From: Spirosoma montaniterrae
GTDB lineage: Bacteria > Bacteroidota > Bacteroidia > Cytophagales > Spirosomataceae
Assembly (NCBI RefSeq): GCF_001988955.1
Contig: NZ_CP014263.1
Location: 372,001-436,000, forward strand
Length of the DNA: 64,000 nucleotides
Reading direction: 5' to 3'
Shown piece by piece: positions 1 through 64,000 of the stretch. Within the stretch, counting starts at the first letter, position 1. Each line of letters starts with the position of its first letter. Below the pieces are notes generated by a model. That model was given only the letters and a program-made list of their open reading frames with translations, was not told where the DNA came from and searched no databases. Position numbers and translations under genes: made by a program.

Positions 1-3000
1 CGGTGTATTGCCAGGATGGTGTTTGCCGCAGTGCAACCTCGAAAGAGTATACCATCAAGGTGACGCCGGTACCGGCACCAACCATTGTGGCTTCGGCTAC
101 GGTTGTTGAGCCGGGTGGAACGATCTCGCTATCGGCTATTGGCTGTGTGGGTGAGGTTATCTGGAACGCCAACGATGTCAACGGTAACAATAAAGGCGAA
201 GTAATTGTAGTGCGGCCAGAAGGCACGCAGACGTACTACGCACAGTGTCGCTATCGGACATGTCTCAGTGACCCATCGATCACCATCGTAGTGAATCCGG
301 GCAACTGCATCGCCGATGCTGGCTCGCTGACGGCAGTTAATACGAATGTATGCGCTGGAACAGCCACCTCAGTAACGCTTGACGCTACGCCAAACGGCGG
401 TCTGGTGAAACCGGAAGGCTACTCGGTGCTGTATGTCCTGACGAAAGGCGATGGGCTGGTAATTCAGCAAACGAGCGCAACACCATCGTTTACGGTAGCT
501 GCCACAGCCGGTAACTACACCATCCATACACTGGTGTACAATGCCAACGCAGGCGACAAAAACTACCTCGATCTGTCGGGCGTAGTGCCAGGTGTGACGA
601 CGGGTGCCGACGTGCTGAAACTCATTGCCGACCGCAAGGTATGCGCCGACCTCGACGCTGCCGGTGCTAAGGTGAACGTGAAGATTGTGGCTCCGCCAAC
701 GCTCGCGTCCCTGCCATCACTAACGGTTTGTGCCGGTTCGAGCGTAACGCTCACGGCTGCGGGCTGCGACGGTGGCACGGTAACGTGGTCTGACAAGTCA
801 ACGGGTGCATCGATTGTGCGCACGGTGAACAGCAACCTGTTCCTGACGGCAGTCTGTACCATCGACGGTTGCACCAGCCAGCCTTCGGCAGGTCTCAACG
901 TAGCAATCGCTACCTACGAGATTCCGACCATTGCGGTCGATAAGCCGGTCATCTGCACAGGTGAAACTGTATCGCTGACGGCAACAGGCTGCAACGGTGG
1001 TACATACGTCTGGTCTGATCCGGCCAGCACCACTGGTTCGGTACTGACCGTGACACCGCAGGAGACGTCGCAATACCGCGTGAAGTGTATGATTGGTCAG
1101 TGCGTAAGCGACTGGTCGGCTTCTAACACCATCACGGTGGGTACGCCACAGGCTCCGACGGTTGCCATTGCCGGATCAGCGCAGGCCAGCACCACGCTGT
1201 GCTTCGGCTCGCCAGTTACGCTGGTGGCGGAAGGTTGTCCGCAAGGCAGCTACGTAACCTGGTCGAATCAGCAGGTAGGTACGTCGATCACGATCACGCC
1301 AAGCCAGAGCGGAACCTATACGGCCCAGTGCTGCACCTCGAACAATTGTAAGAGTGTGCCGTCGAGAGTCATTGCGGTAACGGTGCTGCCGAAAGTACAG
1401 CAGCCGACAGTGGCAGACAGGACAAACACTTGTCCGTTCAATACGGTAGACCTGACTACGGCAGTAGTGGGCCGCGTATCAACTGTCGGTGGCATGTTCG
1501 AATTCTACACGAGCGAGACGCTGAATAGTGAATCGAAAGTGGCGAATCCGGCGGCTGTCGGCACGGGAACCTACTACGTGATTGAGAAGACGGTGGATGG
1601 TTGCACCAGCCTGCCGGTTGTCATTCATGTACGGATTACCAACTGTACTGAGCAGACGCCCTGCGACGAGAAGAATCCGGCCACTGCGGATGCTGGTACG
1701 GATGCCAGCATCTGCGCAGCCAAAACGTATCAGTTAGCTGGTAAGATGGGTGGTTCGGGCAAAACGGCTCAGTGGACCACCAGTGGCACGGGTAAGTTTG
1801 ACGATCCGTTCGCGCTTAACGCTATTTACACCGCCAGTTTGAATGATATTCTGGCGGGTAAAGTAACGCTGACGCTCTCGGTAAGCACAAATAACACGGC
1901 CTGCCCGGTAGCGAAAGACCAGATGGAACTGACCATCAACGGTGGCAAAACCGTTCCGACGATTAGCCCGAATGGGTCAATCAGTCTGTGCTTCGGCGAC
2001 TCGGTTAAGCTGACTGCATCAGAGGGAGCCGGGTATCTGTGGAACAACCGCGCTACAACGAAGTCGATTGTCGTGAAAACCAGCGGTGTTTACAGCGTAC
2101 AGGTAGTCGATGCGAATGGCTGCACGTCGGTTAAGTCGGAAAAAGTGACGATAAACGTTGCTGAACCCGTTCTGCCACCGCTCGTTGGCAACCTGCGCAA
2201 TGTATGCCCGTCGAAGATTGTTGACCTGACAAAGGCACTTTCGTCAACTACGGCTGGCAGCACCTATACCTATCGCATTTGCGAATGCGTGACGTCGAAC
2301 GTGATTATGCGCCCCGATTCGGTCTGTGAAGGCACCTACTGGGTAGTGGAGAAAACGGCGCAGGGTTGCTTAAGCAAACCGGCTAAGATTGTTGTGAAAA
2401 CGTTCGATTGTGCAGCGGATACGCTTGACACCGACGTGAGTATTACCAAACTTGCCAGCACGAGTAACGTTAGCAACGGTCAGCCAGTGACGTACACGAT
2501 CTCGGTAACGAACCAGGGTACGCACACAGCGAAAAACATCGATGTGCGCGACGTATTGCCAGCGGGTCTGGAACTGGTTCCGTCTACGATTAGCGGATTC
2601 ACGGTGTCGAACGGTGTGATTCACAAGCGCATCGACAGCCTGAAAGCAGGTGCATCGGCTTCGATTACGTTCGATGCCCGCATTCTGAAGAAAGGCCAGT
2701 CGATTGTGAACAAGGCTGAGATTACGTATCTCGACAACGAAGACCCCAACCTGACGAATAACACCTCGAGTGTGGCCGTACAGGATACCAGTACACGGAA
2801 GGCCAGCCTGATTGGTTTGGCAAAAGCAGTGCTGGGTACGCCCGAAATGCAGGGAGATTCGGTTGTCAACGTGAACTATCAGTTCGTTATCCGCAACTTT
2901 GGCGACGACACGCTCCGAAACGTAGGTGTGACGGATGATCTGGCAGCGGCCTTTGCGCCCCATCAGGTGATCTCGGTAGCTCCGGGTACAGACGCCAACA

Positions 3001-5063
3001 GTACGTTGCAACTGAACACGGGCTATTCGGGTGCAGGTGCCAATGCGAACCTGCTCGATTCGACAAGCTACATCCTGCCGGGTGCTGTTCAGCGGATTTC
3101 GCTGGCAGTGTCGATCAAGCGGGTGCCGGGCGATAGCAGCAAGGTGTTTAGCAACACGGCTGTAGCTACGGCGATGAATAGCCTGACGATGGTGAGCGAT
3201 GCATCGGCTAACGGTGGCGACCCCGATGAAGACAGCGATAATGATCCGGGTAATAACACGGGTGTTACGAGCTTCACGCTGGGTAGCCAGCCGAAAGGTC
3301 CGGCCATTGGCCTGGCACTGGCGGTGGTGAAAATTGAACCACAAGGCGATGGCAGCTACAATGTGACCTACAAAGCCACAGTGAAAAATGCCGGTACAGT
3401 GAATCTGACAGACGTAAGTATCTCGGATACGCTGGCCCGCACGTTCCCATCACCGGCTTCATTCAGCATCGTGAGCGGACCAACGGTAGCCGGGGGAAGC
3501 TCGCTGGTTGCCAACACAGCCTACAACGGCAACACCGATGCGAACCTGCTGACCAGTGCCAGCTCGCTGAGCGCAGGGGCGGTTGACTCGGTACTCGTTG
3601 TGGTGAATGTGCAGCCGAACGGCAACAACGGTCCGTTCTACGCCAGCGCAACGGCAAAAGGTCGCTCAGTACTCGACAGCAATCAGATAGTGATGGACAT
3701 CTCGAACAATGGTATTAATCCGAATCCCCTTGGTTCGATCTCGACGCCGGTTCGCTTTGACCTGCCGATTGGGTTGCTGGGTATTGCCAAAGACGTAGCC
3801 CAGACTCGGCGCGATGATGGTACATACGATGTGCTGTACACCATTCTGCTGAAGAACATGGGTACGGGGCCGCTGAACAGGATTCAGGTGGTTGACAACC
3901 TGAGCGAAACCTTCGCCGGGGCAGCTATCCTGAACAACGCAAGTAATCCGATCACGGTAACGGCTGGTCCTGGCCTGACGCCGAATCCTAATTACACGGG
4001 CGAAGGTCTGCTCACCAACATGCTGGTCGATTCGGCCAGCAGCCTGGCGGTGGGTGGCAGCAGTAGCCTGACGTTCAAGGTGCACGTGGGGCTGACAACG
4101 ACGGCTTCGTCGCTGACGTTCAACAACACGGCTTTTGCATCGGCCCTGTCGTCGACCAGCGGAGTGGTATCGGCAACGTCAACGGCGGGTACGAACCCCG
4201 ACCCTGATAATGACCTCGATCCGCGCAACAACAACTCGCCTACACCCGTGGTGCTCAACAATGCAGCGACAAACTCGCACATTGGTGTAGCCATGTCGGT
4301 ACGCGATACAGTGCGCCAGGCCGATGGCACGTTCAACGTTACCTATCAGGTAGTTGTGCGGAACTTCGGACCGAGCATACTGACGCACGTGTCGGTGAGC
4401 GATACGCTGTCGAAAGTTTTCAATGCCAGCACGGGAGCCACGTATAAGGTTGTCAGAGCACCTTACACGACCTCAACGGGTAGTGCGCTGAAACTGAACG
4501 ATAAGTTCGACGGTGGTGCAGAGCCGCTGCTTGTGATTGGCGACAGCACCAGCCGACTCTCGGTAAGTCAGGTCGATACAATTCTGGTAGTGCTCAACGT
4601 GGCAACGAACGGTAGTACGACTACTTTCCTGAACACGGTGTATGCACGAGCCCGGAATAACACCGGAACCGTTTCCGACGTGTCGACCAACGGTTTGAAC
4701 CCAGACCCGAACGGCAACAACAACCCAACCGACAACAACGAGCGCGAGGCCACTCCGCTCAACCTGCCGGCCACGAGTTCGTCGCTGTTCATACCGGAAG
4801 GCTTCTCGCCCAATGGCGATGGTATTAACGACCTGTTCATCGTTCGTGGTACAGGTTCGGCCACCATCAGTCTGGAAGTGTATAACCGCTGGGGCAACAT
4901 GGTTTACAAAAATGACGATTATCGCAATGATTGGGACGGTAAAGCAAATACCGGTATCTCGACAGGTGGCGATGCGAACGGACTGCCCGATGGCACGTAC
5001 TACTACGTGATCAGACTGAGCGACGGACGCGAGTTTGTACGATACATGACGATTAACCGCTAA
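1..5063 (+). CDS. Giant DUF11-repeat surface protein with CHU_C (type B T9SS) C-terminal domain, 5' end outside window
   Basis: The reading frame is open from the left edge, so the true start and signal peptide are missing; at least 1,686 residues remain. The first ~800 residues are Ig/PKD-like modules, rich in Thr, Ser and Val, with regularly spaced cysteines. A DUF11 module follows near residue 810. Four related ~160-residue repeats begin near residues 937, 1102, 1256 and 1427, each opening with an IGLA/IGVA-like strand and carrying an 'SDTL'-like motif. From ~1597 to the end is a CHU_C/gliding-motility-associated domain (FSPNGDGIND, YNRWGNMVY, DGTYYYVI). In this family that domain directs secretion by the type IX system, and such proteins depend on a PorP/SprF partner; one starts 5 bp downstream. 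I infer a SprB-like adhesin or surface filament. The ligand is unknown. Confidence 0.9.
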   Translation, partial: VYCQDGVCRSATSKEYTIKVTPVPAPTIVASATVVEPGGTISLSAIGCVGEVIWNANDVNGNNKGEVIVVRPEGTQTYYAQCRYRTCLSDPSITIVVNPGNCIADAGSLTAVNTNVCAGTATSVTLDATPNGGLVKPEGYSVLYVLTKGDGLVIQQTSATPSFTVAATAGNYTIHTLVYNANAGDKNYLDLSGVVPGVTTGADVLKLIADRKVCADLDAAGAKVNVKIVAPPTLASLPSLTVCAGSSVTLTAAGCDGGTVTWSDKSTGASIVRTVNSNLFLTAVCTIDGCTSQPSAGLNVAIATYEIPTIAVDKPVICTGETVSLTATGCNGGTYVWSDPASTTGSVLTVTPQETSQYRVKCMIGQCVSDWSASNTITVGTPQAPTVAIAGSAQASTTLCFGSPVTLVAEGCPQGSYVTWSNQQVGTSITITPSQSGTYTAQCCTSNNCKSVPSRVIAVTVLPKVQQPTVADRTNTCPFNTVDLTTAVVGRVSTVGGMFEFYTSETLNSESKVANPAAVGTGTYYVIEKTVDGCTSLPVVIHVRITNCTEQTPCDEKNPATADAGTDASICAAKTYQLAGKMGGSGKTAQWTTSGTGKFDDPFALNAIYTASLNDILAGKVTLTLSVSTNNTACPVAKDQMELTINGGKTVPTISPNGSISLCFGDSVKLTASEGAGYLWNNRATTKSIVVKTSGVYSVQVVDANGCTSVKSEKVTINVAEPVLPPLVGNLRNVCPSKIVDLTKALSSTTAGSTYTYRICECVTSNVIMRPDSVCEGTYWVVEKTAQGCLSKPAKIVVKTFDCAADTLDTDVSITKLASTSNVSNGQPVTYTISVTNQGTHTAKNIDVRDVLPAGLELVPSTISGFTVSNGVIHKRIDSLKAGASASITFDARILKKGQSIVNKAEITYLDNEDPNLTNNTSSVAVQDTSTRKASLIGLAKAVLGTPEMQGDSVVNVNYQFVIRNFGDDTLRNVGVTDDLAAAFAPHQVISVAPGTDANSTLQLNTGYSGAGANANLLDSTSYILPGAVQRISLAVSIKRVPGDSSKVFSNTAVATAMNSLTMVSDASANGGDPDEDSDNDPGNNTGVTSFTLGSQPKGPAIGLALAVVKIEPQGDGSYNVTYKATVKNAGTVNLTDVSISDTLARTFPSPASFSIVSGPTVAGGSSLVANTAYNGNTDANLLTSASSLSAGAVDSVLVVVNVQPNGNNGPFYASATAKGRSVLDSNQIVMDISNNGINPNPLGSISTPVRFDLPIGLLGIAKDVAQTRRDDGTYDVLYTILLKNMGTGPLNRIQVVDNLSETFAGAAILNNASNPITVTAGPGLTPNPNYTGEGLLTNMLVDSASSLAVGGSSSLTFKVHVGLTTTASSLTFNNTAFASALSSTSGVVSATSTAGTNPDPDNDLDPRNNNSPTPVVLNNAATNSHIGVAMSVRDTVRQADGTFNVTYQVVVRNFGPSILTHVSVSDTLSKVFNASTGATYKVVRAPYTTSTGSALKLNDKFDGGAEPLLVIGDSTSRLSVSQVDTILVVLNVATNGSTTTFLNTVYARARNNTGTVSDVSTNGLNPDPNGNNNPTDNNEREATPLNLPATSSSLFIPEGFSPNGDGINDLFIVRGTGSATISLEVYNRWGNMVYKNDDYRNDWDGKANTGISTGGDANGLPDGTYYYVIRLSDGREFVRYMTINR

Positions 5064-5068
5064 TACCG

Positions 5069-6049
5069 ATGGCAAACCAATTTTCAACCAAACGTTGGGC
5101 AGCCGCGCTGCTGCTGATCCTTGTGATCGGCAGCAGCCAGGTCCGGGCACAGCAAGACAAGATGTTCTCGCAGTACATGTTCAACATGATGGCTCTCAAC
5201 CCGGCCTATGCCGGTAGCCGTGACGTGCTGAGCATGACGGCCCTCTACCGAAATCAGTGGACCGGCGTGCCGGGTGCTCCACAAACGGCGACCTTCACGA
5301 TGGACATGCCCCTGAACCGGGAGCGGGTTGGCGTCGGTCTTCAACTGTACGGTGATCGCTATGGCGAGATGCAGGAAGCCGGGGCGTTTGCGTCCTACGC
5401 CTTCCGCATCAAAGTTGGGCAGCGCACCACGCTGGCTCTCGGCTTGCAGGCAGGCGCATCGAGCTACAACGCAAACCTGACGAACGTGCAACTATCACCC
5501 GATGGGTTGCCGTCGAACGATCCGGCTTTTGCCGTGAACATCAGCAAGGTGCTCCCCAACTTCGGAACGGGTATCTACCTGAGCAACGACCGGTCGTACT
5601 TCAGTATCTCGGTGCCACGCCTGATCAAAAACAAGCTGAGCGAGTATAATGTGGGCGGTTTGCGCTCCGTACAGGCCCGGCACGCGTTTTTGGCGGCTGG
5701 CTTCGTGGTGGGAATCAGTCCTGTGGTAAAGATGAAGCCTTCGATGCTCCTCAAATATGCTGAAGGTGCCCCGATGGGCTTCGACGGGAACATCAACTTC
5801 TGGTTTGCCGACCGCATCGCTCTTGGTGCATCGGTACGCCGGAATCAGTTCTCGACCTGGACCGACTACACGACCGATGCTATCGTGGGTATGGTAGAAG
5901 TGCAACTAACCGATCAGTTTCGGTTTGGTTACGCCTACGACCACACCATGAACAAGCTCCGGTCAATTGCACCAAGTTCGCACGAGATTATGCTGCGCTA
6001 TGAGTTTGGCTTCGGCAAAAACCGTATCCTGACACCGCGCTATTTCTAA
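5069..6049 (+). CDS. PorP/SprF family type IX secretion outer-membrane protein (first copy)
   Basis: This 326-residue protein has a signal peptide ending in a VRAQQ-like cleavage region, then the family hallmark QYMFNMMALNPAYAGS, and a run of amphipathic beta strands ending in an aromatic residue (RYF), as expected for an outer-membrane barrel. PorP/SprF proteins serve secretion and surface anchoring of cargo with type B C-terminal domains. It starts 5 bp after the CHU_C-domain adhesin, so the two are almost certainly co-transcribed partners, like sprB-sprF. A long perfect inverted repeat begins at its stop codon. Confidence 0.9.
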   Translation: MANQFSTKRWAAALLLILVIGSSQVRAQQDKMFSQYMFNMMALNPAYAGSRDVLSMTALYRNQWTGVPGAPQTATFTMDMPLNRERVGVGLQLYGDRYGEMQEAGAFASYAFRIKVGQRTTLALGLQAGASSYNANLTNVQLSPDGLPSNDPAFAVNISKVLPNFGTGIYLSNDRSYFSISVPRLIKNKLSEYNVGGLRSVQARHAFLAAGFVVGISPVVKMKPSMLLKYAEGAPMGFDGNINFWFADRIALGASVRRNQFSTWTDYTTDAIVGMVEVQLTDQFRFGYAYDHTMNKLRSIAPSSHEIMLRYEFGFGKNRILTPRYF

Positions 6050-6136
6050 GTTAAAAGTGAAAAGTGCATAGTGAAAAATGAAACACAGCGGTAGGTACGC
6101 TACTCATTTTTCACTATGCACTTTTCACTTTTAACT
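6049..6136. repeat. 33-bp perfect inverted repeat at a stop codon (GTTAAAAGTG family)
   Basis: The arms 6049-6081 and 6104-6136 are exact reverse complements around a 22-base loop. The left arm begins at the last base of the PorP/SprF stop codon. The arms are built from AGTGAAAA/GTTAAAAGTG motifs shared with the inverted repeat at 24471-24545, which also begins at a stop codon. It could act as a terminator or mRNA 3' stabiliser, but the two related copies suggest a dispersed palindromic element. Confidence 0.85.
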
Positions 6137-6241
6137 ATTTTCGGCGTAGTATTTGCTTAATAAAAGGTATATCCTGTCGCATGTCGGTGAGGATGTACCT
6201 TTTCTTATTTTGGTTCAGTGTGTATCTCAATCCCGCAGCGT

Positions 6242-8611
6242 ATGACACGCATCGTTTTACTACTCGGATTTGTCTGGTGTGCCGTAGGGGCGGCATGGGG
6301 GCAGTCGGTGCTTCGGCAGGCCGACCGGCAATTCGATCAGTTGGCTTATACGAAAGCCGCCGAACTCTATGAACAGGCTCTTGCCAGGCCAGAAGGATTG
6401 TCGGAGAGCGAACGCCGGTCGGCTTCGGCAAAATTAGGGTATAGCTATCAGCAAGTGCGTGATATGCCCAATGCGGAGCGGGTGTACCGAGACCTTGTTA
6501 AGGCTGGTGAATTATCTGCCGAATACAACCAGTGTTACCTGTTTTTCGCGCAGGCCCTTGCCAGCAATGGCAAATACAGTGAAGCGCAGGAAGCTTACGA
6601 GAAATATAGTAAGCTACAGGCTGCTGATAAACGCGGGCCGATGTTTTCGAAGCTATACCGCGATGTGAGCGTACTAACCAAAAATGCGGGAAGCTATAAG
6701 GTCGAATTTCTGAAAATAAACACCAAGAAAGCGGAATTTAGCCCCATGCTGTATAAAGATGGGCTTGTGTTTGTGTCGGCAAACGAAAACAGCGGTATCA
6801 AGCGCATTTTTAAATGGAGCAACACGCCTTTCTTAGACCTTTATTACGTTCCCGAACTCAAGTCGATCCGGGCCTCGAAGGCGTCGTCGCTTGGAGCGTC
6901 TGAACGTCGGCTTCGGCGCGTATCGGGCACGCCCGTGCTACGCCCGCTGGGCCGTGACGACTACAGTGCGCCAACGGCCAACGACTCCCGCACTGTAGGC
7001 TTCTACGGCAATAGTATTAACATGGGCTATGAAGATCAGCCTATTAGTGAATCTGACCGGTTCAGCCGTTCGCTGAATACCAAGTACCACGAAGGGCCGA
7101 CGACGTTTACCAAAGATGGCTCGCGGGTGATTTTTACGCGCAATAATTACACTGAGGGCAAGTACCGCCAAAGCTCCGACGGAATCAATAAACTCAAACT
7201 CTATACGGCTACCCAAACCAACGGATTCTGGAGCGAGGCTGAGGAAATGCCTTTCAACAGTGATGAGTATTCATCGGGTCATCCGGCTCTCTCGAAAGAC
7301 GATCAGTTACTGTATTTTTCGTCAGACCGACCGGGCGGTTTCGGTGGCACCGATATTTACGTGTCGCGGATGCAGAACGGGAAATGGGGCGAGCCGGTAA
7401 ATCTGGGGAAAGATGTCAACTCGAAAGGAAACGAACTCTTTCCGTTCGTAGACGAGAAAAACAACCTCTACTTTGCCTCCGACGGTCTGCCCGGTTTAGG
7501 TGAACTCGACATTTTTTACGCTCAGCTAACCCCCGAAGGCAAACAGGCGGTCAGCGTTCGAAATGTGGGCGCACCGCTCAACTCACCCAAAGATGATTTT
7601 GGTATTGTGACGGATGGTGATCGGATGTCCGGCTTTTTTAGCAGCAACCGAAAAAACGGCGGCTCCGACGACGACCTGTACCGCTTTACCCGCGAAGGAT
7701 CGATGTACCCGTGTCGCGAACTGATTGTAAGCGTATTCGACGCTGAATCAAAGGAACCGCTCGTGAATACGTCGGTGGCATTGGATAACCCCGCTAACGA
7801 TAAGCAGATGCAGCTTAAAACCGATGCCGAAGGATTGGTGCGTATTTGCCTCGACTCCGATAACGAAGTGAGTTTTCTGGTGACTCAGGAAGGCTACCTG
7901 GACAATAAAGTTGGCTTCTCAACTCGTAACCTCTCCGACGATCAGCCTACGCGTTTAGACATTCCACTGGCTAAACCAACCGTGACCGCTCCAAACGCGA
8001 CCGTATTGCGGGGTCGCGTAACCACACAAAAAGATAAGAAACCCATTGCAGGCGTGAAGGTAGTGCTGATTAATGAGTGTGATGGTACGTCGCAGGAAAC
8101 CACCACCGGGGCAGATGGTAGCTACGAATTTGCCACCAAACCTGGCTGTAACTACCTGCTTGAAGCTATGAAAGATAATATGGGAACCACGGGGTCAAGG
8201 GTGCTTGCCGATGGCACCGGCTCAACCGAACTGACGATGTTCAAAAAGGGCGATGTGGTGAAAATCGACAATATTTTCTACGACCTGAACAAGGCGGATA
8301 TTCGCCCCGATGCCGCGACTGAGTTAGATAAGTTAGTCGATTTGATGAATAAATACCCGAATATGACTATCGAAATGCGGTCGCATACCGATAGCCGGGC
8401 CACGGCGCAGTACAACAGAACGCTGTCGGGCAATCGGGCCAAATCAGCAGTGGCTTATCTGAAATCAAAGGGCATCTCACCAAAACGGATGGTGGCAAAA
8501 GGCTACGGCGAATCGTTGCCGCTGAACAAATGCAAGGATGGCGTGAAGTGCAGCGAAGAAGACTATCAGCAAAATCGCCGGACGGAGATCAAGATTCTGA
8601 AGTTGGGGTAA
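6242..8611 (+). CDS. PorE-like OmpA-family protein (TPR, PD40 propeller, carboxypeptidase-regulatory-like, OmpA)
   Basis: I place the start at ATG 6242 rather than GTG 6218, because it gives a clean signal peptide (MTRIVLLLG...AWGQ); 789 residues. In order there are TPR-like helices to ~140; WD40-like/PD40 blades from ~150 to ~470 (FSSDRPGGFGGTDIY, NLYFASDG, FFSSNR); two carboxypeptidase-regulatory-like beta sandwiches (~490-670); and a C-terminal OmpA peptidoglycan-binding domain (IFYDLNKADIRPDA, MRSHTDSRA, NRRTEIKI). This is the architecture of PorE and related type IX secretion periplasmic proteins, which link the machinery to peptidoglycan. It lies between two PorP/SprF genes, so it is probably a dedicated accessory of this adhesin locus rather than the core PorE; that is inference. 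Confidence 0.88.
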   Translation: MTRIVLLLGFVWCAVGAAWGQSVLRQADRQFDQLAYTKAAELYEQALARPEGLSESERRSASAKLGYSYQQVRDMPNAERVYRDLVKAGELSAEYNQCYLFFAQALASNGKYSEAQEAYEKYSKLQAADKRGPMFSKLYRDVSVLTKNAGSYKVEFLKINTKKAEFSPMLYKDGLVFVSANENSGIKRIFKWSNTPFLDLYYVPELKSIRASKASSLGASERRLRRVSGTPVLRPLGRDDYSAPTANDSRTVGFYGNSINMGYEDQPISESDRFSRSLNTKYHEGPTTFTKDGSRVIFTRNNYTEGKYRQSSDGINKLKLYTATQTNGFWSEAEEMPFNSDEYSSGHPALSKDDQLLYFSSDRPGGFGGTDIYVSRMQNGKWGEPVNLGKDVNSKGNELFPFVDEKNNLYFASDGLPGLGELDIFYAQLTPEGKQAVSVRNVGAPLNSPKDDFGIVTDGDRMSGFFSSNRKNGGSDDDLYRFTREGSMYPCRELIVSVFDAESKEPLVNTSVALDNPANDKQMQLKTDAEGLVRICLDSDNEVSFLVTQEGYLDNKVGFSTRNLSDDQPTRLDIPLAKPTVTAPNATVLRGRVTTQKDKKPIAGVKVVLINECDGTSQETTTGADGSYEFATKPGCNYLLEAMKDNMGTTGSRVLADGTGSTELTMFKKGDVVKIDNIFYDLNKADIRPDAATELDKLVDLMNKYPNMTIEMRSHTDSRATAQYNRTLSGNRAKSAVAYLKSKGISPKRMVAKGYGESLPLNKCKDGVKCSEEDYQQNRRTEIKILKLG

Positions 8612-8612
8612 A

Positions 8613-8705
8613 GTTTAAACGCAGAGGGCGTAGAGTATTGCGCAGAGTTCGCAGAGTTTTACTCGGTGTTCTCTGCGCGACTCGCTGCGTCCTCTGCGTT
8701 TAAAC
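8613..8705. repeat. Inverted repeat of the AAACGCAGAG family
   Basis: Outer arms 8613-8627 and 8691-8705 are perfect 15-base reverse complements, with further imperfect pairing of CGCAGAG/CTCTGCG motifs inside. It fills the gap between the PorE-like and second PorP/SprF genes. The same motifs recur at 25669-25736 and 34728-34812, so it is a dispersed palindromic family. Confidence 0.8.
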
Positions 8706-8720
8706 ACATATATTTCCGTT

Positions 8721-9605
8721 ATGAAAGGCAAACTCGTTTTTATTCTTCTCTTCATCAGCCAGTGTGCCATAGCGCAGCGGGAGGTGCTGTATTCGCAGTA
8801 CTTAGTCAATCCGCTGGGTATCAACCCGGCCTATGCCGGTAGCCGCGAAACCTTTCATCTGACGGCCCTGCTCCGGCGCAAGTGGTTTGGCGTTCGGGGT
8901 GCACCCATCACGCAGACGGTTTCTATCGACGGAACTGTTGCCAAGGGGCAGATAGGGCTTGGTTTTCAGGCATTAAACGACCGGATGGGGTTTTACCAGG
9001 CTACGGGCTTCTATGGCAGTGCGGCTTACCGGTTCAACTTACCCGCGCTGGCGAAGCTATCTGTCGGCATTCAGGCGGGCGTTAGCGTGCTGCCGTTCCT
9101 GAATATCAACTCGTCGTCGCCACTCAACCAAACCGTAAGCAGCTTTGGCGTAGGGTTATATTACCGGTCAGATCGGCTGTTTGCGGGCATATCGGCTCCC
9201 GAACTGGCAGGTCAGCAAATTGGGTTGGGTGTGCAGTCATTCAATGTACGGCCCGTTATGATGCAGGTGGGTGCACCGATCAACGTAGGCGAAAATACGC
9301 GGCTGATTCCGTCGGTGATGGTCTCGAAAATTAAAGACCGGCCAGTAGGTTTCGACCTGAATCTGCGGGCGTGGTTCAACCAACAAATCGGTCTGGGTAT
9401 ATCATACCGGCAAAATAGCCCCGGCTTAGTGCAAACCAATTATTTACAGGCACTGGCTGAAGTTCAGGTGAGTAAGTCCATTCGGTTGGGATATATTTTT
9501 AACTCACAAACACCCGAAAATCCGAATGCTACGTTATACTTCCAGCCCAGCGTGCATGAGGTGATGCTACGATTCTCCCCCAACACGCTTACGTTTACAG
9601 AATAA
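8721..9605 (+). CDS. PorP/SprF family type IX secretion outer-membrane protein (second copy)
   Basis: The 294-residue product has a signal peptide (MKGKLVFILLFISQCAIAQ) followed by YSQYLVNPLGINPAYAGS, the same N-terminal signature as the protein at 5069, then beta-strand-rich sequence ending in a conserved VMLRFS-like strand. It is clearly a paralogue rather than a tandem copy: length and central sequence differ. Its position behind the PorE-like gene completes an adhesin / SprF / PorE-like / SprF cluster on one strand. It may serve a different cargo or form a mixed complex with the first copy. Confidence 0.88.
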   Translation: MKGKLVFILLFISQCAIAQREVLYSQYLVNPLGINPAYAGSRETFHLTALLRRKWFGVRGAPITQTVSIDGTVAKGQIGLGFQALNDRMGFYQATGFYGSAAYRFNLPALAKLSVGIQAGVSVLPFLNINSSSPLNQTVSSFGVGLYYRSDRLFAGISAPELAGQQIGLGVQSFNVRPVMMQVGAPINVGENTRLIPSVMVSKIKDRPVGFDLNLRAWFNQQIGLGISYRQNSPGLVQTNYLQALAEVQVSKSIRLGYIFNSQTPENPNATLYFQPSVHEVMLRFSPNTLTFTE

Positions 9606-9646
9606 AACTGTGCTACACAGAAATTTTATGCTGCCACACAAATGTT

Positions 9647-9654
9647 TAATTTTG
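9647..9654 (+). promoter_or_regulatory. Possible Bacteroidota -7 promoter element (TAnnTTTG)
   Basis: TAATTTTG matches the Bacteroidota -7 consensus TAnnTTTG exactly and lies just upstream of the ATPase gene. No convincing -33 element is visible, so this is only a candidate. Confidence 0.3.
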
Positions 9655-9754
9655 TGGTAACTTAGTCGTTAGAATGTAATCCAACGCCCGTTTGAAACCC
9701 CACGATGAGATTTCCAGGGCCGACGTGTTTCGCTATCTGACTGCCGACAGTCGT

Positions 9755-10807
9755 ATGCCCAATTTACAAACCATTCAGAATCTGTACATTCCCAGCGATT
9801 TGGACCGGGAATTTCCATTGGCCCCGCACTTTGTTCAGGCATTTGGCAGCTACCCCAACTACCTGCACTTCAACGACGATTTTAAGATGTCGGCGCGGGA
9901 CCTGCTCGATAGTCGTGGCTTTACGCTGATTAACCACACCAGCCGGGTCAATGACGAAGGCTGGCACATGATTGAACGCGTATACCAGCACGACGATGGC
10001 ATACTGCTGAAGGCTGAGTTTGTAGGCGAACGGTTTTTCCGGTTATACGGCTATTACCGCGATGAGTCGTCGGTGAAAACACTGCTCGATGGTGTTCAGG
10101 AACATAAGTATGTACATGAAGAAAATCAGACGCATATTTATCTGATTCAAAGTGGTTTAGGTGGGCTGCATACGGAGCGTGTCGAAATATCTCCTCCCGA
10201 TATTAACCTCGAACTGCATTATAACGACGATTTTCCGCCCGTGCACGAACGGTTGGTGAACCTGCTGGCGCAACCTAAAAGTAAGGGACTGATTCTGCTT
10301 CACGGTGAGCCGGGTACGGGCAAAACTACCTACATCAAATACCTCAGTTCGCTGGTCAAAAAGGACATGCTCATTCTGCCTCCTTACATGACCAATTACC
10401 TGACATCGCCCGAAATCATCCCATTTCTGCTCGACAATAAAGATTCGGTGCTGATTATCGAAGATGCCGAGCGCATTCTGCAATCACGCGAGGCCGGGGG
10501 CGATACCAACAGCGTCTCGAATATCCTGAACCTGACCGACGGCCTCTTAGCCGACTGTATGCATATTCAGGTTATTGCTACTTTCAATGCCAGTAAGCAT
10601 CTGTTAGACAAGGCATTACTGCGGAAAGGGCGTCTGATGGTCGATTATGCGTTTGGCAAACTGGCACCGGCCAAAGCCAACGATCTGCTGACACATCTCA
10701 ACACAGACTACCGCACCGACGTGCCTATGACACTGGCCGACATTTTCAACCTCGACGAGCAAACCGTTTCGGGCGAACGGCAGGATACTCGCAAAGTTGG
10801 GTTTTGA
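9755..10807 (+). CDS. AAA family ATPase
   Basis: A Walker A motif (GEPGTGKTTYIKY) and Walker B (VLIIEDAE) show an AAA-type ATPase in the C-terminal half; the ~180-residue N-terminal part is not recognised. The sensor-like segment 'ATFNASKHLLDKALLRKGRL' resembles AAA proteins of the Bcs1/FtsH-like class, in which Arg after 'RKGR' contacts nucleotide. I favour ATG 9755 (350 residues); an in-frame TTG at 9692 would add 21 residues. It is preceded by a possible promoter and ends before a bidirectional terminator. The substrate is unknown. Confidence 0.8.
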   Translation: MPNLQTIQNLYIPSDLDREFPLAPHFVQAFGSYPNYLHFNDDFKMSARDLLDSRGFTLINHTSRVNDEGWHMIERVYQHDDGILLKAEFVGERFFRLYGYYRDESSVKTLLDGVQEHKYVHEENQTHIYLIQSGLGGLHTERVEISPPDINLELHYNDDFPPVHERLVNLLAQPKSKGLILLHGEPGTGKTTYIKYLSSLVKKDMLILPPYMTNYLTSPEIIPFLLDNKDSVLIIEDAERILQSREAGGDTNSVSNILNLTDGLLADCMHIQVIATFNASKHLLDKALLRKGRLMVDYAFGKLAPAKANDLLTHLNTDYRTDVPMTLADIFNLDEQTVSGERQDTRKVGF

Positions 10808-10836
10808 AACAGCAATGTGTTTTCAGATAGTTCTTG

Positions 10837-10869
10837 AAAGCTGCCAGACGTTTATTGTCCGGCAGCTTT
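10837..10869. terminator. Bidirectional intrinsic terminator between convergent genes
   Basis: AAAGCTGCC (10837-10845) pairs with GGCAGCTTT (10861-10869), with an inner GAC/GTC extension. The plus-strand stem is followed by a T-rich tail. It lies between the ends of the AAA ATPase and the minus-strand thioredoxin-fold gene. Confidence 0.75.
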
Positions 10870-10879
10870 TAACCCGATT

Positions 10880-12238
10880 TCACTTCTTCATTTTAGCCAG
10901 CGTTTCCTCATACTTCGCCGTATCTTCACCCTTTGCCTTTAATAGCGCAATGGCTTCCGTTTGGTATTTCACCGCTTCGGCTCTGCGACCTGTTTTGTGT
11001 AGCAGATTGGCGTAAGTGTCTAAGTGAGCTGCACTACGACTTAATTCAAGCGACCGCTCCGACCACTTGACTGCCTGCATCAAGTCGTTTTTATCGACCA
11101 TGTTTTCAAAGTAGGTCCAGGCAATAGAATTTAGTTTGCCAGCTACTTGATTTGACTCCATACGCTCCATCATCTGAGCCGATTTTTGGAAGTTTTCGGA
11201 CTTTTTTACTGAATCGGGCAACATGGCGGTCTGTTGTTGAAAACGTTTGTAAGCCGCTTCATCTTTTGCTTTTATTGTATCGATTGGGGTGGTCATCAGC
11301 CTATTCGCTTCGGCTTCAGCCAGCATCCGATATTTGTCCGTGTTTTTGGTTTGCTGGTAAAAACGCATACGGTACTGATTGGCCGTTGCATCGAGCATTT
11401 CCTTGGTCGGCTTCCGAAACAGCGACTGAAATTGCGTGTTACTGATCAGCATAGCATCGAGTTGGTTCTCGTCTTTCATGTCTACGGCGCGTCGAAAATC
11501 ATTCTGGATGGCCGAGCTAAGCGCGAAAGACGTTTTGCGTGATAATTCTCGTAAATCAATGTTCATCATCAGGCGAGGCTGTTGCTGAAGCAAAACGTCG
11601 AAGGCTTTCGAGCGGGCCGAGGTGATATTACCAGCAAGCAACTTCAGGTTTTCGTCGGTTGCCCAGTCAGCTTCAGGAATGCTTTGCATGTACATGTCGA
11701 GCGCATCACCATTGGGCATCCCTACCGTGGCCCGTTTGGTCAGGTAGGCCCGCATAAAGTTTATGTCGCGTGTACCGGCTTCATACTGTTTTTCCATTGC
11801 CGACAGCGGGTTAGGGTCTTTGGCGGCAGTAATGGCTTTATCGGCCTCGGTCAGCATACCGGGAATGCCGTTGTACCCAATAACCCGGTGAATGAGGTCG
11901 CCATCTGCCGAAACGTAGAGCGACGTTGGGTAAGCCGTGACCGCATACTTCTTGGCCACTTCAATGCCCTCACCTTTCTCTGCGTCAATCTGGTAGTTTA
12001 CGAAATTGGCGTTGAATTTTTCGCCCACTTTGGTGTCGGGAAATGCCTGTTTCGCCATTTGCTTGCAGGGACCGCACCACGTCGTGTAAATGTCGACAAA
12101 AACGGGTTTTTTCTGTTTCTTAGCTTCGGCTAATACATCTTTCCACGAGCCGTTAAAGAAACGGATACCCGCAGGCTCCTCGGCCCGAACCGCACTAACA
12201 GTCAGGCAAAGCAATAACCACACTCGTAACGTTTTCAT
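10880..12238 (-). CDS. Thioredoxin-fold protein with long helical C-terminal region
   Basis: The protein has 452 residues: a signal peptide (MKTLRVWLLLCLTVSAVRA), then a thioredoxin domain with the active site WCGPCK at residues 54-59 and the cis-proline region YPTSLY. About 300 helix-rich, TPR-like residues follow, ending in KYEETLAKMKK. In Bacteroidota such proteins act in the periplasm as disulfide reductases or chaperone-like redox proteins; the C-terminal region probably mediates protein contacts. The gene stands alone, convergent with the AAA ATPase. The 250-base gap upstream (12239-12488) is A+T-rich and shows no other feature I can name. Confidence 0.85.
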   Translation of the reverse strand: MKTLRVWLLLCLTVSAVRAEEPAGIRFFNGSWKDVLAEAKKQKKPVFVDIYTTWCGPCKQMAKQAFPDTKVGEKFNANFVNYQIDAEKGEGIEVAKKYAVTAYPTSLYVSADGDLIHRVIGYNGIPGMLTEADKAITAAKDPNPLSAMEKQYEAGTRDINFMRAYLTKRATVGMPNGDALDMYMQSIPEADWATDENLKLLAGNITSARSKAFDVLLQQQPRLMMNIDLRELSRKTSFALSSAIQNDFRRAVDMKDENQLDAMLISNTQFQSLFRKPTKEMLDATANQYRMRFYQQTKNTDKYRMLAEAEANRLMTTPIDTIKAKDEAAYKRFQQQTAMLPDSVKKSENFQKSAQMMERMESNQVAGKLNSIAWTYFENMVDKNDLMQAVKWSERSLELSRSAAHLDTYANLLHKTGRRAEAVKYQTEAIALLKAKGEDTAKYEETLAKMKK

Positions 12239-12488
12239 GATTTAGGAAGTTGATTTGTTAAAAGACGTATTTAGTAGGGTAAAGGTAACGCTTTGTCTAA
12301 ACTAAGTATATAGTTGGATGTTAATCTTGTGTAAACCATTTAGTGAATGGTTTCCCGAAATGATTATTGCTTCGGGAAATGTGCATAAGAAAGGGAAAAC
12401 ATTTTGTTGAATGATAAGATAATCTTGAAATTCATCCTATTTTTACGAGTGTACTCAAAGAAATAAGCTAAGTTTTGTGATTAGACGC

Positions 12489-13607
12489 ATGATAGCTCCA
12501 TTGATTACAAAGGATTTGTATCAGGGAAAAGCGATTATTCTAACGGGACCCCGGCAAGTGGGTAAAACCACTCTACTTCGGGAACTGGCTCAACAGACGC
12601 AACAGGACACGCTTTGGCTCAACTGCGATGAACCCGACGACCGTGCCGATCTGGAAGGAGTTGGCAGTACGCAACTTCGGGCATTGGTTGGTACGCATAA
12701 ATTGGTACTTATTGATGAAGCACAACGGGTCAGCAGTATTGGTTTGACACTGAAACTCCTGGTCGATCAACTGCCTGAGGTGCAGGTGATCGCTACGGGT
12801 TCATCGGCTTTAGAATTAGCTGGCGGCATTAGCGAACCCCTGACCGGGCGCAAATTTGACTACCGGCTGCTGCCATTCTCAACGCAGGAAATGGCCTATA
12901 GCATATCAGCCCGCGATGAACAACGTTTGCTGGAACAGCGACTTATTTACGGCTTTTACCCGGAAGTCGTACTTAATCCATCGAACGGCGAACGCCGATT
13001 GGCCGAACTGGCTGATAGCTATCTATACAAAGATATACTCCGACTGGCTGACATTCGTAAACCAGCCGTATTGCAGAAGTTGCTGATTGCTTTGGCATTG
13101 CAGATTGGCAGCGAAGTTTCTTACCATGAATTAGGACAGACCGTTGGCACCGACCCGGCCACCGTTGAGCGGTACATTGGTTTGCTGGAGCAAACATTTG
13201 TTGTGTTTCAGATAGGGGCGTTGAGTCGTAATCTGCGGAATGAACTAAAGAAAAGCAAAAAAGTATTTTTCTACGACAACGGTATCCGAAATGCTATTAT
13301 CAAGAACTTTAATCCGCTCTCGTTGCGGGCTGATGTAGGGGCGTTGTGGGAGAATTTTATGATTGCCGAACGCGTCAAAGCGAACGCATACGCCAACCGA
13401 CGACCTAATTACTATTTCTGGCGCACCACGCAGCAACAGGAAATAGATTGGCTCGAAGAGGAACAGGGTGCGTTACGGGCGTTTGAGTTTAAGTGGAATC
13501 CCAAAGCAAAAGCTCGCTTCCCGGCTTCGTTTCGGGCGGCTTATCCAGACGCCAGCACCAGCGTTGTCTCGCCCGACAACTACATGCAGTGGTTGCTATC
13601 GAACTAA
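12489..13607 (+). CDS. AAA_14/DUF4143 family ATPase
   Basis: The N-terminal half has Walker A (LTGPRQVGKTTLL) and Walker B-like LVLIDEAQ; the C-terminal half is a DUF4143 domain with the restriction-endonuclease-like segment 'YYFWRTTQQQEIDWLEEEQGALRAFEFKW'-type core (D, E and K spaced as in PD-(D/E)XK folds). I prefer ATG 12489 (372 residues) over the GTG four codons upstream. This family is common, often horizontally mobile, and has been linked to defence and to toxin-antitoxin-like roles without a settled function. It ends 27 bp before an ABC exporter, but no functional link is evident. Confidence 0.85.
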   Translation: MIAPLITKDLYQGKAIILTGPRQVGKTTLLRELAQQTQQDTLWLNCDEPDDRADLEGVGSTQLRALVGTHKLVLIDEAQRVSSIGLTLKLLVDQLPEVQVIATGSSALELAGGISEPLTGRKFDYRLLPFSTQEMAYSISARDEQRLLEQRLIYGFYPEVVLNPSNGERRLAELADSYLYKDILRLADIRKPAVLQKLLIALALQIGSEVSYHELGQTVGTDPATVERYIGLLEQTFVVFQIGALSRNLRNELKKSKKVFFYDNGIRNAIIKNFNPLSLRADVGALWENFMIAERVKANAYANRRPNYYFWRTTQQQEIDWLEEEQGALRAFEFKWNPKAKARFPASFRAAYPDASTSVVSPDNYMQWLLSN

Positions 13608-13634
13608 TCCCTGCATAGCCTTGTCTTTTTACGT

Positions 13635-15506
13635 ATGGCAAAGACGACAACTACCCACGAAGCCGGGCCACCCAACGGCGTGGTGCCAACGGATAAAAAA
13701 GACGACCTCAACTGGCGCGAACGATTTGCTGCCCTCGGCAATTTACCCGCCTTTTTTAGATTGGTCTGGGAAGTGTCGCCGGGGTTGTTCATCGGCAACG
13801 CAACCCTGCGGCTTATTCGGGCGGCTATTCCGGCAGCAACGCTTTATATCGGTAAACTCATTATCGATGAGGTCGTTACGCTCACTGAGGCTAACGGTAA
13901 CAGTGACACGCGCTACATATGGTATCTGATAGCGGCTGAGTTCGGACTGGCAATTTTATCGACCGCATTAGGCCGGGCCGTGTCGCTGATGGATGGGCTG
14001 CTGGGCGATTTGTTCGCTAACCGCACGTCGATTCGGTTGATGGAACACGCGGCCACGCTCGATCTGGAGCAGTTTGAAGATGCCACGTTCTACGATAAAC
14101 TCGAACGCGCCCGGCGGCAAACCACGGGCCGAACGGTGCTACTGTCGGGGGTGTTTGGGCAGGCGCAGGAGCTAATCTCCGTTGGCTTTCTGGCGGCTGG
14201 TCTGGCTGTTTATAATCCCTGGCTGTTATTGCTGATTCTGGTGGCCGTAACGCCCTCGTTCATTGGCGATAACTATTTCAACCAACGCAGCTATTCGCTT
14301 TCGCGTTCGTGGACACCCGAACGGCGCGAACTCGATTATCTTCGTTATGTGGGCGCAAGCGACGAAACGGCTAAAGAAGTGAAAATCTTCGGCCTATCGG
14401 GTTTTCTTATCGACCGATTCCGCACGCTCTCGAACGAGTTTTTCCAGAAGAACAAAGCGTTAGCCATTAGTCGGGCAGGGTGGGGCGTATTGCTGACGGG
14501 GCTTGGCACGGCGGGCTATTACGGTGCCTACGTCTGGATTGTGATGCGGGCCGTAAATGGGCAGATTTCGCTCGGCGACCTTACGTTTCTGGCCGGGTCG
14601 TTCCGGCAGGTGCGGGCGTCGCTCGAAGGTATTCTGCTGCAATTCAGTAGTTTGACGCAGGAAGCCATTTATCTGCAAGACCTGTTCGATTACTTTGCCA
14701 TTCAGCCGAGTATCGACTCACCCGCCGTTACGCGTCCGTTCCCGAATCCAATCCGCGAAGGATTCGTATTTGAAAACGTTGGATTTAAATATACCAACGC
14801 CAACCGCTGGGCCTTGCGAAACCTGAGCTTTACGCTTCAGGCGGGCGAAAAATTGGCTCTCGTCGGCGAAAACGGCGCGGGTAAAACCACGCTCGTCAAA
14901 CTACTCGCCCGGCTCTACGACCCTACCGAAGGCCGCATTCTGCTCGATGGTTACGACCTGCGCGAGTACGACCTGCTCGAACTCCGGCGCAATATCGGCG
15001 TCATCTTTCAGGATTATACCCGCTTCAAAATGTCGGCGGGTACGAATATTGCCGTGGGCGACATAGACGAGCGTACCAACCGTCCGCGTATTCAGGCGTC
15101 TGCTGAGCGTAGTTTGGCCGATATGGTTATTGCCAAACTACCCGATGGCTACGAACAGCAACTGGGCCGAAGTTTCAATAAAGGCGTCGAACTGTCGGGG
15201 GGCGAGTGGCAGAAAGTTGCGCTGGGGCGGGCGTACATGCGTGATGCTCAGTTAGTTATTTTAGATGAACCCACTGCCGCCCTCGACGCCCGCGCCGAGT
15301 ACGAAGTGTTTCAGCGGTTTATCAAACTGACCGAAGGCCGCTCGTCGGTAATTATTTCGCACCGGTTCAGTACTGTGCGTATGGCCGACCGGATTTTGGT
15401 ATTGGAAAACGGCACCCTGCTCGAAATTGGCAGTCACGCCGAACTTCTCGAACACGATGGCCGCTACGCCGAATTATTTGGCCTACAGGCGCGGGGGTAT
15501 CAGTAG
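13635..15506 (+). CDS. ABC exporter half-transporter (fused permease and ATPase)
   Basis: The 623-residue product has an N-terminal membrane domain with about six transmembrane helices (~60-350) and a C-terminal nucleotide-binding domain: Walker A GENGAGKTTLVK, Q-loop FQDYTRF, signature LSGGEWQK, Walker B LVILDEPTAALD and the H-loop ISHRFSTV. This is a type I ABC exporter half-unit working as a dimer. The first ~40 residues are hydrophilic. The substrate (lipid, peptide or drug) cannot be told from sequence. The gene is followed by a cluster of hairpins and a terminator. Confidence 0.9.
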   Translation: MAKTTTTHEAGPPNGVVPTDKKDDLNWRERFAALGNLPAFFRLVWEVSPGLFIGNATLRLIRAAIPAATLYIGKLIIDEVVTLTEANGNSDTRYIWYLIAAEFGLAILSTALGRAVSLMDGLLGDLFANRTSIRLMEHAATLDLEQFEDATFYDKLERARRQTTGRTVLLSGVFGQAQELISVGFLAAGLAVYNPWLLLLILVAVTPSFIGDNYFNQRSYSLSRSWTPERRELDYLRYVGASDETAKEVKIFGLSGFLIDRFRTLSNEFFQKNKALAISRAGWGVLLTGLGTAGYYGAYVWIVMRAVNGQISLGDLTFLAGSFRQVRASLEGILLQFSSLTQEAIYLQDLFDYFAIQPSIDSPAVTRPFPNPIREGFVFENVGFKYTNANRWALRNLSFTLQAGEKLALVGENGAGKTTLVKLLARLYDPTEGRILLDGYDLREYDLLELRRNIGVIFQDYTRFKMSAGTNIAVGDIDERTNRPRIQASAERSLADMVIAKLPDGYEQQLGRSFNKGVELSGGEWQKVALGRAYMRDAQLVILDEPTAALDARAEYEVFQRFIKLTEGRSSVIISHRFSTVRMADRILVLENGTLLEIGSHAELLEHDGRYAELFGLQARGYQ

Positions 15507-15531
15507 CGGGTAAATTTCGACCCACTGAGTT

Positions 15532-15624
15532 GTTCGGGACTTATGTCCCGAACGCATTAACAGCGGACGTTTGTCCGCGTATAAAACTTGTTTGGCTAAG
15601 GCGGACAAACGTCCGCTGTTAATG
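15532..15624. repeat. Palindromic repeat pair (GTTCGGGAC hairpin plus 24-bp inverted repeat)
   Basis: GTTCGGGAC-TTAT-GTCCCGAAC occupies 15532-15553. Next, 15555-15578 and 15601-15624 are exact 24-base reverse complements carrying GCGGACGTTTGTCCGC. The first hairpin recurs exactly at 20301-20322 and 20390-20411, where it also flanks GCGGA...TCCGC hairpins. This is therefore a composite dispersed element. Confidence 0.85.
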
Positions 15625-15657
15625 TGGTCAGGATAAATATCCTGACCAGCCTTTTTT
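15625..15657 (+). terminator. Intrinsic terminator after the ABC exporter
   Basis: TGGTCAGGATA (15625-15635) pairs with TATCCTGACCA (15638-15648), with only two unpaired bases at the tip, followed by a C and a T run (15651-15656). Well placed to end the ABC exporter transcript before the convergent esterase gene. Confidence 0.65.
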
Positions 15658-15666
15658 ACTAAGGGG

Positions 15667-16818
15667 TTAATAATCAGGCGTAAATGGCGTTGCCGTTTGC
15701 AGAAACGCGTCGCTGATGGCGTTGGCCCAGAGTTGGGCGGCTTTTTCCTGACCCGACGCGTTCAGGTGAATACCGTCGTAGCGGTCGGTGGGTTGTAGAC
15801 CCGCGTCGTAGTCGGGGCCGCTGTAGTTGCCGGGCTGGTCGGCTACGGTTTGCTGCACCTGTCGGATGTGCCGTTGCGGGTCGGTAGTCAGAAACGGCGT
15901 TTGGCGGTTAACAACCACCGGTATTGTAAAACCAAGCTGAGTGCGAGCCTGTTGAATGATGCCCTCGTAGAAACCAATTAACTGCATCACATCTTTATTT
16001 GGAAAATCGTTTTGCCCGTGATCGGCCAGAATTGCCCGAACACCCGTTTGCGGGATGTAGTTGATGAGCGCGTTTTTCAGGTTTGCGTAGGGCATCCCGA
16101 TAGCCGAACGTACAAAGGGATGCGTGAACGGAACACCCTGAGCCGACTGCCACCACATGGCCAGATTGGTGCCGCCGAAAGCCGCGTTCAGCACCAGAAC
16201 CGGCACCCCCGTTCGCTGAGCTACTAATTCAGCAAATCTTGACCAGAAATACGGTCCTTTTCCGTAAGGTGCCGGCGCCACGCCCTCACCAAATTGGGTA
16301 AAATTCAGACTGGGCAGGTCGTTGGGCGAACCCGTTTGGTTATACCGTTGGTGTTGAAGCGAATCGGTGAGTGGAATCGCCGTGGCCCGGTCGTCGGTGG
16401 CGGCTGGTATGGCGTACTTGTCTTCGGAAGCCGCCACGGAATGGCCCATAACCAAAAACACCTCACCTGCTCCTACGCGCCCGACGGTCCAGTTGGCAAG
16501 TATAGTGCTATCGTCTGAGATGGCTTGAACATCAAGCTGATACCACCCTCCAACAACGGTCAGCGATCCGGCGAAGGTGGTGGCTTGTGGGCTTGTAACA
16601 ATTGTCCAGCCGGTGGTTTGGCCGCCGTTGAGTGCCGTAGCGCGGGCCTGAATCCGACTGGTTTGGGCGGGGCAAATGCCGCGAACGGGCAAGCGGGCGC
16701 GATTGGCGGTATCGCGCTGAACCACCATACGGTTGAGCGGTAAGCTGAGTTGCGCCTTTACGGGTAAAGAAAGACACAGAAATAAGCAGAAGAGAAAACG
16801 TTGCCAGATGACGTACAC
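15667..16818 (-). CDS. SGNH/sialate O-acetylesterase-like secreted esterase
   Basis: I choose GTG 16818 because it places a signal peptide (WQRFLFCLFLCLSLPVKAQ) at the N-terminus; an upstream in-frame start would add 20 hydrophilic residues. The mature protein resembles the sialate O-acetylesterase/DUF303 SGNH group: block I 'LVMGHSVA', the 'FGGTNLA' Gly block, 'LADHGQND' for the Asn block, and DGIHLNASG with catalytic Asp and His. Block I has GHS in place of the common GQS or GDS. It probably removes acetyl groups from surface or environmental sugars. It is a single gene with no obvious partners. Confidence 0.75.
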   Translation of the reverse strand: MYVIWQRFLFCLFLCLSLPVKAQLSLPLNRMVVQRDTANRARLPVRGICPAQTSRIQARATALNGGQTTGWTIVTSPQATTFAGSLTVVGGWYQLDVQAISDDSTILANWTVGRVGAGEVFLVMGHSVAASEDKYAIPAATDDRATAIPLTDSLQHQRYNQTGSPNDLPSLNFTQFGEGVAPAPYGKGPYFWSRFAELVAQRTGVPVLVLNAAFGGTNLAMWWQSAQGVPFTHPFVRSAIGMPYANLKNALINYIPQTGVRAILADHGQNDFPNKDVMQLIGFYEGIIQQARTQLGFTIPVVVNRQTPFLTTDPQRHIRQVQQTVADQPGNYSGPDYDAGLQPTDRYDGIHLNASGQEKAAQLWANAISDAFLQTATPFTPDY

Positions 16819-16922
16819 CTCATTGTAACGAAAAACGCCTGACTTGTTGTGCCACCGGTCGGCATAGTCTGCCGCCACAAGCGCATCCGGCTTAGCAACG
16901 ACTACGCCGAATCGCGCTAAAC

Positions 16923-17570
16923 TTATATTAATTTACCCAGCACCTCTGGCTCTACGCGGTGGGTGCCATTATAAGCCGTTAGTTGCAGGCCGGGCACGTC
17001 TTCCTGCATCCGGCGCATGTAGGCTGCGGCATCGGGAATATCCTTGATAAATTCATCCTGTCGGCCATATACGTAATGCGTATCAACAGCCGCAAGTTTA
17101 ATCGGGTCGATCACATCGGTTAGGCCGTTTGGAAAGAAACCCGCCCATAGAATGAGCCTGTTGGCACTAACGTGGCCGTGGTTGAGCCATCGGCAGGCGG
17201 TAGCGGCCCCCTGCGAAAAACCCAGCAGTGTAATGTGCAGTGTTTGGGGCGAATGGTTCGCCAGCACGTGGTCGTAGAGTGTGTTCAAATACGCCAGAAA
17301 GTCGCTGATTTCGTGATCTTTATCTTCACGCGTAAGCCACGACGCCCCCACGCGCTGGTATTCGCCATTGAGGTAGAGCCGCGATAAACCCTCCGGCACA
17401 ACAACGAACGTCTTCTCGTCGATAAAGCCGGTGAATTTTTGACTGAAATACCGCGCTAACTGCCCGAATCCATGCAGACAGAACCAGACGTGCGTAGTTT
17501 GTTCGGTCAATTGGCCGAGGGTATAATAGCGGGCTGTGCGCTGTACGCTAATGTGGTGTTCGTGGGGCAT
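16923..17570 (-). CDS. Alpha/beta hydrolase (phospholipase/carboxylesterase-like)
   Basis: The 215-residue protein has the alpha/beta hydrolase layout: oxyanion region CLHGFGQ, nucleophile elbow GFSQG, catalytic Asp in YGRQDEF and His in NGTHRVE near the C-terminus. It resembles the short carboxylesterase/YpfH class. No signal peptide is visible, so it is cytoplasmic. It follows the DUF4442 gene by 3 bp and is the last gene of a MarR-DUF4442-hydrolase operon. Confidence 0.8.
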   Translation of the reverse strand: MPHEHHISVQRTARYYTLGQLTEQTTHVWFCLHGFGQLARYFSQKFTGFIDEKTFVVVPEGLSRLYLNGEYQRVGASWLTREDKDHEISDFLAYLNTLYDHVLANHSPQTLHITLLGFSQGAATACRWLNHGHVSANRLILWAGFFPNGLTDVIDPIKLAAVDTHYVYGRQDEFIKDIPDAAAYMRRMQEDVPGLQLTAYNGTHRVEPEVLGKLI

Positions 17571-17573
17571 AAG

Positions 17574-18107
17574 CTACTTTGTCTGGAACCGTGACGATTG
17601 CCGGTCGTTCTTGTGTTGTTCGTAAAAAGCCTTGTCAGCAATGTAACACAGCCGTTCGATTTCGGCGTGAACAACGCCCGCTTTATCAACCCATTGCAGT
17701 GCGAATGTGCGTTCGGTTTGGCCGTTGGCTGCAACGTCGTGCCGGATGCCATTCAGCAGGTCATCGGTCAGTTCGTAGCGCATAAAAAGGGTAGAGCGGC
17801 CCGGCTTCCGAAATCGAATACTGCCCGCTTTATCCCAGACCACATAAGACCGGCCCAGAATCTGCAACAGCATAAGCATATAAAACGGGTCGGCAGCAGC
17901 AAACATACTACCGCCGAAAATAGTGCCGACGAAGTTGTAGGTCCATGCGTTCCGACGCAGACGCAGATGTACCTCGCGCCAATCGCCCGACCAGAATAGA
18001 ATTTTGCCGCCCGTACCGACATACATCGGATACCAGTTCATGATCGTTCGGAACCACCACGATTTGAACGACTCCCGGCGCGTAGTTTGAAGAAAGGCTG
18101 GTTTCAT
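17574..18107 (-). CDS. DUF4442 hotdog-fold protein
   Basis: The 177-residue protein matches the DUF4442 group of thioesterase-like hotdog proteins: a 'WYPMYVGTGGKI' opening, 'VHLRLRRNAWTYNFVGTIFG' as the central helix and strand, and a late 'VDKAGVVHAEIER' strand. Its function is unproven; the fold suggests acyl-CoA or acyl-ester binding. It lies 4 bp after the MarR stop and 3 bp before an alpha/beta hydrolase, so the three are one operon and may handle an ester or acyl compound sensed by MarR. Confidence 0.8.
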   Translation of the reverse strand: MKPAFLQTTRRESFKSWWFRTIMNWYPMYVGTGGKILFWSGDWREVHLRLRRNAWTYNFVGTIFGGSMFAAADPFYMLMLLQILGRSYVVWDKAGSIRFRKPGRSTLFMRYELTDDLLNGIRHDVAANGQTERTFALQWVDKAGVVHAEIERLCYIADKAFYEQHKNDRQSSRFQTK

Positions 18108-18111
18108 GAGG

Positions 18112-18513
18112 CTACCTGTTTTCCAGCAGTTTATCCGAAAATACCGTCAGGCCATCTACGGCATCAGGGCCGAGTTCTTCACGGATTCGCTGATTGAGCG
18201 TTTTCCAGATTTTATGACAGCGTTTGGCAAGCGCGGCCCCGTCGTCGGTCAGAAACAGGCCCTTCCGGATGCTGTCGGTGAGCCAGCCGTTTCGTTGCAG
18301 CAATTGTACGTCGCGGCTCATGGCCGACTTTTCGATTTGCAACCGTTTGCCAAGTGCGCCCTGCCGGATGCCCGGTAGCCCGAAGATGTGCATCAGGAGC
18401 GCGGCCTGTGCAAACGTTACGCCCTCAGCGGCAAAGGCTTCGTTATAACGGCCCGTGATAATGCGCGACAGCATACGGAGCCGACCGGCAATGCAGTACA
18501 TTTCAGCGTTCAT
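18112..18513 (-). CDS. MarR family transcriptional regulator
   Basis: ATG 18513 gives 133 residues and fits the family; a longer in-frame start at 18582 would run through the palindromic operator candidate at 18532-18553. The winged helix-turn-helix core is seen as 'VTFAQAALLMHIF', 'RQGALGKRLQIEKSAMSRDVQLLQRNG' (recognition helix) and 'FLTDDGAAL' in the wing. MarR proteins repress divergent or own operons until a phenolic or oxidant ligand binds. It heads a three-gene operon and diverges from dinB-like and ydeI-like genes. Confidence 0.9.
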   Translation of the reverse strand: MNAEMYCIAGRLRMLSRIITGRYNEAFAAEGVTFAQAALLMHIFGLPGIRQGALGKRLQIEKSAMSRDVQLLQRNGWLTDSIRKGLFLTDDGAALAKRCHKIWKTLNQRIREELGPDAVDGLTVFSDKLLENR

Positions 18514-18531
18514 GTTGTAAAGATTAGTTAA

Positions 18532-18553
18532 AAAAGTTGCATATACAACTTTT
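18532..18553. promoter_or_regulatory. Candidate MarR operator
   Basis: AAAAGTTG-N6-CAACTTTT is a perfect 8-bp inverted repeat with a 6-base spacer, in the space between divergent marR and dinB-like genes, 19 bp upstream of the marR start. Its geometry equals that of the site at 33975-33996 beside the other marR gene here. Confidence 0.7.
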
Positions 18554-18596
18554 ATTTTTAAAATTTCCGCCGTTTTCATCAAAACCCGAAAAAGCC

Positions 18597-19130
18597 ATGA
18601 CTTTTGAAGCCACCAAAATCGAGCTTTCCAGTAGCCTTCAGACCATTACCGACCTGTTGCCAACATTAACCGACAGCGATTGGAGCCGCCCGCAAAACGG
18701 CAAATGGACGGTAGGGCAGGAGTTTGAACACCTGCGCGTATCGACGCAGGGAACCGCCTTTTTGCTCAGTCCCATGAATCGAACCGCGTGGCGGGCAAAC
18801 GAGCGCGAATCCCGTTCCTACGATACGATTGTTGCCGAATATAAAGCAGCTTTAGCCGCACGGGGGCCAATTACAAACAACGCATTCGGTCCAACGGCGG
18901 ATTCTGACCACCTGACCGTGGCGAAGCAGGCTGAACGCTGGCAGCAGGTCGTTGAGCAACTGAGGAGTGTAGTCGCGAGCCTGCCTGAAACGGAATTAGA
19001 TGCGTACACCGTCTGGAAACATCCGTTGCTGGGACCGCTGACGGGCCGCGAAATGCTCTATTTTACAGCGTACCACGCCCGGCACCATCACGCCAGCCTA
19101 ACCCGCAAGCAGATGGATGTACATTTGTGA
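18597..19130 (+). CDS. DinB-like (DUF1569/DinB_2) family protein
   Basis: ATG 18597 gives 177 residues. The four-helix DinB/YfiT-like fold is indicated by 'WTVGQEFEHL' (first metal His) and the late 'YFTAYHARHHHASL' motif with metal-binding histidines. Members are metal-dependent transferases, often of thiols such as bacillithiol; the activity here is unknown. It diverges from marR across the candidate operator, so MarR may control it, and it is followed after 19 bp by a YdeI-like gene. Confidence 0.8.
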   Translation: MTFEATKIELSSSLQTITDLLPTLTDSDWSRPQNGKWTVGQEFEHLRVSTQGTAFLLSPMNRTAWRANERESRSYDTIVAEYKAALAARGPITNNAFGPTADSDHLTVAKQAERWQQVVEQLRSVVASLPETELDAYTVWKHPLLGPLTGREMLYFTAYHARHHHASLTRKQMDVHL

Positions 19131-19149
19131 AAATGACGCATTTTGCAGC

Positions 19150-19677
19150 ATGATACAGTTTACCGCGCTCCTTCAGAAATTCGATCAGAAAGGCGAAAAA
19201 ACCGGCTGGACGTACATTGAGATTCCGGCGTATGTAACCGACGCGCTTAGCCCCGGTCGGCGCACATCGTTTCGGGTGAAAGGCCAGTTAGACAATCTTG
19301 CCATTCGGTTAGTGGCTCTGCTCCCGATGGGCAAAAACGGCGATTCAGACGCTGCGTTCATTATGCCGATCAATGCCGACATGCGCCGGAGCATTCGCAA
19401 AGAAGCGGGCGTTTCGGTGCAGGTCGAACTGGCGATAGACACCGACCCGCTGCCGGTTTCCGACGATTTGCTGGCCTGTCTGGCCGATGAACCAGCCGCG
19501 CTGGCGTTTTTTCAGACGTTGCCCAAAAGCCATCAGGTATACTATTCCAACTGGGTTGAAGAGGCTAAAAGCATCGATACTAAAACCAAACGCATCGCGC
19601 AGGCTGTTACGGGTATGGCAATGGGCTTAGGTTATGGCGAAATGATTCGGTATTTTAGAAAGCAAAAAGCTGATTGA
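19150..19677 (+). CDS. DUF1905 + YdeI/OmdA family protein
   Basis: ATG 19150 is preferred to an upstream ATG at 19117. The 175-residue protein has an N-terminal DUF1905 beta barrel (FTALLQKFDQKGEKTGWTYIE ending near residue 90, 'IMPINADMRRSIRKEAG') and a C-terminal OmdA/YdeI helical region (LPKSHQVYYSNWVEEAKSI, TKRIAQAV). OmdA-like proteins have been called bacteriocin-protection or OmpD-associated, but their biochemistry is unclear. It is probably co-transcribed with the dinB-like gene. Confidence 0.85.
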   Translation: MIQFTALLQKFDQKGEKTGWTYIEIPAYVTDALSPGRRTSFRVKGQLDNLAIRLVALLPMGKNGDSDAAFIMPINADMRRSIRKEAGVSVQVELAIDTDPLPVSDDLLACLADEPAALAFFQTLPKSHQVYYSNWVEEAKSIDTKTKRIAQAVTGMAMGLGYGEMIRYFRKQKAD

Positions 19678-19802
19678 CAAGGTGTAATCAGGAGCAAATA
19701 AACTTCAGAATCAATCGTTGCTTATCCTGAAGGTCGTTCCTATCTTTCGCGTAAATTCGTAACCCCGCAATTGTTTGCCCAACTGTACAAACCATTACTT
19801 CG

Positions 19803-20288
19803 ATGAAGGCCCTCTATATTTTTGTCCTGTCTGTATTGACGTTTACGGCCTGCAATCGGCAAAACGATGCCGCCGTTCAGCCCGACCGCGCCCGGCGCAT
19901 GGCCGGAACGTACCAGATCAGTCTGCTAACCATGCAGGCCGGTTCGCAGCCGTCGGTATCGGTGCCGATGCCGCTCCAGTACAATGGTCAGCCATTGCTG
20001 TCGGGAGCCATAACCATTACCCGCAAGTCGGAAAACAGGGTCGATGCTACGGTAGCGATGACCGTCAATAAAAGTGCGATCCCGGCCAACGTTGACCCGG
20101 CTCTGGTGCAGGATCAAAGCTATACCAGTGAGAATCTGGAAATCCGCGACAACGGTACTGGCTACGATTTATTTGTTGATGGCGATAAAATTGCCCGCTT
20201 CGACGACAACACCTTCACCATTCAGCGGGTGGTAGCGAATCCGCAAACGGGCGAGACGTATAACGTTGGTTTGCAGGCTAAAAAGTAA
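19803..20288 (+). CDS. Small lipoprotein of unknown function
   Basis: The 161-residue product begins with a lipoprotein signal peptide (MKALYIFVLSVLTFTAC, lipobox TFTAC), so it should be lipidated at Cys17 and placed in the periplasm or outer membrane. The mature part is beta-rich with the pattern of a small lipocalin-like or DUF4488-like fold (MAGTYQISLL, YDLFVDGDKIARFDDNTFTIQRV), but I do not recognise a family with confidence. It is isolated between the ydeI-like gene and convergent kynA. Confidence 0.7.
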   Translation: MKALYIFVLSVLTFTACNRQNDAAVQPDRARRMAGTYQISLLTMQAGSQPSVSVPMPLQYNGQPLLSGAITITRKSENRVDATVAMTVNKSAIPANVDPALVQDQSYTSENLEIRDNGTGYDLFVDGDKIARFDDNTFTIQRVVANPQTGETYNVGLQAKK

Positions 20289-20300
20289 TGATATGTAGCT

Positions 20301-20411
20301 GTTCGGGACTTATGTCCCGAACCTATTAGCTGCGGATATTCATCCGCCAACTAACTATCTGAAGGCGGACGAATGTCCGCTTTTAGTTTGTTCGGGACTT
20401 ATGTCCCGAAC
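20301..20411. repeat. Composite palindromic element bounded by GTTCGGGAC hairpins
   Basis: The hairpin GTTCGGGAC-TTAT-GTCCCGAAC occurs at 20301-20322 and exactly again at 20390-20411. Between them GCGGATATTCATCCGC (20332-20347) and GCGGACGAATGTCCGC (20365-20380) pair imperfectly with each other. The right hairpin overlaps the end of kynA and supplies its last codons and TAA stop. It is homologous to 15532-15624. Confidence 0.85.
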
Positions 20412-21322
20412 AGCCGACCCCAGTTTTCTCGCTCTTGCAAAGACCAGAGCGTTGGAAAAAATATGCGCTGTTGCTGAACGGGTGGGAGGTAGGTTTGCCA
20501 GTTGGTGCCGCCCGTAGCCCGAACAGCATCTGGTTCTTTCTGCAAATACTGCACCGCCGACCGCAGATGCGCCAGTTTCCAGCGGACGTTTACCCGGTGG
20601 TCGTATTCGCGCAGGGCGTCGCGGAGGTCGTTGGTAGCTTGTCCGTCCTGTTCCAGTTCCTGAAAACGCCGGTTAAGATTTGTGGTCTGGTAGTTCTCGG
20701 CCAACCGAACGAGCGATGCGCCATACTGCTTATCGAACTGCCGCAGGGTCAGCGTTTTTTGCTGCGTAGCCAGTTCAGTGGCTCCGCGTTTCCAGTAGAT
20801 ATAGTCGTATTGGTCGGCAAGGGTATTTGCATTGTCGGCTGGTTCGGTGAGCAGGTTCTGAAAATCGGTCGAGACGATTTCGATTTGCCGGAACTGCACC
20901 GATTGAAAGCCGCTCGATGGCAGCAACGCCATTCTGAAGTTCAGAAACTGCTCGCGTTCCATGCCGGTAATCATGACCCCGAACGAGTCTTCGAGCAGGC
21001 CGAAGTAGCGGTTGATGCGCTGCATTCGGGCCGTGAAAAACGCACTGGTGAGTGGTTGGGTTTGGGCAATCTGCGCGATTTCGTGCAGAATGAGCTTGAA
21101 GTATAACTCGGTGATCTGGTGGTAGGTAACGAAAATCAGTTCGTCAGGGTAGGCCGTTTTTGGGTTTTGGAGCGACAGTAGCGTATCGAGGTGGATATAG
21201 TCCCAGTAGGTCAGGTAATCGGCCTGGAGCAGTCCTTCGAGATACGAGGCCATATCCTGCCCCATCGCGGCAAATTTCTGTTCTAACTGGTTAAGTTTAT
21301 CGGTCAGTGTTTCGGACATCAT
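20399..21322 (-). CDS. kynA: Tryptophan 2,3-dioxygenase family protein
   Basis: The 307-residue protein begins with the TDO pattern 'LTYWDYIHLDTLLSLQ' and 'LIFVTYHQITELYFKLILHE', in which the His is the distal-pocket residue, and has the C-terminal TGGTNWQTYLPP region typical of the haem enzyme. TDO opens the indole ring of L-tryptophan to N-formylkynurenine, in the cytoplasm. The start overlaps the stop of the upstream restriction-enzyme fragment (ATGATG/TGA). The last residues and stop come from a dispersed hairpin, so the C-terminus may have been altered by the repeat. No other kynurenine-pathway gene is near. Confidence 0.85.
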   Translation of the reverse strand: MMSETLTDKLNQLEQKFAAMGQDMASYLEGLLQADYLTYWDYIHLDTLLSLQNPKTAYPDELIFVTYHQITELYFKLILHEIAQIAQTQPLTSAFFTARMQRINRYFGLLEDSFGVMITGMEREQFLNFRMALLPSSGFQSVQFRQIEIVSTDFQNLLTEPADNANTLADQYDYIYWKRGATELATQQKTLTLRQFDKQYGASLVRLAENYQTTNLNRRFQELEQDGQATNDLRDALREYDHRVNVRWKLAHLRSAVQYLQKEPDAVRATGGTNWQTYLPPVQQQRIFFPTLWSLQERENWGRLFGT

Positions 21323-21678
21323 GGACGCTGTAAACGGGTAATTTCAGCCGCAATTTCAGGAATGATTTCGGGATTACCGATTTCGCCAACTAAGCTAAAT
21401 ACAATAAACACCTTACCGCTGAATTCTTCCTGAAACGACGCAAAGCCAGCTTTCATGCGCTCCGAAACCGAATAATTGCCAAAATTGGCCTTCGCTGTTG
21501 TCGGCTTTATCTGAATGCCAAACGCTTTTTCGCCCACAAAGCCGAGGTAATCGACGTCGCTCAGATAGCCAACATCTTGTTGTAGATCAATGTCTAATTT
21601 TATCATAGCGTCCATGATTTCAACAAAGCGAGCAGTGGGAAATAGTTTGGGGAGACCACAGCAAATAATGTGTTCCAT
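21319..21678 (-). pseudogene. C-terminal fragment of a MjaI-like restriction endonuclease
   Basis: A 119-residue frame contains DVGYLSDVDYLGFVGEKAFGIQIKPTT and 'SERMKAGFASFQEEFSGKVFIVFS'. The D...(Q/E)xK spacing (DVDY, IQIK) is that of a PD-(D/E)XK nuclease core, and the wording resembles the C-terminal part of MjaI-family type II enzymes. Family assignment is from memory. A stop lies two codons before the ATG, so the N-terminal half is missing, and no methyltransferase is present. It overlaps kynA by 4 bp and diverges from the DUF262 gene, inside an A+T-rich island. It is probably a remnant. Confidence 0.5.
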
Positions 21679-21758
21679 GCTTCAATTTAGAGAGAATATA
21701 CAATTGTCGGTATAAAATTTAAATATATTACGTATTTTCGCCCAACATTGTTGCAAAA

Positions 21759-23732
21759 ATGCAAGCGAAAGAAACTCGGCTACGTCATATATTAGAAGGT
21801 CAGAATCAGTACGTTATCCCTTTATTCCAGCGTACATATAGTTGGGATGCTAAAGAGTGGCAAATATTATGGGATGATTTAGTAGAACTATTGGAAGGAG
21901 ATCATTCACGAACTCACTTTGTCGGGTCTATCGTTAGTATGCCAACTATTTCAGTACCCGAGGGAGTTGCAAAATATTTGCTTATAGACGGTCAACAACG
22001 CGTAACAACCGTTTTCATACTACTCACGCTTCTACGCAATAAAGCTAAAGAAGTTGGGGAGGGACGACTGGCTGATGAGATTGAAAACACTTTATTGGTA
22101 AACTCATACCAAGACGGCGAGGATTATTACAAACTTATGCCTACTCAGGTAGATAGAGTGGCATATAAAGCAATACTGAAAGGGACGCATAAAGATTCCG
22201 ACAGCCAGATACAACGCGCATATGATTTTTTTGCTCGAAAGTTTAGTCAGAAGAAGCCGGATATTCGTAGGTTAAAAGAACTGATACGGACTAATTTGTC
22301 GCTGGTTAGCATCGTTTTGGATCCTGATGACAATCCTCATCTTGTTTTTGAAAGTCTCAATGCCAAAGGGCGGCCTCTAACCCAGTCCGACTTAATTCGT
22401 AATTACTTCTTCATGCGCGTTCATGTTTCTCAGCAGGAGGTAATATATAGTAAATATTGGCAACCCATGCAAACAAGATTAGGAGATAACCTAACCGAGT
22501 TCATACGCCACTTCTTAACTCGAAAAGGTGCAGTAGTCAAACAGTCAGATGTGTATCAAATTTTAAAAAGCGAAGTTTCGGTCACTAACGCGTTAGAGTA
22601 TCTAGAACAGTTAGCTCGGTATTCTGAGTATTACAAAAAGTTGCTCGATCCTGCTTTAGAGATTAATAGCAGTATAGAAAATTATCTTCGGAGGTTGAAT
22701 AGAATCGAGGTTACAACAGCATACCCGTTGCTATTAAACCTTTATTCTGACTATGAAAACAAACACCTTTCATCAGGAGATTTTGTGCAGATGCTACAGG
22801 TCTTGGAAAATTATTTGATTCGAAGATTTATATGCGGATATGCAACAAATCAGCTGAACAAGATTTTTCCTGCTATTTATCAAACGCTTGATAAAAACCC
22901 GGAGGGGCCAGTCGAAGGTTTGAAGCAAGTGCTCCACACGAAAGGTTATCCCAAAGACGCAGAAGTACTACTACGATTGAAGGATGCTAAACTATACGGA
23001 GCAGGAGATCGACTCAATAAGACACGTTTAATTTTAGAAACGTTAGAAGACGAGTTCGGCCACAAAGAGAAAGTCTCTTTTTCTAATTTAACTGTGGAGC
23101 ATATAATGCCACAAACCTTGACCAGTTGGTGGCAAAATCACTTAGGGACTGAATGGCAGGATACACACGAACTTCTTCTCCATACAATAGGCAATCTCAC
23201 TCTAACTGCCTATAATTCAGAGCTGTCTAACGACAGTTTTATTGCGAAAAAAGAGCGTTTTGCTCAAAGCCATCTTGAACTTAATGCTTACTTTGAAAAC
23301 ATTCTTGGATGGAATAGCGAACAAATCGAGAGACGATCAGAAAAATTAGCCTTAACAGCTATAGCTATCTGGCCATATTTTGGTAGGGATGAGACAGAGC
23401 AGGAATTGGGGCCAGTTACTGGAAGTACCCCCACTCGTTTGTTTATTTTGGGAGAAGAGTTTGAGGTTAAATCCTGGCGGGATGTGCTCGAACACACGCT
23501 TAATACAATTGCTTTTCTCGAACCGGAAAAGTTTAGTATAGTGGTAGAAGAATTACCGCATTTTATCTCAAAAAACAATGCAGTATTGCGTAGTGAACGG
23601 CAGTTGAATAACGGTTATTTCGTTGAGGTAAATTTGTCTGCTAGACGTATTGAGAGACTTTGCATTCAAGCAATTCAAACGGCAGAGCTGACTATTGACG
23701 ATTGGAAGGTAACGTTTGTTAGGGGGCACTGA
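21759..23732 (+). CDS. DUF262 + DUF1524 (GmrSD-like) defence protein
   Basis: The 657-residue protein starts with a DUF262 ParB-like NTPase domain (IPLFQRTYSWD, HFVGSIVS, LIDGQQRVTTVFIL) and carries a DUF1524 His-Me/HNH nuclease domain around residues 440-520 (VEHIMPQTL, HTIGNLTLTAYNSELSN). The C-terminal ~110 residues are an extra domain seen in many single-chain members. This architecture is that of GmrSD type IV restriction enzymes and relatives such as BrxU, which cut modified phage DNA using NTP. The gene is visibly more A+T-rich than its neighbours, which suggests recent transfer. It stands next to a restriction-enzyme fragment. Confidence 0.88.
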   Translation: MQAKETRLRHILEGQNQYVIPLFQRTYSWDAKEWQILWDDLVELLEGDHSRTHFVGSIVSMPTISVPEGVAKYLLIDGQQRVTTVFILLTLLRNKAKEVGEGRLADEIENTLLVNSYQDGEDYYKLMPTQVDRVAYKAILKGTHKDSDSQIQRAYDFFARKFSQKKPDIRRLKELIRTNLSLVSIVLDPDDNPHLVFESLNAKGRPLTQSDLIRNYFFMRVHVSQQEVIYSKYWQPMQTRLGDNLTEFIRHFLTRKGAVVKQSDVYQILKSEVSVTNALEYLEQLARYSEYYKKLLDPALEINSSIENYLRRLNRIEVTTAYPLLLNLYSDYENKHLSSGDFVQMLQVLENYLIRRFICGYATNQLNKIFPAIYQTLDKNPEGPVEGLKQVLHTKGYPKDAEVLLRLKDAKLYGAGDRLNKTRLILETLEDEFGHKEKVSFSNLTVEHIMPQTLTSWWQNHLGTEWQDTHELLLHTIGNLTLTAYNSELSNDSFIAKKERFAQSHLELNAYFENILGWNSEQIERRSEKLALTAIAIWPYFGRDETEQELGPVTGSTPTRLFILGEEFEVKSWRDVLEHTLNTIAFLEPEKFSIVVEELPHFISKNNAVLRSERQLNNGYFVEVNLSARRIERLCIQAIQTAELTIDDWKVTFVRGH

Positions 23733-23766
23733 GACTATCTTTAGGGAAGTCTGTACTTTTGCGGCC

Positions 23767-24471
23767 ATGAACATCGAAGATAAAGTCATCATTATTTCGG
23801 GGGCTTCGCGCGGAATTGGCCGGGCAACGGCCCTGCTACTGGCCCGGAATGGCGCACACGTAGTAGTCACGGCCCGCTCGGCAGAAGACCTCAAAAAGCT
23901 CGAAACCGAACATGCTAACATCGTCGGCGTAGCGGGCGATGTTGCCAACGAAGCCGATATGCAGGCCGTCGTACAAACCGCGCTCGACCGTTTCGGACGT
24001 ATCGACGTGGTGATTAACAATGCGGGTTACGGCATCTTCAAGAACGTAGACGACATCACGGTGGACGAGTGGGATGCTATCATGGCAACCAATGTGAAAG
24101 GTACGTTTCTGCTCACTAAAGCCGCCTTGCCCACGCTAAAAGCGCAGGGTTCGGGACATGTGGTGGTGGTAGCCTCCGACGTAGCGAAGCGGACGTTTGC
24201 GGGAGGCTCGCTCTATACGGCCAGTAAATACGCGCAGGAAGCCTTCATGGGCGCACTGCGGAAAGAAGTTCGTCCGTTCGGTATCAAGGTGACGGGCGTG
24301 TATTCGGGTTTGGTCGATTCGCATTTCCACGAGAAAGGACACGGCCACGAAACCTCCAAAAACTGGCTCAAAAACGAAGACATGGCCGAGTCGATGCTGT
24401 TCATCATCAGCCGCCCCGCCCACGTGGTGATTGATGAATTTATGGTCCACCCGCTGGAGCAGGAGTATTAA
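23767..24471 (+). CDS. Short-chain dehydrogenase/reductase
   Basis: ATG 23767 gives 234 residues. The Rossmann dinucleotide site SGASRGIGRA, the NNAGYG motif and the catalytic Tyr/Lys in YTASKYA define a classical SDR using NAD(P)H. It resembles FabG-like 3-oxoacyl reductases but the substrate is not defined by sequence. The stop codon is immediately followed by a 32-bp perfect inverted repeat and then the convergent aldo/keto reductase. Confidence 0.9.
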   Translation: MNIEDKVIIISGASRGIGRATALLLARNGAHVVVTARSAEDLKKLETEHANIVGVAGDVANEADMQAVVQTALDRFGRIDVVINNAGYGIFKNVDDITVDEWDAIMATNVKGTFLLTKAALPTLKAQGSGHVVVVASDVAKRTFAGGSLYTASKYAQEAFMGALRKEVRPFGIKVTGVYSGLVDSHFHEKGHGHETSKNWLKNEDMAESMLFIISRPAHVVIDEFMVHPLEQEY

Positions 24472-24545
24472 GTTAAAAGTGAAAAATGAAGAGTGAAAAA
24501 TGCTGCCGGAAGACATTTTTCACTCTTCATTTTTCACTTTTAACT
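24471..24545. repeat. 32-bp perfect inverted repeat at a stop codon (GTTAAAAGTG family)
   Basis: Arms 24471-24502 and 24514-24545 are exact reverse complements with an 11-base loop. They contain GTTAAAAGTGAAAAATG motifs shared with 6049-6136, and as there the left arm starts at the last base of a TAA stop. The repeat sits between two convergent genes. Confidence 0.85.
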
Positions 24546-24549
24546 CTCC

Positions 24550-25521
24550 CTACTGGCTCCACTCCGTCGGCTCCCGATCCCACCTGTGTTCCTTCAATTG
24601 TTCCAGCAGTTCGGCGGGTAGTCCGGCTCCGTCGCTGGTGGCGATGTTGGACTCTACGTTGCGGAGTTGGCGCATTCCGGGAATGGTCGTGTGTACGTCG
24701 GGGTTGCTCAGGATGAAGCGCAGGGCCAGTTCGGGCATGGTCATACCGGCGGGGATGAGCGGACGTAGCGCGTCGGCGTGTTCGACGCTGCTGCTGAGGT
24801 TTTCGGGTACGAAATACGTTGATCGCCAATCGTTTGGTGGGAACGTAGTGTTTTTGGTCAGGGTGCCGGTCAGCGTCCCTTCATCGAACGGGACGCGGGC
24901 GATGGTGCCGATGTTCAGTTCGCGGCAAAGCGGGAAGAGGTTGTCTTCGGGAGCCTGATCAAATATATTGTAGATGACCTGCACGGCGTCGATGAGGCCG
25001 GTACGTAGCGTGTTCAGACTGTTGTCGGGTTCCCAGCGGTTAATCGAGATACCCCACGCCTGCACTTTACCCTGTTGCGTCAGTTGCTGGATGGTTTCTT
25101 TCCACTCGTCACGCCCGGCCCAGTCGTCTTCCCAGACGTGAAACTGCATCAGGTCGATGGTCTCTACGTCCAGATTTCTCAGACTTTTCTCCGTGTATTC
25201 CACGATATAATCCGCCGGAAATACGTCGTCAATCTGGAAGCCGCGCCGGGAAGGCCACTTGCGGTTTTTGGGCGGAATTTTAGTGGCGTTGTAAAGTCGT
25301 TTGTTGGGGTGGTTTTTGATAAGCTGGCCCAGGATTTGTTCGCTGACGCCTTCGCCGTAACCCCAGGCGGTGTCGAAGAAATTACAGCCGAGGTCAACAG
25401 AACGGTCGAGGGCGCGGAGAACTTCGGCTTTTTCGGTGCCGGTCCAGCCCGCCAGGCCCCACATGCCGTAACCAATTTCAGAAACTTGCCAGCCAGTGCG
25501 GCCAAACGTGCGGTAGTGCAT
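24550..25521 (-). CDS. Aldo/keto reductase
   Basis: ATG 25521 gives 323 residues; the alternative upstream ATG adds 16 unlike residues. The TIM-barrel AKR signature is complete: FFDTAWGYGEG with the catalytic Asp and Tyr, the Lys in 'LYNATKIPPK', LMQFHVWED with the His, and a late 'RFILSNPDVHTTIPGMR' NADPH-binding region. It reduces aldehydes or ketones in the cytoplasm with NADPH. Convergent with the SDR. Substrate unknown. Confidence 0.9.
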   Translation of the reverse strand: MHYRTFGRTGWQVSEIGYGMWGLAGWTGTEKAEVLRALDRSVDLGCNFFDTAWGYGEGVSEQILGQLIKNHPNKRLYNATKIPPKNRKWPSRRGFQIDDVFPADYIVEYTEKSLRNLDVETIDLMQFHVWEDDWAGRDEWKETIQQLTQQGKVQAWGISINRWEPDNSLNTLRTGLIDAVQVIYNIFDQAPEDNLFPLCRELNIGTIARVPFDEGTLTGTLTKNTTFPPNDWRSTYFVPENLSSSVEHADALRPLIPAGMTMPELALRFILSNPDVHTTIPGMRQLRNVESNIATSDGAGLPAELLEQLKEHRWDREPTEWSQ

Positions 25522-25668
25522 ATTTACGAGGTACGTTAGGAGTGCATTATAGTGTATACAGCGATACAAAGCATCGGCAACCGGTTTTGTTTAGGGTTTG
25601 GCTATTGACTGATTCCACCTTCGTGCGAAATCCGCGATTTGCCAATCTGTATATAAAACATTTTCCTA

Positions 25669-25736
25669 ACACAGAAAATACTGATTTTTCTCTGTGCAAC
25701 TCTGCTTTTTACTCTGTGTTCTCTGCGTTTATATTA
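25669..25736. repeat. Partial AAACGCAGAG-family repeat
   Basis: ACACAGAAAA (from 25669) pairs with TTTTTCTCTGTG-type sequence, followed by ACTCTGTGTTCTCTGCGTTTAT. The end CTCTGCGTTTAT equals the end of the elements at 8613-8705 and 34728-34812. The matching left half is degraded or absent. Confidence 0.5.
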
Positions 25737-25752
25737 CATGGAATCATCTCTG

Positions 25753-25855
25753 GCCTATTGCTGACGCGAGGGAGACGCAAAGGGTTGCGTCTCTACGCCG
25801 GATGGTTAACTGTAGAGACGCAACCCTTTGCGTCTCCCTCGCGTCAGCAATAGGC
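25753..25855. repeat. Perfect 44-bp palindrome, off-site copy of the RAYT-associated REP
   Basis: Arms 25753-25796 and 25812-25855 are exact reverse complements with a 15-base loop. The inner arm contains GTAGAGACGC...GCGTCTC, the core of the REP hairpins flanking the RAYT gene at 38386-39262, with ACCCTT-like tips. The loop carries CCGGATGGTT, the same word as the 17-bp tandem units there. This looks like a non-autonomous copy. Confidence 0.85.
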
Positions 25856-25887
25856 TACAATTAATTCAACAGGGTACTGAATAAAAA

Positions 25888-28473
25888 TTACTCCTCTCCT
25901 TCCACACTCGGTACGGTCAGCACACTACCAAAAAAGAGAGCGTTTAGGAACAACTTGTTCGTCCCGTACCAGGTTGCCCGGAAGTTGGGGTTGTCAGCGA
26001 ACAGGACCACGCGCCCGGCTCCGTCGCCACTTGCCAGAATAGCCGCCGACTTCGCCACGCGCTTCAGCGACGCCGGGTGCACGTAACCCCCGATGAGCGG
26101 TTTGTCGGTGTATTGCAGCACGGTATTATACGGGCTTTGGCTGGGTTGCAGCATCGTCTGACTGTTTTTGAAGACCGACATGCGCCGGTCTGTAAACCCA
26201 AACCCGATGGGGTGGCTCAGGTCAAGATCGGCCTGGAAGATGCTGCCGCCGAGGGCTTTGGCTCCTTCGTAGTTCGTGGCTTCGTCGTAGTTGTAGCGGA
26301 GTGAACGGCGAGTAGTGTCGGCGGCTAATAGCTTTTCTTTCGTAAGTCCCTGTTTGATAGCCCATTCGGTGGCCGTTTTGAGCGTAATCAGTGTGCCGCC
26401 ACTCTGCACCCAGGCTTTTACCTTGTCAGCAATAGTTTTATCGTTCGGATACGCGCCCGATACCATAATGAGCGATGTATAGCGGTTAAGGTTTGTGCGG
26501 GGCAGGTTGCTCAGGTCTAACTTTGTAATGGGCATACCTACGCGCTGATCGAGCAGGTGCCATATTTCGCCCGCTTCGTAGGCACTTACGCCGGGGCCTA
26601 CCAGCAACAGTGCTTCGGGCCTGCGTAGTGTACGCACAGCGTTGCTGCCCAGATCGATGCCCTGCGCACTGAACCCCGACTCAACGCCCCGCACGGCTAT
26701 GCCTACTTGCCTGCTTACGCGGCTAACCAGTCGAAACAGCGAGTCGGCAGCGAGAGTTTGCTGCTGAACGGGTATTACCAGTGTGCCGTAGCCAAACGCC
26801 CGATTTTTGTTGCCTGCCTTGACTGTGAACGGTTTAAAGCTGGTTTTCACGATGGCTCCGCCCGTTTGCAGGGCATACAGGGCGCGGTAGGCGTTGTAAT
26901 CGCTGACATCAACCAGATAGGCGTAGGGGCTGCGGTCAACGGGCGGCACAGTGGCTGTGAGCGGCCCGGTAATGGCTTTGCCAAGGGGTAGGGCAGGGGC
27001 TGCCCCTTTACTGGTAGGGGTGGTTAGTTCGGCATGGGGCAGGCCAAACGCATGAATCAGCGACCACGTAGAAGCATCATAAAAAAGACTGTCGGAATAC
27101 GTTATCTGCTTCTCAAACGCCGACCGCACCATCAGGTAATTTCGCTGATCGGTGGGCACTACGTAAGCCTGCCCTTTGCGGAACGTTCGTCCGCCCGCCG
27201 TCAGGTCGCGGTCGAGTTCATACGTGTCGATCTGGTGCCGACGTAGCAGGTTCACAAATGCGTTGGTGCGAGTCTGGTCGGCGGGGTCGCCAAAAACGTA
27301 GCCCTTAACGGTGCTTTGTTTAGCCTGGTTAGCTGCTGCCGTGAAGAAATCCCGGCGCAGTTTCAGCAGCATCGGTTTTTCAGCCATCGACGCCCGCAAT
27401 GTTGCCAAAGCCGCCGTTAACTGGTTACGAATCGTAAATGCAAATGTGATCGGCACGGTTGTGGTTTCCTGTACAAACCCCCGCGCACTCGCCTGCTCGA
27501 ACAGAAATCCGGCTCCGCCATAGAAATTAGCGTAGCTGGAGCCGTAGCCGGGGTAAAGCTTGTCGAAAGTTTCTTTGGTAAAATACAGCGACCCGATGCC
27601 ATTCATGGCCTTCGCGAAGTAGTTGCCGAAAGTTGGATAAACCGTGTCGTATAGATAGGCGGGCACCACGGGGTTGTTGCTGCTGTTCTTGCCGGGGTCG
27701 AAATAGAACGTAGCGTTGGTGCCCATCTCGTGATGGTCGACCACCACGTAGGGCATCCACTGGTGAAACCACGCTACGTGGGCCTGTGCTTCGGGATGAG
27801 CGCACAGAAACCAGTCGCGGTTGGGGTCGAACCAGTAATGATTCATGCGGCCACCGGGCCATATTTCGTTGTGTTCGCGGTCGAGCGGGTCGGCTACCGA
27901 CGATTCGCTCTTGTGCATATTGGCCCAATTGGCAAAGCGGTCGCGTCCATCGGGGTTCAGAATCGGCTCCACAAATACGAGCATTTCGCTGAGCCAGCGT
28001 TTCACTTCATCGCTTTCCGAAGCAGCTAAGTAATAGGCTGTTAGCAACGTCGATTCACCGCCAGATGGCTCATTGCCGTGTACGTTGGCGCCAATCTGGA
28101 CAACCAGCGGTACCTCGTCGCCCCCGGCGGCTGTAGCACGTTTGAGGTGATTTTGCCGGATAGTTTCACGGTTTGTGTAGTTAACGGGGCTGGTAAACAG
28201 AGCCATAATAAGTGGCCGATGTTCGTAAGTTTGGCCGATGGTTTCAACGTGCACACGGTCGGAGAGTCGGGCCAGTTCGCGGAAGTAGGCCACCATCTGA
28301 TCGTAGCGGGTCATGTGCGAACTGAGCGGGTAGCCCAAAAACTGTTCGGGCGTCGGGATGGCCGGATTTAGCGGGCCGGGGTTGTTGGCGAAAAAGTAAT
28401 TGGTTTGGGCCTGTGTCAGACAACTAACAAGGCAAAGGCTGAGAAAAAAGAGGTTGCGTAGCGATTGGCGCAT
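25888..28473 (-). CDS. Secreted M14-family zinc carboxypeptidase
   Basis: ATG 28473 gives 861 residues with a signal peptide (MRQSLRNLFFLSLCLVSCLTQAQ). The M14 core is shown by the zinc motif 'GANVHGNEPSGGE' (HxxE), NPDGRDRF, 'NHYWFDPNRDW', the third zinc His in AHPEAQAH, and VVDHHEMG. The C-terminal ~300 residues resemble a flavodoxin-like/GATase-type accessory domain (LLLVGPGVSAYEAGE, MVSGAYPND). Large Bacteroidota M14 proteins of this kind act outside the cytoplasm on peptides or muropeptides. It diverges from the small monooxygenase. Confidence 0.9.
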   Translation of the reverse strand: MRQSLRNLFFLSLCLVSCLTQAQTNYFFANNPGPLNPAIPTPEQFLGYPLSSHMTRYDQMVAYFRELARLSDRVHVETIGQTYEHRPLIMALFTSPVNYTNRETIRQNHLKRATAAGGDEVPLVVQIGANVHGNEPSGGESTLLTAYYLAASESDEVKRWLSEMLVFVEPILNPDGRDRFANWANMHKSESSVADPLDREHNEIWPGGRMNHYWFDPNRDWFLCAHPEAQAHVAWFHQWMPYVVVDHHEMGTNATFYFDPGKNSSNNPVVPAYLYDTVYPTFGNYFAKAMNGIGSLYFTKETFDKLYPGYGSSYANFYGGAGFLFEQASARGFVQETTTVPITFAFTIRNQLTAALATLRASMAEKPMLLKLRRDFFTAAANQAKQSTVKGYVFGDPADQTRTNAFVNLLRRHQIDTYELDRDLTAGGRTFRKGQAYVVPTDQRNYLMVRSAFEKQITYSDSLFYDASTWSLIHAFGLPHAELTTPTSKGAAPALPLGKAITGPLTATVPPVDRSPYAYLVDVSDYNAYRALYALQTGGAIVKTSFKPFTVKAGNKNRAFGYGTLVIPVQQQTLAADSLFRLVSRVSRQVGIAVRGVESGFSAQGIDLGSNAVRTLRRPEALLLVGPGVSAYEAGEIWHLLDQRVGMPITKLDLSNLPRTNLNRYTSLIMVSGAYPNDKTIADKVKAWVQSGGTLITLKTATEWAIKQGLTKEKLLAADTTRRSLRYNYDEATNYEGAKALGGSIFQADLDLSHPIGFGFTDRRMSVFKNSQTMLQPSQSPYNTVLQYTDKPLIGGYVHPASLKRVAKSAAILASGDGAGRVVLFADNPNFRATWYGTNKLFLNALFFGSVLTVPSVEGEE

Positions 28474-28561
28474 AGTTGACGAAAATTTTGCGGGAAATCG
28501 GAAGATAGACATTTCGCCGAAAAATCGTAAATCGTACCCCGAATTCACGTTAAAATATACT

Positions 28562-28888
28562 ATGCTCGTTCGTATTGTTCGGATGACCTTCCGGCCCGAC
28601 GCCTTGTCCGACTTTCAGGCCATCTTCGATGCCTCTAAACACCGTATTCGGACGTTTCCGGGCAATTGCCACCTGACACTGCTCCGCGACCCCAACAACC
28701 CCGCCGTGCGGATGACCTACAGTTTGTGGGTGTCTGCCGACGCGCTTGAAGCCTATCGCCAAAGTGAGTTATTTCGCACTACCTGGGCGGCCACAAAAGT
28801 CTTGTTTGCCGAGCGGGCCGTAGCATTTTCGGGAGAAGCGTTGGAAGAGGTGGAAGTAGTTACAAGAAACGTAAGTTCTCAAAATTAA
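28562..28888 (+). CDS. Antibiotic biosynthesis monooxygenase (ABM) family protein
   Basis: ATG 28562 gives 108 residues with the dimeric ferredoxin-like ABM pattern: a first strand 'MLVRIVRMTF', 'FDASKHRIRTFPGNCHLTLLRDP', 'YSLWVSADALEAYRQSELFRTTWA'. These small enzymes act on quinols or haem, or are sensors; the role here is unknown. Its stop overlaps the stop of the convergent PIN fragment by 3-4 bp. Confidence 0.8.
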   Translation: MLVRIVRMTFRPDALSDFQAIFDASKHRIRTFPGNCHLTLLRDPNNPAVRMTYSLWVSADALEAYRQSELFRTTWAATKVLFAERAVAFSGEALEEVEVVTRNVSSQN

Positions 28889-29130
28889 TAGCGTTCATTA
28901 TCACAACCAATCAAATTACTGGCTTCGGTCAAGATGTTGGGCGTAGTATATAGAGGGTGCCGAAATCTCTGTACAAAAGATTTAAGTATTGAAAAATCGT
29001 CATTAGTATATTTGCTGAGTCGTTTGTGGCTGCTGATGCGTTTTGGATCAACTGACCCAACTACCAGCAAAACAATTAGATTGGTATCAATTATCAGTCC
29101 CCGGCTATCACTAAACAGGCGTTGATTCAT
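28885..29130 (-). pseudogene. Truncated PIN-domain protein
   Basis: The 81-residue frame starts with the first PIN strand, LIIDTNLIVLLVVGSVDP (metal-binding Asp and Asn), and reaches 'YTTPNILTEASNLIG' (the Glu of the second acidic position), then stops. Full PIN domains are ~130-170 residues with further acidic residues, so the C-terminal half is missing. It overlaps the upstream partner gene by 20 bp, as toxin-antitoxin pairs do. The stop falls at the end of the convergent ABM gene, which suggests the tail was lost by deletion. Confidence 0.6.
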
Positions 29131-29395
29131 TACTAAACTCTCTTATTTTCATAGATTCAACTTCACCAGTAGTAGAGTTGATACGAAAAACCTTAAATCT
29201 TCTTTTCATTTTTGGTTGAAGGAACGCCACAGTCTGAGAGTCGTTTTCCACTGGGAAACTCAACGTAATGAGCCATACCTGCTGCTCAGGCTCGTACTCT
29301 ACTTCTTCAATAAGCTCGCCCTGAATCTCCGGATATATGTCCCGATAAAAGTTCAAGGCACTCTTTGCCGCTTCTTTTACGCCTACAATTTCCAT
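29111..29395 (-). CDS. Small protein paired with a PIN-domain fragment
   Basis: ATG 29395 gives 94 residues (MEIVGVKEAAKSALNFYRDIYP...). The upstream extension of the frame is unlike a protein and overlaps the next gene. A central 'VWLITLSFPV' strand pattern and a C-terminal 'RRFKVFRINSTTGEVESMKIRE' segment resemble peptidase-propeptide-like/PepSY-like beta modules. It lies immediately upstream of and overlaps the PIN fragment by 20 bp, so it may be the partner of the former toxin-like gene. No family is certain. Confidence 0.6.
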   Translation of the reverse strand: MEIVGVKEAAKSALNFYRDIYPEIQGELIEEVEYEPEQQVWLITLSFPVENDSQTVAFLQPKMKRRFKVFRINSTTGEVESMKIREFSNESTPV

Positions 29396-29442
29396 AAATC
29401 TGTCATTTATTCGTAAAACTAAGCAAACCTGAGCAAAAGTTC

Positions 29443-29919
29443 TCAGCGAATAGCATCGCGTACCCGGATGGTGTACCATAGCGATAGCCCGACGCAAATC
29501 AGCCGAACTCCGTTGCCAAGCATCCAGATTAAACCCTTGCGGTGCGCTTCGGTTTCGGTAAGCGTCAGTTGGCCGATAAACAAATCGAGATTCAATGAAA
29601 GTACAATCCAGGCCGTTAGCACGAGCGCGATTGTGCCCCAAATAGCCGCCCGCCCTAAGTCCCGACCTGCCTGCTGCCGGGCGGGATTAGCGGTGAAGCA
29701 GCATACAATCAGCACGATAACGGCTACTTGTGTGATGGGCACATAGTAATGATATTGAATAACTACGGTGTAATAACGGTTGTATGCTTGTAGCACGTCG
29801 AGGGGAGCCACTAACCAATTGGGCATTAAAATCACCTCTTCATACAGATTGCCGAAGAACCAGAGTGCCAGGCCAAACAGAGCGAAATTGAGCCAGCGGA
29901 GCGTTGTTTGCGTTTTCAT
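29443..29919 (-). CDS. DUF1772-like integral membrane protein
   Basis: ATG 29919 gives 158 residues with about four transmembrane helices (LNFALFGLALWFFGNLYEE; VPITQVAVIVLIVCC; AIWGTIALVLTAWIVLS; GVRLICVGLSLWYTI) and short loops. The first loop 'NLYEEVILMPNW' and the overall layout resemble DUF1772/anthrone-oxygenase-like membrane proteins. No function is established. It is the last gene of the marR-MFS-MFS-crp group and 63 bp downstream of the Crp/Fnr gene. Confidence 0.65.
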   Translation of the reverse strand: MKTQTTLRWLNFALFGLALWFFGNLYEEVILMPNWLVAPLDVLQAYNRYYTVVIQYHYYVPITQVAVIVLIVCCFTANPARQQAGRDLGRAAIWGTIALVLTAWIVLSLNLDLFIGQLTLTETEAHRKGLIWMLGNGVRLICVGLSLWYTIRVRDAIR

Positions 29920-29982
29920 GGGGGCAAAGTTCCGCTGTGGAGCGATGGCAAAAATTGCCAAAACGCAAGAAAAGATATAGCC

Positions 29983-30549
29983 TCATCGCTTTTTGCCCCG
30001 AACCCGGCTCAACGTGTGTGGCGTAATGCCCAGAAATTCGGCGATGAATTTGAGGGGAGCGTTTTGGAGTAGGATTTTCTCGCGGCTAATGCGTTCATAA
30101 CGGGCTTCTGCCGATTCGGCCTGGAACGAGACAATCGTATTAATCAGTTGAACACTAACATCTTCCCAGAGTTTGCGGCCAAACTCCTGCCAAATCGGCT
30201 TTCTACCATACAGGTATTGCATGTCGGAATGGGCAACAACAAGCAGGGTCGTATCGGCCAGGGCTTGTACCGAAAAACGGGTAGGACGCTGGTCGCGAAA
30301 GCTGGCCAAATCGCAGAACGATTGCCCATCGACAGCTAACCAGGCTGTATGCTCCTGCTCGTCGGGCGTGGTCTGGAAAACGCGCAGGGCACCGCTCTCG
30401 ATAAATACAAATTCGCCATTGATCTGCCCCGGACGGAGGTAAAATTGCCCTTTCGCCAGCGTTCGTCGGTGGGTTCGGCTGCTGACTTCGGTCCAGTCGA
30501 CATCGGTCAGCGGCACGTAGGTTTCGATAAAATCACGCCAGATTTGCAT
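29983..30549 (-). CDS. Crp/Fnr family transcriptional regulator
   Basis: From ATG 30549 the protein has 188 residues: an N-terminal cyclic-nucleotide-binding-like beta roll (GQFYLRPGQINGEFVFIESGALRVF, ASFRDQRPT) and a C-terminal helix-turn-helix seen as 'LKFIAEFLGITPHTLSRVRG'. The HTH recognition helix ends almost at the stop, typical of the short Bacteroidota members. No FNR cysteines are present. It overlaps the MFS stop by 17 bp, so it is translated from the same message and may tune this efflux operon. Confidence 0.88.
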   Translation of the reverse strand: MQIWRDFIETYVPLTDVDWTEVSSRTHRRTLAKGQFYLRPGQINGEFVFIESGALRVFQTTPDEQEHTAWLAVDGQSFCDLASFRDQRPTRFSVQALADTTLLVVAHSDMQYLYGRKPIWQEFGRKLWEDVSVQLINTIVSFQAESAEARYERISREKILLQNAPLKFIAEFLGITPHTLSRVRGKKR

Positions 30550-31783
30550 CGTCACTCGTTTTCGGTTGCTGCGTGTTCCAGGCCATCACTGCCACCATTG
30601 CCAGACAGGCCGCGAACCACGCAAACGGGAGTCGTAAATCGAGCAGCGACAACGCGCCGAACACGAGCGTAGTGCCAAAACTGGCAAGTCCCTGCAACGC
30701 CTGATTGATACCGAAGATTTCGCCCCGGTCGTCGTCGCTTGTGCGTTGCGCCATCAATCCCTCAATCAGCCCCTGAATCAGAGAGAGCGTCAGGCAATCG
30801 AGCGTAACGAGTATGTATAACCAGACTACCGACGTACCAATCAGGCCGTAAGCTGCCAGCACGGGAGCACCCAGACCGGCCAGCCAGATAATGGCCCGAC
30901 GCTGGTTGATGCGGTCGGCTGCGTAGGTGTAAAATACGTAGCTGATGACTACGCTCAGCGCACCGAAATACATGAAAAAATAGGAGATGCCCCTGGCGTC
31001 TAAGCGCAGTTCGCCGAAACTGGCGTAGGTGACGAAGTAGAAATAGTAGCCGGTACTGAACGTTAGGGCCAACTGCATCAGTACCAACTGTTTCAGCCCC
31101 GGATACTTTTGGTTCTTTGCCAGTAGCCTCATCCAGAGCGTTTGCACGTTTAGGGATTGCATCACTTCGACTTTCAGCACAGCGGTATCAACGCCGTTGC
31201 CCGATTGGCTCGGTACGTTCGCCATTGTCTCGCGTAATGTCCAGCTCAATAGCATATTCAGTGCCGACAGTATCACGGCCATCAGCACTACCACCCGCGC
31301 CTGTTCGCCATCGACCACATCGAATACGGTCAGCAGAAAACCCGCAGCCGCCGGGCCGATTACAAAACCGAGCGAGATAATGGCCCCTTCGATGCCGAGG
31401 TTTTTAAACAGTTCATCTTTGGGCGAGATGTCGGTAATGGCCGAGCGCACGGTGGCATACATGCCGTTGGTCAGGCCATCGCTCAGCCGGTTTGCCAACT
31501 GTGACCCCAGCCGAACCGGCAGCAGCAGACAATCGGCCAGAAACGTGCCAATGGCCGAAATAATAAAAATAGGCCGACGCCCGTAACTGTCCGACAATTT
31601 ACCCAGCAGAGGAGCCGAAAATAGCTGAACGCCCAAAAACAAACCCGTACCGAGGGCCAGCCAGAGTTGTGGGTAGCTATGACCTTTTACAAACTCGGGC
31701 AGTACCGGCCCAATGGCCGAGCCAACGATAACGTCGATAAAAATAATGGCGTAAATATGTAACAGTCGGCGGTCGCGGAACAT
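30533..31783 (-). CDS. MFS transporter (TCR/Tet-like), copy 1
   Basis: The 416-residue, 12-helix protein begins MFRDRRLLHIYAIIFIDV and carries MFS motif A as GKLSDSYGRRP in the first cytoplasmic loop and a motif C-like glycine-rich helix (FVIGPAAAGFLL). It resembles tetracycline/multidrug drug:H+ antiporters. It is a paralogue of the adjacent MFS gene (MFKDPRL start, same layout), evidently a tandem duplication with strong divergence. It is followed by a Crp/Fnr gene overlapping its 3' end. Confidence 0.88.
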   Translation of the reverse strand: MFRDRRLLHIYAIIFIDVIVGSAIGPVLPEFVKGHSYPQLWLALGTGLFLGVQLFSAPLLGKLSDSYGRRPIFIISAIGTFLADCLLLPVRLGSQLANRLSDGLTNGMYATVRSAITDISPKDELFKNLGIEGAIISLGFVIGPAAAGFLLTVFDVVDGEQARVVVLMAVILSALNMLLSWTLRETMANVPSQSGNGVDTAVLKVEVMQSLNVQTLWMRLLAKNQKYPGLKQLVLMQLALTFSTGYYFYFVTYASFGELRLDARGISYFFMYFGALSVVISYVFYTYAADRINQRRAIIWLAGLGAPVLAAYGLIGTSVVWLYILVTLDCLTLSLIQGLIEGLMAQRTSDDDRGEIFGINQALQGLASFGTTLVFGALSLLDLRLPFAWFAACLAMVAVMAWNTQQPKTSDDANLA

Positions 31784-31827
31784 ACAGGTGTAGGCTATGT
31801 TGTAAAGCTACGACGAATGGCCCGGTT

Positions 31828-33081
31828 TTATTCGGCTATTTCCTGTGGTTTAGCTTCGGCTTCGTGCGCGGCTTCTTCGGGCAGATGCATGACCCGGTAG
31901 GCCAGCACTCCCATTGCCAGAGCATAAAACGCAAACGGAGCGCGGGGTTCTAACGCTGTCAGGGCGGTGGTGGCTACTGCCGTAGCAAAACTTGCTACTC
32001 CGCCCAATGCCTGCGTGTTTCCAAACAAACTGCCTTGCCCGTCGCTCCTGGCTATAACCTTCGACATCAGCCCTGAAATCAGCCCCGCCAGCAAACCGAT
32101 GGTCAGTGCATCGGCAGCACCGGCAATGTATAACATAGTTACGTTGCTACCGGCAAAGGCGTAAAGAGCCATTGTGCCAATACCCGCTAAGCTAACGGCA
32201 ATCAGCAGTTTACGCTGGTTGACATGCTTGACGATAATCTGAAAAAATACCAGATTGACGGTTAGGTTCAGCAGGCTGTGGTAAATAAAAAAGTACGACG
32301 CCTGACGGGGTGTCAGACCGAGATCGCCCGTGACTAAATAGGCAATGAAATAATTGTAATAGCCCAGCGAGGCCAGCGACAGCAGTTGCAGAATATAAAT
32401 GGATTTGAACCCTTTTAACTGCTTATCGACGTCGGATAACTGATTCCAGAGTGTTATTACTTTCACGGCATTGAACGCTTTTTCTTTCAGTTCGGCCCTG
32501 TTGAGCGGCTCGGTATCTTCCTGACAGGTTTCTTTGAAAATCAGCGTCAGGCCAATGTTGATGAAGGCGAGTATCACCATCATACTAACCAATGGCTGCG
32601 GGTCGTAACGGGCCTGGGGCAGCATGATGATTAGCACACCGCCCACAGCAGGCCCGAAAACGGCACCCAACGCCGTAATACTGCCCTGAATGGCGGTTTG
32701 TTGTACTAAATCTTTCTTATCGGCAATATCGACCACCGCCGACCGCAGCACCGACGTCATGCCGTTGGTAGTGCCCTCGAAAGCCCGATTACTGAGGTAG
32801 CCCCAGGCTTTTACCGGAAACAAAAACAGCGACGCCAGCAGCGAACCTATGGCTGTACCAATCAGTACAGGCTTGCGGCCCCGCTTATCGGAAATGGCTC
32901 CCAACACAGGCGAACAAACCAATTGAAGACCCAGCAGCAGTGCGCTTCCGGCCATTACCCAAACCGTTCGGGCGGGCAGGTCCTGTGTGTATTTGTTGAA
33001 GAGTGGCCCCAACCCTCCCGTAATCACGGCGTCGATGAAGGTAATACCGTAAATTAGTGCTAATCGTGGGTCTTTGAACAT
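31828..33081 (-). CDS. MFS transporter (TCR/Tet-like), copy 2
   Basis: ATG 33081 gives 417 residues starting MFKDPRLALIYGITFIDAV, parallel to the neighbouring pump. Motif A reads GAISDKRGRKP; motif C-like sequence is 'GAVFGPAVGGVLI'. Twelve transmembrane helices are evident, with a ~35-residue charged central loop. A strong intrinsic terminator/attenuator ends about 10 bases before the start codon on the same strand, so expression may depend on readthrough or on a separate signal. It lies downstream of marR, consistent with MarR-controlled efflux. Confidence 0.88.
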   Translation of the reverse strand: MFKDPRLALIYGITFIDAVITGGLGPLFNKYTQDLPARTVWVMAGSALLLGLQLVCSPVLGAISDKRGRKPVLIGTAIGSLLASLFLFPVKAWGYLSNRAFEGTTNGMTSVLRSAVVDIADKKDLVQQTAIQGSITALGAVFGPAVGGVLIIMLPQARYDPQPLVSMMVILAFINIGLTLIFKETCQEDTEPLNRAELKEKAFNAVKVITLWNQLSDVDKQLKGFKSIYILQLLSLASLGYYNYFIAYLVTGDLGLTPRQASYFFIYHSLLNLTVNLVFFQIIVKHVNQRKLLIAVSLAGIGTMALYAFAGSNVTMLYIAGAADALTIGLLAGLISGLMSKVIARSDGQGSLFGNTQALGGVASFATAVATTALTALEPRAPFAFYALAMGVLAYRVMHLPEEAAHEAEAKPQEIAE

Positions 33082-33091
33082 AACGTTGTGC

Positions 33092-33123
33092 AAAAAACTG
33101 GCCCACCGAGTGGCGGGCCAGTT
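33092..33123 (-). terminator. Intrinsic terminator or attenuator between marR and the MFS gene
   Basis: On the minus strand AACTGGCCC (33123-33115) pairs with GGGCCAGTT (33104-33096) and is followed directly by TTTTTTG. It sits ~50 bp after the marR stop and ~11 bp before the MFS start, with no space for an independent promoter in between. Confidence 0.7.
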
Positions 33124-33172
33124 GATTAGGTAAACGCGATGTAAATTGAATTGGCTTGGCCCGTTGGATAAG

Positions 33173-33892
33173 TTAGGCCAGTTTATTGCCTACCATACGG
33201 TCATACACGTCGTCGAAATCGGCGTTTCTGCTCTGCCGGTAATGGTCGGCATGGTAGCGGTCGAGCTTATCCAGAATGTGAACCAGCAAGGCTTTTTCGC
33301 CATCGGTGAGCGAACTATAAGCCACGTCGGCCACGCGGTCCATAACCGGAAATGCCCGCTGGATACCGGCCAGACCTTGTTCTGTAATGCGCAGTCGCTT
33401 AGAACGCCGGTCGTGTTCATCCGGAAATTCTTCCACGTAACCCATAGCCATCAGCCGATTAATTACGTCGATGCCCGATGCAAATTCGGCCATCATTTCG
33501 TAGATCAGCTCACTCTTTTTAGGCGTTCCCATCTGCACCAGTACAATCAGGTACACGGGGTCATCGATGCTCCTGAAGTCGAGCGGCTGCATCGCCTTTT
33601 TCGAGTACAGATAAGCGTACTTCGCCATGCGACCAACCAGCGCACCCAGCCGGGCTTCTGGCCGAATAGCAATCAACGATTTATTCGCTTTCCCAGTCAG
33701 GCTTTCTACCCACTGCTCGTCGCGCAGGCCGTTTTCTTCCGTAACGGGGTGGTGGTGTTCTGACGGAACCACCTGTGTATGTTCAGTTAAATAGTGCAGG
33801 CAAAACCCCGCCACATCGGCCTCGGTCCGGGCTTCGCTGTAGGTTGCCCACGCATTTACAAGTTCGATAAGTCGTCTCTCTCCCTGATCCAT
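33173..33892 (-). CDS. MarR family winged-helix regulator
   Basis: The 239-residue protein is longer than typical MarR (~140-160): an N-terminal ~90-residue helical part, then the winged HTH 'MGTPKKSELIYEMMAEFASGIDVINRLMAMGYVEEFPDEHDRRSKRLRITEQG', in which DRRSKR...TEQG is the MarR wing signature. It heads the minus-strand efflux operon and diverges from the ABC efflux operon. A perfect inverted repeat at 33975-33996 in the shared intergenic space is the likely operator for both sides. Confidence 0.88.
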   Translation of the reverse strand: MDQGERRLIELVNAWATYSEARTEADVAGFCLHYLTEHTQVVPSEHHHPVTEENGLRDEQWVESLTGKANKSLIAIRPEARLGALVGRMAKYAYLYSKKAMQPLDFRSIDDPVYLIVLVQMGTPKKSELIYEMMAEFASGIDVINRLMAMGYVEEFPDEHDRRSKRLRITEQGLAGIQRAFPVMDRVADVAYSSLTDGEKALLVHILDKLDRYHADHYRQSRNADFDDVYDRMVGNKLA

Positions 33893-33974
33893 AACGCTAT
33901 GATGTCGTACTGATTACCATCTATTAAACGTGAATTCATTACGAAAATAAAATATTTTTCGTTCTACTAAAACA

Positions 33975-33996
33975 ATTACTACAAATCCGTAGTAAT
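33975..33996. promoter_or_regulatory. Candidate MarR operator
   Basis: ATTACTAC-N6-GTAGTAAT is a perfect 8-bp inverted repeat with a 6-base spacer, between divergent marR (start 33892) and the ABC efflux ATPase (start 34022). A TAATATTG word close to the -7 consensus overlaps its right end (33993-34000), so binding would block transcription of the efflux operon. Confidence 0.7.
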
Positions 33997-34021
33997 ATTG
34001 CAGTGTAAAATCATAAAAACT

Positions 34022-34705
34022 ATGATTGCGGAATTAAAATCAGCCGGTAAAGAGTACAAAACCGGCGATCAGACTATTGTGGCATTACAACCAACTACGC
34101 TGCAATTAAACGAGGGTGAGTTGCTACTCATCATCGGGCCGTCGGGGTCGGGTAAAACTACCCTTCTGTCGTTGTTGGGCTGTGTTATTTATCCAAGCTA
34201 TGGCGACTTGTGGGTCGATGGCGCACACGTTAACAAGCTGAAAGAAACGGCCTTAGCCAAACTCCGGCTCAATACCATCGGGTTTGTATTCCAGAATTTC
34301 AATTTGCTGGCTCCGCTCACTGCCGAGGAAAACGTGATGATGCCCCTGCAACTACAGGGTGTTGGCGGCTCCGAAGCCCGCGACCGCACCGAACAGGCCC
34401 TGAGAACGGTTGGCATGACCGACCGGCGCAGGAACCTGCCCAAACAACTGTCGGGCGGTCAGCAGCAGCGCATCGCCATTGCCCGCGCCTTAGTCACCAA
34501 CCCCAAACTCGTGCTCTGCGACGAACCTACGGCATCGCTCGACAAAGATTCGCTCGGTATTGTGATGCACGAACTACGCAATCTGGCCGACGGCGGCAAA
34601 TCCGTCGCCGTGGTCACGCACGACCCGCGCCTGAAGCAGTACGCCCACCGGATTGTGGAGGTGGATAATGGAATGGTAAAAGAAGTGTCAACTTTTAACG
34701 AATAA
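34022..34705 (+). CDS. ABC transporter ATP-binding protein (MacB/LolD-like)
   Basis: ATG 34022 gives 227 residues. All nucleotide-binding motifs are present: Walker A GPSGSGKTTLL, Q-loop FQNFNLL, signature LSGGQQQRIAIARAL, Walker B LVLCDEPTASLD and H-loop VVTHD. It is of the LolD/MacB class that powers mechanotransmission rather than transport through the membrane. Its TAA overlaps the next ATG (TAATG). With the HlyD adaptor, FtsX permease and TolC gene it forms a tripartite efflux pump, probably repressed by the divergent MarR. Confidence 0.92.
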   Translation: MIAELKSAGKEYKTGDQTIVALQPTTLQLNEGELLLIIGPSGSGKTTLLSLLGCVIYPSYGDLWVDGAHVNKLKETALAKLRLNTIGFVFQNFNLLAPLTAEENVMMPLQLQGVGGSEARDRTEQALRTVGMTDRRRNLPKQLSGGQQQRIAIARALVTNPKLVLCDEPTASLDKDSLGIVMHELRNLADGGKSVAVVTHDPRLKQYAHRIVEVDNGMVKEVSTFNE

Positions 34706-35733
34706 TGCTGATGAAACCTGTTCCCTTAAACGCAGAGAGAAGAGAGGAATGCGCAGAGTGCGCCGAGCTTTTCTTTGCGCCCTCTGCGAAAATCTCCTTT
34801 CTCTCTGCGTTTATTATACTTCTATTAACATCCTGTTCCAGCAAAGAGTCCAAACCCGCCGAACAGCAGGATAGCGTCCGCACGGTGCAAACGCCGAAGC
34901 GCATCGATGAAGTAGTGGGTATTGCTGTGATTGAACCGGCGGCCCGCATCAGTCAGCTATCTGCCGAAACGGGCGGATTGGTCAAACGTATCAGTGTCAA
35001 TATTGGCGATCAGGTGAAAAAAGGGCAGGTTGTCCTGACGATGGACAACGCTGTTGAAACGGCCCAGCTTCGGCAGGCGAACGTAAAGATCAGCACCCAG
35101 CAGGACGCCATCGAAACGGCCCGGCAAAACGTACAGACACTGCGCGTACAACTCCAGAAAGCCGAAGCCGACCTCAAACGCAACCAAACGCTATTTACTG
35201 GAAATGCCCTGACCAGGAAGGAGTTAGATGATTCGCAGTACCAGGTCACGAACCTGCAACAGCAAATTCGGGCGTCGGAAGCGCAGGTGCGGCAGGCCGA
35301 GAGCCAGATTGGTTCGCTACGTGCCGACATTCAGTATGCCAACACGGTAGCGGGTCTGAAAACGGTGAAGGCTCCCGACAACGGTACGCTGTTGAGCCTC
35401 GACGCCAAAGTAGGGCAGTTTCTGACCAGTAACCAGTCTATCGGTGATTTCGCCCCCGCCGGGCCGCTTGTGGCCGTCACGGAAATTGACGAACTGTTTG
35501 CGCTCCGGGTGAAAGTCGGTCAGAAAGCCTACGTTCGGCCACAAGGTAGCGACGAACGCCTGACGACCGGTACGGTAGTGCTGACCTCGCCTTATCTCCG
35601 CAAAAAATCGCTCTTTTCCGACAACGCGGCCAACCTCGAAGACCGGCGCGTTCGCGAAGTGCGGGTACAGTTAGACGACCCCGGCAAGGTTATCATCGGG
35701 GCAAGGGTAGAGTGTGTGATCTCTGTCAACTAA
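34705..35733 (+). CDS. HlyD/RND-type efflux adaptor lipoprotein with repeat-derived signal region
   Basis: The 342-residue protein has a lipobox LLLTSC at Cys44, a lipoyl/barrel-sandwich segment (ISVNIGDQVKKGQVVLTMDN), a coiled-coil hairpin rich in Gln, Ala and Arg (~115-215), the second lipoyl half (VKAPDNGTLLSLDAKVGQ) and beta-barrel domains. It is the periplasmic adaptor between FtsX and TolC. Residues 9-36 are encoded by a palindromic repeat (34728-34812) in frame. Removing them would leave MLMKPVPL joined to IILLLTSC, an ordinary lipoprotein signal. The start at 34705 or 34711 is unchanged by this. Whether the long, partly acidic n-region is still exported is unknown. Confidence 0.85.
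   Translation: MLMKPVPLNAERREECAECAELFFAPSAKISFLSAFIILLLTSCSSKESKPAEQQDSVRTVQTPKRIDEVVGIAVIEPAARISQLSAETGGLVKRISVNIGDQVKKGQVVLTMDNAVETAQLRQANVKISTQQDAIETARQNVQTLRVQLQKAEADLKRNQTLFTGNALTRKELDDSQYQVTNLQQQIRASEAQVRQAESQIGSLRADIQYANTVAGLKTVKAPDNGTLLSLDAKVGQFLTSNQSIGDFAPAGPLVAVTEIDELFALRVKVGQKAYVRPQGSDERLTTGTVVLTSPYLRKKSLFSDNAANLEDRRVREVRVQLDDPGKVIIGARVECVISVN
34728..34812. repeat. AAACGCAGAG-family palindrome inside a signal-peptide coding region
   Basis: Arms AAACGCAGAGAGAAG-like (34728-34742) and its complement (34798-34812) bound an 85-base element with further internal CGCAGAG/CTCTGCG pairing. The coding part 34729-34812 is 84 bases, 28 whole codons, and has no stop in the HlyD frame. It belongs with the elements at 8613-8705 and 25669-25736. 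Confidence 0.8.
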
Positions 35734-35741
35734 ATAGTTAT

Positions 35742-35845
35742 GACACAGAGATACGCGGAGGAACACGGAGATACACAGAGAAAATGTTTGCTTTCCTGAA
35801 GAATACCTCTGTGTATCTCCGTGTTCCTCCGTGCAGCTCTGTGTC
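35742..35845. repeat. 39-bp near-perfect inverted repeat between HlyD and FtsX genes
   Basis: Arms 35742-35780 and 35807-35845 match as reverse complements at 36 of 39 positions around a 26-base loop. Motifs are ACACAGAGATAC and CGGAGGAACACGG. It fills the intercistronic space and ends 10 bases before the FtsX ATG, so it must fold in the leader of that gene. Confidence 0.85.
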
Positions 35846-35855
35846 CCCAAAAATC

Positions 35856-36980
35856 ATGCTACGAACAGCTTTCAAATTCATCCGCTACGACAAGGCAAAG
35901 TCCTTCGGGGCGTTGGCGGGCATTGTAATCTCGGTGTTCCTGGTGGGGCAGCAGGCGGGTATTTTTATCTTCCTGACCGACGCCATGCGGAGCATTGTCG
36001 ACAATAACAGAGGCTACATCTGGGTCACGGACGAAACCACTACCAACGCCAATCAGCTTAGCCTGCTCGATGTCAGGAAGGGCAACGAAATTGCGTCGCT
36101 GCCGGGTGTGGAGCGGGTGTATCCGGTGGTGATAGCCGGTGCCGGAGCCAAGTTTGCCAACGGCGAAACGGGCGGATTTTCGCTCATCGGATCGCAGGCA
36201 CCCAACTTTGTGGGTGGCCCGTGGCGGCTCTATACGGCCAAACCGCAGGACATGCTGCCCGATGGTGCGCTCATCACCGATTTTTACGATGCAAAAGCTC
36301 TCGGCGGACTAAAACCCGGCGACTATTTTGAGGTGAACGGCAAGAAAGTCTATAACGCCGGGCTAACACGTGGGGCGCGGAGTTTCGGCGGGGGACTGCT
36401 GGCTTTCACGACCATCGAACGTGCCCGCTACTTAGCCAATGTACCAACCAATAAAGTGAGCTTTTATTTGGTGAAACCGAAACCGGGCGTAGCCGAATCG
36501 AAGGTGATCCAGGTCATCAACCGGAGCATCAATGGCGTGCGGGCCTGGAACGCGCAGGAACTGTCGACCACCACCGTCAAAACCGTACTGGCGACCAATG
36601 GCATTGCCGCATCGTTCGGGAGTTTGATTGGGTTCGCGATCATTTCAGGGCTGGTTATCATCGGGTTAACGCTCTATTCAGCCGCCATCGACCGCATCAA
36701 AGACTACGGCACGTTAAAAGCTATCGGGGCCACCAACGGCTACGTCAGTCGCCTGATTATGACTCAGGCTCTGCTGTTTGCCATTGTGGGGTACACGGTT
36801 GGCCGGTTTATGGTCGAGGGCTTTCGACTTGGTATTGCCGAGTCGGGCACCCTGTTTTACTTCCCGGTCTGGTTCGAGTACGCGCTGTTTGTGGTTACGC
36901 TGGTGATCTCGCTGGGCGGCAGCGTATTTGCCATTCGTCGGATTATTTCATTAGAACCGGCTTCGGTATTTAGGGGATAA
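35856..36980 (+). CDS. FtsX/MacB-like ABC transporter permease
   Basis: ATG 35856 gives 374 residues; the in-frame sequence upstream runs through the palindrome and is not protein-like. There is one N-terminal transmembrane helix (GALAGIVISVFLVGQQAGIFIFL), a ~220-residue extracytoplasmic domain, and three C-terminal helices around 'GLVIIGLTLYSAAIDRIKDYGTLKAIGATNGYVSRLIMTQALLF', the FtsX signature with the coupling helix. It is the membrane subunit partnering the ATPase at 34022 and the HlyD adaptor. The upstream palindrome may affect its translation. Confidence 0.88.
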   Translation: MLRTAFKFIRYDKAKSFGALAGIVISVFLVGQQAGIFIFLTDAMRSIVDNNRGYIWVTDETTTNANQLSLLDVRKGNEIASLPGVERVYPVVIAGAGAKFANGETGGFSLIGSQAPNFVGGPWRLYTAKPQDMLPDGALITDFYDAKALGGLKPGDYFEVNGKKVYNAGLTRGARSFGGGLLAFTTIERARYLANVPTNKVSFYLVKPKPGVAESKVIQVINRSINGVRAWNAQELSTTTVKTVLATNGIAASFGSLIGFAIISGLVIIGLTLYSAAIDRIKDYGTLKAIGATNGYVSRLIMTQALLFAIVGYTVGRFMVEGFRLGIAESGTLFYFPVWFEYALFVVTLVISLGGSVFAIRRIISLEPASVFRG

Positions 36981-36984
36981 AATC

Positions 36985-37155
36985 ATTGAATGATTGACTG
37001 GTTGAATGATTGAGTGTGATAGCAGGGCATCATGCTTCCAGTTGATTAATCGCAAATAGCCATGAAAAAGATAGGTGTTCAGATTGCACTGATGATGTTA
37101 TTTAATCACTCATTCAGTCAATCATTCAATCCTTCAGTTAGTCAATCATTCAATC
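36985..37155. repeat. Inverted repeat spanning FtsX-TolC junction, right arm coding
   Basis: ATTGAATGATTGACTG (36985-37000) is an exact reverse complement of 37115-37130; a second partial copy of the right arm lies at 37141-37155. The words ATCATTCAATC and GTCAATCATTC recur. The right part lies inside the TolC frame (residues ~14-31) and the left part just after the FtsX stop. Confidence 0.8.
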
Positions 37156-38389
37156 GTCTTACCCTCCCGCAGGCGTTGCAACAGGCGCAATCGAACCGGC
37201 TGGAGTTGACAAATCAGCAACTGCAAACGCAGATTACGGAAAGCGATGAAACCCGCCGACGTGCCCGCTGGCAACCGCAGGTGAACGCCGGAGCTGATTT
37301 TCGCTGGAATACGCAAATTCAGCGAAACATTATCAGGGGGGGCTTTACCGGCACCGGCACCGATCAGGTGCTGCAATTTGGTACGCCCGTCAACAACGTG
37401 CTGAACGTGCAGGCCGAACAAAAAGTCTACGACGCGCAGAGCCGCATCGACCGGCGCATCAACCGGTTGAACGTTGACAATCAACAAGCTACGCTCGAAA
37501 AGCTGAAAGTCGATGTGCGACAGCAGGTAACGGAAGCGTATTATCAGGCCGTGTTCAACCGCGAAAAACAGCGGCTGTCGGAGCAGGCAAAAATGCGGGC
37601 GCAAAGCTACCTCGAACAGGCACAAACCCGACTACAGGCCGGAACACTGCTCAAAACCGACCTCGACCGCTTCGCCCTCGACCTGAGCAATGCCGACCTG
37701 ACCCTCCGAAACGATCAGCGCGACTATGCGCTGAGTCTCGATAACCTGCGCTACCGCATCAACAGTCCGCAGGCTGTTGAACCCGCCGATTCGCTGGGGC
37801 GTTGATTGCGCAGTTTCAGGCGCAGGAACTGGCTACGGGCGAACGCATCGAACTGCGGCAGGAGGAACTAAGCCGACAGGTGAATGAATTGAATCAACGG
37901 CGCGAACAGGCTCGGCTGGCTCCGGTCATAACGGCCTATGGTGCGTATTTCGCCCAGCAGTTTGCCGATACGTTCAACCCATTCCAGAGCGGCACCTGGT
38001 TTCCGTACAACTACGTCGGTCTGCGGCTGAACGTACCGATTTTCGACGGTCGGCAAACCCGGCTCAATCGTCAGGATTATGTACGCCGGGTGCAGATCAA
38101 CCAGAATACCATTCAAAGGCTCCGCAACGATTTTGACTACGAAAGTCGGGCGGCCCGCAACACGCTGGATCAGGCCCGCGAAAACCTGATTGAAACGCAG
38201 AAAAACATTGTTCAGGCACAGCAGATTCTGGCTGTTGACCGCGTTCGGTTCGATGCCGGTACGCTCGTTCTGGCCGACTTTCGCAATAGCGAATACGCGC
38301 TGCAACAAGCTGAAAACAATTATCTCCGCGCCATTTACGACGTGCTGTTAGGACAGTTGCAGGTACGGCGGGCGTTGGGAACCCTGTAG
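37062..38389 (+). pseudogene. TolC family outer-membrane efflux protein, interrupted by a frameshift
   Basis: Two frames, 37062-37805 (247 residues) and 37802-38389 (195), together make one TolC protein of normal length. The first has a signal peptide, LTLPQALQQAQSNRLEL and coiled-coil helices; the second has VGLRLNVPIFDGRQT and 'YESRAARNTLDQARENL', the second TolC repeat. At the join the first frame stops after DSLGR, whereas adding one G to GGGG at 37796-37799 gives a continuous DSLGALIAQFQ reading. So a single-base loss in a G run is the cause, either real, phase-variable or a sequencing error. The signal peptide is partly repeat-encoded (residues 14-31 read FNHSFSQSFNPSVSQSFN). Confidence 0.85.
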
Positions 38390-38540
38390 AGACGCGAAGG
38401 GTCGCGTCTCAGGAACCGGATGGTATGGTTGGGTTTACCAAATGGGTTTCGCCTGCCGGATGGTTTCGCCTACCAGATGGTTTTACCTGCCGGATGGGTT
38501 TACCTGCCGGATGAGGAGACGCGAAGGGTCGCGTCTCTAC
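38386..38540. repeat. REP block left of RAYT: paired hairpins and 17-bp tandem units
   Basis: Hairpins GAGACGCG-AAGGGT-CGCGTCTC lie at 38389-38410 and 38516-38537. Between them, 17-bp units of the GGTTTCGCCTGCCGGAT type repeat four times at 38445-38512 after a degenerate unit near 38428. The first hairpin supplies the TolC TAG stop (38387-38389). Confidence 0.85.
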
Positions 38541-38586
38541 GGTGAAGCGTTACTATGTGGCGGACTTCTCGTCTGTAGGGTAAAAA

Positions 38587-39129
38587 ATGAGCCAGAAGCG
38601 ATTTGCGGATCAGTATCGAATAGAATCTACGCGGTTGGCGGAATACGATTATGGGTCAAATGGAATGTACTTCATCACCATTTGCACGAAAAATCGTGAA
38701 TGCCGTTTTGGTGAAATCATAACCGATTCAAATGGGGAATGGTTTCTCCAACCAACACCCATTGGGCAGCGTGTGCTGGAAGGCTGGCACGCCATCTCTC
38801 ACTATCAACCGTATGTTTTGCTGGATGTCTTTCAGCTTATGCCCAATCATTTGCACGGTGTTCTGTGGATATGTAAGGACAACTATGAGGGTTGGCAACC
38901 GAACGTGTTTGGACCTCAACGGCAAAACCTGGCTTCCATTGTCCGAGGATTTAAATCTGGCGTGAAGACGTTTGCGACAACTAATGGTCTCGTCTTCGAT
39001 TGGCAACCCCGCTATTATGACCGGGTCATTCGCAATATCGACGAACTGAACCGAATACGACAATACATAGATGCAAACCCTTACAATTGGTATAAAGATC
39101 AGGATAATAGCGAGAATCTATATATGTAG
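38587..39129 (+). CDS. REP-associated tyrosine transposase (RAYT, IS200-like Y1 family)
   Basis: ATG 38587 gives 180 residues. The Y1 HuH motif is seen as 'LMPNHLHGVLW'; the C-terminal RAYT signature is 'YYDRVIRNIDELNRIRQYIDANPYNW' with the catalytic Tyr and helix. The N-terminal 'YFITICTKNRECRFGEI' strand is also typical. RAYTs cut single-stranded DNA at REP sequences and disperse them. Its TAG stop (39127-39129) lies inside the right-hand GTAGAGACGCG hairpin. The flanking GAGACGCG hairpins are the probable substrate. Confidence 0.92.
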   Translation: MSQKRFADQYRIESTRLAEYDYGSNGMYFITICTKNRECRFGEIITDSNGEWFLQPTPIGQRVLEGWHAISHYQPYVLLDVFQLMPNHLHGVLWICKDNYEGWQPNVFGPQRQNLASIVRGFKSGVKTFATTNGLVFDWQPRYYDRVIRNIDELNRIRQYIDANPYNWYKDQDNSENLYM

Positions 39130-39262
39130 AGACGCGACCCTTCGCGTCTCAGGCACCGGCAGGCAGAATCATCCGGCAGGCAGAATCATCCGGCGGGGAG
39201 AACCATCTGGTAGGCAAGACCATACCATCCGGTTCCTGAGACGCGAAGGGTCGCGTCTCTAC
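39126..39262. repeat. REP block right of RAYT
   Basis: Hairpins GAGACGCG-ACCCTT-CGCGTCTC at 39129-39150 and GAGACGCG-AAGGGT-CGCGTCTC at 39238-39259 flank four 17-bp units (39154-39221) such as ATCCGGCAGGCAGAATC, which are the reverse complement type of the left block's units. It supplies the RAYT stop codon. Confidence 0.85.
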
Positions 39263-39268
39263 AGGTGG

Positions 39269-39760
39269 TCAGAACTGTAATACGTAGTACTGGCACAGAA
39301 ATGTCTGGCCGAACTCGTGGATGATTTTCTGATAGGTTGGCACGAAGCCGTAGCGTTCGTAGAAACGCATCAGCGCGGGGCGGGTGGCGTCGGTCTCTAA
39401 CTGAATTTCGTGGATGCCCCGTTTCAGGCACTCGGCCCGGCAGAAATCGAGTATGGGCGCAAACAGATTCTGCCCGGCAAACTGACGCCGAATGGCTACT
39501 TTATGGATGAACCCCGCCGTATTATCAGGTACGTCGGCGTAGTAAAGCGGGTCTTTCCACTGCAGAATGAACGTTGCAGCCGGGGTTTCGTCGGCATACA
39601 GCACATAAGCATTATCGCGGGTGTAGACATCGAAAAGGTTTTCGGGCGTGAGCGTATCGATCTCCCACATTTCGTGGCCGTTATCGGCGAGCCACTGGCC
39701 TACTTCGCGAACAATCGACAGAAAAACATCGGGTTGGTCGTTACAAAAGCGAACTGTCAT
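39269..39760 (-). CDS. GNAT family N-acetyltransferase
   Basis: The 163-residue protein has a GNAT core: 'YVLYADETPAATFILQW', the acetyl-CoA loop region 'IHKVAIRRQFAGQNLFAPILDFCRAEC' and 'IQLETDATRPALMRFYERYGFVP'. The Q/R-x-x-G-x-G/A motif is weakly altered (RQFAGQNL), which is common. It acetylates an amine on an unknown substrate. It ends 7 bp from the REP block and diverges from the bestrophin gene across 35 bp. Confidence 0.85.
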   Translation of the reverse strand: MTVRFCNDQPDVFLSIVREVGQWLADNGHEMWEIDTLTPENLFDVYTRDNAYVLYADETPAATFILQWKDPLYYADVPDNTAGFIHKVAIRRQFAGQNLFAPILDFCRAECLKRGIHEIQLETDATRPALMRFYERYGFVPTYQKIIHEFGQTFLCQYYVLQF

Positions 39761-39795
39761 GTTGCAAGTTTACGGCAGTTTTTGTTGGTTGCCGT

Positions 39796-40674
39796 ATGGT
39801 TGATTATAATTCAAAAGAATGGCTTAGAACCATTTTTTCATTAGACAAGGGCGATACGGCCCGTAAGCTGGGTCCTTCGCTGCTTGGTGTACTCGTCTAC
39901 AGTACGGCTGTAGCGTATTTTATCATCGAGTACGTTCACCCCGGCCCCGATTCCGATCTGAAAAATGGAGCTATCATGCACTCGCTGCTGGGCTTTGTCA
40001 TTTCAATGCTGCTCGTATTTCGCACCAATACGGCCTACGACCGCTGGTGGGAAGGCCGCAAAGCGTGGGGAAGCCTGACCAACAACTCGCGCAATTTAGC
40101 TATAAAACTGGCGCATATTCTCGGTGAAGCCGACACCGCCGACCGACAGTTTTTTCGGGCCATGATTCCCAACTACGCGTTTGCGCTGAAAAATCACCTG
40201 CGCGGTCAGGCCCGGCCCGACGAGTTGGTAGCCTGCCCCGGTTTCGACCCCGCTTCGGTTGATTTGCAAAAACACCAGCCGAATCAGGTGGCGATGCGGC
40301 TTTTCGGAAAAATGGACGAATTATATCAGCGGGGCGTTATCCGGGCCGAGCATCTGCTGGTGCTTAATGCTGAATTCCAGTCGTTTACCGACATCTGCGG
40401 CATTTGCGAACGCATCCACACCACGCCCATTCCGTACTCGTACTCGTCGTTCCTGAAAAAGTTTGTGGCCCTCTACTGCCTCACGCTGCCACTCGGTTAT
40501 GTGCTGTCGCTGCATTACTGGGTCATTCCGGTGGTGCTGATTGTGTTCTACGTGCTTGCCAGTTTAGAACTCATCGCCGAAGAAATCGAAGACCCGTTCG
40601 GCACCGACGCCAACGATCTCCCCACCGACCGCATGGCAACCAACATTCGGAATGCCGTAGGCGAGTTATTGTAG
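39796..40674 (+). CDS. Bestrophin family (UPF0187) channel protein
   Basis: The 292-residue protein has the bestrophin hallmark 'FRTNTAYDRWWEGRKAWGSLTNNSRNLA' after the first transmembrane pair, and a later 'HTTPIPYSYSSFLKKFVALYCLTLPLGY' helix. Bacterial bestrophins form pentameric anion or cation channels in the inner membrane. The acidic C-terminal 'EEIEDPFGTDANDLPTD' segment is also typical. Single gene, convergent with the GH43 gene. Confidence 0.9.
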   Translation: MVDYNSKEWLRTIFSLDKGDTARKLGPSLLGVLVYSTAVAYFIIEYVHPGPDSDLKNGAIMHSLLGFVISMLLVFRTNTAYDRWWEGRKAWGSLTNNSRNLAIKLAHILGEADTADRQFFRAMIPNYAFALKNHLRGQARPDELVACPGFDPASVDLQKHQPNQVAMRLFGKMDELYQRGVIRAEHLLVLNAEFQSFTDICGICERIHTTPIPYSYSSFLKKFVALYCLTLPLGYVLSLHYWVIPVVLIVFYVLASLELIAEEIEDPFGTDANDLPTDRMATNIRNAVGELL

Positions 40675-40726
40675 TTCCCAGCCAAATGTCAGCCCTGCGT
40701 TAACAGTGGTGAAAATCATTCTCATC

Positions 40727-42580
40727 TTACTCTCCACTCACCACCTCGCTCAGGGCCGAAACGCCGTTTTCGTTGAAGGCTTCGATGGCGAAGTAATACG
40801 GTACGCCCACGTTCAACGCCCGCAACTCGAAGGGACTGGCCGTGTCGTGGTGGGCCGAACGCGGCCCGGCCTGATCGTGAAAAAACTGGTAGGTCTGGTA
40901 GAGCTTATCGGGTGCGATACCCCAGCGGATGTTGTAGCCCGTTGCGCCGGGTACTTTGCCCCAGCTAATGTCGGCGTTGCGCTGGTCTTTCTGGCGTTTT
41001 ACGGTCAGGCCGGGGGGCGTGGCGGGGGCTTTGCCAGTGCCGGTGCCAAAGACCCGGAAAGCGTTGATGCTGAGGTGTTTTCCGGCAGTGTAGACGTGTT
41101 CATAACGCACATACCGCGCCCGCACGGGTTTGCCATCGGCCCGAACCGAAATCTCAACGTAAGCGCAGGCATGGTCTTTTTTGGGTTCTTTCGTCAGGTC
41201 AGCTACGGTTTCCCAGCGTTTGCCATCCAACGAAGTCAGAATTTTAAATTGGGTGTAAACCGTTGAATCGGAGTCGAAAATATCGAGTTTGTAGTCGAAA
41301 TAATCGACCTGCACGGCCCGGATGTCAGCTTCTGCGCCGAGGTCGGTGGTAAGCGTTTCGCCTGATTTGTTTTGCCCGGCCACCCAGAACGTGCGCGGGT
41401 TCTCGTCGGCCACGCGGTCGGCGGTAACAGTGTCGGTGGGGGCAGTTGCCAGCGTAGACGAGGCCGTTACGGGTTTACGGTAATTGAGCAGCATCCAGCC
41501 CGTGAAGAGTTCGTCGCGGTTTGTCCATTTCCCGGTAGGCAGGTAGTGCGGGTAATCGCCGAATCGGGTGTTCACGTGCATCTGATCGTCTTTGTCGAAA
41601 CCGGCGGGATTCATCACAATGCGCCGTTCCATACCCCAGTTCACGCCAATCCAGGTGGTGCCGGTATTCCAGTAGTTGCCGTAATTGTCCTGAAACGTGT
41701 TGCCGTGGCCGCAACCCGTCGCAAAGCCGCCCGGCTTGTAGGCAATGGGGTTGTAGGGCGCGTACTCGAACGGTCCCAGCGGGTCTTTGCCTACATACGT
41801 GCCGTTGCCATACACATTGTATTCAGTGCCGGGTGCGCCATATTGCAGGTAGTATTTGCCGTTGTATTTGGTCATCCAGGCTCCTTCCGTAAACGGCTTG
41901 AACGGGTCGGAGTGGTTCGGGCCGAAGCGTTCCCAGCCGTGTTTGTAAGGATCGAGCCAGAACATGGCCTTGTAGGCTTCAGCGGGATTGTTTCCGGCGT
42001 AGGTGAGCTTGCGGCTTTTGTCGAGTTCGGCCCCGAAAATCGGGTACACGTTCGAGGAACCCCAGTACATATACCACTTGTCGGTGTCGGGGTCGTGGAA
42101 GAGGGCCGGGTCCCAGGGACCGATGTCTTTGGGCAGGCGCGGCAACCAGCGGTTGTAAAACTTGAGTTTACCTTTCTCCGGCTCGGTCGAGATGAAAATG
42201 GGCCGTTGCTCGAACGTACTTTGAAACAGATACAGCGTATCGCGCACCGACAGAGCCGCCGGGGCACACATATCTTCCATCGGCCATTTATCGGGCACTA
42301 CGTACCGCCAGTTGCTGAGGTCTTTCGAATGCCACCACCCGCCCTGAATCGTCACGAACAAGTAGTACTCCCCTTTGTGATTGATAATAACGGGGTCGGC
42401 CCCGGAGCGGTACGAAACCCGCTCGTTCATCTGCTCAAAATTATACCGATAACTAATGTCCATCGGGTTGCAGTAGGTCCGGGCCGGGCTGCGGTCAGCC
42501 GCGTTCGGCTGCTTCGGCGTTTGGGCCGTGGCAAATGCGGAGAGCAGGCACAGGGCAAGGAGCAGGCGTAACGTGTTCAT
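40727..42580 (-). CDS. Secreted glycoside hydrolase family 43-like protein with discoidin and Fn3 domains
   Basis: ATG 42580 gives 617 residues with a signal peptide (MNTLRLLLALCLLSAFATAQ). The five-bladed propeller of GH43/62 type is indicated by ADPVIINHKGEYYLFVT, WWHSKDLSNWRYV, 'GPWDPALFHDPDTDKWYMYWG', and a 'CGHGNTF' late motif; the F5/8 C (discoidin) domain follows near residue 395 (VTASSTLATAPTD..., AVQVDY, VRYEHVYTAG), and an Fn3-like domain closes the protein (DISWGKVPGATGYNIRWG). It likely removes arabinose, xylose or galactose units from glycans in the periplasm or at the surface. The missing SusCD neighbours suggest a lone enzyme. Confidence 0.85.
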   Translation of the reverse strand: MNTLRLLLALCLLSAFATAQTPKQPNAADRSPARTYCNPMDISYRYNFEQMNERVSYRSGADPVIINHKGEYYLFVTIQGGWWHSKDLSNWRYVVPDKWPMEDMCAPAALSVRDTLYLFQSTFEQRPIFISTEPEKGKLKFYNRWLPRLPKDIGPWDPALFHDPDTDKWYMYWGSSNVYPIFGAELDKSRKLTYAGNNPAEAYKAMFWLDPYKHGWERFGPNHSDPFKPFTEGAWMTKYNGKYYLQYGAPGTEYNVYGNGTYVGKDPLGPFEYAPYNPIAYKPGGFATGCGHGNTFQDNYGNYWNTGTTWIGVNWGMERRIVMNPAGFDKDDQMHVNTRFGDYPHYLPTGKWTNRDELFTGWMLLNYRKPVTASSTLATAPTDTVTADRVADENPRTFWVAGQNKSGETLTTDLGAEADIRAVQVDYFDYKLDIFDSDSTVYTQFKILTSLDGKRWETVADLTKEPKKDHACAYVEISVRADGKPVRARYVRYEHVYTAGKHLSINAFRVFGTGTGKAPATPPGLTVKRQKDQRNADISWGKVPGATGYNIRWGIAPDKLYQTYQFFHDQAGPRSAHHDTASPFELRALNVGVPYYFAIEAFNENGVSALSEVVSGE

Positions 42581-42687
42581 AAGGCGAAAGTAAAGGTTTT
42601 TAAGAGCCAACCTTTCGGTAAAATTATTCCAGTTTTACCAACATTACGGGCGATAATAGCTTCTAATTAGATAATTACCATTCAGTC

Positions 42688-43485
42688 ATGGAAACTCAGC
42701 GAAACGAATTAAAAGACAAAGTAGCTTTGGTTACGGGCGCAGGGTCGGGAATCGGCAAAGCAGCGGCCCTGCTCATGGCCCGCGAAGGAGCAAAAGTGGC
42801 CGTGTTGAGCCGAAGCAGCGATGAGGTCGATCAAACGGCCAACGAGATTCGACAGGCCGGGGGCGAAGCCCTGTGCGTTACCGCCGACATCTCGAAAGTC
42901 GAAGACATGCAACGGGTCTATGCCGACATCGAACAGCAGTTTGGGCGGTTAGACATCGTGTTTGCCAACGCGGGTATCAACGGCGTGTGGGCACCGCTCG
43001 ATGAACTCGAACCCGACGAGTGGCAAAAGACCATCGACGTAAACCTGAACGGCACCTTCTATACCGTCAAATACGCGCTGCCATTGCTGAAAAAGCAGGG
43101 CGGCTCTATCATCATCACGGCGTCGGTAAACGGCACCCGCATTTTTAGCAACACGGGCGCAACGGCCTATTCCTGCACCAAAGCCGCGCAGGTAGCCTTC
43201 ACGCAGATGGCCGCACTCGAACTGGCGAAACATCGCATTCGGGTCAATGTGGTATGCCCCGGTGCTATCGACACCAATATTGACGACAGCACCGAAAAAC
43301 GCGCCATCGATCAGGCTAAAGAACCGGTCGAGTTTCCCGAAGGCAAGATTCCGCTGACCGACGGCAAGTCGGGAACCAGTAAACAAGTGGCTGATTTAGT
43401 GCTGTTTCTGGCGTCTGACCGGGCCAGCCACATCACCGGCACGCCCATCTGGATCGACGGTGCCGAATCGCTGCTGATGGGCTAA
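42688..43485 (+). CDS. Short-chain dehydrogenase/reductase
   Basis: The 265-residue protein is a classical SDR: VTGAGSGIGKAAA nucleotide site, 'FANAGING', catalytic Ser in 'IIITASVNG', and YSCTKAA (Tyr/Lys). An Asp/Arg-like pattern after the second strand ('VLSRSSDEV') suggests NADP preference. The C-terminal 'GTPIWIDGAESLLMG' is usual for glucose/3-oxoacyl reductase types. The substrate is unknown. It precedes the tetR gene by ~150 bp. Confidence 0.9.
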   Translation: METQRNELKDKVALVTGAGSGIGKAAALLMAREGAKVAVLSRSSDEVDQTANEIRQAGGEALCVTADISKVEDMQRVYADIEQQFGRLDIVFANAGINGVWAPLDELEPDEWQKTIDVNLNGTFYTVKYALPLLKKQGGSIIITASVNGTRIFSNTGATAYSCTKAAQVAFTQMAALELAKHRIRVNVVCPGAIDTNIDDSTEKRAIDQAKEPVEFPEGKIPLTDGKSGTSKQVADLVLFLASDRASHITGTPIWIDGAESLLMG

Positions 43486-43610
43486 TTTTTTTTGACCGAA
43501 CATCAGCTTGCCCAGCAGATGGGCCGCGAACGATGGTATGCATCGTATAAAACCCGCATCTGTCGGGTAGAACGCGATTATTTTTTTTGAAGCAGACTGA
43601 ACCTTTATAA

Positions 43611-43625
43611 TTTATAACACTGTTA
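43611..43625. promoter_or_regulatory. Candidate TetR operator upstream of tetR
   Basis: TAACA-C-TGTTA is a perfect palindrome at 43615-43625, 8 bp before the tetR start. The 14-base word TTTATAACACTGTT (43611-43624) is found again, inverted, at 44221-44234. Confidence 0.65.
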
Positions 43626-43632
43626 CAGATTC

Positions 43633-44202
43633 GTGAATCGAAAAGCAATTTATCAGGAAGATTTAAAGGCCGATATTCTCCGGCACACGCTGGCATTGGC
43701 TGGTGAAGAAGGCTGGCCCGGTGTATCGACCCGAAAAATTGCGGATCGGCTTCAAACCAGTACAACAGCTATTTATCATTATTTTGGTAGTAAAGAGGCT
43801 ATTCTGGAAGAACTTCAGCGCGAAAGTTTTCGCCAACTGCGCGACATCCTGATCGTGGCATTGGCTGAACGGGATGGCAAGCCTAAAAAGCAACTAAAGG
43901 CTGTTTCGCTGGCAATGCTGCACTTCGCACGGAATAACCCTGAGCGATATGCGCTGATGTTTAACCTCGACGGAGCGGTATGCCGGAACGATGCCACGCA
44001 CGAAGCCGCCGAAGGCATGACACAGATTCAGACAGTGTTGCGGCAACTGACCGACGATGACGTTGAATCCGTGTTTGTGCAGTGGTTTGCTATGATGCAG
44101 GGCTTTGTTGCACTCGCGCGGCACGATTGTAAGCCCGAAGCTACAGGCCGGTTCGAGCGGCTGATCGATGAAGCAATTAGTCGATTTATTAAGGGGCTGT
44201 AA
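43633..44202 (+). CDS. TetR family transcriptional regulator
   Basis: A GTG start at 43633 gives 189 residues; the N-terminal HTH is complete (RHTLALAGEEGWPGVSTRKIADRLQTSTTAIYHYFGSKEAILEEL). The C-terminal ligand-binding part is TetR_C-like (MLHFARNNPERYALMFNLDG). It sits between two copies of a 14-base palindromic word and precedes DoxX and quinone reductase genes in the same direction, so it probably autoregulates and controls them in response to an electrophile or quinone. Confidence 0.9.
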   Translation: MNRKAIYQEDLKADILRHTLALAGEEGWPGVSTRKIADRLQTSTTAIYHYFGSKEAILEELQRESFRQLRDILIVALAERDGKPKKQLKAVSLAMLHFARNNPERYALMFNLDGAVCRNDATHEAAEGMTQIQTVLRQLTDDDVESVFVQWFAMMQGFVALARHDCKPEATGRFERLIDEAISRFIKGL

Positions 44203-44219
44203 TTTTTTTAAGCATTTAA

Positions 44220-44234
44220 AAACAGTGTTATAAA
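44220..44234. promoter_or_regulatory. Candidate TetR operator between tetR and DoxX genes
   Basis: AACAGTGTTATAAA (44221-44234) is the exact reverse complement of 43611-43624. It is 22 bp upstream of the DoxX start, at promoter position. A weaker TAACAG-CA-CTGTTA palindrome lies at 44572-44585 inside the end of the DoxX gene. Confidence 0.65.
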
Positions 44235-44255
44235 AAAAACCAATGATTTAAAATT

Positions 44256-44612
44256 ATGAAAACTAAACGATTTATTCTGACAGGACTGCTCGGACTGCTA
44301 TCGGTACAGTTCGGTACGGTAGGCGTGTTAAAAATCATCGGCTTTGCACCACTCTACCAGCAACTCGCCACGCTGCACGTTGATCAGACAGGCGGTTTGC
44401 TCATTGGTATTGCCGAGGTGTTGGGGGTTATTGGTCTTTGGATCCGGCCTACGCGCCGACTGGCCTTGCTGGGCTTACTACTGCTGTCGGTTTCTGCCAT
44501 TGCTATACACGTCGGAGCCGTTCGACCTTTTCAGGAGGCAATTCCGGCAACAGTAGCTACGGTTTTGTTGTTAACAGCACTGTTACCTATTGAGAGAGAA
44601 TCATACCTGTGA
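44256..44612 (+). CDS. DoxX-like small membrane protein
   Basis: The 118-residue protein has four hydrophobic helices (ILTGLLGLLSVQFGTVGVLKIIGF, LLIGIAEVLGVIGLWI, LALLGLLLLSVSAIAIHVGAV, VATVLLLTALLPI), the DoxX/DoxD-like layout with 'GVLKIIGF' and 'IAEVLGVIGL'. These proteins often accompany oxidoreductases, some as quinone-linked subunits. Its stop overlaps the GTG start of the quinone oxidoreductase by 4 bp, so the two are translationally coupled and probably function together under TetR. Confidence 0.8.
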   Translation: MKTKRFILTGLLGLLSVQFGTVGVLKIIGFAPLYQQLATLHVDQTGGLLIGIAEVLGVIGLWIRPTRRLALLGLLLLSVSAIAIHVGAVRPFQEAIPATVATVLLLTALLPIERESYL

Positions 44613-45577
44613 AAGCCATTCAATTTACGCAAACCGGCGGGCCAGACGTTCTGGCTCTCGTAGACCTGCCCACACCAACGCCTAAAGCGGGTGAAGCTCT
44701 TGTTCGTCATACTGCTATCGGCATTAACTACATCGACACCTATCACCGCAGCGGCCTGTACCCGGTACCGTTGCCCTACGTGCCTGGCAATGAAGGCGCG
44801 GGCGTAGTGGAAGCCGTGGGCGAAGGCGTTACGGTTGTAAAACCCGGTCAGCGGGTAGGCTACACGACCCACCCTGGCTCCTATGCCGAATACAATACCG
44901 TTCCTGCCGATAGGCTCGTACCAATTCCCGATGGGCTAACCGATCAGCAAGCAGCAGCCGCGCTGTTGCAGGGTATGACGGCGCAGTATCTGGCCTACAC
45001 AACCTACCCAATCCGGCCTGGCGATACAGTACTGATTCATGCCGGTGCCGGGGGCGTTGGCCTGCTGCTGACGCAAATAGCCCGCCAGCGTGGTGCCCGC
45101 GTAATTACGACGGTTTCGACCGAAGAAAAAGCCCAACTCTCGCGCCAACACGGTGCCGATGAAGTGATTCTGTACACCCAAACCGACTTTGCCGATGAAA
45201 TACGTCGACTTACGGGTGGTCAGGGCGTTCACGTTGTGTATGATTCAGTAGGTCAGAGTACGTTTGAGGGAAGTCTGAACAGCCTGCGCCCGCTTGGCGC
45301 GATGGTATCGTTCGGGAATGCAAGCGGAGCCGTACCGCCGTTTGCGCCCGCTATGTTGAGTGCTAAAGGTTCGCTCATGCTCACGCGGCCCAAACTGAAT
45401 GATTATATACTGACCCGGCAGGCTCTGCTCGAACGGGCCGGTATGGTATTCAACTGGGTAGCGTCGGGCGAGTTATCGCTGCTGATTCAGCCGCCCTACG
45501 CGCTGGCCGATGCCGCCCAGGCCCACCGCGATCTGGAAGGACGTGGCACCACCGGGAAGCTGCTGTTGTTGCCGTAA
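44609..45577 (+). CDS. Zinc-independent quinone oxidoreductase (zeta-crystallin/QOR-like MDR)
   Basis: The 322-residue protein with GTG start has the MDR fold: GINYIDTYHRSGLYP, the NEGAGVVEAVGEGV loop, and the nucleotide site 'VLIHAGAGGVGLLLTQIARQRGARVITTVSTEEK'. Zinc ligands are absent, as in QOR. It reduces quinones with NADPH. It is coupled to the DoxX-like gene; its stop codon begins the stem of a bidirectional terminator. Confidence 0.9.
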   Translation: MKAIQFTQTGGPDVLALVDLPTPTPKAGEALVRHTAIGINYIDTYHRSGLYPVPLPYVPGNEGAGVVEAVGEGVTVVKPGQRVGYTTHPGSYAEYNTVPADRLVPIPDGLTDQQAAAALLQGMTAQYLAYTTYPIRPGDTVLIHAGAGGVGLLLTQIARQRGARVITTVSTEEKAQLSRQHGADEVILYTQTDFADEIRRLTGGQGVHVVYDSVGQSTFEGSLNSLRPLGAMVSFGNASGAVPPFAPAMLSAKGSLMLTRPKLNDYILTRQALLERAGMVFNWVASGELSLLIQPPYALADAAQAHRDLEGRGTTGKLLLLP

Positions 45578-45638
45578 CAGGCAAATAAGCCGAATATCAT
45601 TACTCGAAAGCAATGACATTCGGCTTATTTGCCTGTTA
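45575..45638. terminator. Bidirectional terminator hairpin at the qor stop codon
   Basis: A perfect 21-bp inverted repeat, 45575-45595 against 45618-45638, with inner CATT/AATG pairing. It lies between the quinone oxidoreductase and the convergent S9 peptidase; the stem begins with the qor TAA. Confidence 0.75.
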
Positions 45639-45654
45639 TACAGCGAACGCTGAC

Positions 45655-48357
45655 CTACTTCGCCAACTCCGAAACCATCTTCATACCGCCCTGAATAACA
45701 GCTTCTTCTTTAATGAAGCGTCCGCTACCGTCGGTTGCCATGTAGAGGGTACGGCTACCGGCAGAACCATCGGCGGGTTTGATCTCCACTTTCCAGGCAT
45801 CGAATGTGCCAGCGGGTACCGTTACCGATTCTTTACCGACAACCGTCAGCGCATACGCTTTTGTCTTCTGTTGTGTCAGATCGAAATTTCGGTAGGTGGT
45901 CGAGTACCCTTCTTTGAGTGGCAGGGTGGCTAATTGCAGCCCGTCGCCCCCGCCGTCGGCGAAGAGTGCGCCTTCCAGTTTGCTGTCGATGGGCTTATTC
46001 TGGCCGTTCATGCCCATTGTGCCCGTCACTTTCTCTGCCGTGTAAGTTGTTTCAATGGTAACGGGGCCTTGTTTTATGGCCCGTTTCACCGGAGCCAGCG
46101 TGGCTTTCGTCACCTCTACTTCGTCGGTTATCTCGCCGGTCATGGCTGAGCTAACCTTATCGCTGATTTTCAGGTTGTCGCCCGCTTCGGCTACCGTAAT
46201 CGTGCGGTCCATCGGAATGTTCTGGCCCTGCGCTTCGAGGTTTACTTTGTACGAATAAACACCCGCTTTCAGGTTGCCGCTGGGTTTCGGAGCTTCGTTG
46301 GAAACGGCCACTTTCTTCGCCAGCGTTACGGTTTTGGGGTCAACCGTAATTTCGGTCAGGCGTTTGGCAATGTTATCAGGCATCGACTCCTGATACCGTC
46401 CACCGAGGTGCTTTGCCAGAAACTTCTCCGCAGCCGCCAAAGCCGCCTGGCTGTTTACGGGCCGCGCAAAACCATGTCCTTCGTCGGGCGCAACGATGTA
46501 TTCAACCGGGAAACCCCGGTCGCGCAGGGCAATCACAATCTGGTCTGACTCGGCTTTGTTCACGCGGGGGTCGTTGGCTCCCTGAATCACCAGCAGCGGA
46601 GCTTTAATCTTGTCCGACGAATTCAACGGTGAAGCCTTCGTTAGAATAGCCTTGCCTTCGGGGGTGTTGGGATCGCCCATCCATTCGTACATTTGTTTGC
46701 GGCCCGCTTCCCAGTAGGCCGGAATCGAATTCAGCAACGTCAGCAGGTTCGACGGCCCCACATACGACACCCCGGCGGCATATACGTCGGGCGTGTAGGC
46801 CAGACCAGCCAGCGTGGCATAGCCACCATACGAAATCCCCATGATACCGACGCGCTTGGGGTCAACAATGCCTTTGGCAATCAACTCTTTAACCCCCCAG
46901 GTAATATCATCCTGCATGAGCAGACCCCACTGTCTGTTGCCTGCGTTCAGAAACTTTTTGCCGTAGCCGGTCGAGGCCCGGAAGTTGGGTTGCAGCACCG
47001 CATAGCCCCGGTTGGCGAGGAACTGCGAAAACGAATCGTACCCCCACGTATCACGCGCCCACGGGCCACCGTGCGGAAACACCACCAGTGGCAGGTTTTT
47101 AGCCGCAACGCCTTTGGGTAAGGTCAGATAGGCCGGAATCTCCAGACCGTCCGACGATTTGTAGCGCAGTGTTTGCATCGGTGCCAGGTCAGTGACGGGC
47201 AGCTTCGGGCGCGGGCGGTACTGGAATGTCAGCGTTTTGGTCTGTCGGTCGTAGAGGTAGGTAGCACCGGGGTCGATGTCGCTCGTGGCCGAAACCAGCC
47301 AGTACCGTTCGTCGTTGGTGTGGCTGCCGAAATAAGCATCTACGTTCGGCAACTGTTTCTTAATCATGGCGTAATCGGTCTGGAACGACTTATCTTTCCA
47401 GAGGTAGCGCACCCGGTCGTCTTCGTAGATGGTATAAATGGGTTCGCGGGTTTTTTCCGAAAAAGCCATGTTGCTCAGGTCAACGCGCTTCATCGGGTCA
47501 ACTTCATACGTTTCTGATTTCCCGCTTTCGGGGTCCATCAGCAGCACCTCGGTCAGGTCGCGCTCATTGCCGGTGTTAGAAATCAGGTAAACCCGCTTGT
47601 TGTCTTTCGTAAAACCCGCAATACCCGCGTTTTCGCCAAGTTTGGCCGAGTAAATCTTCTTTAAACCGTCGGCATCAACGCGCAGAATGTCGGTACTACC
47701 GTCTTCGTTCGAGCGGCTGGCAAAACGCAGCTTGTCGTCCCAGTCGAAATCCCAGCCACCGATACGGTCGGTATTTTTCCGAACCAGCGTTTTCTCGCCT
47801 GTTGTCAGGTTCAGTTTGTAGAGGTCGTGCCAGGCTTTGTCGCGCTCGTTCAGGCCGATATAAATGCTGTTAGGGTCGGTTTTGGGGACGTTGTAGATGT
47901 ACACTCGAACGCCTTTCAGTCCCGTCAGGTCGCGGGCGGTGGGTACGTCCTGCCCGGCTTTCAGAGTCTCGACGGGGTTAACGGCGTAGATGTTAAAATT
48001 CTCATCTCCGCCCTTATCCTGACTGAATAACAGGTACTTGCCATCGCGCGACCAGAAATACCCACGAATGGGCCGGGTGGTGTCGGCAGTCATGGGTTTG
48101 GCCGCCGGGAAGGGCGCGTTCAGGGCTTTGACCCAGATGTTGCGGGTGCCTTTGTAGGGCTTGATAAACGACATGAATTTGCCATCGGGCGAAAGCTGCG
48201 CCCCGCTGATTTCGGGGTCGCCGAAGAACAAATCACGGTCGATGATGGGCGGCAGTGCCGTGGCCGAAGCAGCCGGTTTGGTGGGCGCGGTCTGTGCCGA
48301 CACCGCAAGGGGCGACAGGGCCACCAAACCGAGCAGGATAAGCGTTAATGTTCGCAT
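45655..48357 (-). CDS. S9 family prolyl-oligopeptidase-like peptidase with C-terminal beta domain
   Basis: ATG 48357 gives 900 residues with a signal peptide ([22 protein letters not shown]). The N-terminal part is a WD40-like/DPP-type propeller ('[19 protein letters not shown]', RYLWKDKSF); the peptidase domain has PHGGPWARD, nucleophile [10 protein letters not shown], Asp in GANDPRVNK and His in EGHGFARP. After ~residue 665 comes a ~220-residue beta-rich extension ([36 protein letters not shown]) like DUF3108, an unusual fusion. It is probably periplasmic or outer-membrane and cleaves oligopeptides. Confidence 0.88.
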
Positions 48358-48451
48358 GATAGGAGCATATAGTTTGAATGACAAATATACATGCACCCCC
48401 GTATCGTTGCTTATTCAAAGGTATATACTGTATAATCGGTTAAGGGCGGGG

Positions 48452-48988
48452 TTAAATGGCGGTGCGTTCGGCTACCATCACCTGTTGCGAATCCGAGAAT
48501 ACCCAAATCACTTTACCGGTGCCAAAATCGAGCAGTTTGCGCGTCTTCAGGTTGACGTAGTTTCGGTCTTCAACGTTCGACAGGTCGGCTTTTACGTCAA
48601 TCTCGATGGCAACCAAAGCCGGTACGCTGGCGTATTTTTTGTTGATTTTATCGGGCGTCAGCACGGTTCGGTCGTAGATGGCTACGTCATGCGAGAGGTT
48701 GCTGCGATGGTCCAGATGAACGCCTGCTTCGTTGGAAGCAAACCAGTATCGGCTTTCATCGAGTGAGCGATACATAATTTTCATAAAATAAGATACCAAC
48801 ACCCATTGTAACGTACTCGATCCCATAACTTCTTCGGTGGTTTTGCGGCCTGCCAGCACCTCGCGATAGCCCTGATAATATAAAGGACGGCCATCCAGCA
48901 TTTCATATACCAGCGATTCGGGTATGATTGCCGGGCGTTTGGTCGAAACGGCTGTTAATGTCCGACGCTTTTTAGGTTTGGTTTCCAT
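48452..48988 (-). CDS. Uma2 family endonuclease-like protein
   Basis: The 178-residue protein matches Uma2/DUF820 (restriction-endonuclease-like fold): 'RPLYYQGYREVLAGRKTTEEVMGSSTLQWVLVSYF', the Asp in NLSHDVAIYD, the acidic 'VALVAIEIDVKAD' strand with its E and K, and a 'KTRKLLDFGTGKVIWVFSDSQQV' tail. Members are frequent in mobile and photosynthetic genomes; their nuclease role is unproven. It lies between the S9 peptidase and the serine hydrolase. Confidence 0.85.
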   Translation of the reverse strand: METKPKKRRTLTAVSTKRPAIIPESLVYEMLDGRPLYYQGYREVLAGRKTTEEVMGSSTLQWVLVSYFMKIMYRSLDESRYWFASNEAGVHLDHRSNLSHDVAIYDRTVLTPDKINKKYASVPALVAIEIDVKADLSNVEDRNYVNLKTRKLLDFGTGKVIWVFSDSQQVMVAERTAI

Positions 48989-49028
48989 TATGTTGCTGAT
49001 TGAGTGGCATCAGTCAAAGATAACAATC

Positions 49029-50309
49029 TTATTCGAGTGCCTGATATACAGCCGTGCGGAACTTGCGGACAAAATCGTTGTAATGAGCGTAAGGCTGTAC
49101 GTTGGTGAACACCAGCAAAATCAGGTCTTCTTTGGGGTCGATGGTAAATTCGGAACAGTACATGCCGCCCCACGTGTACGCGCCCGGCGTGGCCTGATCG
49201 CCGTAGTGACTACCTTCGGTAATTAGCTGAAAACCAAGCCCGAACTTGTCTTCGCGTTCCCATACTTTAGCCGCACCGATTTGGTTACGTGTCATCATCT
49301 CGACGGTTTTCCGTCCCAGAATCCGCCGGTTGTTAAAGGTGCCGCCGTTGAGCAGCATCTGACAAAATCGGGCGTAATCTTCGACGGTGCTAACCAGCCC
49401 CGCCCCGCCCGAAAAATAGGTCCGTGCACCCGAAATGGCGTAGTTACGGTAGGTTTCGTTGGGGTGCAGCACCAGCGGCCTGTCGGCTTTGCCTTTGTCG
49501 TAGAGTTCAACTAACCGACCGGCTTTATCGCTGGGTAAATAAAAATAAGTGTCAGTCATACCGAGCGGGTCGAGTACGCGCTCACGCAGAGCCACGTCGA
49601 GCGGTTTGCCCGACAGCACTTCAACCAATCGCCCGATAATATCGGTGTTCAGGCCATAAACGAAACCTTTACCGGTCGAATCAGTGCCCGGATCGTTGAG
49701 CAGCGGGCGCGTAGCAAGCCGGTTTACAACGTCTTCGAGCTTGTCGGGTTTTACCGAATTAAAGAACGGCACGGCAAATTCGGGGCGGTTCTGGAGCGGG
49801 TGTTCGTAGGGAATGCCTGCGTTGTGTGCCAGCAACTGCCGAATGGTTATTTCAGATTTGGCCGGGCGGGTTTGGTAACTGCCTCCAGTGGGGTTCTGTC
49901 GGTCGTAGCTGACCAGCACGTTGGCGTTTTTGAAAGCCGGAATGTATTTGCTGATAGGGTCGTCGAGCAGAAACTTTTCTTCCTCGTGCAGCGTCATCAA
50001 CGCCACGGTCGTAATGGCTTTTGATTGCGAGGCAATGCGGTAAATAGCATCGCGCCGGAGTGGAGTTTTCTTTTCCAGATTGCTGTATCCGAACGCTTTA
50101 TGATGCACGACCTGCCCGCGCCGGGCCACAAACGTAACGGCGTTGGGCGCAATACCCTGATCGACCAGCCCCTGTAGAAACGCGTCAACGCGGTTGAGTC
50201 GTTCTGGCGAGAAACCAACTCCGGCGGGCGATTGGGCGGGCGTAAACGTTTGCGGTTTCGGCTGCGCGAAGAGTGAGGTTGTGAGTAAGAGTAAGGCGAT
50301 GTAGCGCAT
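49029..50309 (-). CDS. Secreted serine hydrolase (class C beta-lactamase-like)
   Basis: The 426-residue protein has a signal peptide (MRYIALLLLTTSLFAQ) and the penicillin-binding-type motifs: SxxK as 'ASQSKAITT', Tyr motif in 'VYGLNTDIIGRL', and a 'WGGMYCSEF' region in the KTG/HxG position. These serine hydrolases often act as esterases or D-aminopeptidases. It is the last gene of the minus-strand group epimerase, lysoplasmalogenase, GNAT, hydrolase, 12 bp after the GNAT stop. Confidence 0.88.
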   Translation of the reverse strand: MRYIALLLLTTSLFAQPKPQTFTPAQSPAGVGFSPERLNRVDAFLQGLVDQGIAPNAVTFVARRGQVVHHKAFGYSNLEKKTPLRRDAIYRIASQSKAITTVALMTLHEEEKFLLDDPISKYIPAFKNANVLVSYDRQNPTGGSYQTRPAKSEITIRQLLAHNAGIPYEHPLQNRPEFAVPFFNSVKPDKLEDVVNRLATRPLLNDPGTDSTGKGFVYGLNTDIIGRLVEVLSGKPLDVALRERVLDPLGMTDTYFYLPSDKAGRLVELYDKGKADRPLVLHPNETYRNYAISGARTYFSGGAGLVSTVEDYARFCQMLLNGGTFNNRRILGRKTVEMMTRNQIGAAKVWEREDKFGLGFQLITEGSHYGDQATPGAYTWGGMYCSEFTIDPKEDLILLVFTNVQPYAHYNDFVRKFRTAVYQALE

Positions 50310-50321
50310 AAAAAATTGTGT

Positions 50322-50885
50322 TTAAACCAGATTCCAATCCCACACGACCACCTGCCAGGTTTCGCCTGCATTGGGCTCATAAAACTCGTGAACTTTCTGA
50401 AAACCAACGCGTTCATGGGCGCGAAGGGAGCGCGTGTTGCGAGTCGAGATGTCTGTAACCAGCAATTGATGCCGATTGCCGTAAGTAGCCCGGTGGTGGG
50501 CATACAGTTTATCGAACAACCCCTGCCCCCGGTAGCCATCGGCCACACACACCTGCCCCATCAGGTAATAAGCATACTGACTGATAGGTTTACCTTTGTA
50601 AGGAAGTGTTTCGCAAAGGTTGAACAGACTTTCGAGTTCAGGAACGGCATCGCGCACGGCGGGCATGGCCGTGATGGCGTAGCCTACTACACGATCTTCG
50701 TCTTTGGCAAGTACGCTTGGCCCGGCAGCGTGCATCACCTGCATTTGGTCGAGCGTGTATAACAGCGTTACAAAACCATCACGCGATTGGCTTTCGGGCG
50801 AGATATTTTTAACCTGATTTTGTTGTTGTAGAGTCAGAATACCGCGCAGGTCGTCGTCGGTTTGGGCAAGCGTAATCGTAATCAT
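50322..50885 (-). CDS. GNAT family N-acetyltransferase
   Basis: The 187-residue GNAT protein carries acetyl-CoA binding 'MGQVCVADGYRGQGLFDKLYAHHR' (V-x-x-x-x-R-G-x-G) and 'DISTRNTRSLRAHERVGFQKVHEF'. It begins in a 4-bp ATGA overlap with the lysoplasmalogenase stop, which implies translational coupling. Substrate unknown; with an epimerase and a hydrolase in the same operon, an amino or peptide substrate is possible. Confidence 0.88.
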   Translation of the reverse strand: MITITLAQTDDDLRGILTLQQQNQVKNISPESQSRDGFVTLLYTLDQMQVMHAAGPSVLAKDEDRVVGYAITAMPAVRDAVPELESLFNLCETLPYKGKPISQYAYYLMGQVCVADGYRGQGLFDKLYAHHRATYGNRHQLLVTDISTRNTRSLRAHERVGFQKVHEFYEPNAGETWQVVVWDWNLV

Positions 50886-51559
50886 TTGGTTGGGTGGGTG
50901 TTGGTGACAATCAAATATTGAGCAGCCGCGTAGGTGCTCATGATGAACAAAGTAGCCCCGTCGAAGGGCGACAGAAATGCGTTGATGGCAATCGCCGAAT
51001 CAGATAAAATAAAGAGTATAGCACCCAGCAGCACGGCTCCGTAGCCCGGCAACCTCCGACGTAGCGACGCCATCAGGCCCATACCGGTCAGGCAAAACAC
51101 GTATAGCAATACCGGAATCCAAAGTGGCTGTAAGGCTGGTTTTTCAACAAAAGCCGGGCGAAGGTTAGCTAAGAAAAAGACCGAATAAAGCACGAATGAC
51201 AGTGCGTAAAGCCCCACCATTTTTACTGAAACCGGCCCGAAGCCCCGCGTTGTGCTAAACGACAAACTATACAGTACCTGCATGACTAAAAACGACGCCA
51301 GTCCTAGCCCGAACAAATCAACTTCCCGAATCATCAGAAAAACATCACCCAGCAAGGCAAATACCATCCCGACACGCAACAGCCATAACGACCGGCTTGT
51401 GGGTATCGACTGTTGCCGCGACCAAACCAACAAAAGCCCCATAATCAGTGGTTTGCAGCCGTAATGCAGCCAGCGAACGCCAGACACATCGCCCAGAATT
51501 TCCAGTCCCGTAACAGCAACAAACAGCAGTAAGAACCAGCGGGCAGGCGGGTTGGTCAT
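50882..51559 (-). CDS. Lysoplasmalogenase (YhhN/TMEM86 family) membrane protein
   Basis: The 225-residue protein has about eight transmembrane helices and the family acidic residues in 'LRVGMVFALLGDVFLMI' (Asp) and 'ILFILSDSAIAINAFL' (Asp-Ser-Ala). YhhN-type enzymes hydrolyse lysoplasmalogen vinyl-ether bonds in animals; bacterial function is less certain. It starts 3 bp after the epimerase stop and overlaps GNAT by 4 bp. Confidence 0.88.
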   Translation of the reverse strand: MTNPPARWFLLLFVAVTGLEILGDVSGVRWLHYGCKPLIMGLLLVWSRQQSIPTSRSLWLLRVGMVFALLGDVFLMIREVDLFGLGLASFLVMQVLYSLSFSTTRGFGPVSVKMVGLYALSFVLYSVFFLANLRPAFVEKPALQPLWIPVLLYVFCLTGMGLMASLRRRLPGYGAVLLGAILFILSDSAIAINAFLSPFDGATLFIMSTYAAAQYLIVTNTHPTK

Positions 51560-51562
51560 GGC

Positions 51563-52696
51563 TCAGGCGACAGTGATTTTAGGTAAACCACGCAGAAATG
51601 TCGGGTCAATGTCGGCACCAATGCCGGGCGCGTCGGGCAACTCGATGTGATAGTGATTTTTGTAGCGAATGCCGCCCTGCACAGGATCGTCGGCGTGTTC
51701 AAAACAGGCGTCGAGGTCGCAGAAGCGCACGTTTTGCCGTGCCGAGGCAAAGTGGGCATTGGCCGTTAACGCCAGCCTCGACTCCGACATGCAGCCAATC
51801 ATGCACGGCACGCCAGCGGCTTCGGCAATGGCGTTGATGTTCAGGGCTTCCCGAATACCACCGCTTTTCGACAGTTTGATATTGAAATAATCAACGGCTT
51901 CCTCGCGCACAAGCCGGATGGCATCGGCACCATCGAACAGGCTTTCATCGGCCATAATCGGCACATTGCCAGCCGCTTTGAGTTTGGCTAAATGGTGAAT
52001 ATCGGCTCTACGAACAGGCTGTTCGCAATACTGAAACTGATGTTCGATAAACCGGGTCTGGGACAAAATCTCAGACGCAGTAGGGTAGTCCCAACCCTGA
52101 TTGGCGTCTAACCGATAGGGAACGTGGTAGTATGTTCGTTCGGGAAACGTAGCCGACAGAGCCTGCTCGATGGCGTAGAGTCGGTTCAGGTCGTCGGGTG
52201 CGTTGGTGCCCAATTTAATTTTAATAGCAACTCCGCCGTTTTCATAAATACGTAGGGCGTTCTCAGCCATGCGTTCTGGCGTGTCGATGTATATGGTTTC
52301 GTCGGTCACGAGCGGGCGTTTCGCTCCACCCAGAAACGCATACAGCGGCAGGTTGGCGGCTTTGGCGGCTATGTCGTACAAGGCCATGTCGAAGGCCGAG
52401 CGGGTAGTGGGGTGGCCGGGCAGATAGCGGCTTAGCGTCGACACACAACCGTCAATATCGAGCGGATTACGGCCCAGCAGGAGCCGGGCCATGTCCTGCG
52501 CTGCTGCCAGCCCCGACGCCTGTGTTTCGCCAACAATCATCCAGAACGGTGAGCCTTCGCCCCAGCCCGTCAGTCCGGCATCGGTCTGAATTTCGATGAG
52601 CAGATTTTGAGCGTTTTTGATGGTGCCGAGCGAAATGGAGATGGGCGCTTTCAGCGGAATGTCGTATTGGTAAAGTTTTATGGCAGCGATAATCAT
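51563..52696 (-). CDS. Enolase-superfamily dipeptide epimerase-like protein
   Basis: The 377-residue protein belongs to the mandelate racemase/muconate lactonising group: KIKLG (catalytic K-x-K), RLDANQGW, EQPV, ADES (three metal ligands D, E, D) and KLSKSGG (second Lys). Strong resemblance to L-Ala-D/L-Glu dipeptide epimerases suggests peptidoglycan recycling, but the specificity loop is not diagnostic and related family members act on other dipeptides. It heads a four-gene operon. Confidence 0.82.
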   Translation of the reverse strand: MIIAAIKLYQYDIPLKAPISISLGTIKNAQNLLIEIQTDAGLTGWGEGSPFWMIVGETQASGLAAAQDMARLLLGRNPLDIDGCVSTLSRYLPGHPTTRSAFDMALYDIAAKAANLPLYAFLGGAKRPLVTDETIYIDTPERMAENALRIYENGGVAIKIKLGTNAPDDLNRLYAIEQALSATFPERTYYHVPYRLDANQGWDYPTASEILSQTRFIEHQFQYCEQPVRRADIHHLAKLKAAGNVPIMADESLFDGADAIRLVREEAVDYFNIKLSKSGGIREALNINAIAEAAGVPCMIGCMSESRLALTANAHFASARQNVRFCDLDACFEHADDPVQGGIRYKNHYHIELPDAPGIGADIDPTFLRGLPKITVA

Positions 52697-52791
52697 TGCG
52701 TAATGTATAACGGAGATATGTCAAACCTACTACTTTTTGCGTAGTGGTATAGGGGAATCCTGGACCCCAGACCAAAATTTTGTAAAAGTAA

Positions 52792-52806
52792 ATGTTGTAG
52801 CAACAT
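52792..52806. promoter_or_regulatory. Perfect small palindrome in a divergent intergenic region
   Basis: ATGTTG-N3-CAACAT is perfect, 96 bp upstream of the epimerase start and 174 bp upstream of the GT61 start. It overlaps the expected -33 region of the TATTTTTG promoter candidate at 52808-52815, so it could be an operator. No regulator gene is adjacent. Confidence 0.4.
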
Positions 52807-52807
52807 C

Positions 52808-52815
52808 TATTTTTG
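52808..52815 (+). promoter_or_regulatory. Possible Bacteroidota -7 promoter element for the GT61 gene
   Basis: TATTTTTG fits TAnnTTTG exactly, on the plus strand, 165 bp before the GT61 start. The -33 element is unclear. Confidence 0.35.
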
Positions 52816-52979
52816 TTTCGCACCTGTGTCTCAATCCTCTTTTTTTCTTGCCAGGCTGTTTTTCAAGGGCTACCGTCTGTATCTGCTTTTGTGAGAACGG
52901 GAGATTACAGTAACCTATCTAATGATTTTAAGTATCATTTAAGAAGCTGTTACAGTAAAGTCTTAAAAAAAGAGCGTTC

Positions 52980-54155
52980 ATGATTACAACTCTACAGCCC
53001 ATTCAGGCTGTTTCGTCGGCATTGCGAAACGTCCTGAAACACCAGATAAAAGAACTTTTGCAATGGTTTGGTGCCAATTTATTAACAAAACAACGTACTG
53101 AAGCGTACCTCGATCAACATCAAATTGCGGTTCATCAGCACGACATAATTCAACTACATCCTGTTGTCGACATCGCCGATCCGGGCAAAACCATTTTCGG
53201 TACTACAAAAGCCATAACGACGCGCAGTTATGTGTGGCGTTATGAAAACATAGACCGGCAAGCGTCTCTGCACAGATCGGGCCACGTCGTTATTCAGGGG
53301 CATGTGCTCTGCACGGATTATAATAATCGCGATTTTCTTACCGATTTAGTTACCGATTTTTTCTGGCATACCCAACGAACCAACCTACAGACACCAACAT
53401 TACTGGCTCCGTGGAGTCAGTATACCAACGGCGTGGTTTTTGGCGGTTATTATGACTTTATGTTGCTGATAGCGGCTAAGTTATGCCGCATGAAAAATGC
53501 GCTGCCCGAATCGCAGTTTACCGGCGCAGTAGTTGCTTATCCTCTTTTTAATACCCAATACGAACGCGAGTTTCTCGCTTTGATGGGCTTCTCGCCCGAA
53601 CAGGTAGTAGACAGCCAACATACCACCGTGCAGTTTGATCGGTGTATTCTGGGAAATAGCGGAGACTGGACCTACCCGAACGTGACAGATATGTTGCAGT
53701 TGCGTCAGTTTATGCGTTCCAAAATACCTCCGTTGCCTGTTCGGCAGCATAACCGCATTTATATCCGCCGGGCCGGACGGCGTCGGGTCCTGAATGAAGA
53801 TGCGCTGATGGCTCTATTGACAAAATACGATTTCACGATTGTAGACGATCAGCCGCGCACCCTGGCCGAGCAATTTCATTTGTACAACGGGGCATCGTTC
53901 ATTATGGGGCCACACGGGGCGTCGTTCACCAATATACTCTGGTGCGAGCCGGGTACGCATCTGCTCGAGTTGTTCTCTCCCCGTTACGTTCGCGATTATT
54001 TTCGTTATATGGCCCACGCGCTTGGCCTGCATTATTCAGCTTATTTTCATGGCCCATCGATACCTGATAACGACCGGGCCATAGCTGATGATATCACTGT
54101 CTCCATAGCCGAGCTGGAGCCGTATTTGGCAGCATGTTTTGCTGGTAAAGCCTGA
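52980..54155 (+). CDS. Glycosyltransferase family 61 (DUF563) protein
   Basis: The 391-residue protein has the GT61 core near its end: 'QHNRIYIRRAGRRRVLNEDALMALL' and 'FIMGPHGASFTNILWCEPGTHLLELFSP', where the HGA motif and following residues bind the sugar nucleotide. GT61 enzymes act in glycan decoration, in bacteria often on surface polysaccharide. It converges on the carbamoyltransferase operon, whose glycan product it may share; that is speculative. Confidence 0.88.
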   Translation: MITTLQPIQAVSSALRNVLKHQIKELLQWFGANLLTKQRTEAYLDQHQIAVHQHDIIQLHPVVDIADPGKTIFGTTKAITTRSYVWRYENIDRQASLHRSGHVVIQGHVLCTDYNNRDFLTDLVTDFFWHTQRTNLQTPTLLAPWSQYTNGVVFGGYYDFMLLIAAKLCRMKNALPESQFTGAVVAYPLFNTQYEREFLALMGFSPEQVVDSQHTTVQFDRCILGNSGDWTYPNVTDMLQLRQFMRSKIPPLPVRQHNRIYIRRAGRRRVLNEDALMALLTKYDFTIVDDQPRTLAEQFHLYNGASFIMGPHGASFTNILWCEPGTHLLELFSPRYVRDYFRYMAHALGLHYSAYFHGPSIPDNDRAIADDITVSIAELEPYLAACFAGKA

Positions 54156-54172
54156 ACCAATCACCACTTGTC

Positions 54173-54874
54173 TTATCGGCTGGTTTCTTTTTCGATCAGT
54201 TCAGTTAAGAATGCTGCCGTTTGCAGGCCAATGAGCCGCTGGGTAAGTTGACCATTTTTAAAGAGCAACAGCGTTGGAATTTCGTCGACCTGCTGAGTTT
54301 GCATCAGTGCCTTGCTTGCATCGGCATCGGCTTTCACGACCAGTAGTTTACCGGCATATTGTGTTTGTAACTGCTCCATGATGGGCATCATTTTCTGGCA
54401 GGGCGCACACCAGGGCGCGTAAAAATCGACCAGCACCAAACGGTTGTTGGCTACGGTCTGTTTCAACTCGTCGGGGCTGATGGCTTTAGCCGACGGATTG
54501 ATTTTAACGCCTTCTACCGGCTTCAGTTTCGTGGTCCATTTCAGGTAGCCGCCCGCCAGTTCATAAACAGCAGCAAAACCTTGTTCGCGCATCAGTTTGG
54601 CTGCTTCAGCAGACCTTCCTCCGCTCAGGCAATACACAAAAACTGGTTTTGTTTTATCCAGCCCGCTTATAGTTTGCGCAAAAGCCGCCTGCCGAAAGTC
54701 AATGTTCTGGGCACCTCTCAAATGCCCCCCGCCAAACTCGCCGGGCGTTCTGACATCGATTAGTTGCGCAGTAGGCGACTGTTTCAACTGCTGCTCAAAC
54801 GCATCGGGTGCGAGACTTTGCGCCGTAGCCGATGCTGTAGTTAGTGCCAAAATGGCAATCAATATCTTTTTCAT
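54173..54874 (-). CDS. Periplasmic rhodanese-thioredoxin fusion
   Basis: ATG 54874 gives 233 residues with a signal peptide (MKKILIAILALTTASATAQS). The rhodanese domain (~20-120) carries the Cys of VYCLSGGRS; the thioredoxin domain follows with WCAPCQK. The fusion puts sulfurtransfer and disulfide reduction in one secreted protein. It ends the minus-strand operon, 34 bp after the SxtJ-like gene, and could serve the haem-motif protein upstream; that is inference. Confidence 0.85.
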   Translation of the reverse strand: MKKILIAILALTTASATAQSLAPDAFEQQLKQSPTAQLIDVRTPGEFGGGHLRGAQNIDFRQAAFAQTISGLDKTKPVFVYCLSGGRSAEAAKLMREQGFAAVYELAGGYLKWTTKLKPVEGVKINPSAKAISPDELKQTVANNRLVLVDFYAPWCAPCQKMMPIMEQLQTQYAGKLLVVKADADASKALMQTQQVDEIPTLLLFKNGQLTQRLIGLQTAAFLTELIEKETSR

Positions 54875-54908
54875 AATGGGTAAACGCCGAACGGCGAAGC
54901 TGAGTAGA

Positions 54909-55295
54909 CTACCATGTGTTTTCCAGATCCTCGGCCCGATAGCGATGATTACGTTCTTTATAAAGCGTCGGGAGTTGCGGCCCGTTTGTGAGGGCAAGGG
55001 CGTTGCGTCGTAGAAGACGGTAGAGTAGGGCGAGGGGCAGTAAAAACACGAAAAACAACAGAGATAGCAGCAACTTCGAGTTGACATAACCTAATCCCCG
55101 CGCCAGTTTGTACCACCCTATAGCAATCCACCGGCTTACGTGGGGCAGAAATAGTATACACATGCCGATGCCAAATGCCGCGTAGAGCCAGATTGGGTAG
55201 TGGCTCTCAGTGAATATATGGAGTGCAAGCAGGCCAACCATGATAGCCGTATTTGCTTTCCAAACGTTCAGTTCCGATAGTTCTTTAGGGAGCAT
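54909..55295 (-). CDS. SxtJ family membrane protein
   Basis: The 128-residue protein has two to three hydrophobic helices (TAIMVGLLALHIFTE, LYAAFGIGMCILFLPH, LLLSLLFFVFLLPLALLYRLLRR) and matches the short SxtJ/saxitoxin-operon-type family in layout. It lies 48 bp after the DUF5989 gene and downstream of the carbamoyltransferase, the arrangement in which SxtJ-like genes are usually found. The role, thought to assist carbamoylation or scaffold the enzyme, is unproven. Confidence 0.75.
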   Translation of the reverse strand: MLPKELSELNVWKANTAIMVGLLALHIFTESHYPIWLYAAFGIGMCILFLPHVSRWIAIGWYKLARGLGYVNSKLLLSLLFFVFLLPLALLYRLLRRNALALTNGPQLPTLYKERNHRYRAEDLENTW

Positions 55296-55343
55296 AACCC
55301 AGGAGTTTTATCCATGTTTTAGCCGGAAGTGGGCGACGGACAG

Positions 55344-55493
55344 TCAGAACAAGGTATAAATGAAGGGAGCAATTGCAGACCCTCCCCCAATCACTATAAT
55401 CAGGCCGAGTAACAGGAGTAAAAGTATAACGGGAGCCAGAAACCACTTCCGTCGCTCTTTTATAAACCTGAACAGATCAGTCAAAAAATCCAT
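55344..55493 (-). CDS. DUF5989 family membrane microprotein
   Basis: A 49-residue frame on the minus strand starts with ATG at 55493 and ends in TGA at 55344. It reads MDFLTDLFRFIKERRKWFL followed by a single transmembrane segment and a GGGSAIAPFIYTLF end. This is the DUF5989 pattern: short basic N-terminus, one helix, 'SA.APF.Y'. Such genes sit next to carbamoyltransferase and SxtJ genes, exactly as here. It is easily missed because of its length. Confidence 0.85.
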   Translation of the reverse strand: MDFLTDLFRFIKERRKWFLAPVILLLLLLGLIIVIGGGSAIAPFIYTLF

Positions 55494-55560
55494 ACCAAAT
55501 GAGTAAGACAGTCAATAGCCGGTGACTCAGAAGCGTCAGGGCTAATGTTCGGTGAATTTA

Positions 55561-57438
55561 CTAATCCAAAACGAATTCTCCGTGCCAGTTGCTTTTTTCG
55601 TGCCAGACGGGCTGATTTCGCTTGTCGAAGAGGTAGTTTCCAATAGCTACGTAATCCATCCCGGTGCGCATGAAACAACGGTAGGCATCGTCGGGCGTAC
55701 AAACGATGGGTTCGCCCCGAACGTTAAAGCTGGTGTTAATGACTACGCCATAGCCCGTTTTTGCTTTGAATGCCTCGATCAATTGGTGATAGCGCGGGTT
55801 CGTTTCGGGGTGTACCGTCTGAATCCTTGCCGAATAGTCGATGTGCGTGATGGCGGGCATGTCGGAGCGCGGATAGTACAGTTGGTCAGACAGCGGCCAC
55901 TCGTGGTAGTCGTCGGGTAAGGTACGTTGGCGTGACCTGACGACCGGATGCACCAGCAGCATATACGGCGACACCCCTTTGTAATCGAAATAGTCTGCTA
56001 CGTCGGCGGCAAGTACCGAAGGGGCAAAAGGCCGGAACGATTCACGGTACTTGATGTTCAGGTTCAGCTTCTTTTGCATGGCTGCGTTGCGCGGGTCGCC
56101 CAGAATACTGCGACCACCGAGGGCGCGCGGGCCAAACTCCATCCGCCCCTGCACCCAGCCTACTACGTTTCCTTCGGCCAACAGTTCAGCCACCTGTTTC
56201 ATTAGTTTGGCATCGGACAGGTATGTAGCGACGCCCCCATAGTTGCGTATCGTTCGTTCGATGTCTTCCTGCTGAATACCGGGGCCAAGATAACTGCCCT
56301 GCATGGCGTCAAGGCCGGTAGCAACCTGCCGGGGTCGGTCGAACCCGATGTGGTAAGCCGCCAGGGCCGCACCCAATGCTCCGCCTGCGTCGCCCGCTGC
56401 TGGCTGGATATACACGTCGTTGAAGACATTCGCTGCCTGCAACTTGCCGTTCGAGACGCAGTTGAGCGCGACGCCCCCCGCCATACACAAGTAATCGGCC
56501 CCAGTCAGCCGCTGGGCTTCCTGAGCCATTCGTAATACCACCTCCTCCGTAACGCGCTGAATAGCAAGACTCAGGTTGCAGTGCTGTTTCGTTATTTCTT
56601 CTTCGGGTCGGCGTTGCCTGATGCCGAATAGGGCCTCCCACTTTGGAACCTGGACCATCCTCAGGCCAGTAGCGTAATCGAAATAGGTCTGATCGAGCCA
56701 GAGCGACCCATCTGGCTTAAGCGAAATCAGTTTGTTATGAATCAACGATACATAGTGTTCAACCTCAGCCGATTGCGGATCGCCGTAGGGCGCAAGACCC
56801 ATCAGTTTATACTCGCCCGAATTGACCCGGAATCCCAAAAAATAGGTGAAGGCGGAGTAGAGTAGCCCTAATGAATGCGGAAAATGTAACTCTTTGAGGA
56901 TGCTGATGCGGTTGCCTTCGCCGAGACAAATCGAGGCCGTAGCCCACTCGCCCACACCGTCGATGGTGAGGATGGCGGCCCGTTCGTATGGTGAGGGATA
57001 GAACGCACTGGCAGCATGGGCTAAATGATGTTCGGTGAACAGTAATTTCCTGGGGAGAGCACCGTCGGGCGAGAGCTTCGCCAGTTCTTCGCGCAGCAGA
57101 CGTTTGAGGAATAGCTTCTCGTTTAACCACACCGGCATGGCCGCTAAAAACGACCGCAGGCCGCGTGGTGCAAAGGCGTAATAGGTTTCCAGTAACCGCT
57201 CAAACTTGAGCAGGGGTTTGTCGTAAAACACAACAGCGTCGATGTCTTTCGGGCGTAGTCCGGCGTAATCGAGGCAGTAGTGGGCAGCGTGTTGTGGGAA
57301 GCCTGAATCATGTTTTCGCCGGGTAAATCGTTCTTCCTGCGCGGCAGCGACAACCGTACCGTCTATCACCAGTGCCGCAGCCGAATCGTGATAATAGGCC
57401 GATATTCCTAAAATGGTTGTACGTGCCTGATTAGTCAT
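55561..57438 (-). CDS. Carbamoyltransferase (NodU/CmcH/TobZ type)
   Basis: The 625-residue protein starts with the Kae1/YrdC-like fold 'ILGISAYYHDSAAALVIDGTVVAAAQEERFTRRKHD' and has the metal/nucleotide motif 'EHHLAHAASAFYPSP', 'CMAGGVALNCVSNGKL' and 'FGPRALGGRSILGDPR' of the C-terminal domain. It transfers carbamoyl from carbamoyl phosphate, via carbamoyl adenylate, to a hydroxyl of a sugar, antibiotic or glycan. It is the centre of an operon with SGNH-TPR, DUF5989 and SxtJ-like genes and SusCD upstream. Confidence 0.93.
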   Translation of the reverse strand: MTNQARTTILGISAYYHDSAAALVIDGTVVAAAQEERFTRRKHDSGFPQHAAHYCLDYAGLRPKDIDAVVFYDKPLLKFERLLETYYAFAPRGLRSFLAAMPVWLNEKLFLKRLLREELAKLSPDGALPRKLLFTEHHLAHAASAFYPSPYERAAILTIDGVGEWATASICLGEGNRISILKELHFPHSLGLLYSAFTYFLGFRVNSGEYKLMGLAPYGDPQSAEVEHYVSLIHNKLISLKPDGSLWLDQTYFDYATGLRMVQVPKWEALFGIRQRRPEEEITKQHCNLSLAIQRVTEEVVLRMAQEAQRLTGADYLCMAGGVALNCVSNGKLQAANVFNDVYIQPAAGDAGGALGAALAAYHIGFDRPRQVATGLDAMQGSYLGPGIQQEDIERTIRNYGGVATYLSDAKLMKQVAELLAEGNVVGWVQGRMEFGPRALGGRSILGDPRNAAMQKKLNLNIKYRESFRPFAPSVLAADVADYFDYKGVSPYMLLVHPVVRSRQRTLPDDYHEWPLSDQLYYPRSDMPAITHIDYSARIQTVHPETNPRYHQLIEAFKAKTGYGVVINTSFNVRGEPIVCTPDDAYRCFMRTGMDYVAIGNYLFDKRNQPVWHEKSNWHGEFVLD

Positions 57439-57461
57439 CGTAGAAGCAGGGTGAAGGGGGT

Positions 57462-59393
57462 CTACTTAGCCTGGCGGAGCGTGTCAGCCGCATACTGTCG
57501 GGCTGTTTCGCGCAGTTGCCGGGCCTGTCGGTTCGTTGGGTCTAACGCCAGTGCCCGGCTGAGGTATTTCTCCGCAGCCGCTGCGTTGGCAAACTGGAGA
57601 TACGCTTCGGCTACACTCAAACACCGGCTCACCGACTGGCTATCGGCCTGATACGCTTTTTTGTACAGAATAACCTGTGAGGCTTTGTCTTTCAGGTCAT
57701 TCCAGGCTGCGTTCCGGGCCGCAACATAGGTCAGGTAGGGCAGGGCCGTTTCCGGTTCGTCTATCTTCAGAAGTTGCACACTCAACCGCATGGCAAGGTC
57801 TTCGGAAGGCTGCATAGCAAACGCTTTCTGCCAGTAAAAGCGAGTTTTTTCGAGTTGCCGAGCCGCCTGAGCAAGTTTGCCCGCCTGTACATAAAAATCG
57901 GGGTTATAGGGGTGTTCGAGCAGCAGGGCTTCTCCTACGCGCAATGCACCGGCAGCATTATTACGTTTCTGATAATGAAGGAGGGCGTTTTGCAGGGCCG
58001 CTCCCCATGATAGCTGCCTGACAACCAAGCCACCCGCCAGTTTTTCTTCAACCGTTTTCGGAGACGGAGCGTTGGCCGGTGGAGGCTGGTTGAACGGCCA
58101 GCCTTCTTTCAGAATCTCTATTTCGTATTTCCCTTTTAGCGAATCGATGGCGGTGATTGGCATAGTAGCCAGCGACTGTTGAAACGACATGGCCGTTGAC
58201 CAGTCTGCCTGAATCCGTTTGTCTTCCCGGAGGGCGTTGAAGAAAGCATCGGCCAGCAGCGCGTAGCCCAACAGGTTCGGATGAACATGTTCGAGCAGGG
58301 TTTCGCTTCCCAGAATGCCATGCGCCGAGTGCGATTCGAACACCTTTCGGGCATCGACCAAACGAACACCGGTATATTGAGTGGCCAATTTCCTGACGAT
58401 TGCGTTCATGGCTTCCGGTGCTCTGAACCGGAGCATATCTAATTCTTTCGCCTGCACAAACCGTTTTTTGGCGGCTACGAAATCGCCGGTCTGATACGCC
58501 TGCGTAGCTTTCCAAAAAACGGCGTCGGCAGATCGGGACGCCGACGTGGTGTCGCTCACGAACGGCGGAAGGTCTTTTTCGTTGCTTACGAGCGTGCTCA
58601 GGTAAACCGGAACCTTGTGCTCCTGAAACAGGGCAAGCGTTAGGCTCATGTTTTCAGAAAACTGCCGGATACCCTGCTGATACAGCTCACCGTCGAGCGG
58701 AACGTAGCTGTCGGCGGCCATGCGCTTCATCAGGTTTTCGCGGAGGTCGGTTTGCTGCTTGTGTAACAGGCTACCCGCCCAGCCAATAAACTGGTAAACA
58801 GCCTGCACCAGCCGCAGGTCCCGTAGCGTTGCCACCCAGCGGACAACCGCTGGCGAGCCAATCATCCGGTTGGTAGACCCCACGCCCAATGCCCCGTAAT
58901 ACTCGTTGTGGCCGCCGTAAATCAAAACCGCATCTGGCTTATACTGGACGATTTCTTTGGCAAAACCATAGAACGTGTGGGAATTAACCGCCGTTAACCC
59001 GACGTTGATAACCTCAAAATGCCGCGCTGGAAACGTAAACAACAGTCGGTGTTGCAGCCACCGGTGAAACGAGCCGTTGTGCAGATACGGATACCCAACC
59101 GTGGTTGATTCGCCCAGCACGAAAATCCGAAATGTATTGTCGGGTTTGTTTTTCAAAAAAGGTTCGGCATTGCCTACTGTGGCATTCGCCTGATTTATAA
59201 AATAACGTCTCGATGCATCGGGGTTCATCACCCAGTAGTCGGGGCGTTGCGGGTCGGTGATGAACAAGTCCAGGTTATATCCGTACCCTGCCAGCCGCAG
59301 CACGCCCTCCACGCCGGTCAGCAACAGCAGCGGTAGCAGCAACGCAGTTAGTTTCAGTAGCCAAACGGGCGTTTTGGTGGCAGGCGCACTCAT
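57462..59393 (-). CDS. SGNH/GDSL hydrolase-like protein with C-terminal TPR repeats
   Basis: ATG 59393 gives 643 residues and overlaps the upstream stop by 4 bp. An N-terminal membrane anchor (LLKLTALLLPLLLLTGVEGVL) precedes an SGNH fold: GESTTVGYP (block I GES), IYGGHNEYYG (Asn block), and HVHPNLLGYALLADAFF with the catalytic His. A TPR series follows from ~residue 440 (EKTRFYWQKAFAMQP, AAAEKYLSRALALDPTNRQARQL). It faces the periplasm and may be an O-acyl or carbamoyl esterase-like partner of the next gene; the substrate is unknown. Confidence 0.85.
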   Translation of the reverse strand: MSAPATKTPVWLLKLTALLLPLLLLTGVEGVLRLAGYGYNLDLFITDPQRPDYWVMNPDASRRYFINQANATVGNAEPFLKNKPDNTFRIFVLGESTTVGYPYLHNGSFHRWLQHRLLFTFPARHFEVINVGLTAVNSHTFYGFAKEIVQYKPDAVLIYGGHNEYYGALGVGSTNRMIGSPAVVRWVATLRDLRLVQAVYQFIGWAGSLLHKQQTDLRENLMKRMAADSYVPLDGELYQQGIRQFSENMSLTLALFQEHKVPVYLSTLVSNEKDLPPFVSDTTSASRSADAVFWKATQAYQTGDFVAAKKRFVQAKELDMLRFRAPEAMNAIVRKLATQYTGVRLVDARKVFESHSAHGILGSETLLEHVHPNLLGYALLADAFFNALREDKRIQADWSTAMSFQQSLATMPITAIDSLKGKYEIEILKEGWPFNQPPPANAPSPKTVEEKLAGGLVVRQLSWGAALQNALLHYQKRNNAAGALRVGEALLLEHPYNPDFYVQAGKLAQAARQLEKTRFYWQKAFAMQPSEDLAMRLSVQLLKIDEPETALPYLTYVAARNAAWNDLKDKASQVILYKKAYQADSQSVSRCLSVAEAYLQFANAAAAEKYLSRALALDPTNRQARQLRETARQYAADTLRQAK

Positions 59394-60898
59394 CGTACTC
59401 GTTTCGACAGATTTTTTAGAATGGTAAAATGACCTGATTGCTGCCAGCGTGACGTGTAGGGAGTTGCCGGGGTGCCTGCGACCGAACAATTCGCCAGGAG
59501 CACGTCCGGGTCGCCGTCGCCATCTACGTCGCCAACGTCCGCATCGATCCAGCGGCCCCGGCGGTGGCAGTCAATCGACGAAACGCTGAACGTAAAGTTG
59601 CCTTTATTTTCATAATAACAGACGCTCTGTTGCGGACGCCGTTTATAATCAGCAAAAAACGCAATCGTTAGCAGGTCGGTATCGCCGTCGTGGTCAACGT
59701 CGGCAGGCAGCGTTTTGTAAGCACCGTCATTGGCAAAAAAGCGTTTCTGAACCAGTGAGCCATTGGGTTGTTGCCGGTACAGGTAAAGCCCGTGATACGG
59801 TTTCGGCACGGGCGAGTAATCGGCATTATCGCCACAGGTGTAGGCAATATCCAGACGACCATCTCCGTCGAAATCGGTCGATACAAACGAAGTGGAGCCG
59901 TAGACCGGCGGCAACCTCAGCAGTATTTTCTCCCGATACCGACCGCCGGGCCGTTGTTCAAATAGCCGAAGCTGCTCGTCGCCCTGCCCAAAAAGGCCGA
60001 GTAGGTCCGGCAGTCCATCGCCGGTATAATCTGCTTCGGCAACGCCAACCGACCCGCTGACGTTTGTTAGCGTATGCTGTACGCGAAAATTCGCATCGCG
60101 GAGCGCGAGCTGACCCGTCAGAAAACCGAATTCGGCTGTAAGATACCGCTGTTGCGACAACTGATTTTGCGACAGCCGCAGCGACCGAACCGGGCGGTGC
60201 AGGGCTTCCGACGAGCCAATCATCTGCCAGCCTTTAGCCGTTTGGCGATACCGATATGCTCCGCCGTTCTTCTGCTCGGTAGGTAGCAGCGAACCCAGTA
60301 CTGTAACGACGACCTCGGATGGAGTTGGGCAAATATCGCTCACGGGCAACGGAGCGGCCAGCGAATCGAGCCGGTGGCCCTGCGGGTCGAGCAGCCAGAT
60401 TTTCCGCTGGGCATTGTCGGCAAGCCAGATACATCGGCGGTGCGCATCCCACCGGATGCAGGTAACAGCGGGGGCCGAATCGGCAAGGCGAATCGATGCC
60501 CCGGCTGCGAACAACGGGCTAACGGGCATTTGATTGGGCGTATGCGTCAGGGCGTCGGGGGCGTTCTCATCGAAGTAGGCGCAAAGTTCCTGCCATTGCT
60601 GTTGGCTCAGGGCGGGTTTTGCCGGTAGGCGTCCGGCAGCCGACAAATCAAACAAAAGCGACTGCTCCGCCAGCGTGGGAGCCGACGGAACGATGCCTAA
60701 ATAAAGCCCCATGACCGGCAAAACGCTTGCCGACCAGCTTTTTCGGTCGAGTAATTGGGGTGAAGCGAACTGATGGCACCCGGCGCAGTGCTGCTGGGCC
60801 AGCCGTTCCCCCGCCGAAGGGGCACCCTGGCACCCAACCAGCAGGGGGGCGGCAGTTAAGAGTATGAGAATAAACCGTCTCAGAGCGCAGGTGGTCAA
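59390..60898 (-). CDS. FG-GAP/VCBS-repeat lipoprotein with cytochrome c-type haem motif
   Basis: TTG 60898 starts a lipoprotein signal (FILILLTAAPLLVGC); an upstream TTG at 60967 would run through a hairpin. After the lipidated Cys comes a CAGCH haem motif (QQHCAGCHQFASPQLL), then propeller sequence and FG-GAP calcium repeats such as YTGDGLPDLLGL, FDGDGRLDIAY, VDHDGDTDLLTI and VDGDGDPDVLLA. A haem-binding, calcium-propeller lipoprotein in the periplasm or outer membrane is indicated. It overlaps the SGNH-TPR gene by 4 bp and follows SusD. Function unknown. Confidence 0.8.
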   Translation of the reverse strand: MTTCALRRFILILLTAAPLLVGCQGAPSAGERLAQQHCAGCHQFASPQLLDRKSWSASVLPVMGLYLGIVPSAPTLAEQSLLFDLSAAGRLPAKPALSQQQWQELCAYFDENAPDALTHTPNQMPVSPLFAAGASIRLADSAPAVTCIRWDAHRRCIWLADNAQRKIWLLDPQGHRLDSLAAPLPVSDICPTPSEVVVTVLGSLLPTEQKNGGAYRYRQTAKGWQMIGSSEALHRPVRSLRLSQNQLSQQRYLTAEFGFLTGQLALRDANFRVQHTLTNVSGSVGVAEADYTGDGLPDLLGLFGQGDEQLRLFEQRPGGRYREKILLRLPPVYGSTSFVSTDFDGDGRLDIAYTCGDNADYSPVPKPYHGLYLYRQQPNGSLVQKRFFANDGAYKTLPADVDHDGDTDLLTIAFFADYKRRPQQSVCYYENKGNFTFSVSSIDCHRRGRWIDADVGDVDGDGDPDVLLANCSVAGTPATPYTSRWQQSGHFTILKNLSKRVR

Positions 60899-60913
60899 GT
60901 GGTTAGTGAAAAT

Positions 60914-60956
60914 ACACGGAAATGCCCGGCTTTTTAATTTCCGGGCATTTCCGTGT
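60914..60956. terminator. Hairpin between SusD and the FG-GAP gene
   Basis: ACACGGAAATGCCCGG (60914-60929) pairs with CCGGGCATTTCCGTGT (60941-60956) around an 11-base loop. It lies between the susD-like stop and the next start. The T tail on the minus strand is poor (ATTTTC), so it may be an attenuator or stabiliser rather than a full terminator. Confidence 0.55.
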
Positions 60957-60967
60957 GAAGAAGGCAA

Positions 60968-62746
60968 TTAATAACCAGGATTCTGCCTAATCAGCGCATT
61001 GGCTTCGGCCTCCTGCTGCGGAATGGGCTGGGCATAATCGGTAGGGTCAAACTGAATCGGGCCGCTTCGCACACTCTGGTAATACGCAGCTTCCTGGGGG
61101 CCTATCTTCCAGCGACGCACGTCGAACCACCACTGTCCCTCGCCATAGAGTTCGGCCCAGCGTTCGTACCGTAGCGGATTATTGCCCAAAACGGGGTCGG
61201 AGGCCATCGTTCGGTCGGTCAGACTGCGATAATCAACCGGACTCGGTGCGTTGGGCGGGAAGCCATACGCTCGTCGTTTCACCCGATTAATAAATTCCAG
61301 CCCCTGCGTGGGGTTGCCGGTCTGGATGAGCACTTCCGCGTAGAGCAGAAACACGTCGGCCATGCGCAGCCAGTAGAAGTTGGAGCCGTTGTTCTGGTTC
61401 ACGTCGCCTTCAGTACCCACTTTATTAACGAATTTGCCGAACGACCAGGCATGGAAAGCATTGCCGGGCACTGCCGTAAACTGGGTAATGGGTCTTCGGC
61501 GTCCACCTACCAGTATCGAATCGACAAAGGGCTGTTGCGTGCCAATCCAGAGTCGGGGGTCGGCCAGTTGCTGGTTGCGGATAGTGAGCGAACGCTGGAT
61601 GTAAGCCGGGTCGGGAATCTGCCGCAGGTTATCCAGGCTGACCGGGCGGTTGGCGTCGAAACGTGGGTTATTGATATAGTTGATGATAGGTTCTCGAAAA
61701 CCGTACCGCTCCAGCGTTTTATCGTGCGGAAACACGTTCGACCAGCCCGAACCGGTCGGTTGTCCATTATCGCCCATAAACGACGGTGCCTGCACCATAC
61801 CCACGCTCGAACCCGCCGAACGGTCGCCCCAGGCTCCCCAGGTATTACGGTCGATGTTCATGTTAATTTCATCGACCGATTCGACATTGTACTCATTCTC
61901 ACCGTTGAACATATTTCGGTAAACGGTGAACGGCACCAACGTTTTGCCGCTGTTGTTGATAACGGCTTCGAGGTTGGTGCGGGCATTGGTGTAGTCCTGA
62001 ATGAAGGTATAGACCTTTCCCAGAAACCCTTTAACGGCCCAGGTGCTGATGCGGTGGCGGTCGTTGCCGGTCCAGACCTTGTTGGCCAGCAGTTCGTCGG
62101 CCCGGCGCAGGTCGGCAATGATGAAGTCCCAGGTCTGCCTGACGGTTGCCCGCTCCGTCCGCGTTTCGGTCAGGGTAGACGCAACGGTGGTAACCAAAGG
62201 CATACCTAATTTGTCGCCCCCGGTCGTGCCCAGCAGCATATCTTCATTCCAGAAACCGGCCAGATAGTAATAAAACCAGGCGCGGAGGTAGCGGGTCTGC
62301 CCCTCTATTTCGCGCAACCGGGTTTCATTTTCCGGGCGGGCAAACTGCCGCCGGAACTCTTCGATGCTAACTAACAGCGTGTTAGCCCGTTGAACGCCCC
62401 GCCAGGCATCCCGCCAGGTTTCAGTCATAAATTCATTGTCGGGGCGGGTGTTGTTCTGGTTCATTTCATTCCAGAACTGAAACCCTACCCACGACTGGTC
62501 CTGGGTGTGGTCGAAAGAGTTGGTATTCTTACCAAACATATTGTGCCCATACAGCCCAAATGCGTGGCGGTTGGCATACACGCCATTCAGCATCAGGTCA
62601 AGATGAGCGACGGTGGTTGGGAAATTATCGGAAGTCAGACTGTTGGGGTCCTCTGTTTCCAGAAAATCTTCCCGGCAGGCCAGCAGGCCAAAAGCCAGAC
62701 CAAGTGCTGTCAGGCAACAAATCAGGTAGTTTCGCATGATTTTCAT
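60968..62746 (-). CDS. SusD/RagB family nutrient-binding lipoprotein
   Basis: The 592-residue protein has a lipoprotein signal (MKIMRNYLICCLTALGLAFGLLAC) and SusD features: 'LETEDPNSLTSDNFPTT', the TPR-rich 'RDAWRGVQRANTLL', 'AWFYYYLAGFWNED', and the C-terminal 'NPLRYERWAELYGEGQWWFDVRRW' motif. It caps the SusC barrel at the cell surface. It starts 24 bp after the SusC-like stop and is followed by the FG-GAP gene across a hairpin. Confidence 0.95.
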   Translation of the reverse strand: MKIMRNYLICCLTALGLAFGLLACREDFLETEDPNSLTSDNFPTTVAHLDLMLNGVYANRHAFGLYGHNMFGKNTNSFDHTQDQSWVGFQFWNEMNQNNTRPDNEFMTETWRDAWRGVQRANTLLVSIEEFRRQFARPENETRLREIEGQTRYLRAWFYYYLAGFWNEDMLLGTTGGDKLGMPLVTTVASTLTETRTERATVRQTWDFIIADLRRADELLANKVWTGNDRHRISTWAVKGFLGKVYTFIQDYTNARTNLEAVINNSGKTLVPFTVYRNMFNGENEYNVESVDEINMNIDRNTWGAWGDRSAGSSVGMVQAPSFMGDNGQPTGSGWSNVFPHDKTLERYGFREPIINYINNPRFDANRPVSLDNLRQIPDPAYIQRSLTIRNQQLADPRLWIGTQQPFVDSILVGGRRRPITQFTAVPGNAFHAWSFGKFVNKVGTEGDVNQNNGSNFYWLRMADVFLLYAEVLIQTGNPTQGLEFINRVKRRAYGFPPNAPSPVDYRSLTDRTMASDPVLGNNPLRYERWAELYGEGQWWFDVRRWKIGPQEAAYYQSVRSGPIQFDPTDYAQPIPQQEAEANALIRQNPGY

Positions 62747-62770
62747 TGGAACGATACGTTTAAGTCAGTT

Positions 62771-64000
62771 TCAGAACGACATATCCAGGCCGAGTGCAAA
62801 CATTTGGGTGCGTGGGAATGTGCCGAAGCTATCGATGCCCCGCGAGGTGGCGGCACCTGCTCCGTTCCGGGTAGCCAACGACGAAATTTCGGGGTCAAGG
62901 CCAGAATAACGCGTAATCGTAAACAGGTTCTGCGCCATCAAATAAACGCGGGCCGACCCAATTCGGGCTTTGCTGAGGAGCGTCTGGGGCAGGTTATAGC
63001 CAACCTGGAGATTGGTGAGCCGCAGAAAGCCGCCCGGCTCCACAAAGTGGCTCGATACGTTGCCGTAGTTGCTGTTTGGGTCGCGGACATACACGCGCTG
63101 CCCCTGTGCATTGGTAACAAACGTGCCGGTACGGGGCTTGTCGGTCAGTCCGTTGGTGCCGAAAAATGAAGTCTCGAAAATGTTGGCCGTGGTGTTATTG
63201 TCGCCTACGAAGAAATCGGTGTACGAACGAACGCCGTTGTATATGTCTACGCCCGCCACCCCTGTAAAGACGGCATTAAGATCGAACTGCTTCCATTGCA
63301 GCCCCGTCGTAAGCCCGTAAATAGCTGCCGGCCAGGGGTTGCCGATGAAGGTGCGGTCGTCGAGCGTAATGCGCCCGTCGTTGTTCAGGTCGCGGAAAAT
63401 CAGGTCGCCGGCTCCGGCTCCGGTTTGCGTAACGCCCCGCTCCGTCACGGCGGCATCGGTGGCGAAAATACCATCGACAACGTAGCCGAAGAACTGCCCG
63501 AAGGGTTGCCCAACGGCGGTTCGGGCTACGCTCGTGCGCCACACGTCGCCAGGCCGCCCTTCGTCGAATGGCGTGTTGCGAACGCCATCGAGGTTAAGCA
63601 CCCGGTTTCTGTTAAAGGCTACGTTGCCACCGATGGCATACGATAAATTACCTTTGCGCCCCCGGTAATCGGCAGCCAGTTCAAGCCCTCTGTTCTGCAC
63701 GCTGCCCACGTTCACGAAGGTGATGTTGCTCAGGCCCGCCGAAAACGGCGTCGGAACCCGATAGAGTACGTCTTCGCTGCGTCGGTTATACCAGTCAACG
63801 GTAATGTTCAGCCGGTTGTTGAGCAAGCCAATGTCCATACCGATGTCGGTCTGCCGAACGGTTTCCCACTGTAGTTCGGTATTGGCTAAGGTGAGTGTGC
63901 GTCCAAATCCCTGCACGCGGCTACCGTCGGGCAGGCCGGTAATGTTCTGAAAACTAAACTGTTCGAGAAACTGAAACGGGTCAACATTGGCAATGCCGAG
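62771..64000 (-). CDS. SusC/RagA family TonB-dependent receptor, C-terminal part, 5' end outside window
   Basis: The frame is open through the right edge; the visible C-terminal 409 residues are the barrel region of a SusC receptor: 'LQWETVRQTDIGMDIGLLNNRLNITVDWYNRRSEDVLY', 'NVGSVQNRGLELAADYRG', 'DLNNDGRITLDDRTFIGNPWPA' and the terminal strand 'TQMFALGLDMSF'. The plug and signal peptide must lie beyond the window. It precedes SusD by 24 bp and heads the carbamoyltransferase operon. Confidence 0.93.
   Translation of the reverse strand, partial: LGIANVDPFQFLEQFSFQNITGLPDGSRVQGFGRTLTLANTELQWETVRQTDIGMDIGLLNNRLNITVDWYNRRSEDVLYRVPTPFSAGLSNITFVNVGSVQNRGLELAADYRGRKGNLSYAIGGNVAFNRNRVLNLDGVRNTPFDEGRPGDVWRTSVARTAVGQPFGQFFGYVVDGIFATDAAVTERGVTQTGAGAGDLIFRDLNNDGRITLDDRTFIGNPWPAAIYGLTTGLQWKQFDLNAVFTGVAGVDIYNGVRSYTDFFVGDNNTTANIFETSFFGTNGLTDKPRTGTFVTNAQGQRVYVRDPNSNYGNVSSHFVEPGGFLRLTNLQVGYNLPQTLLSKARIGSARVYLMAQNLFTITRYSGLDPEISSLATRNGAGAATSRGIDSFGTFPRTQMFALGLDMSF

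Follow-up and report, generated by a model that had tools for sequence, protein, structure and literature searches.

Palindromes at four junctions of a Spirosoma montaniterrae efflux operon as probable separate insertions of small dispersed elements

The four palindromes that lie downstream of the ATPase gene in an efflux pump operon of Spirosoma montaniterrae each probably go back to a separate insertion of a small dispersed element. The elements are of three kinds, with apparent ties to RAYT, GxxExxY and S23 genes. The operon is located in the window, a stretch of 64,000 nucleotides of contig NZ_CP014263.1; its features and those next to it are as follows (positions of the window).

34022..34705, forward strand: ABC transporter ATPase, first gene of the operon (PF00005, E 4e-34; start set by eye)
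34705..35733, forward strand: HlyD-type periplasmic adaptor (HlyD/MFP; PF16576, PF13437) with a lipoprotein signal peptide, its lipobox LLTSC read by eye
34727..34813, no strand: F1 palindrome of 87 nt with TAAACGCAGAG arms (37 nt, 81%), GxxExxY-linked family
35742..35845, no strand: F2 palindrome with GACACAGAG arms (39 nt, 92%), GxxExxY-linked family
35856..36980, forward strand: FtsX/MacB-like permease (PF02687; MacB_PCD under the cut-off; start taken from the alignment of relatives)
36975..37164, no strand: F3 palindrome with arms carrying the 8-mer ATTGAATG (42 nt, 79%), S23-linked family
37062..37805, forward strand: TolC-type outer membrane protein, first reading frame, up to a frameshift (PF02321)
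37802..38389, forward strand: TolC-type outer membrane protein, second reading frame, past the frameshift (PF02321; stop TAG within the REPIN)
38386..38540, no strand: F4 REPIN, two GTAG-footed REPs head to head (38386 forward, 38540 reverse; arms 40 nt, 75%)
38587..39129, forward strand: REP-associated tyrosine transposase (RAYT/TnpAREP), HLH at residue 88 and YIDANP at 160
39125..39263, no strand: second F4 REPIN (39126 forward, 39262 reverse), closing a REPtron-like unit

The RAYT gene, the GxxExxY and S23 carriers and the TolC frameshift were absent from the first-pass annotation.

That annotation had placed a palindrome at each of the four boundaries after the ATPase, and an inverted-repeat search recovered all of them. 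The ungapped arm score was matched in 0, 0, 0 and 1 of 100 dinucleotide shuffles for junctions one to four, and the RNA folding z-scores of the palindromes were −7.0, −10.5, −2.8 and −2.5, respectively. The proposed relation to reading frames (one element wholly coding, one partly, one in a leader and one forming a stop) also holds. F1 is an open frame lying wholly within the HlyD/MFP signal peptide. F2 follows the HlyD stop and precedes the FtsX ATG (35856), the point from which the proteins of relatives align, and is also crossed by an open frame starting at GTG 35712. The 5′ arm of F3 lies in the leader, with the TolC ATG in the loop and the 3′ arm encoding the last signal-peptide residues of TolC together with the start of the mature protein, and F4 starts inside the TolC stop (the TAG of GTAGAGACGC). 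A different family had been assigned to each junction; four arm families are indeed present, but F1 and F2 have the CRCAGAG unit and the GxxExxY carrier gene family in common and are therefore two lineages of one kind. A genome search with each family showed that all four palindromes belong to families dispersed through this genome. We sought an exact insertion boundary or target-site duplication for the palindromes, and none could be fixed. Rfam matches on the F2 hairpin were to microRNA models far under their cut-offs and were taken as chance hairpin matches.

The corresponding junctions were compared across 12 species, this genome and 11 relatives. For the three junctions within the operon, 23 of 36 species-junctions contained no significant palindrome and several others carried unrelated ones, which supports the earlier reading of repeated insertion at intergenic or signal-peptide positions. 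At the HlyD-FtsX junction, palindromes of four families were distributed over five of the 12 species, including a divergent F2 in L143. The first-pass annotation had named equal spacing together with the same signal-peptide codons in palindrome-free relatives as grounds against insertion. Spacing proved unequal at this junction, where gaps without a palindrome measured 5 (SUN052), 25, 26, 26, 39, 72 and 76 nt in relatives against 125 nt here, and nearly equal between ATPase and HlyD (126 nt in Rudanella and 115 nt in SUN052, both without a palindrome, against 134 nt). The case for insertion at the latter position thus rests on the signal-peptide codons rather than on spacing: the HlyD signal-peptide codons are short in relatives, and none of the 11 has a significant palindrome at the F1 site. 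The 3′ arm at TolC encodes signal-peptide residues in six species. Two further candidates were left uncounted: in SUN052, another palindrome within the HlyD signal peptide, convincing by eye but scoring zero in the ungapped test, and in S. telluris, the weaker arms at TolC, reached by 16 of 100 shuffles.

According to the mechanism we propose, F4 would be a REPIN that the neighbouring RAYT gene has spread. F1 and F2 would be related to an element with a GxxExxY gene between CRCAGAG-unit arms but lack the gene, and F3 would be related in the same gene-less way to an element tied to a gene for a four-helix-bundle protein, S23/IVP. The F1–F3 elements would settle in short gaps within operons, after the upstream stop and just before the next ATG. 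The carrier proteins may move the short copies, tolerance may be the reason for the positions the elements occupy, and the hairpins may act in mRNA, where the first-pass annotation had suggested possible effects on processing and subunit ratios.

The link of F1 and F2 to GxxExxY genes is drawn from their arms. All four GxxExxY genes of this genome lie between arms, which correspond to F1 at locus L128 and to F2 at locus L130. Across Bacteroidota, 26 of 33 GxxExxY loci were located between inverted arms and seven failed the arm test, against 0 of 134 controls for GxxExxY and S23 together; the CRCRRAG unit was found in 21 of the 26 arm-flanked loci and was absent in five. GxxExxY genes occur in 101 of 198 Bacteroidota genomes, and at least three CRCAGAG pairs were present in 32 of these 101 and in none of the 97 genomes without the gene. 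This distribution persisted when family f16 was left out (31/97 versus 0/58) and when counted by genus (23/61 versus 0/42), and the backward control pattern reached at least three pairs in two of 198 genomes. Palindromes without GxxExxY made up nine of 11 sites taken in genome G333, whereas CRCAGAG-pair sites were palindromic in only three of 15 cases in G168 and five of nine in G248. The G248 sites, which were kept in the counts, often lie at contig ends and are possibly part of a longer repeat. Outside this genome set, arms flank GxxExxY at L360 and in Bacteroides, Gemmatirosa, Sphingomonas and Bernardetia records, with Gemmatimonadota and Pseudomonadota represented by single records each; four of nine further loci had no arms. 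Gene-less copies around the GxxExxY gene of the Gemmatirosa locus raised the scores of its mock controls too (z 3.3 and 6.8). Of 30 genomes read at the argD-argF junction, 12 have GxxExxY there and 18 do not; this element appears to be an old one in decay, not a mobile one.

GxxExxY was assigned as a predicted PD-(D/E)XK nuclease through Pfam PF13366 (PDDEXK_3), a profile that matched three of 14 control genomes as well. Residues E27, D67, E77, K79, Q91 and Y95 are invariant in 16 sequences chosen from the 33, and we take them to be the active site based on what is known of the PD-(D/E)XK superfamily. The protein had no sequence match in the PDB, and a single-sequence structure model (one protein, no alignment) was unusable, with a mean pLDDT of 42. 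Matches in PADLOC were weak (best E 5e-4) and were taken as general nuclease similarity. GxxExxY was not found in PHROGs or in single-protein scans of viral contigs, and the genes on either side of GxxExxY carriers showed no clear difference in orientation from control triplets. We consider the chances about even that GxxExxY proteins act as the nucleases mobilising a hitherto undescribed family of palindromic elements in at least three phyla, characterised by CRCRRAG-unit arms, insertion between cistrons, gene-less hairpin copies and arms lent to host C-termini and signal peptides.

F3 may be tied to S23/IVP genes. In Bacteroidota, 22 of 34 S23 loci lie between inverted arms, compared with 0 of 68 S23 controls, and in this genome three of four S23 genes do so by the formal test. 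The best non-self match of F3 lies approximately 65 nt before the S23 gene L034; the F3 arms at this locus (24 nt, 83% paired) missed the formal test, so that L034 is among the 12 loci that failed it. The S23 arm motifs vary between lineages.

The positions occupied by F1–F3 follow a general pattern. At the 57 sites examined, these families lie in tight operon junctions in the order stop, element, ATG, also at genes unrelated to the pump; the preference for operon junctions, which the first-pass annotation had read from this operon as insertion at tolerated positions, is thus a habit not special to it. Among the copies read, the majority occupy gene junctions and a reading frame passes through few of them, with only two clear signal-peptide cases among the sites read in this genome. 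The purine-rich 5′ arm of F1–F3 codes for many charged residues and the pyrimidine-rich 3′ arm for few, a contrast that probably explains how signal peptides can take in an arm or an entire copy. The 3′ arm of F1 and F2 also codes for more hydrophobic residues, whereas the 3′ arms of F3 are no more hydrophobic than its 5′ arms (mean −0.19 versus −0.05).

A different reading would make the palindromes functional host RNA elements under selection, intercistronic hairpins that set subunit ratios via RNase III. Three of the four do lie between genes of one operon, their folds are stronger than those of shuffles, and RNase III cleavage is described for Correia elements and for the S23-carrying IVS in the consulted parts of PMC10969869 and PMC4990558, respectively. 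F1 arms also fit their own partner better than the arms of other copies (0.898 versus 0.798, p 5e-5; for F2 the pairing within copies is only weakly over chance, p 0.03), as a pairing constraint would give, but arm-to-arm templating in replication would likewise keep arms matched. Given the many species-junctions with no palindrome or an unrelated one, and the same families at unrelated genes, we regard host function as very improbable. Decay of the operon, which would lead it to collect insertions and make the cluster uninformative on tolerated positions, also appears improbable. TolC is split by a frameshift here and is a single frame in 11 of 11 relatives; however, the frameshift falls within a run of G and could reflect a sequencing error, and in ATPase, HlyD and FtsX the frames remain open, with 70–93% identity to relatives. 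L143 and Rudanella, placed next to this genome by a tree with weak support, have a one-frame TolC and carry palindromes as well.

It is possible, if on the whole doubtful, that GxxExxY and S23 are passengers attracted or tolerated by the arms, the copies being made by a host system such as replication slippage or homologous recombination. In this genome the F1 and F2 palindromes read number at least 35, compared with four GxxExxY genes; the carriers stay in place across genera and decay, and the match between partner arms is what template switching would give. On the other hand, the sampled genomes rich in CRCAGAG pairs all possess GxxExxY (32/32), and the active-site residues of this predicted nuclease are retained throughout the aligned loci. 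Separate insertion of dispersed elements is the reading we prefer. We found no published role for GxxExxY genes in the literature searched; among the papers naming GxxExxY or PF13366, the consulted part of PMC8934634 deals with a subject other than repeats. The tie to a dispersed hairpin family would offer GxxExxY a testable job, as the likely driver behind a class of repeats by which operon junctions, mRNA leaders and signal peptides are shaped. The order of a purine arm first and a pyrimidine arm second, on either strand, provides a testable reason for the absorption of arms into signal peptides.

Among known systems, the element after TolC is a REPIN beside its RAYT gene. The feet of its short hairpins read GTAG in inverted pairs (heads at 38386 and 39126 forward, 38540 and 39262 reverse), and the adjoining RAYT gene, located between two REPINs, carries the HLH and YIDANP motifs of an HUH tyrosine transposase. 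This arrangement fits the REPtron as described in the consulted parts of PMC3733652 and PMC6006769. F4 differs from the typical case in that its RAYT falls under the NCBIfam cut-off (NF047646, 38 bits against 80); the protein also matched PDB 4er8 (TnpArep) weakly (E 0.039) and had no match in a Pfam profile search or in single-protein scans of viral contigs. The excerpt of PMC3733652 gives GTAG repeats for other phyla and only CGTC repeats for Bacteroidetes, and that of PMC6006769 includes Bacteroidetes subclasses. In F1–F3 the GTAG foot is absent, the arms starting with TTTAAACGCAGAG, GACACAGAG and TTGAATGA; no RAYT was found tied to these elements, and the genes between such arms are GxxExxY or S23.

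F1 and F2, with terminal inverted repeats, many copies and a longer gene-carrying relative, resemble prokaryotic MITEs such as Correia: short, non-autonomous elements with inverted repeats, to which longer forms carrying genes are related. They are unlike MITEs in that no target-site duplication was found and the linked genes encode a predicted PD-(D/E)XK nuclease and, for F3, a four-helix-bundle protein. To our knowledge, GxxExxY and S23 are not known transposases. S23 loci as a class share their protein family with the intervening sequences of 23S rRNA and, like them, mostly hold an S23 ORF between inverted repeats; the Coxiella IVS, in the part of PMC4990558 consulted, is 428 nt long with a 28-bp stem cut by RNase III. 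In contrast, the elements described here are dispersed among protein genes, as is the F3 copy in the window, which does not lie in 23S rRNA, and they include gene-less copies. Rickettsia palindromic elements (RPEs) are likewise palindromes read in frame within protein genes, according to the excerpt of PMC10969869. Compared by that description, RPEs are reported inside genes, whereas the copies found here lie mostly in junctions.

The efflux operon of this single-contig, 5.80-Mb genome comprises genes for an ABC ATPase, a HlyD-type adaptor lipoprotein, a FtsX/MacB-like permease and a TolC-type protein. The first-pass annotation had placed a palindrome at every boundary downstream of the ATPase, and we identified inverted repeats at all four. 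In 100 shuffles per junction, the arm score was matched by none for F1, F2 and F3 and by one for F4. The features are as follows:

34727-34813, F1 palindrome
35742-35845, F2 palindrome
36975-37164, F3 palindrome
38386-38540, F4 palindrome
38587-39129, RAYT gene

The TolC reading frame (37062-38389) is interrupted close to a G-run around 37800, giving two frames, and is unbroken in 11 of 11 relatives; the split reflects either sequencing error or decay. A winged-helix (HTH_27) regulator gene at 33173-33892 is divergent from the operon.

Genome searches showed that F1, F2, F3 and F4 are all dispersed families, with 57, at least 88, at least 201 and at least 70 match rows, respectively; rows count strands and pieces rather than sites, and F2-F4 were scored from 40 first-look candidates only. 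From 30 loci fetched per family, we read 18, 17, 22 and 22 distinct palindromes (79 in total), leaving out duplicates and loci without a palindrome by the test used. The window also holds an additional F1 palindrome (8613-8705), an additional F4-type REPIN (25741-25867, arms of 56 nt), perfect 32-33-nt palindromes AGTTAAAAGTGAAAA... at 6049-6136 and 24471-24545, of the same arm type as around the S23 gene L032, and a separate palindrome family, GTTCGGGACTTATGTCCCGAAC, at 15531-15648 and 20298-20414. F4 is a REPIN, an element of known kind, composed of two GTAG-footed hairpins head to head and followed by the RAYT gene and a second REPIN that ends the unit. Palindromes also lie near all three Y1_Tnp genes elsewhere in the genome.

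Close relatives of the FtsX protein were from Larkinella, Fibrella, Rudanella, Spirosoma, Arsenicibacter and one Flavobacterium, which suggests that our genome belongs to the Spirosomataceae. We compared our operon with 11 orthologous ones (FtsX identity of at least 79%, out of 69 loci). The repeated insertion proposed in the first-pass annotation is supported by this comparison. At the ATPase-HlyD boundary, the 87-nt F1 copy in HlyD is present in 1 of the 12 operons, and HlyD signal peptides are short in the relatives (Met to lipobox Cys, 16 residues in L. punicea versus 42 in our genome, from the second Met and by eye). Spacing alone did not separate the operons, measuring 126 nt in Rudanella and 115 nt in the relative SUN052 without a palindrome, and 134 nt in ours with F1. 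The HlyD-FtsX junction carries palindromes reached by 0 of 100 shuffles in 5 of 12 operons, representing four families: F2 in our genome and in the relative L143, and different ones in Fibrella, S. telluris and Rudanella. Where the palindrome is missing (seven operons), the gap measures 5-76 nt. At FtsX-TolC, 7 of 12 operons have palindromes: Rudanella carries an F4-like REPIN, and the other six have F3-like arms. In SUN052 and two Larkinella the z-score is just ~2, although their arm scores were matched by none of the shuffles. The relatives' post-TolC hairpins may be ordinary terminators and were left out of the counts. Several nodes of the protein tree have weak support, so our count of events stops at the four families seen at a single junction.

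Co-directional gene pairs, as called by a simple ORF caller, enclose 32 of 57 F1-F3 sites. At these sites the median distances for F1, F2 and F3 are 4, 5 and -3 nt from the upstream stop and 15, 16 and 14 nt to the next ATG, with stops in or abutting the arms. The F4 medians are 60 and 46 nt, and the median co-directional gap lacking an element at these loci is 60 (n=51). Sitting in tight operon junctions is thus a habit of these families.

F1 and F2 are grouped with GxxExxY (PF13366), a predicted PD-(D/E)XK nuclease whose active-site residues are invariant in 16 aligned sequences; a search for a relative of solved structure found none. All four PF13366 genes of our genome, two of which were TIGR04256 when scanned, lie between inverted arms: those of locus L128 are F1, those of L130 are F2 and those of the other two belong to different families. 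Across four own loci and the best matches having a given locus, significant arms flank 26 of 33 GxxExxY genes versus 0 of 66 mock genes, and 21 of the 26 contain the CRCRRAG unit. PF13366 is present in 101 of 198 Bacteroidota genomes. Three or more occurrences of the pattern CRCAGAGN{2,4}CRCAGAG are present in 32 genomes, all 32 with GxxExxY (32/101 with the gene versus 0/97 without; 31/97 versus 0/58 after removal of the gene-poor family f16; 23/61 versus 0/42 by genus); the backward control pattern reached this count in 2 of 198. At CRCAGAG sites taken from listed places, palindromes stand away from the gene in 9/11, 5/9, 3/15 and 2/5 cases in genomes G333, G248, G168 and G295. Beyond the 198 genomes, arms were identified at 5 of 9 loci (a viral-collection contig, Bacteroides, Gemmatirosa, Sphingomonas and Bernardetia), and none at those of Fusobacteria, Treponema, Persicobacter and Prevotella. 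The Sphingomonas gene (L363, Sphingomonas parapaucimobilis record) has CGCGAAG arms and lies between fabD and fabG; in Gemmatirosa mock controls score high too, because the gene lies among gene-less copies.

F3 belongs, less firmly, with S23/IVP. Of the four S23 genes in our genome, three passed the test for arms. The remaining one, L034, carries an F3-like arm pair of 24 nt but did not pass (z 2.3); it adjoins the best non-self F3 match. Phylum-wide, 22 of 34 S23 loci (our four included) have arms versus 0 of 68 mock genes.

L128 is flanked by an argD-like gene and an argF-like gene, both identified by eye; one arm codes the argD C-terminus, and the argF ATG lies ~5 nt past the other. Among 30 such loci read, out of 148 genomes with argF, GxxExxY occupies this junction in 12 (ours included) and is absent from 18. 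Two copies contain stops and others are truncated, and one clade (support 0.917) holds 10 of the 12; the element therefore looks like an old insertion that was lost repeatedly. The arm-like argD ends CLKTE... at L371, L373 and L385, where the gene is absent, are likely scars of a lost element.

The arms also contribute codons. Frames are open in 26/54 (F1), 18/51 (F2), 0/66 (F3) and 19/66 (F4) cases, which agrees with F1 being read through in HlyD and F3 being just half coding. Purines dominate the 5' arm in 18/18 F1, 17/17 F2 and 22/22 F3 palindromes, but only 12/22 of F4. From 5' to 3' arm, charged residues fall from 42 to 15% (F1), 38 to 5% (F2), 30 to 1% (F3) and 33 to 24% (F4), and mean hydropathy rises from -1.64 to 0.60 in F1 and -1.63 to 1.31 in F2, with no rise in F3 (-0.05 to -0.19). 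The palindrome loop contains the TolC start codon, and in six species (ours, SUN052, Fibrella and three Larkinella) the 3' arm supplies codons for the signal-peptide end or hydrophobic part. Our genome has two clear signal-peptide cases, HlyD (F1) and TolC (F3), and 15 of the 79 palindromes overlap an ORF by at least 20 nt (simple ORF caller). A REPIN of ~149 nt lies in frame inside a cysteine-desulfurase-like ORF (named by eye; locus L070, genome C1 near 1273819-1273967).

Over the outer 30 nt, the two arms of one copy match each other better than they match arms from different copies (F1, 0.898 versus 0.798, p 5e-5, 19 copies; F2, 0.856 versus 0.829, p 0.03, 15 copies), so either pairing matters, the substrate being a DNA or RNA hairpin, or the arms template each other. 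In the model we consider most likely, the carrier protein would act on folded arms, copies would spread in trans and gene-breaking copies would be removed by selection; the survivors would be those in tight operon gaps or with arms readable as signal-peptide or C-terminal codons.

The literature searched, judged by title or abstract, contained nothing on point for the repeats; it names GxxExxY in two papers and PF13366 in one, and the consulted part of PMC8934634 does not deal with repeats. GTAG REPs with RAYTs have been described, as the consulted parts of PMC3733652 and PMC6006769 indicate. For S23, the likeness to the Coxiella rRNA IVS is one of architecture, based on the consulted part of PMC4990558.
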